This document shows, in pieces, positions 1 through 20,910 of a DNA stretch of 20,910 bases. Where the stretch lies: IMG/VR virus record IMGVR_UViG_3300002835_013274, positions 1 through 20,910 of that record; one strand, given 5' to 3'. Below the pieces are notes generated by a model. It searched no databases. It had not been told where the DNA came from and saw only the letters and a program-made list of their open reading frames with translations. How positions within the stretch are numbered: position 1 is the stretch's first letter; each line of letters opens with the position of its first letter. The translations under genes were made by a program, and so were the position numbers. This DNA is from a virus.

Positions 1-495
1 ACCGCCCTCGATTCGCTCTCGGAAATCGTCACAGCTTTCCAAGCTGCGGATTCCAACCTCAACGGAGCCATTTCCAGCCTCGCTGGTGCCGCCTCCACGA
101 ACCTCGCCAATGCCGTCTCCTCGCTGGAAGCCGCCGATGCCGATTTGGCCTCGGACATTTCCGGCCTCGACGCCCGCCTCGACACGGCGGAGGGCGAAAT
201 CAACACGCTCCAGAGCGACCTCGACGCCGCCGAATCCGCCGCCAGCACTTTGGCCGGTCGGGTAACCAGCGCCGAAGGGGACATCGATTCGCTGGAAGGC
301 CGCGCCTCCTCCTTGGAAGGCGGACTATCCACCGCGCAGTCGAACATCTCCGCCCTCGAAAGCGGCAAGCAAATCAAGGATGTCGTCTCCACCACGGCCC
401 CCAGCCACACCGCTGGTCTCCGCTGGATCGACCCCACCGACATGACCGAATACCTCTCCTACAACGGAGCGTGGGTCGAAATCGACAAGCAGTAA
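1..495 (+). CDS. Phage tail-fibre protein, C-terminal part (5' end outside window)
   Basis: The frame is open from the first base, so the gene is cut by the window edge; a TTG at 145 is an internal codon, not a start. About 164 residues are visible. Residues 1-125 are rich in Ala, Ser, Leu, Asp and Glu with short repeats of the type SSLE/AAD/LDAR, consistent with a long trimeric coiled coil as in phage fibre shafts. The last ~35 residues change character (AGLRWIDP, then YLSYNGAWVEI), which resembles the small W/Y-rich C-terminal module common in phage tail fibres. The stop TAA at 493-495 is 6 bp before the next gene, which looks like another fibre-region protein. The inferred role is host recognition or fibre assembly. 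The N-terminal virion-attachment part is not visible. Confidence 0.8.
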   Translation, partial: TALDSLSEIVTAFQAADSNLNGAISSLAGAASTNLANAVSSLEAADADLASDISGLDARLDTAEGEINTLQSDLDAAESAASTLAGRVTSAEGDIDSLEGRASSLEGGLSTAQSNISALESGKQIKDVVSTTAPSHTAGLRWIDPTDMTEYLSYNGAWVEIDKQ

Positions 496-501
496 AAAAC
501 C

Positions 502-894
502 ATGTCCGCCCTCGCGTTTCCATCCACCCCGTCGGTCAACGACACCTTCACTTCCGGCAATCGGAAGTGGAAGTGGACGGGAGCGCGTTGGCAGGTCATG
601 CCAGTCACCATCCCGGCCTCTCGCCTCTCTGGCGAGGGGGCGGAGATGGGCGACATCCTCGTCTTCGACGGCGAGGCGTGGTCACCCGTCCCTCTCACCG
701 AGGGCGGTTCCACCATCGCCCGCGCCGATTGGGACTCCCCCTACCACTACTACGGCATTGCCCCCACCGGCACCGCCGAAGCCTCCACCGGCTGGACGAT
801 CACCCGCATCACCACCGATGCCGATGGGTCGGTCACGGCCACCCAAGCCGCAGTCGGCGCGTGGTCCTCCAAAGAGTCCCTCCAATTTTCCTAA
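502..894 (+). CDS. Putative tail-fibre accessory/tip protein (130 aa)
   Basis: The small acidic protein has no signal peptide or membrane segment. Residues 10-32 (SVNDTFTSGNRKWKW then GARWQ) resemble the short module seen at ends of many phage fibre proteins, where a tape of G/N-T-F-x-W-x-G-x-x-W residues precedes the receptor-binding tip. The C-terminal half (GWTITRIT, then DADGSVT) resembles another fibre-associated segment I know from phage tail genes. The ATG at 502 follows the preceding stop by six bases and has no clear Shine-Dalgarno sequence, only an A-rich run. Context between a coiled-coil fibre and a beta-helix-like protein supports a fibre-tip or chaperone role. The exact function is inferred. 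Confidence 0.65.
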   Translation: MSALAFPSTPSVNDTFTSGNRKWKWTGARWQVMPVTIPASRLSGEGAEMGDILVFDGEAWSPVPLTEGGSTIARADWDSPYHYYGIAPTGTAEASTGWTITRITTDADGSVTATQAAVGAWSSKESLQFS

Positions 895-915
895 ACCTCA
901 AAAAATCCAAACACC

Positions 916-1200
916 ATGAACGCTACCAACCCAATCGAAATCGACGGCAAAACATACCCGAACTTCTCACTCAACCTTGCCATTACCGGATTCTACAAAG
1001 CCGACGGCTCGCAAGACGCATCCATCGCAATGCGCTTAATTCCCACACGGGTGGAGAATGAAGTAGTCGAAACCGCCGACTCCGCAGCCTTCGGTCTCCT
1101 GCGCGGTAGTTTCTCCGAGATCGCCGACCCCGCAGAGCAAGCCGCCGTTGCTGCGATTCAGTCAGCGTTGCAATCCTACATCACCGCGAAAGGACTTTAA
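916..1200 (+). CDS. Hypothetical phage protein, tail-fibre region (94 aa)
   Basis: I do not recognise this family. It is a soluble 94-aa protein that opens with a short beta-rich stretch (EIDGKTYPNFSLNLAI), followed by an acidic middle and an Ala/Gln-rich C-terminal helix. It has no signal peptide, cysteines or transmembrane segment. The ATG at 916 follows a 21-bp A-rich gap after the previous stop, and the next gene begins 3 bp after its TAA. Position inside the fibre cluster suggests a small virion or fibre-assembly component. That is inference from location only. Confidence 0.65.
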   Translation: MNATNPIEIDGKTYPNFSLNLAITGFYKADGSQDASIAMRLIPTRVENEVVETADSAAFGLLRGSFSEIADPAEQAAVAAIQSALQSYITAKGL

Positions 1201-1203
1201 GTC

Positions 1204-2532
1204 ATGGCTACCTATTACGCCCGTAAAGCTGGAAACATCAACGCCGTAGATGTATGGGCGACCACGCCCAGCGGCACAGCCAGCAACCTATTCCCAACAT
1301 TCACATCCTCCGATGTATTGATGTCAAACAGCTTTGCCATCACCGTCAATGTCAGCACAACGGTGGCTGAAGTCCGCAACGACACAACGGGAGGGGCAAC
1401 TCTTGGAGGCGCATTCACTCTATCCGATGGTGTGACTTTGACCGCAAACATGATTCAAGGGCAAGTTACTGGTGGCGCGGCAATTGTTACTTATGCGGGG
1501 TCATTCCCTAATTCGGCATCAATCGTCGGGAACGCCTCAAGCGTAAATGCATCGGGAAATGCAAATGTTATCCAATTTACAGGATCGGGAACTTTGAATT
1601 TTACGGGCAATTTAACTGGAGATGCATCATCTGCGGGAACCAGTAATTCTACTCTGCTTGTAAGCGGTTCTGGAGTTTTAAATTTTAACGGAAACACCAC
1701 AGGTGGCAGCGGAAGCACTACTGCCGGTGCTGGAATACACATATCAAGCTCCACAGCAACTATAAATGTTAATGGGAATTGCTTTGGAGGCACAGGAATT
1801 GCACCCGGCGTAAGAAATGCAGGTGCAGCGACCGTCAACATCAACGGCATAGCCGCCGGATCGCCAGCAACCGGCACGGGAGCAGGAGTGTTAAATTCAT
1901 CCACGGGAATTGTTAATTTAAAACGCGCAAGAGGAAATGCCTACGGTCCCGGCAACTCTTCGGGAATAGCGGCTGCTGTTGGAGCCGCAAACTCCGGCCT
2001 CGGTGTGATTCAAATTGAAGAACTCGAATTCGGCACAAATGGAATGTCTCCAGTCAGCGGCACAGGCATCCGTCTCAAAAAACTCGGCAGCAATGTCGCC
2101 GTCTTCAACTACTGCGATACAGCAGGCGCGAAAACTCTCATCGACGCCTCGTCGAACGCAGCCATGCCAGCCGCCAGCAATGTGCGCAGCGGCGTGAGCT
2201 ACGCATCGGGCGCTTTGACCGGCACATGTGCAGTCCCAGCCGCAGGCTCGGTCGCCCTCGGCGTCCCCGTGGACAACACTGCCGGCACTGCCGTGCTAAC
2301 CCCAGCCGCCGTCTGGAGCCACGCCACCCGCACCATCACCGGCGGGCTTGTCGATACCGCGACAACATTGACCAACGCGCCCACCGTCCCCACCGCCAGC
2401 CAGATTGCCTCACAGGTCAGAACCGAGTTATCGAGCGAACTCTCGAAAATATCAGCCCTCAACACGACTCGACTCGGCCAAGTCACGACCACGGAAATCC
2501 TCGGCAACCTGCTTGCCCAAGCCAACAGCTAA
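1204..2532 (+). CDS. Repeat-rich beta-helix-like tail/receptor-binding protein (442 aa)
   Basis: Residues ~40-260 are dominated by Gly, Ser, Thr, Asn and Val in short strand-like repeats (LNFTGN, LNFNGN, INVNGN, VNINGI), as expected of a right-handed parallel beta-helix or adhesin-like fibre. Residues ~325-360 (NVRSGVSYASGALTGT) match a module I know from phage tail proteins. The C-terminus has PTASQIASQVRTELSSEL, a short helical segment typical of fibre ends. DNA for residues ~80-275 (about 1440-2030) is visibly A/T-richer than both ends of the gene, suggesting the helix was exchanged as a cassette. The stop TAA overlaps the next start (TAATG). The likely role is host-surface binding. No catalytic tailspike residues were identified. 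Confidence 0.7.
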   Translation: MATYYARKAGNINAVDVWATTPSGTASNLFPTFTSSDVLMSNSFAITVNVSTTVAEVRNDTTGGATLGGAFTLSDGVTLTANMIQGQVTGGAAIVTYAGSFPNSASIVGNASSVNASGNANVIQFTGSGTLNFTGNLTGDASSAGTSNSTLLVSGSGVLNFNGNTTGGSGSTTAGAGIHISSSTATINVNGNCFGGTGIAPGVRNAGAATVNINGIAAGSPATGTGAGVLNSSTGIVNLKRARGNAYGPGNSSGIAAAVGAANSGLGVIQIEELEFGTNGMSPVSGTGIRLKKLGSNVAVFNYCDTAGAKTLIDASSNAAMPAASNVRSGVSYASGALTGTCAVPAAGSVALGVPVDNTAGTAVLTPAAVWSHATRTITGGLVDTATTLTNAPTVPTASQIASQVRTELSSELSKISALNTTRLGQVTTTEILGNLLAQANS

Positions 2533-2714
2533 TGAACGGCGACCAACTCAAATCCGCAGCCACCGGCCTCGTCGGCAGCGCCACCTCCATCGGTGCGGCG
2601 GTGTATTCCATGCTCCCTCACTTGGAAGCGTGGATGCGCCTCGCGTCCGTGGCGGTCGGCCTCGCGGTCGGCATCGTCACGCTCATCAAAATCCTCCGCG
2701 ACCTCCGCAAATAA
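2532..2714 (+). CDS. Small holin-like membrane protein (60 aa)
   Basis: ATG at 2532 overlaps the previous stop by one base (TAATG), so translation is probably coupled. Residues ~8-29 are a moderately hydrophobic Gly/Ala/Ser helix. Residues ~36-54 (ASVAVGLAVGIVTLIKI) are a strong transmembrane helix followed by a basic tail (LRDLRK). Size, two-helix layout and basic end fit class II phage holins, and T7-like phages also place their holin near the fibre gene. A second holin candidate lies at 17163-17333 beside the endolysin, so this protein could instead be an antiholin or a membrane protein of other function. Confidence 0.6.
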   Translation: MNGDQLKSAATGLVGSATSIGAAVYSMLPHLEAWMRLASVAVGLAVGIVTLIKILRDLRK

Positions 2715-2717
2715 CCC

Positions 2718-5477
2718 ATGCCGAAGTTCGATTTCTACCCATCGTTCAATGCCGGCGAGGTCAGCCCGCTGATCGACGCCCGCACCTCGCTGGAGAAATA
2801 CCGCAGCGCCTGCCGGACGCTGGAGAACTTCCAAATCCTCCCCTACGGCGGCGTCATCCGCCGCCCGGGGACGCAATTCCTTGGCACGACAAAATTTGTC
2901 ACGGTTGGCGAAGTTCGTTTGATTGGGTTCAACTTCAGCACCACCACCCGCTTCATCATCGAAATGGGCGTGGGCTACATGAGATTCTGGAACCCCGCCA
3001 CGGGAGCCTTGCAGACCAACACCTCGGGCGGGACTTTGGAAGTCACTCATCCTTATGCGGGAGCCGATCTGCGCGAAATTCAATATGTCCAGATCAACGA
3101 CATCATGTATTTCGCGCATGAAAACTACCCGCCGCGCAAGCTCTCGCGCCTCGCCGACAACAATTGGACTTTCGCGGAGGTCATTTGGGACTTCCCGCCA
3201 CAACTGCAACGGAACAGCACCGACACCACGATTTCTTCCAGCAGCAATCAAGGCACCGTGACGCTCACCGCAAGCGATCCAATTTTCAAATCCGGTCATG
3301 TGAACACCCGCTGGGATTTGAAATGGAAGCGACTCACTGCGTTTAAAGAATACACAATCAACGCCGTGGGCGTGAGTAACTCCCTCGATACCATTGGAGC
3401 GTGGGATTTCAGCACCAGCGGTATCTGGAACGCCACCCTCCGCCTCATGCGGATACCTAACGAAGTGTGGAAAAAAGGCCCGATCAAAAAAAGTTTCACC
3501 CGGTCTGGAACGACTGCCACGATTTCCCATACCGACCACGGCTACCAAACAGGCGACTTCGTTCACATCGTCAGCGGATCGCCTTTGGCTACGACCATTC
3601 CGTATTCGATCACGGTCACAAACGACAATGCATACACAATTACGGTGGCAAATTCCGGCGGCACCTCTGGCACCGCTGAAATTGAAAACCTTTCACAGAT
3701 GGAGGTCGTCCGGGAATACGATGTCGCTGCCGACAAAAATATTCTTGCCAGCGGAAATGAGGCCGACCGATGCGGACTAAAAATTTGGGTTAGCGCCCAC
3801 ACCAACCCGATTGCCAACGGGCAAGAAGTCCAATTCACCCTGCTCCCTTCGACCAGCGCACTAAAATCTTCAGACACTTACACGGTAAAAAATGTCAGCG
3901 GCAACACATTTCAAATCCAAAATTTAAACAATTCCAATATTTCCGTCGCAGACAACGGAATTTACGCGGGAGAGACAGCAGTCGTTATTAAATCGGGAGT
4001 CGTGAGCGTTTCTTTGCTGACTTTGAGCGGTTTAAGTAACGGAACTTTTACCTACACTCTCGACACAAAAGCCCGCGCCATTTTAACTAACTCAAACTAT
4101 ACAACAGGCGGCATTGTCAAAATCAACTCGGTAGCAACCAATGGACTAACCGCATCAGCAACCGTGGTGGAATGGCTTGGAGCGGATTCGCTCGGTAATA
4201 AAAAAACAACCCTTTGGACCGAGCCGGGGTTTTCTGGACAAACTGGATACCCAAGGGCAGTCGCCATGCATGAGCAACGCCTTTGCTATGGAGGCACATC
4301 CACCCAGCCAAATACGATTTGGTGCAGCGCCATCGACGACTTCGAGAACTTCCAGGCCGGATCAACCGCCGCTGATGCCGTGCAATTCACCCTTGCCGCC
4401 TCCGAAGGGAACCGCATCAACTGGATGTATAGCCAAAGCCAACTCCTCATCGGCACCTCGGGCGACGAGTGGACTATCGGCAGCGCCGATTCCACGCAAG
4501 CACTCTCGGCCACCAATGTGCAAGCCAGCCGCCAGTCTTCCTACGGCAGCAAATACATGCGGGCCGCGCTCGTCAACGATGTCCTCCTCTTCGTCCAGCG
4601 CAACGGACGCAAGGTTCGCGAACTCGTCTACGAACTCAACAAAGACGGATGGGTCGCGCCGGATTTGACCCTCCTCGCCGAACACATCACCAATGGCGAG
4701 ATCGTGGACATCGCCTACCAGCAGCAGCCCGATGCCGTGCTGTGGTGCGTGCGCGGTGATGGCACGCTCATCGCCATGACCTACGAGCGGGACCAGAAGG
4801 TTGTCGGCTGGCATCGCCATGTCATTGCCGACAATGCCGATGTTGAGTCGGTCGCCACCATCTACGGCAACGGAACGGAGGACGAAGTCTGGATGGTCGT
4901 CAAGCGCACCTTGCCGGGGAATACAACCTACCGCACCATCGAGCGGTTCCCGCTCCTCTGGAGAACCCACCTCGACAACCAGACATCGGCCTCATGGCGC
5001 TACCTCGATGGCCATGTGTATTTCCCATCTGGAGCAGCCAATCGCATGATATCCGGCCTTGCTCATTTAGATGGCAAGACCGTCACCGTTGTGCAAGGAA
5101 ACACAATCTCGTATCAATTGGTCTCGGGCGATTGGATCAATGTCCCATCGACCGCCGCAGGCTATGTCGGCCTGCCCTACACCTCCACGCTACGCCCGAT
5201 GAAACTCGATGCCGATTTCGAGGACGGCACTGCGCAGTCGCGCAAGAAGCGCATCCACCAAGTCGTCGTCCGCACCCTCAAATCCAGAGGCGGCGAAGTT
5301 CGCACAAATAATGGAACATGGTATGCTCTCGCCCCGACGACCACCACGGGTGACCAAAAGATCATCCTCGGCGGAGCGTTCGGCATCGACGCCGATGTCG
5401 ATGTCCGCCAGAACGAACCTTACCCAATGTGCATCATCTCGATCCTCCCCAAGTGGGACGCTTACGGCAATGAGTGA
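2718..5477 (+). CDS. Tail tubular protein B-like / tail nozzle protein (T7 gp12-like, 919 aa)
   Basis: The N-terminus has the hallmark of podovirus tail tubular protein B: FNAGEVSPLIDAR, then EKYRSACRTLENF and GGVIRRPGTQF. A second family landmark is the ERLVFGG-like EQRLCYGGTS followed by TIWCSAIDDFENF near residues 520-545. The protein forms the distal tube of the short tail through which DNA leaves. Residues ~260-490 form an inserted region with Ig-like beta modules (for example HGYQTGDFVHIVSG, His274). Its DNA, about 3480-4190, is A/T-richer than the rest, so it looks like a laterally exchanged decoration domain. At 919 aa it is longer than T7 gp12 (about 790 aa), consistent with that insert. 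The stop TGA overlaps the GNAT gene start by eight bases. Confidence 0.8.
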   Translation: MPKFDFYPSFNAGEVSPLIDARTSLEKYRSACRTLENFQILPYGGVIRRPGTQFLGTTKFVTVGEVRLIGFNFSTTTRFIIEMGVGYMRFWNPATGALQTNTSGGTLEVTHPYAGADLREIQYVQINDIMYFAHENYPPRKLSRLADNNWTFAEVIWDFPPQLQRNSTDTTISSSSNQGTVTLTASDPIFKSGHVNTRWDLKWKRLTAFKEYTINAVGVSNSLDTIGAWDFSTSGIWNATLRLMRIPNEVWKKGPIKKSFTRSGTTATISHTDHGYQTGDFVHIVSGSPLATTIPYSITVTNDNAYTITVANSGGTSGTAEIENLSQMEVVREYDVAADKNILASGNEADRCGLKIWVSAHTNPIANGQEVQFTLLPSTSALKSSDTYTVKNVSGNTFQIQNLNNSNISVADNGIYAGETAVVIKSGVVSVSLLTLSGLSNGTFTYTLDTKARAILTNSNYTTGGIVKINSVATNGLTASATVVEWLGADSLGNKKTTLWTEPGFSGQTGYPRAVAMHEQRLCYGGTSTQPNTIWCSAIDDFENFQAGSTAADAVQFTLAASEGNRINWMYSQSQLLIGTSGDEWTIGSADSTQALSATNVQASRQSSYGSKYMRAALVNDVLLFVQRNGRKVRELVYELNKDGWVAPDLTLLAEHITNGEIVDIAYQQQPDAVLWCVRGDGTLIAMTYERDQKVVGWHRHVIADNADVESVATIYGNGTEDEVWMVVKRTLPGNTTYRTIERFPLLWRTHLDNQTSASWRYLDGHVYFPSGAANRMISGLAHLDGKTVTVVQGNTISYQLVSGDWINVPSTAAGYVGLPYTSTLRPMKLDADFEDGTAQSRKKRIHQVVVRTLKSRGGEVRTNNGTWYALAPTTTTGDQKIILGGAFGIDADVDVRQNEPYPMCIISILPKWDAYGNE

Positions 5478-5886
5478 GATCACCATCCGCCACTACGAAC
5501 CGACCGACTACGAGATGCTCTCGGAGTGGTGGCATGCCCACGGCAAGCACCGCCGCCCGGAGCCGATGCTCCCGAAATGCGGAGTCGTCTGCGAGATCGA
5601 CGGCAAGCCGGTCTCCGCCCTCTTCCTCCACATGGACAACTCCTGCGGGATGTGTCTAGCAGACCATGCCGTGAGCGCCCCCGGCCTTTCCTTGAAAACC
5701 GCGATGCTCGCTTTCAAACATTGCGTGGCTTGCCTCAAAAAAATCGCCAAGGATTTCGGCTACCACACGATGGCGGTCTTCACATACCCCGGCATAGCCC
5801 GGGTGCTGGAGCGGCAGGGGTTCCGCGAAGCCAATCGCGACCAAGTTTTTCTTATGACACCAACTGAGGAGGTTTCTAATGGCTGA
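5470..5886 (+). CDS. GNAT-fold acetyltransferase-like protein in the T7 gp13 position (138 aa)
   Basis: I chose ATG at 5470, inside the end of the nozzle gene, because the protein then starts with the GNAT beta1-alpha1 pattern (ITIRHYEPTDYEMLSEWW). The C-terminal half continues with a long helix and the YPGIARVLERQGF segment, typical of GNAT motif B. The central acetyl-CoA loop (R/Q-x-x-G-x-G/A) is not well preserved (here PGLSLKTAM), so catalytic activity is uncertain. T7 gp13 has the same size and genome position and is a virion-assembly protein, and related podoviruses often carry a GNAT-like protein there. The role is therefore probably virion assembly or core maturation. Its 3' end overlaps the next gene by 8 bp and contains that gene's ribosome-binding site. 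Confidence 0.7.
   Translation: MSEITIRHYEPTDYEMLSEWWHAHGKHRRPEPMLPKCGVVCEIDGKPVSALFLHMDNSCGMCLADHAVSAPGLSLKTAMLAFKHCVACLKKIAKDFGYHTMAVFTYPGIARVLERQGFREANRDQVFLMTPTEEVSNG
5867..5872 (+). promoter_or_regulatory. Shine-Dalgarno site for the gp14-like gene
   Basis: GAGGAG, extending to GAGGAGG, lies 6-7 bases before the ATG at 5879 and inside the end of the GNAT coding sequence. It is one of very few clear Shine-Dalgarno sequences in the window and fixes the start of the downstream gene. Most neighbours rely on overlapping stop/start codons or A-rich leaders. Confidence 0.6.
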
Positions 5887-6700
5887 CGGGGGGTTAACAA
5901 CAATGTTGGTAATATCTGCGCTGGCCACCGCCGCCTCGACCGGCATCGCGATGTATTCGGCCAGCGAGCAAAGCAAGTCGCAAGCCGCGATTGCCGAATA
6001 CAACCGCATCCAGAACGAGCAAAATGCCGCATGGCAGCGCATGGCAGCGGAGCGGGCCGCGCAGGCGGATCAGTTCAATTCGCAGATGTCCATGTTCAAC
6101 GCGCAGTCGCAGGCCGACCAGGCGAACATGAACAATGTCCTTGTTCAGCAGCAATCCCAGCAACTCCGCGCCCAAGCCGATGGCGAGGATCGCCAAGCCC
6201 GCGAGCAGGCCGACCGCATCCGCGCCGAGAAGGCCCGCATCCTCGGACTCCAACGCTCCCAATACGCCGCCGGGGGCGTGACCACCGAGGGATCGCCTCT
6301 TGCAGTTTTGGCTGATACCGCCAATATTTACGAAATGCAGGTCGCCGATGCCAAACTCCTAGCCAATCTCTCCTCGGAGAAAAAACGCTACGAGGCCGGG
6401 ATGAACGAACTCGTCGGCGACTTCAATTTGAATTCCGACCTCTTCGCCTCGGCGATGAACAAAAAAGCCGCGCAGATCAGTTTCAATGATGCCCAGTTCG
6501 CCGAGAAAGCCGCAGGAGCAGGTTACCGAATCAATATGCGCCAAGCCGCCATCGAGCAAATGTCCGGCAACGCCACCGCCCGCGCCACCGCGATGGGTGG
6601 ATACACCGCGCTCGCCAGCGGGATCGGTTCCGCCGCCAACACCGGAATGACCTACTACGGCTACAAGGGGTCTACCACCAAACAAGGAGCAATAGGCTAA
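5879..6700 (+). CDS. Internal virion (ejection) protein, T7 gp14-like (273 aa)
   Basis: The N-terminus has a hydrophobic helix (LTTMLVISALATAASTGIAMY, about residues 6-26) followed by a long Gln/Ala/Arg-rich coiled-coil region (~30-125). It then has the QRSQYAAGGVTTEGSP segment and ends in a Gly/Ala-rich stretch (MGGYTALASGIGSAANTG). This pattern of hydrophobic N-end, Gln-rich coiled coil and GV-x-x-x-GSP is characteristic of podovirus internal virion protein B. T7 gp14 (196 aa) is ejected into the outer membrane to start the DNA-translocation channel. Location between GNAT/gp13 and gp15-like genes agrees. The ATG at 5879 is supported by a GAGGAGG site. The stop TAA shares bases with the next ATG (TAATG). 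Confidence 0.75.
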   Translation: MADGGLTTMLVISALATAASTGIAMYSASEQSKSQAAIAEYNRIQNEQNAAWQRMAAERAAQADQFNSQMSMFNAQSQADQANMNNVLVQQQSQQLRAQADGEDRQAREQADRIRAEKARILGLQRSQYAAGGVTTEGSPLAVLADTANIYEMQVADAKLLANLSSEKKRYEAGMNELVGDFNLNSDLFASAMNKKAAQISFNDAQFAEKAAGAGYRINMRQAAIEQMSGNATARATAMGGYTALASGIGSAANTGMTYYGYKGSTTKQGAIG

Positions 6701-8739
6701 TGCCCGCCATCCGACTCGCCGACATCCCCAACGCAGGCCCGCAAGCCCTCGGGCCATCGACCGGCATCCTTTCCCCGCAAGCCGCGCAACTTGGCCGCGC
6801 CGCCATGATCGACCCCAGCGGAATGCGAAACGCCGCGCAGTCGATGCTCACCCAAACTCTGGAACTCGATGCTTTCTCCCAAGAAGCCCGCGCCATGGGC
6901 AAATTCGCCGACTCCATCGGCGGGCTGGGCGATGTCGCCATGAAGTGGGGCCAGAAATTCGCCGAGGCCAAGGACTACGCCGACATCAACCGCGCCGAGA
7001 CACTCCTCGCGATTGCCTCTCAAAATCAAAAAGCCGACCAGGCAACTCTCCCGATGGAAAAGTGGGGCGACTCACTGGCACGGAACCAAGAGGAAACCAA
7101 AAAGGCGCTGGCCGAAATCAAATTCAGCAACAACGCCGCCGAGAAATTCAACCCGTATTTCGAGAACTGGACGCTCAAGTCTCAAGCCTCGATGCAGGCA
7201 GAAACCCGGATCAAGCAACTGGAACTTGCCAAGACCGACATCAAGGCCAACGCCCTCCGACTCGCCGCCGAGGGCAATTTTGAAGCCTCTCTCTCCGCTT
7301 TCAAGGGTGGGGTGGACAAAGGCGTTTTTACCCAAGAGGACTTCGATAAATTTGGAGCCGACATCCGCGACAACGAAATCCGCGCCGACGAGGCCATGCA
7401 GACTGACCGGATCACCGCTGATTTGATGACCGATTACACGGTCGCGAAGCAGAACCTCAACGAATATGTCAAGTCCGCCGGGAACGCGAAAGACGATGCC
7501 CGCATCAAGGGTGCCTACGGTGAAATGCCGATGAGCAAAGTCCGCCGCTTGATGGCGCAGGTCGATCAGCAAGGCCGGATCACCGAGGCGAACAACTACA
7601 ACATCCTCGCCCAAGCGATTGATTCCAACACCCCGATCCGCGATGCCAACGGGAACGAAATCCTCATCACCGACAAGGACAAACTGGAATCGGCACTCTC
7701 GTCTTACAAGGTCACCGGCACGGAATCCAAGAAACGGCTGGAGCGGTTAATCAGCGACAATGTGCCGTATGATGCCAAGAAAATCTCCGAAGTGAATGCG
7801 CGGTTGGCAACCTACGACCCTTCGATTGACAACAACCTCGGCGAATTTGCGACCCTACAAAATGAAATCGCCGCCAATGTCCCAAAACAACTTCGCCCAT
7901 TCCTCAACGACCGGCTTGCCCAAGCGGTCAAAAAATTCAACGCCGATGGGACTCTGAAATCACCAACCGAAAAATGGCAGGGAGACATAATTAACAATGT
8001 CCTCAATCTCGGAAAATCGGGTCTCCTCGGCGATCCCGGCACGGAAAAAACATCCTCCGGGATGTATGGAGAAAAGATCACCGATCCCGCCAAGAACAAC
8101 GCCTACTGGTCGCGGGTCTATTCCATTCAAGAAGGGATGAGCGATTGGTTTGCAAACCCAGCCAACAAAGACAAGACCCCGGCAGATGCCATAAATTACA
8201 GGGACAGCCTCATCCAACCGCTGATCAACGAGTCGTCGAAGAACAATCGCAAAAACCAAACATCGAATCGCGGTAGCTATGTAGAGAGCATCAGCGCCGG
8301 AGCCTACGGAGCGCCAACCCCCAAGCCAACGCCGCCGCCATCCACCGATGCCATTCAAAAAGCCAAAGAGGCAAAAGACAAATCCCTCGGCAAGGTGACG
8401 AGCTACAACTTCCCGAACGATCCATATTCCGACACCAACTCGCGCAACCGCATCGGCGCATGGAACAATCGCCTCGACGAAAACTCCCTCGCCATCTCGC
8501 CCGACATCGAGCGCAAATTCAAAGCCGCCGGAATCGGCAAGGGCGATCCCGTGGAACTCACCCTCGCCGATGGGTCCACCGTGATCCGCACTTGGGACGA
8601 CCGCACCATGCAGGACTCGCAAGCGATCAAGAAATTCGGCAAGCCACTCACCGGACGCTTCGATTTTCACTCTCCCGGCGGCAAACAAAAGAACGATGGC
8701 ATGGCTGTCGTTTCCTTCCGCAAGGCACCTACTGCTTAA
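6700..8739 (+). CDS. Internal virion (ejection) protein, T7 gp15-like (679 aa)
   Basis: The protein begins with a conserved-looking N-terminus (PAIRLADIPNAGPQALGP) and then a long mostly helical, charged region of ~500 residues without cysteines or membrane segments. The C-terminal ~170 residues hold a Pro-rich linker (near residues 545-555) and a compact end domain (TLADGSTVIRTWDDR). Length (T7 gp15 is 747 aa) and place between gp14-like and the giant gp16-position gene support the periplasmic tunnel component of the ejectosome. The ATG overlaps the previous TAA by one base. Sequence similarity to T7 gp15 itself was not obvious to me, so the call depends on size, fold character and order. 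Confidence 0.6.
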   Translation: MPAIRLADIPNAGPQALGPSTGILSPQAAQLGRAAMIDPSGMRNAAQSMLTQTLELDAFSQEARAMGKFADSIGGLGDVAMKWGQKFAEAKDYADINRAETLLAIASQNQKADQATLPMEKWGDSLARNQEETKKALAEIKFSNNAAEKFNPYFENWTLKSQASMQAETRIKQLELAKTDIKANALRLAAEGNFEASLSAFKGGVDKGVFTQEDFDKFGADIRDNEIRADEAMQTDRITADLMTDYTVAKQNLNEYVKSAGNAKDDARIKGAYGEMPMSKVRRLMAQVDQQGRITEANNYNILAQAIDSNTPIRDANGNEILITDKDKLESALSSYKVTGTESKKRLERLISDNVPYDAKKISEVNARLATYDPSIDNNLGEFATLQNEIAANVPKQLRPFLNDRLAQAVKKFNADGTLKSPTEKWQGDIINNVLNLGKSGLLGDPGTEKTSSGMYGEKITDPAKNNAYWSRVYSIQEGMSDWFANPANKDKTPADAINYRDSLIQPLINESSKNNRKNQTSNRGSYVESISAGAYGAPTPKPTPPPSTDAIQKAKEAKDKSLGKVTSYNFPNDPYSDTNSRNRIGAWNNRLDENSLAISPDIERKFKAAGIGKGDPVELTLADGSTVIRTWDDRTMQDSQAIKKFGKPLTGRFDFHSPGGKQKNDGMAVVSFRKAPTA

Positions 8740-8742
8740 AGT

Positions 8743-11700
8743 ATGACCCCACTCATCGACGACGAGACAGCGACACGCTTCTACAACGAAATCGACAACG
8801 CCCCGGAAGAGGATCGCCAGCAGATGGCCGATGCCCTCCTTGCTTGGGGCGAGGAAAAGCAAAGCAGGGAGCGGGAAGAGACCGACACCCATTTCTCAAA
8901 ACTTTTCACAGACGAGAGCTACTACCAGCAAATCAACGACAACGATCCCGCGCTCTCCGAGGCGCTCGATCCCGAGGCAACCGCAAAAAGGGCCAGCATC
9001 CACGCCTACTTGGAACACCAACTTAACCGGCCCATCGATGCCGCAAACTTTGAACCGGAGCGCGATGCCTTCGCCATGCAGGCGTTCGGCCAGAAAAACC
9101 TTAACGACGGTCAACTCTTCGATTTCATCCGGGGAGATTACGATTGGCAGAAGCAACGCACCGAGGCGATCAACGACCTCCAGATGCAGTCCGTGGGCAA
9201 AGCGATTGCCGACTCTCAACTCGGCCAGACCCGCCCCTTCGTGGACGGCATGACCGAGGTCTTCAACCAGTGGCAGCAGAAATACCCGGAACTGGTGGAC
9301 GGCAAGAATGACGCCGCCTTCCTCTCGCAGGGTTACAAGCTCTACTACGACACGATCAACGACCTCGACACCGTTCGTCCGCAGGCGTCCAAGGCGCTCT
9401 CCACGCTCACCTCGTTCACCCAAGGCAACGCCACCGACGAGGACATGCAAAGCCTCGCCAACGACTTCGTCGGCGCTCCCCCCGAAGACCGCCAGAAAAT
9501 CTACAAATATGTGACCCTCGCCGCGCAAGCCGGTCAGATCGACCGCGCCGGGATCGAGCAGTTTGCCATCAACATGGGGCAAGCCTTCACCCGTGGGTTC
9601 GACTTCGTCCCGCAGGGAACGCTCCAGATTCAAGAAGCAGGCGTCAACGATGTGCTGCAAAAAGTAAAAAGCGGGCAAAAAGTCTTGGTGCCTCAAAATG
9701 GAGACATCACCAAGGCGACCGTTGCCGAGCAGACACCAAAAGCCCAAGTCCTCGGCCAAGCTCCCACGGTCGGAATGTTTGCCACCCCTCAAGACGGCTA
9801 CCGCGAAGCCACACCCGAAGAGGCTGATCAATTTACCTCCTACGCCACAAATGCCATGGAGTCCTTCAAGGTCGTGCGTGAACTTCGCAATGTCGCCAAG
9901 ACCGGCGTCGATCCCATCCGCCCCGTGCTGGAAGAGAAATCCTTCTGGGGAACCGCCGAGCGCGGAGCCTACGGTTTGTCTGGCAGCATCCCGCTCATGG
10001 GCGCGACCGCCGTCAACCCCTACCTCGGCGTCCTCGCCTACCAAGCGACCGAATACGACCGCATCATGCTGGAGAACCCGGAAATCAACCCGCAGTTCGC
10101 CCAAGGTCTCGCCCTAGTGGAAGGCGCGGCCAATGCCGCCATCGACCGGGTCCAGTTGAGCAGCCTCACCGGGCGACTCCCCATGTTTGGCCGCTACCTC
10201 GACCGCATCGCCAGCAATGGCGTCCGCCGCACCGTCAAGATCGGAGCCAATGTCGTGGAGCAGAACTTGCAGGAAGGCGCTCAAGACCTCATCGCCCCCG
10301 TGCTGGAGACCGCCGTCGCCGCCCTCCGCGAGGACATGCCCGACAAAGATTTTGGAAAACTGCTGAACGAATGGGGAGGTCAGCGGGCCGAAACTTTCTT
10401 CGCCACCCTCCCGCTCGCCCTCATCGGCGGTGGAGTCGCCACCTACCGCGACATCAAGAACCCTTCCGCCGAACTCAACGCCACCAAGCTCCGCATGGCA
10501 GGATTCGGGCAGGATCAAGTCACCTTCATCCAGCGAGCCGAGAATCCCGAGGAATACACCGCCCGCATCCAGATGGAGTGGGACAAACGCACTCCCGAAG
10601 CCATCGAGGCCGGACGGCAAGAAGTCATCGCCGAAATGCAGCAGGCCGCGACCCCCGGAGAAAACGATGCCAAACTCTCCGAGACGGTCGCCGAGGACGG
10701 CACACGCCGCTGGGTCGTCACCGCGCCGGACGGCAAGGAACTCCTACAGACCCAAGACCAGCAGGCTGCTCTGGATGCCGTGCGCCAGCACACCGAGACA
10801 CAACTTTTAAACAAGCAGTTTGAGACCGCCTACGAGCCTCAAGAACTTCGGCAAATCATCAACGACCGGATCACTAATTGGAAATCGCAAGATTCCAATA
10901 ACACGCTCGTCATGGAATCCGAAGGCATGAATGCCCAGCAAAAACTGGAGCAACTCCAAGCCGCAGGCAACGCATCGCAGATTCAAGAACTCCACAACCG
11001 CATCGCGAACTCCCATCTCAAAGACACGCCCTACGAGCAAATTAACATCCTCGGCGAAGCCAGCGTGGACGATGTCTCGGAGATGGTCTTCAAGTCACTC
11101 ATCACGATCAACCCAAACACTCGCCCGGAAAACCTCCGCGAGGAAATCCACCACACGGCGGTCAAGGTCGCGATCAGAAATGGAAGCGTCACACTTGACA
11201 CCTTGCGTGGGTGGCTCGACGCCACCGAAAAAGCCCTGCCAGGAACATTCCAAAACCTTGTCCGAGATTCGGAAGGCGACATCGTGGAATCGCTCGCCCA
11301 AGTCCAAGCCGCCTACGAGGACGGGAAAATCGACGCCAATGAGGCATCCGCTCTTCCGGCTTCGTTCATCGATTACATCAAAAACATGATGCGGACCTTT
11401 GCCGAGGTCTTGCGCCGAGCAGTCGCCCTGCGCGGAGCCTTTAAGGACGGCGCTCTCCCAGCGGAATACGAATCCTTCCTCGCCGAATCCGTGGGACTCA
11501 ACCAGCAGACGATGGTGGACACCACCCGGGAGCGGGTCGGCGGCGAACTGGCACAAGGCACCTTCAACTACTCGGTTGGGCAACGAGTTTCGACTGATAC
11601 CAACCCATACCCCATGGAGCAGAAGGGCAAGTGGTGGGCTAACGAGGATTTCGCGCAGCGTGGCGGGCAGATCGTGACCATGTCGCCCGACGAATTCCTT

Positions 11701-14700
11701 TCACAGGTCAGACCGCTGGAAGTGGACGAAGCCTCCCGCGACAACATCGACGACCTCAAAAACATGATGCAGAGCGGGCGCAAACTCGACCCGCTGGCCA
11801 TCTACGCCGATGGCAAGGAAGACGGCAGGCACCGCGCCACCGCCGCCAAGGAACTCGGGATGGCTACGATCCCGGTCCTCGACTTCCGGGCAAACAAGCC
11901 GGAACCCAAAGGCAATGACTTCTCCATCGGTTCCCGCGCCAGCGCAGTTTCGACTGATACTCCCTCCATTCGCGCCAGCAACGCCACGATTACCGGACCT
12001 GCAAACTACAGCATCGGAGCATTCCACGGCACCCCGCACAAGGTGGACAAATTCAGCACCGAGAAGATCGGCACCGGCGAAGGAGCGCAGGCTTATGGGT
12101 GGGGGCTGTATTTTGCACAAGCAAAAGCGGTTGGAGAAGGATACCGAGATCAACTCGGCGGCATTCGGTTGATGACCGCAGACGGGCAGATGGCAGACAA
12201 CATTGTGTCTACGCCGGGGGCGAAAAAAATACTCAAAGAAGCTCGGGCTTTTTGGAAGCAAACAAAATCGCTGGATGGTTTTGTAAAACAATTGGAGTCA
12301 TCAAAATCCCAATCAAAGGTTTGGGCAGCGCAAGGCGATAATGTCGAATCCAACTCGCAATATGTAAAAGATGTAGACGAGGTTTTGTCAGCAATTAAAG
12401 ACACAACCCCAACCCCAACAGGCAACCTCTACAGCGTCGAACTCGATGTTGACGATGCCGACCTGCTCGATTGGGACAAGCCGCTCTCCGACCAAAGTCC
12501 AAAGGTGCATGCAGCATTGCAATCAATCTCCGGCAATTGGTTGTGGCAGGACGCAATTTCTGGGAAAAGTGGGGAGCAGGTTGGCGGGGCATTATACAGC
12601 ACACTTCGCGCCACATTTCCCGATGCGGAGTTTTCACGCGATGGCGTTGACGCTTCAAAGAAAGCCTCCGAAGCCCTCCTCGCCGCAGGCATCCCCGGCA
12701 TCCGCTACCTCGACGGCGGTAGCCGCTCGGTCAATGCTACAGACGACCGGCTTTTAGAACTTGCCGAGAAAAACAACGGCAACAAGGAAGCCGCTGTCGA
12801 TGAGTTCATGCGAAGTGTCTATGACACACCAAAGGCCAAGGAGAAAATGCGAAGCGACCTTCTTCGCAACTTTCCAGAACGCACCTCCAACTATGTCGTC
12901 TTCGACGAGAACCTCATCAAGATCACCGAGGAGAACGGCAACCGCATCCCCGCATCGGAAGCTCTCGCCGCGCCAGCTACCGGCGCAACCAACTACAGCA
13001 TTGGGAAAAAGGACAAAGAAGTTGTCGTTAATCCAGACGAGACAACAGAACCCGGCACCCCTGCTCCAGATACTGGTATTGAAATCCTTGATCCAGATCA
13101 AGAAGGAGAGGATATTCCGTGGGGGCCGACCAATTACTCAATTGGCCCAAGATCATTGCCGGAAGTTTTTCCGACAATAGACAAAAAACTTTTCAACAAG
13201 ATCAAGAAGGAGACATCGACAATTGCGGCAATCCACATCGACCGCATGAAGGTCGGTGAGCTTATGGGGATACCATTGCAAGGCGGAATGTTTTACCCGT
13301 CCATTGTTGAGAATTTAAAAGCCGGAGTGGTGTGGGCGTTTAATGCTCCAAATGTGGCAAGGACGGTCGCCCGACGAGCTGCCGCCAATGGTGGATATGT
13401 GAAATTAGTCCTCATGCAAGAGGGTAATGTTATTGGTAACAAAACATTTACTCATGTATGGTTTGCAAGCCTTGAGCAAAACATTTCAAGCGGAGCGATC
13501 ACAAAAGCAACCGCACTTGGAGAACTTAATCGTGTGCGTGAGTTGTTTTCTAATCATTCAGATTCAAAACTTTCAACTGGTCACAAGAAAAAATGGAAGT
13601 CTTTAGAAGAAGCCAAAAACGCGATTATTTCTTTGCCGCAACAAAAACGCGCATCGACATATTTTAAAAAAACGAAGGTCGAAACAAAAGGCGAAGGTGT
13701 AAAAATCGCCTACCAGCAATTGCTTTCCAAGAAAAACACAAAACTTGGAATGCCAGACCCAATCACTCTGGTTGAGCAAATGGAAGAACCGGCATTCAAA
13801 GGAATGCCAACCGGGGCGATTGTTGGAATAATAAAAATCGATCCAATTAAAGATAGTGATCCTATTTTAACCGGCCAACAAGCAGGGGTTCCAACACACT
13901 TGTCCTACGACTATGTTTTGAAAGGGAAGCCTGTTGCCAAGATGAAAAAAATCACCGTCTTGGATGAGGCTTTTCCAGAAACAAAAAATCAAATACTGAC
14001 GCAACAGCACACCGATTTCCCTCTTGCGGGTGCAATCAACTACTCCATCGCCTCGCAGCGCGAGATCGACCGAGTAAACGCCGCGCTCGGCGGCATGAAC
14101 CGAGGCCCGGACGAGCGGCTCAAAGTCTACGAGAGGGCCAAGCAAAAATTCTCCAAGCTCATGTCTTGGAATTCCGATGAACTCGGAGCGATGGCCGACA
14201 CCGGCTCCGACGAGACGCAAATCCGCCGCAACCAATTGCTCCAAGGATTCGGCGAACTCGACGCGATCCTTCAAGTCCTCCCGCCCGAAGTGCGTGGGCG
14301 CGTGGGCGGCTACACCGTCCTCGCCAACATCGCTCCGATGGATGTCTTCAAGGACGGAGTGAAAGTCTCCGAAGCCAAAAACATGGACGGCGCGATCATC
14401 AGCGCATGGATGAAGGAAGGCCAAAACATCGGCCAAGCAGGCAAGCAGGTCTCGCTGCCACCAGGCTACACGGCCAAGGAAAACCTCGCCAGCAAGCGAG
14501 CCGACAAAGCCCTCGCCGACTTCTTCCGCGACCGCATCAAGAAGATCGACACCGAACTCGAAAAGGTGCTGGTGCGCGAATACACCGAGGCCATCACCAA
14601 GGCCGTGAAGCAATCCCGCCCGAAGGCCGGTGACAACGGAGTCCGCAAGTCAACCCTTGGAGCCGAGACGCAGAAGTTCGCCGACATGGTTTACCGAGCC

Positions 14701-17124
14701 ACCCTCCTTGACGACGAGGCCACGCCCAAGCGCATGGACGAGATTGATGCCGCGCTCACCAATCCGGACGCCACCGCCGAGGACATCTCCGCTCTCTCTG
14801 AAGAGCTGTCGATCCTCAACACATTTGGCGACCTCGACAACCGTTCGTCCGAGACGCTCGCACAGGGTCTCGACTGGCTCAAAGGTCAACTGCAAATGGG
14901 ACGCGAAGCGTGGCGGATCAAGGAGCAGGCCCGCATCGACGAGCAGAGGGCGCGTGCCGCAGCGACCATCGAATGGCTCGGCAAAGGCACAGCAAAAAAA
15001 CGCTTCGCCGACAAGGGACTCATGCAACGCATCACCGAGGTCGGGAACAACTACCTTCTCGACCACGCCAGTTTCGAGCAGTTCGTCACCGCCATGCTCC
15101 CGCCGGAGATCGCCGCGAACTTCTCCGTGCGTCTCCGCAAAGCCGACATGGCCGCGCAATCCGCAGAAATCCGCGATGGCAAAGGCATCCTTGATGCCGT
15201 CCGGGAAGGCGCGAAAGCCGCCAACATGTCAGCAGGCGATGCCATGCTCTGGCTCAAAGGAGATCAGAAAAATGCCGTAGCCTACCTTGAAGGCCGCAAA
15301 GTGAAGGACGAGCGCATCGCCATCGAACTTGCTCAAAAGATCGTCACCGGCGAGGCCGACCGAAGCAAGCTCACCGATGCCGATATCGAGACGCTCCGCA
15401 ACGAACTCGCCGCACTCCCGGCGGACACGCAAAAAGAATTCGTCACCATCAAGCGTGTCATTTTCCGTGGCGAGGATGTGAAGCTCGACATGTCCCGCGC
15501 CAAGGCCATCCAACTCCTGCTCTCATGGAACCAACCGGATGTCCAAATCAAGATGCGGAAGGAAGGATGGACCGATGAAAGCGCAGCCGACCTTAAGGCT
15601 CTCGTCAACGATCCCGTCTCCCGATCCGTCATCAACTACCTGCAAGCCCTCTACGGCAAAGGCGTAAGCATCGTGAATCCGGTCTACTCGCGAATTTTCG
15701 GCATGACCATGCCGCAGGTCAAAAACTACGCGCCGACTCGGTTCCTCAACGCCAAAGACTCAAAGGACATCGGCCTCGACGGGTCGCCGACCGCCACCGG
15801 CACGACTCCGAGTTTTGCCAAAACCCGTGTCACCCACTCTGCCAAGATCGCTGCAGAGGATGCCCTCACCGTGGCGCAAGGCCACATCGCCCAGCAAGCC
15901 CATTGGGTCCATTTCGCCGAACTCGCCCGCGAATTCCGCGCACTCCTCTCCTCCCCGGATGTCCGCGAATCCCTCAAGCAAAAGCACGGAGATGCCGTCC
16001 TCAAAAGCGCCGAACTCTGGGCAGACCAATTGGAACAACGAGGCGGCAACAAGGCCCGCGAATCCGCATGGCTCAACAATGTCATCGGCACAGCCATCTC
16101 CGGCAAAGCAGTCGCATCGCTCGGATTCAACCTCAAGACGCTCGCAATGCAGCTTGAAAACACGATCCGCTTCGGCCTCTCGCTCGACATGAAGCAGATC
16201 GCCTCGGCGCTCTCACAACCCGGCAACATCATTGAGGACATCCAGACCGTCTGGGAATCCGATGCCATCCAGAACCGACTCCAAGGAGGCGCAACCGCCG
16301 AGGCGCGTTTCCTTTTCTCCCGCTACGCAGGCAAACCAAACTTCGCCGCGAAGATCGCCGAGGCATCGATGACCCCGATCAACTGGCTCGACTCCGCAGG
16401 AACTTCGATCTCCAGCGCCATCGTCTACAGGGCCAACCTCGATGACGCCCTCGACGCAGGCATGCCAGAGAACCTCGCCAAGCAAGCCGCACTCAATGCC
16501 GCCAGCGAGGCCATCTACCGCTTCGCGCAGCCGGTCAGCTTTGGCCAGAAAAGCATCATGGAAAACAACGGGAATGTTTTTGCAAAAACCTTCTTCCTTT
16601 TCATGTCCGACCCGCGCCTCAAGACCGCCATCCTCGCAGATGCCGCTCGCGGGCTGGCCACAGGGCGAGGCAAAGCCAGCGAACACATCCGCCGCATCGT
16701 CGCCGTGGAACTCATGGCGCTCGTCTCCCATGTCATCTCCAGCGCATTCAAAGACACCTTTTCAGATGACGACGACGAGGAAATCTGGGGCATCGGCGGC
16801 TTTGCAAAAGCCATGCTCCTCGCCCCATTCCAAGGATTCTTCTTCGCAGGATCAGTGGCCGAGGTCGCCCTCTCCAAGCTCACCGGCCAAGGGTATTTCA
16901 CCTCGTCGCAAAACCCGCTCCTCAACACCGCCGAGTCGGCAATCCGCGCCGGGTCAAACCTCGATGACGCCTTCAACTTCAGCGACCCAGACGCCATGCT
17001 CAAAGAGTGGAACAATATCTTCCGCTCGATGGCAGTCACGCCAACCATGGCCGCGCCTGCCGTCCTCCTCAACATGGTCAAGCCTGCGCTCGGCCTCTAC
17101 CAAAACGCCACCACCGAGGACTGA
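8743..17124 (+). CDS. Giant polyvalent virion protein in the gp16 position with ParB-like and ADP-ribosyltransferase modules (2,793 aa)
   Basis: The ATG follows the gp15-like stop by 3 bp. Modules in order: a helical N-terminal region (1-940) with Gly-rich hydrophobic stretches (~411-435 and ~552-568) and an E-E-x-H-H element (E800-H804); a ParB-like domain (~970-1045, DGRHRATAA at 1027); an ART-PolyVal-type ADP-ribosyltransferase (~1093-1396: FHGTPH at 1094, YGWGLYF at 1118, GIPGIRYLDGG at 1316, SNYVVFDENLIKI at 1382); an acidic linker; an unassigned A/T-rich-encoded domain (~1469-1765, LQGG at 1511, HLSYDYVLKGKPV at 1719); and a helical C-terminal region (1770-2793) with hydrophobic helices at ~2650-2668 and ~2687-2706, like C-termini of other phage polyvalent proteins. 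Six NYSIG-like motifs sit at module borders. T7 gp16 (1,318 aa) crosses the inner membrane during ejection; by position this one is probably delivered with the DNA, but no N-terminal transglycosylase was seen. Confidence 0.75.
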   Translation: MTPLIDDETATRFYNEIDNAPEEDRQQMADALLAWGEEKQSREREETDTHFSKLFTDESYYQQINDNDPALSEALDPEATAKRASIHAYLEHQLNRPIDAANFEPERDAFAMQAFGQKNLNDGQLFDFIRGDYDWQKQRTEAINDLQMQSVGKAIADSQLGQTRPFVDGMTEVFNQWQQKYPELVDGKNDAAFLSQGYKLYYDTINDLDTVRPQASKALSTLTSFTQGNATDEDMQSLANDFVGAPPEDRQKIYKYVTLAAQAGQIDRAGIEQFAINMGQAFTRGFDFVPQGTLQIQEAGVNDVLQKVKSGQKVLVPQNGDITKATVAEQTPKAQVLGQAPTVGMFATPQDGYREATPEEADQFTSYATNAMESFKVVRELRNVAKTGVDPIRPVLEEKSFWGTAERGAYGLSGSIPLMGATAVNPYLGVLAYQATEYDRIMLENPEINPQFAQGLALVEGAANAAIDRVQLSSLTGRLPMFGRYLDRIASNGVRRTVKIGANVVEQNLQEGAQDLIAPVLETAVAALREDMPDKDFGKLLNEWGGQRAETFFATLPLALIGGGVATYRDIKNPSAELNATKLRMAGFGQDQVTFIQRAENPEEYTARIQMEWDKRTPEAIEAGRQEVIAEMQQAATPGENDAKLSETVAEDGTRRWVVTAPDGKELLQTQDQQAALDAVRQHTETQLLNKQFETAYEPQELRQIINDRITNWKSQDSNNTLVMESEGMNAQQKLEQLQAAGNASQIQELHNRIANSHLKDTPYEQINILGEASVDDVSEMVFKSLITINPNTRPENLREEIHHTAVKVAIRNGSVTLDTLRGWLDATEKALPGTFQNLVRDSEGDIVESLAQVQAAYEDGKIDANEASALPASFIDYIKNMMRTFAEVLRRAVALRGAFKDGALPAEYESFLAESVGLNQQTMVDTTRERVGGELAQGTFNYSVGQRVSTDTNPYPMEQKGKWWANEDFAQRGGQIVTMSPDEFLSQVRPLEVDEASRDNIDDLKNMMQSGRKLDPLAIYADGKEDGRHRATAAKELGMATIPVLDFRANKPEPKGNDFSIGSRASAVSTDTPSIRASNATITGPANYSIGAFHGTPHKVDKFSTEKIGTGEGAQAYGWGLYFAQAKAVGEGYRDQLGGIRLMTADGQMADNIVSTPGAKKILKEARAFWKQTKSLDGFVKQLESSKSQSKVWAAQGDNVESNSQYVKDVDEVLSAIKDTTPTPTGNLYSVELDVDDADLLDWDKPLSDQSPKVHAALQSISGNWLWQDAISGKSGEQVGGALYSTLRATFPDAEFSRDGVDASKKASEALLAAGIPGIRYLDGGSRSVNATDDRLLELAEKNNGNKEAAVDEFMRSVYDTPKAKEKMRSDLLRNFPERTSNYVVFDENLIKITEENGNRIPASEALAAPATGATNYSIGKKDKEVVVNPDETTEPGTPAPDTGIEILDPDQEGEDIPWGPTNYSIGPRSLPEVFPTIDKKLFNKIKKETSTIAAIHIDRMKVGELMGIPLQGGMFYPSIVENLKAGVVWAFNAPNVARTVARRAAANGGYVKLVLMQEGNVIGNKTFTHVWFASLEQNISSGAITKATALGELNRVRELFSNHSDSKLSTGHKKKWKSLEEAKNAIISLPQQKRASTYFKKTKVETKGEGVKIAYQQLLSKKNTKLGMPDPITLVEQMEEPAFKGMPTGAIVGIIKIDPIKDSDPILTGQQAGVPTHLSYDYVLKGKPVAKMKKITVLDEAFPETKNQILTQQHTDFPLAGAINYSIASQREIDRVNAALGGMNRGPDERLKVYERAKQKFSKLMSWNSDELGAMADTGSDETQIRRNQLLQGFGELDAILQVLPPEVRGRVGGYTVLANIAPMDVFKDGVKVSEAKNMDGAIISAWMKEGQNIGQAGKQVSLPPGYTAKENLASKRADKALADFFRDRIKKIDTELEKVLVREYTEAITKAVKQSRPKAGDNGVRKSTLGAETQKFADMVYRATLLDDEATPKRMDEIDAALTNPDATAEDISALSEELSILNTFGDLDNRSSETLAQGLDWLKGQLQMGREAWRIKEQARIDEQRARAAATIEWLGKGTAKKRFADKGLMQRITEVGNNYLLDHASFEQFVTAMLPPEIAANFSVRLRKADMAAQSAEIRDGKGILDAVREGAKAANMSAGDAMLWLKGDQKNAVAYLEGRKVKDERIAIELAQKIVTGEADRSKLTDADIETLRNELAALPADTQKEFVTIKRVIFRGEDVKLDMSRAKAIQLLLSWNQPDVQIKMRKEGWTDESAADLKALVNDPVSRSVINYLQALYGKGVSIVNPVYSRIFGMTMPQVKNYAPTRFLNAKDSKDIGLDGSPTATGTTPSFAKTRVTHSAKIAAEDALTVAQGHIAQQAHWVHFAELAREFRALLSSPDVRESLKQKHGDAVLKSAELWADQLEQRGGNKARESAWLNNVIGTAISGKAVASLGFNLKTLAMQLENTIRFGLSLDMKQIASALSQPGNIIEDIQTVWESDAIQNRLQGGATAEARFLFSRYAGKPNFAAKIAEASMTPINWLDSAGTSISSAIVYRANLDDALDAGMPENLAKQAALNAASEAIYRFAQPVSFGQKSIMENNGNVFAKTFFLFMSDPRLKTAILADAARGLATGRGKASEHIRRIVAVELMALVSHVISSAFKDTFSDDDDEEIWGIGGFAKAMLLAPFQGFFFAGSVAEVALSKLTGQGYFTSSQNPLLNTAESAIRAGSNLDDAFNFSDPDAMLKEWNNIFRSMAVTPTMAAPAVLLNMVKPALGLYQNATTED
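11563..14052 (+). repeat. Six copies of an NYSIG-like motif at module borders of the giant protein
   Basis: Copies begin at residues N942 (NYSVG), N1058 (NDFSIG), N1088 (NYSIG), N1417 (NYSIG), N1464 (NYSIG) and N1766 (NYSIA). In copies 1, 2 and 5 the motif is followed within two residues by Arg. Each lies directly before or after a recognisable domain. The serine is encoded by TCG, TCC, AGC, AGC, TCA and TCC, so the conservation is at protein rather than DNA level. Function is unknown. A processing or docking site is inference. Confidence 0.8.
11586..11960 (+). repeat. 15-bp in-frame direct repeat flanking the ParB-like module
   Basis: AGTTTCGACTGATAC occurs at 11586-11600 and, identically, at 11946-11960. 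The period is exactly 360 bp (120 codons), and both copies encode VSTDT shortly after an NYSIG-like motif. A 13/15 match lies at 17138-17152, just after the giant gene's stop. The arrangement looks like the scar of a duplicated or recombined domain cassette. Confidence 0.75.
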
Positions 17125-17162
17125 TTTTTGACTAGCGAATTTTGACTGATACCATCCACAAC

Positions 17163-17333
17163 ATGAAACCAATGAACTACCTGCTCACACAACTCGGCCA
17201 ATCGTCAACATGGAGGGGCGTCCTTCTGGTCCTCACGGGGCTGGGCGTCTCGCTTAGTCCGCAGCACCAAGAAGCCATCGTGGCGGCGGGGTTAGGGCTG
17301 GTCGGCGCGATCAACATCCTCCGCAAGGGATGA
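17163..17333 (+). CDS. Holin (56 aa)
   Basis: The start chosen is ATG at 17163. The frame also opens at a TTG at 17142, and an ATG at 17172 is possible. The protein has two hydrophobic helices (RGVLLVLTGLGVSL and EAIVAAGLGLVGAINIL) joined by a short turn (SPQHQ) and a basic C-terminus (RKG). This is the layout of small class II phage holins, which permeabilise the inner membrane to release or activate the endolysin. It is the first gene of a compact lysis cassette: its stop overlaps the lipoprotein start by 4 bp (ATGA), and the endolysin follows. No Shine-Dalgarno sequence is evident. Confidence 0.75.
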   Translation: MKPMNYLLTQLGQSSTWRGVLLVLTGLGVSLSPQHQEAIVAAGLGLVGAINILRKG

Positions 17334-17578
17334 CCCCGGGCCGGATCGCCGCAGGAATGATCCTCTTCGCCTTTGCCTGTCTGGCACTGGCGTTCCTCAC
17401 CTCCTGCGTCAGCGTTCCGATCCCGCCATTCGGCGACCGAGTCGGCGAGATGGGCAACCTGCAACTCAGCGTGTCGGTGAAATACATGCCGGTGCAAAAC
17501 CCCGACCTCCCCGCAGACGACAACCTGTCCTATGCCTGGTCGAAATTCGGCGAGGCAAAAGCCCTCAAAGACAAATGA
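17330..17578 (+). CDS. Small lysis-cassette lipoprotein, possible outer-membrane spanin (82 aa)
   Basis: The N-terminus is a clear lipoprotein signal: a basic start, a hydrophobic core (MILFAFACLALAF) and a lipobox LTSC with the acceptor cysteine at about residue 26. The mature part is ~57 aa with several prolines (VPIPPFG, NPDLPADD) and no second membrane segment. Lying between holin and endolysin with ATGA overlaps at both ends, it is a reasonable candidate for an Rz1-like outer-membrane spanin. However, no inner-membrane partner gene is visible, and it lacks the C-terminal helix of a one-piece spanin. It could therefore be another phage lipoprotein, such as a superinfection-exclusion factor. 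Confidence 0.65.
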   Translation: MTPGRIAAGMILFAFACLALAFLTSCVSVPIPPFGDRVGEMGNLQLSVSVKYMPVQNPDLPADDNLSYAWSKFGEAKALKDK

Positions 17579-18120
17579 CAAAGCTCCTCGCCGAAATCGC
17601 CGCCTCACAAATCGGAGTCCGCGAGGAAGGCGGGAACAACAACGGATCGCAAATCCGAGACTACCAGCGGGCCACCGACCTAAAGCCCGCCTCATGGCCA
17701 TGGTGCGCGGCCTTCGTTGATTGGTGCATGCGCGAGTGGCTCCACGCTCCCGGCGTCACCGAGTGGCTCAACCTCCAATCTTCAACGACCGAGGAATGGC
17801 GACCAAAGACCGCCCTCGCCTACGGATTCCTCGGCTGGGCGAAGTCCCGCCCCAAAACCTCGGTGATCTTGCACGAACGCGACCTCGCCCAACCCGGCGA
17901 CATCGTCGTCTTCGACTTCTCGCATGTCGGAATCGTCGAATCCGATTCGGGCTTTCAGATCATCACCATCGAAGGCAACACCAACGGACGAGGCGACCGC
18001 GACTCCGAGTCCGGTGACGGCGTCTGGCGCAAAGCACGGCAGAAAACCATCGCCCGAAATTTCATCCGAATCCGCCCCGCCTTGGCACTTTCTGGCACTC
18101 CTTCCGTAAATCGTTCGTAG
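17575..18120 (+). CDS. CHAP-type endolysin (181 aa)
   Basis: Residues ~6-170 form a CHAP (NlpC/P60-like cysteine amidase/peptidase) domain. It has an N-terminal helix typical of these lysins (IAASQIGVREEGGNN), the catalytic cysteine in WPWCAAFVDWC, the catalytic histidine in FDFSHVGIVE and the third polar residue in TIEGNTN. It cleaves peptidoglycan peptide bonds at lysis. No signal peptide is present, so export depends on the holin. The ATG at 17575 overlaps the lipoprotein stop (ATGA). The C-terminus (ALALSGTPS) is unusual because its codons contain two TGGCACT repeats of the adjacent attachment site, so the end of this gene is dual-purpose DNA. Confidence 0.85.
   Translation: MTKLLAEIAASQIGVREEGGNNNGSQIRDYQRATDLKPASWPWCAAFVDWCMREWLHAPGVTEWLNLQSSTTEEWRPKTALAYGFLGWAKSRPKTSVILHERDLAQPGDIVVFDFSHVGIVESDSGFQIITIEGNTNGRGDRDSESGDGVWRKARQKTIARNFIRIRPALALSGTPSVNRS
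18083..18099 (+). promoter_or_regulatory. Candidate integrase arm-type sites, left pair (TGGCACT x2)
   Basis: TGGCACT occurs at 18083-18089 and 18093-18099, in direct orientation and 10 bp apart, so both lie on the same helical face. The pair is inside the end of the endolysin gene, ~40-50 bp left of the tRNA core. A matching pair with the same spacing lies on the right. Paired short direct repeats on both sides of an att core are the known arrangement of tyrosine-integrase arm sites. Binding itself is inferred. Confidence 0.65.
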
Positions 18121-18133
18121 TCAGTAGCCGTTT

Positions 18134-18191
18134 CTCGACTCGAAATCGAACGCAGGGCAACCTGCCGTGGGTTCAAATCCCACCCCTTCCG
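18134..18191 (+). other. attP: Partial tRNA-Ser(CGA): 3' half, core of phage attachment site attP
   Basis: From the anticodon arm onward this reads as a serine tRNA. It shows an anticodon loop CTCGAAA with anticodon CGA, a long variable arm GCAGGGCAACCTGC (18152-18165), a T arm GTGGG-TTCAAAT-CCCAC (18167-18183), an acceptor 3' strand CCCTTCC (18184-18190) and discriminator G. No D arm or 5' acceptor strand exists upstream, where endolysin coding ends at 18120. The outermost anticodon-stem pair is mismatched. A 3' tRNA fragment beside an integrase gene is the standard att core, and integration would restore the host tRNA with phage-supplied sequence. The crossover is probably in or near the anticodon arm (inference). 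Confidence 0.8.
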
Positions 18192-18194
18192 CTC

Positions 18195-18221
18195 CTCCAG
18201 TAAAGCCTCTGGAGCCTTTTT
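18195..18221 (+). terminator. Rho-independent terminator just after the tRNA fragment
   Basis: Stem CTCCAG (18195-18200) and CTGGAG (18209-18214) with an 8-nt loop, followed by CC and five T residues (18217-18221). It would end the tRNA transcript after integration and lysis-gene transcription in the free phage. Confidence 0.65.
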
Positions 18222-18228
18222 CCAAGCG

Positions 18229-18240
18229 GGTCTACAGACC
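18229..18240. repeat. 12-bp dyad GGTCTACAGACC in the attP right arm
   Basis: GGTCT and AGACC are perfect inverted repeats around two bases, too tight for an RNA hairpin and so more likely a DNA protein-binding site. It lies between the terminator and a T-rich stretch (~18250-18300) that could be flexible or bendable DNA within the attachment site. Confidence 0.4.
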
Positions 18241-18302
18241 TCCCCCATCTTTTGCTTCGTGTTTTTTTCTGTTGCGTGGTTTTGCTTTTGAGGGGATGTT
18301 TT

Positions 18303-18319
18303 TGGCACTAGTTGGCACT
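18303..18319 (+). promoter_or_regulatory. Candidate integrase arm-type sites, right pair (TGGCACT x2)
   Basis: TGGCACT occurs at 18303-18309 and 18313-18319, again 10 bp apart and in the same orientation as the left pair. An inverted near-copy, ACTGCCA, follows at 18321-18327. The pair sits 26-42 bp before the integrase ATG, so integrase bound here could also repress its own gene. Confidence 0.65.
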
Positions 18320-18344
18320 GACTGCCAAAACACCAACCAACAGA

Positions 18345-19343
18345 ATGAAACCCAACCCCTATGCAGTTCGGTTTGAAGATGCGCGAAATCGATGGGTGCT
18401 TGATCTCAAAGCATCTTATTTCGGGGATCGGAAACGGATGTTTTTTGAGACCGAGTTGGAGGCGCATTCGGAGGGGGCGCGGCTGGTGGATGTGTTGCGC
18501 GAGAAAGGTCGCGAAGGAGTGAGGAGCGAGGAGGGCGGGATGTCGGTGGCGGTGGCGACCCGGATGTTTGCGGCGGAGAACGCGACGAAATCCAAATCGC
18601 ATATCGCGAAGGTCGAGATGCTGTGCCGGGAACTGAACTCGAAATGGTCCGGGGCGTTGTCTGCCATTGAGCCGGTGGCGTTGACGAGATGGATCAACCA
18701 GACCTCGGATTCACCGACGACTAGGGCGATGTGGTTTCGCTATGCGCGGATGTTTTTCCGCTGGGCGGCACGGATGAGATTCATCGAGCGGTCGCCGGTC
18801 GAGGGGATGCGGTCTCCGAAGGCGACACCGTCGCGAAACATTCTCACGCCCGCGCAAATGAAGGAACTGCTCAAAGCTCCGATGCAGGATGATGTGAAGG
18901 CGCTGGTGCTGCTAGGCGGGTTCGCGGGCCTGCGGACCATCGAGGTGGCGCGGATGAATTGGGAGGATGTGGATTTCAAATCGAATCAAATCCATATTCG
19001 GCCCGAGGTCTCGAAACAGACCACGGGAATGCTGGAGCGGGTCGTGGATATGACCGAGCCGCTGGTGAAACGGCGGGAATTTTTCAAAGGGAAGAAAGGC
19101 GTGATCGTGAAAGGATCGCTGGAGGCGTTGCATGAGGCGCGGCGGCGCGTGGCACTTGCTCTTGGCTGGGAGGGCTGGCCAGAGAATGCGCTTCGGCATT
19201 CGTTCGCGACCTACCACCTCGGTCGCTGCGGGAATGCGGGATTGACGGCCTACCAAATGGGTCACACCTCGCCAGCGATGGTGCAGAGAGTCTATGCGGT
19301 TCCCGCCGTTCGGGCCGATTGGAAAGCCTTTTGGAGGATTTGA
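18345..19343 (+). CDS. int: Tyrosine-family phage integrase (332 aa)
   Basis: The C-terminal catalytic domain shows R197 in GLRTIEVAR, K224 in SKQT, R284 in NALRHSFATY, H307 in MGHTS and the nucleophile Y317 in RVYAV. The position that is usually the first His of HxxR is Asn (N281). The N-terminal half has an arm-binding-like beta region (residues ~3-35) and a core-binding SAM-like helical domain (~60-160, WFRYARMFFRWA). ATG at 18345 was preferred over an upstream TTG at 18312 because the TTG lies within the arm repeats; neither has a Shine-Dalgarno sequence. It should recombine the tRNA-Ser attP core just upstream with a host tRNA-Ser. Its + strand is strongly G-rich, unlike the C-rich genes on both sides. 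Confidence 0.9.
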   Translation: MKPNPYAVRFEDARNRWVLDLKASYFGDRKRMFFETELEAHSEGARLVDVLREKGREGVRSEEGGMSVAVATRMFAAENATKSKSHIAKVEMLCRELNSKWSGALSAIEPVALTRWINQTSDSPTTRAMWFRYARMFFRWAARMRFIERSPVEGMRSPKATPSRNILTPAQMKELLKAPMQDDVKALVLLGGFAGLRTIEVARMNWEDVDFKSNQIHIRPEVSKQTTGMLERVVDMTEPLVKRREFFKGKKGVIVKGSLEALHEARRRVALALGWEGWPENALRHSFATYHLGRCGNAGLTAYQMGHTSPAMVQRVYAVPAVRADWKAFWRI

Positions 19344-19346
19344 CCT

Positions 19347-19529
19347 ATGCCTTACGCGAACAAAAAAACGCAGCAAAAGTTCATGGCGAAACAATACTCG
19401 GATCGCTACCGCACGGACGATAAATTCAAGGAGGCGGAGAAGGTTCGCAAGGCGGATTGGTATCAGAGGAACCGCGAGAAGGTGATTGCGCGTGTAATGG
19501 AGAACAAGGCGAAGAGGGTGAAGCGATGA
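19347..19529 (+). CDS. Small highly basic hypothetical protein (60 aa)
   Basis: The Lys/Arg/Gln-rich, largely helical peptide has repeats of the type DRYRTDDKFKEAEKVRKADW. It has no cysteines, so no zinc finger. Such Y-R-x-x-N/D-R-E-K peptides occur in phages, sometimes as remnants of HNH-endonuclease N-termini, but no nuclease motif is present. It starts 3 bp after the integrase stop and shares the integrase gene's G-rich composition, so it probably belongs to the same cassette. Its TGA overlaps the next ATG (ATGA). Confidence 0.6.
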   Translation: MPYANKKTQQKFMAKQYSDRYRTDDKFKEAEKVRKADWYQRNREKVIARVMENKAKRVKR

Positions 19530-19702
19530 CCGTCTTCATTGTTTCCGGTTGGTTGTGTCTCTTTGTGGCGTCTTGCTTATTCATGGGCGAATACGCGCCA
19601 GCTGGTAATTGGTGGAACAAAACATGGTTCGGAATTTACATTTTCTGCATGGTAGTTTTAGGGGTTGCCGTGATTTATTTTAGTTTTTTTTCGGTGAAAT
19701 AA
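19526..19702 (+). CDS. Small two-helix membrane protein (58 aa)
   Basis: ATG at 19526 overlaps the preceding stop (ATGA), indicating coupled translation. Two hydrophobic segments (VFIVSGWLCLFVASCLFM and GIYIFCMVVLGVAVIYFSFF) flank a short polar, Trp-rich turn (PAGNWWNKTW). The DNA is A/T-richer than the integrase. The family is not recognised. Phage inner-membrane peptides of this kind, expressed near integrase, are often superinfection-exclusion or host-interaction factors, but nothing here proves that. Confidence 0.6.
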   Translation: MTVFIVSGWLCLFVASCLFMGEYAPAGNWWNKTWFGIYIFCMVVLGVAVIYFSFFSVK

Positions 19703-19936
19703 ATTTCCGCGCAGCCAGCATTCATGCGGGTTGGCGGGCGGATGGACGGTTTTGATTTGGGGCGCTGGTCAAGTCCCCTCGCCTGCGGAGCGTCTGTTTA
19801 AGCGGGTGAATTTTTATTTCGGCCTGCGGATCATTTGCCCATGCGGTTGTCAAGTGTTTTTTTATGGTAGGTGATCACCGCATTGAAGAATAATTCTTGT
19901 GTGGTTTTAGTAACCTCGGCTAAGAGTTTTTTCGTC
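19703..19936. promoter_or_regulatory. Intergenic control region with three clustered dyads
   Basis: This 234-bp gene-free stretch is the longest non-coding gap outside attP. It contains two near-copies of GCCTGCGGA (~19790 and ~19822) and then T-rich DNA (~19855-19863). Three symmetric elements lie within 46 bp: GGTGATCACC (perfect palindrome, 19870-19879), AAGAATAATTCTT (19886-19898) and GGTTTTAGTAACC (19903-19915). No convincing -35/-10 pair was found, although a TTGTCA lies at 19847-19852. The RHH regulator gene starts 21 bp after the last dyad, so this is probably its operator region. Confidence 0.5.
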
Positions 19937-20185
19937 ATGCCAAACCAACACTCCACCGACAAAGAAGTGATCGGATTTTACATCCCTCGCACATTGGCGG
20001 CACGGGTTCGCAAAGCTGCCAAATCCCGTGGGCTGACAATCACCGCTTTCATTGAAGAAACTCTTACCCATGCCACTCGCAAAACCATTCTCGCGCCAGA
20101 GGACTACCTCGCCATCGCCGAAGCCACAAAAAGAGCTGCTGGCCGTGTGGCTTCCAAGAGAGCTAGTCGCCCGAGTAAAAATTGA
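19937..20185 (+). CDS. Ribbon-helix-helix DNA-binding protein 1 (82 aa)
   Basis: Residues ~9-50 fit an Arc/MetJ/CopG ribbon-helix-helix fold: strand EVIGFYIP, helix A RTLAARVRKAAKSRG, then LTITAFIEETLTHA as helix B. The tail (~55-82) is helical and basic (KRAAGRVASKRAS). Such proteins bind operators as dimers. The start ATG at 19937 lies 21 bp after a dyad cluster it may bind. Its last third overlaps a second RHH gene in another frame (20070-20291), which is unusual. No Shine-Dalgarno is obvious. Confidence 0.65.
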   Translation: MPNQHSTDKEVIGFYIPRTLAARVRKAAKSRGLTITAFIEETLTHATRKTILAPEDYLAIAEATKRAAGRVASKRASRPSKN

Positions 20186-20291
20186 GGCGGAAGCAGGCAA
20201 AAGACCAACCAGTCGGCAGGTCGAGTTTTTTTTGGAGCAGGTTTTAGTAACCCGCCAAGTTAAAGATGCATACATAAAGTCGCTAGAATAA
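20070..20291 (+). CDS. Ribbon-helix-helix-like protein 2, overlapping the first out of frame (73 aa)
   Basis: Residues ~21-60 again look like an RHH domain: strand KELLAVWLP, helix RELVARVKIEAEAGK, then TSRQVEFFLEQVLV. The ATG at 20070 lies 116 bp inside the first RHH gene, and the first 20 residues are low-complexity and basic, so the real start may differ. An alternative is fusion of the two domains by a +1 ribosomal frameshift near the A-run at 20128-20132. The similarity of its core to the first protein's core argues that it is real coding sequence rather than a shadow. The gene contains one copy of GGTTTTAGTAACC. Confidence 0.5.
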   Translation: MPLAKPFSRQRTTSPSPKPQKELLAVWLPRELVARVKIEAEAGKRPTSRQVEFFLEQVLVTRQVKDAYIKSLE

Positions 20292-20323
20292 ACAATTTTT
20301 TTATAGAAAGGTTTTAGTAACCC

Positions 20324-20527
20324 ATGAACATAATGATGACCGTAGAAGAAGCCGCTCAACTCACCGGCTACGCGCCGTGGACGATTCGGCAGTTTTGCAA
20401 CAAGGGGATGTTCACCGCAGAAAAGCCCCGTGGCGACCGTGGCGGTTGGCGCATCCTTCGGCCCTCGCTGGAGAAGTGGTGGTCGGACAAGCGCCGTGCG
20501 AGCCTCAACACCCGGAGGGCTTCCTAA
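20324..20527 (+). CDS. MerR/excisionase-like winged-helix HTH protein (67 aa)
   Basis: MTVEEAAQLTGYAPWTIRQF is a typical helix-turn-helix of the excisionase/MerR-like (HTH_17) group, followed by a basic wing (RGDRGGWRILRPSLEKWW). Phage proteins of this type act as recombination directionality factors or small regulators. Nearness to int suggests an Xis role, but it is not adjacent and could equally be a transcriptional regulator. The start could be Met1, Met4 or Met5; the first ATG is one base after a GGTTTTAGTAACC element. Its TAA overlaps the next ATG (TAATG). Confidence 0.7.
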   Translation: MNIMMTVEEAAQLTGYAPWTIRQFCNKGMFTAEKPRGDRGGWRILRPSLEKWWSDKRRASLNTRRAS

Positions 20528-20628
20528 TGGACACCATTCTCCGATGCCTAGATTACGCCTTCGATTTTATCTGGATGGTCTCGCCGGTCGTCATCCTCGG
20601 CCTTTGTGCATGGAGGCTCGCACGATGA
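20527..20628 (+). CDS. Very small single-helix membrane peptide (33 aa)
   Basis: The peptide is one hydrophobic helix (FIWMVSPVVILGLCAW) with an acidic/aromatic N-end (LDYAFDF) and a basic C-end (RLAR). It begins in a TAATG overlap with the HTH gene and ends in an ATGA overlap with the next gene, so it is translationally coupled on both sides, which is the main support for its being real. Function is unknown. Confidence 0.45.
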   Translation: MDTILRCLDYAFDFIWMVSPVVILGLCAWRLAR

Positions 20629-20777
20629 GTGCAGGATTCGCCATCGCCCTCGCCATCCTCACCCTTGGCTCCTGCCTCGCGAGCTACCACTGCGGGCAGA
20701 GAAATATGTTTATCCGCATGCGCCGTTTCGAGGAACGCCGCAGGCGATGGGCGGAATGGGAAGATTTCGAGGACTAG
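20625..20777 (+). CDS. Small membrane-anchored basic protein (50 aa)
   Basis: An N-terminal hydrophobic helix (GFAIALAILTLGSCLAS) is followed by a strongly charged Arg/Glu tail (RMRRFEERRRRWAEWEDFED). The ATG overlaps the preceding stop (ATGA). The LGSC sequence resembles a lipobox, but the short basic signal start expected of a lipoprotein is missing. The family is not recognised. A peripheral cytoplasmic tail on a membrane anchor is the visible architecture. Confidence 0.5.
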   Translation: MSAGFAIALAILTLGSCLASYHCGQRNMFIRMRRFEERRRRWAEWEDFED

Positions 20778-20782
20778 TCCTC

Positions 20783-20843
20783 ACCACAAGAAAGCGCCCC
20801 GAAGGACGGCAATCCAACGGGGCAAAGTTAAACCACAAGAAAA
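20783..20843. promoter_or_regulatory. Leader with hairpin and flanking 11-bp repeats before the last gene
   Basis: GCCCCG (20796-20801) and CGGGGC (20818-20823) form a 6-bp stem with a 16-nt loop and no T run after it, so it is not a simple terminator. ACCACAAGAAA occurs on both sides, at 20783-20793 and 20832-20842. The structure lies just upstream of the next ATG at 20858 and may control transcript stability or translation (inference). Confidence 0.45.
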
Positions 20844-20857
20844 GCAGTAATAACAAA

Positions 20858-20910
20858 ATGAGTAACACACAACTGACTACACAAGTCAACACACAAGTCG
20901 CCTTGGGCGA
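20858..20910 (+). CDS. Start of a further phage gene, cut by window end
   Basis: ATG at 20858 opens a frame that continues to the window edge (17 codons: MSNTQLTTQVNTQVALG). It follows an A-rich leader and a structured region. The Gln/Thr-rich start resembles N-termini of phage recombination-mediator proteins such as RecT-like annealing proteins, and early-gene position fits, but 17 residues are too few for assignment. Confidence 0.5.
   Translation, partial: MSNTQLTTQVNTQVALG

Follow-up and report, generated by a model that had tools for sequence, protein, structure and literature searches.

Polyvalent proteins of phages and plasmids were described by Iyer et al. 2017 (PMC5512222); the available sections of that paper present single long polypeptides with ART-PolyVal, Kinase-PolyVal, MuF_C, LPD3, LPD13 and ParB-like domains and a zincin-like domain, and describe no recurrent peptide tag heading every domain. 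In CdiA, toxin regions that can be exchanged are bounded by the VENN peptide, at which precise cleavage takes place during delivery (PMC9424206). For the N4 virion RNA polymerase, a very large ejected protein, a beads-on-a-string transport model with flexibly linked globular beads has been presented, and the available part of that report mentions neither a repeated joint tag nor effector-cassette exchange (PMC12633501). The current work concerns a giant phage protein that has likenesses to each of these systems. As in polyvalent proteins, the same kinds of domains are shuffled across its family within one long polypeptide, and a zincin-like domain is present in degenerate form; unlike in the proteins so described, each domain here is as a rule headed by a tag. 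As in CdiA, a short conserved peptide borders exchangeable effector cassettes and marks the point of exchange. The two peptides are non-homologous, however, and CdiA has one border, whereas here there is one tag per cassette. The kind of protein is known, and the joint tag, for which a literature search returned nothing relevant, is a new feature and possibly a general design rule.

The window, which is the whole stretch of DNA analyzed, is a 20,910-base IMG/VR phage fragment. Endolysin and tyrosine integrase genes were found in it, together with the following genes around the giant protein:

2718-5477, tail tube B gene (phrog_376)
between the tail tube B gene and the gp14-like gene, small protein (phrog_17252), the acetyltransferase-position gene
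5879-6700, gp14-like internal virion protein (phrog_418)
6700-8739, 679-aa protein in the gp15 position
8743..17124, plus strand, giant polyvalent ejection-type protein of 2793 aa, after the tail tube B, phrog_418 and 679-aa genes

The order of tail tube B, acetyltransferase-position gene, phrog_418, a protein of ~550-680 aa and the giant protein is like that of the T7-like gp14-gp15-gp16 genes. A near-complete related record of 37.7 kb (G002) contains a T7-type portal (PF12236), scaffold, capsid protein, tail tube genes and RecT. The phage is a podovirus, and its giant protein, much larger than T7 gp16, stands in the gp16 position after gp14/gp15-like genes. Judged from this gene position, the protein is probably packaged and ejected into bacteria.

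Several other observations were made in this neighborhood. A tyrosine integrase and a small excisionase-like ORF (20324-20527) lie at 18312-20527 of the window and suggest a temperate phage; despite the integrase, the fixed N- and C-terminal blocks of the giant protein have no relative in GTDB prokaryote genome contigs. In the tail gene region, positions 1204-2532 of the window and L057:14035-15426 encode a protein of many short TGNVTGG-like repeats, which vary among relatives; it is possibly a beta-solenoid host-contact protein. About six copies of the tail tubular protein A domain (phrog_394) appear to be spread within and across three consecutive ORFs at L057:7961-12092 (G002), which would be an unusual expansion. 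The gene order of tail, internal virion protein and giant protein is also present in an archaeal-host virus, Methanomicrobiales virus vir555 (L052, BK063671.1), whose ART domain shows 35.9% identity over query 1085-1328.

The giant protein can be divided at its tags into the following parts:

8743..11565, plus strand, fixed N-terminal block (cluster M2), the same block in 38 proteins
11140..11157, plus strand, REEIHH inside the N-terminal block, degenerate remnant of zincin HEXXH by profile match to sister HEXXH domains
11566..11580, plus strand, tag 1, NYSVG at residue 942, Ser codon TCG
11566..11916, plus strand, cassette M6, ParB-like by pattern (GRHRATAAKELG...IPV), from tag-cut clustering
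11917..11931, plus strand, tag 2, DFSIG (in NDFSIG) at residue 1059, Ser codon TCC
11917..12003, plus strand, 29-aa linker cassette M4, 17 copies
12004..12018, plus strand, tag 3, NYSIG at residue 1088, Ser codon AGC
12004..12990, plus strand, cassette M3, ADP-ribosyltransferase (ART-PolyVal) by PF18760 (E 4.6e-5, below gathering score) and homologues
12991..13005, plus strand, tag 4, NYSIG at residue 1417, Ser codon AGC
12991..13131, plus strand, 47-aa acidic linker cassette M19, from tag-cut clustering
13132..13146, plus strand, tag 5, NYSIG at residue 1464, Ser codon TCA
13132..14037, plus strand, cassette M12, ~300 aa and without known domain, from clustering and Pfam
14038..14052, plus strand, tag 6, NYSIA at residue 1766, Ser codon TCC
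14038..17124, plus strand, fixed C-terminal block (cluster M1), beginning YSIASQxEIDRVN, with 17 different left partners

The preliminary description of this DNA had reported six NYSIG-like copies with serine codons of both families, and both points were borne out. The pattern [YF]S[IVL][GA] occurs six times in the giant protein against 0.34 expected, a number reached in 0/20,000 shuffles, and NYSI/NYSIG also comes out on top in an unbiased k-mer search of its sequence (E about 1e-5 to 1e-7). The label of ParB-like for the first module agrees with the sequence pattern of M6, but this cassette has no Pfam match. The N-terminal block has no PDB or PHROG relative; PDB profile searches with both fixed blocks gave chance-level matches only, with no detectable sequence relation to any solved structure.

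Relatives of the giant protein were collected in two scans of viral contigs. The first used patterns without the tag and yielded 47 loci; the second, with the C-terminal block, added loci, and its patterns include YSIASQ, so that the tag of the C-terminal block is ascertained in the second set only. In 58 non-redundant IMG/VR giant proteins, 185 tag copies (a few of them beyond the giant protein itself or close to its C-terminus) were detected versus 17.4 in shuffles, and the tag at cassette starts has the form [TI]-[NS]-[YF]-S-[IV]-[GA]. Cutting these proteins at the tags produced 35 clusters, a number that includes singletons and end fragments. The layout consists of a fixed N-terminal block (~940 aa), about 25-30 cassettes shuffled across the family, and a fixed C-terminal block (~1030 aa), with 72 distinct junction types and 30 distinct complete architectures; the ART cassette M3 has 11 different right neighbors. 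Pfam recognizes ART-PolyVal, MuF_C, LPD3, LPD13 and DUF7178 in the family cassettes, with Kinase-PolyVal just below threshold and ParB_N weak, which places the family among polyvalent proteins; of these domains, the protein of the window shows ART-PolyVal alone, below its gathering score. In the variable region, 61% of homology-block starts lie within 8 aa of a tag versus 8% for random positions (61-67% within 8-10 aa across tests, 6-8% expected). The earlier placement of the tags at module borders extends to the relatives, in which homology blocks begin at the tags.

The idea that the motif separates modules needs revision in one respect, since the tag is not a neutral separator; it belongs to the downstream cassette as its head. 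When junctions with the same downstream and different upstream cassettes were paired, codon identity was 0.82-0.89 at Y and S and high thereafter, whereas the residue immediately before the tag gave 0.15. In pairs with the same upstream cassette, codon identity decays at the tag. As judged from these codon comparisons, cassettes are exchanged together with their tags, with breakpoints just upstream. A half-lost joint in the M6 of the window itself, VSTDTN-PYPM, is consistent with breakpoints adjoining the tag.

Exchange at such a site could in principle leave a recombination anchor or passive flexible joint, in which case the tag would be the leftover of repeated cassette insertion and would have no molecular partner. 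Cassettes do swap at the tag, the phage group encodes RecT (G002), and M4, M19, M27 and M32 are empty linker cassettes. At the DNA level, certain words of 14 bp (AACTACAGCATCGG) come up repeatedly, and the N, Y and S positions have less codon entropy than the background. Where unrelated cassettes adjoin, however, what is conserved is not the DNA. The residue match there is 1.00 at S (a value imposed by the search pattern), 0.89 at I, 0.67 at Y, 0.57 at N and 0.53 at G, and the codon match is 0.33, 0.38, 0.54, 0.44 and 0.18, respectively; thus, serine and isoleucine codons match in 33-38% of comparisons against 89-100% for the residues. Flanking residues match mostly at 0.03-0.13, and up to 0.29 at position -3. 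Random synonymous choice under the codon usage would give ~0.22 for serine and ~0.56 for isoleucine, so that the serine match is mildly above and the isoleucine match (0.38/0.89 = 0.43) below expectation, and the Ser, Ile and Gly codons have nearly background variety. A peptide kept while its codons vary implies that selection acts on the peptide, as had been proposed before, and a purely DNA-level recombination linker, also proposed then, fits poorly.

Because the serine value was set by the search pattern, an unconditioned test was added, in which cassette bodies minus the tag were searched against all proteins. The pattern [YF]S[IVLM] was found within 8 aa at 147/154 cassette starts. The remaining 7 end in ...TDTN just before YSIG, which is an offset effect, so 154/154 keep the tag; about 99 of the 154 are not C-terminal-block starts and are free of the YSIASQ ascertainment. 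Retention at all cassette starts would be unexpected without selection, and the passive joint is accordingly an improbable account. A conserved peptide at an exchange border, comparable to VENN of CdiA, is thus found in this family. On sequence comparison it is nearly certain that the protein consists of fixed blocks and variable cassettes, that every cassette and the C-terminal block are headed by the tag, and that selection acts at the peptide level.

The residues around the tags are consistent with a position in linkers. In the nine residues before the tag, G, P, S, T, D, N and A are enriched (0.64 vs 0.46) and hydrophobics are depleted (0.18 vs 0.29). Two AlphaFold models, covering tags 2-6 (five of the six), place the tags in coil at the lowest confidence, in pLDDT blocks of 23-30; both models are poor (mean pLDDT 44 and 50), so the predicted disorder at the tag counts for little.

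The tag is probably a recognition site at which the giant protein is cut or docked. We favor site-specific processing by a trans-acting protease, with a probability of about 40%. In this view the giant protein would go through packaging and ejection as folded beads joined by flexible strings, and the tag would be a short linear motif that a single partner recognizes at every joint. The protease would cut at the tags during or after delivery and would release the effectors from the two terminal blocks, which stay anchored, so that the tag, like VENN, may be both exchange point and cleavage site. Release logic and the CdiA precedent, in which cleavage is known (PMC9424206), tip the choice slightly toward processing over docking, two readings that the sequence data do not separate. 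P22 gp20 possibly needs host cleavage (PMC8954989). Against processing, no protease able to cut the tag was identified, and the N4 virion RNA polymerase, ArdC and TraC1 are reported to undergo packaging or transfer without cleavage (PMC5512222). Some tags also stand in tandem, 12-29 aa apart, which makes little sense if each must release an enzyme.

Processing by a known phage protease, part of one role offered in the preliminary description, is not supported; another protease might act in trans. The NYSI[GA] DNA pattern is confined to the giant gene in 11 related records, according to positions compared by hand with gene coordinates, and in G002 the motif is absent from every other picked ORF. 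No prohead protease gene was found among the scanned G002 ORFs (a subset), where the order is portal, scaffold, capsid; PHROG gives one weak 'protease' label to the scaffold (E 1.4e-4), which is not seen in Pfam. Processing by a prohead protease is disfavored, since such a gene was not found among the ORFs scanned in the near-complete genome and the tag pattern occurs in no capsid protein.

The cut could also be made by the giant protein itself, through autoproteolysis by the zincin-like domain that precedes the first tag. Iyer et al. propose that zincins process polyvalent proteins (PMC5512222), and in the sister giants L118, L120 and L140 an HEXXH zincin lies just upstream of the first tag. 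The end of the N-terminal block is homologous to these zincins of the sister phages (hhalign probability 98.4, E 7e-15), but the family of the window has EEIHH, EEINH or unrelated residues (REEIHH, FEEINH, VRDFSQ) in place of HEXXH, with loss of the first zinc ligand. The giant protein of the window has no HEXXH, and L095 is the only family member with one; sister giants keep their tags whether or not they have it. Because the zinc motif is lost here, self-cleavage is very unlikely. An active zincin, which is frequent and not obligatory in polyvalent proteins, is not seen, and the metallopeptidase-like domain of this family is, by its sequence, a conserved pseudo-enzyme.

Docking is the other way in which the tag might be read, and we consider it slightly less likely than processing. 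The tag would bind as an extended strand to a repeated site on a co-packaged gp14- or gp15-like protein or on the protein's own fixed blocks, by which any cassette could be packed and threaded. The alternating (T/I)-N-(Y/F)-S-(I/V)-G sequence is strand-like, the tag is lineage-specific and retained at all joints, and the tandem arrangement at spacings of 12-29 aa would be harmless. By analogy, a 'molecular tape' segment of T7 gp16 cements gp15 (PMC8954989). As with processing, no partner was identified. Roles other than these carry a small share of the probability, and site-specific processing remains the preferred reading.

Joint tags may extend beyond the NYSIG family. A search with the ART cassette yielded 80 loci. 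With the NYSIG family left out, [YF]S[ILMV] stands directly before the ART domain in 12/37 giants and in 0/37 of the shorter, mostly single-domain ART proteins (Fisher p = 1.7e-4, indicative only because the loci are phylogenetically non-independent). The same pattern precedes M1 relatives in L118 and L125 and an M10 relative in L140. Other giants have FLPA, RFQP, LLAK, LFQP or FSQR before ART instead, and in L114, L116 and L121 the sequence before ART is itself repeated through the protein. Repeat searches detected lineage-specific repeats in these three and in L130, and none that were convincing in Limnohabitans phage DC33, Pag-Yong1, Y7, USP_18 and Jess A; the generality is therefore partial. 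In L110, a giant of 6356 aa, QLDLF occurs three times; it resembles the bacterial beta-clamp binding consensus and could be either a genuine clamp motif or a joint tag.

By lineage, the candidate joint tags are [TI]NYSI[GA] here, FS[ILV] in sister podoviruses, and F[ML]PA, RFQP, LLAK or LFQP in others. The presence of [FY]S[ILV] at the same joints in sister phages, with other tags farther out, means that lineage-specific joint tags may be general. It is conceivable, if on balance doubtful, that in ejected phage polyvalent proteins at large a lineage-specific tag heads each effector as a portable address that a factor for delivery or processing would recognize, so that any effector could be plugged in. 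Numerous effector domains of phages are embedded in giant proteins, and how these are delivered is poorly understood. With a tag at every cassette start, such proteins can be parsed into units from sequence and their borders predicted, and the choice between cutting and docking during delivery becomes directly testable.
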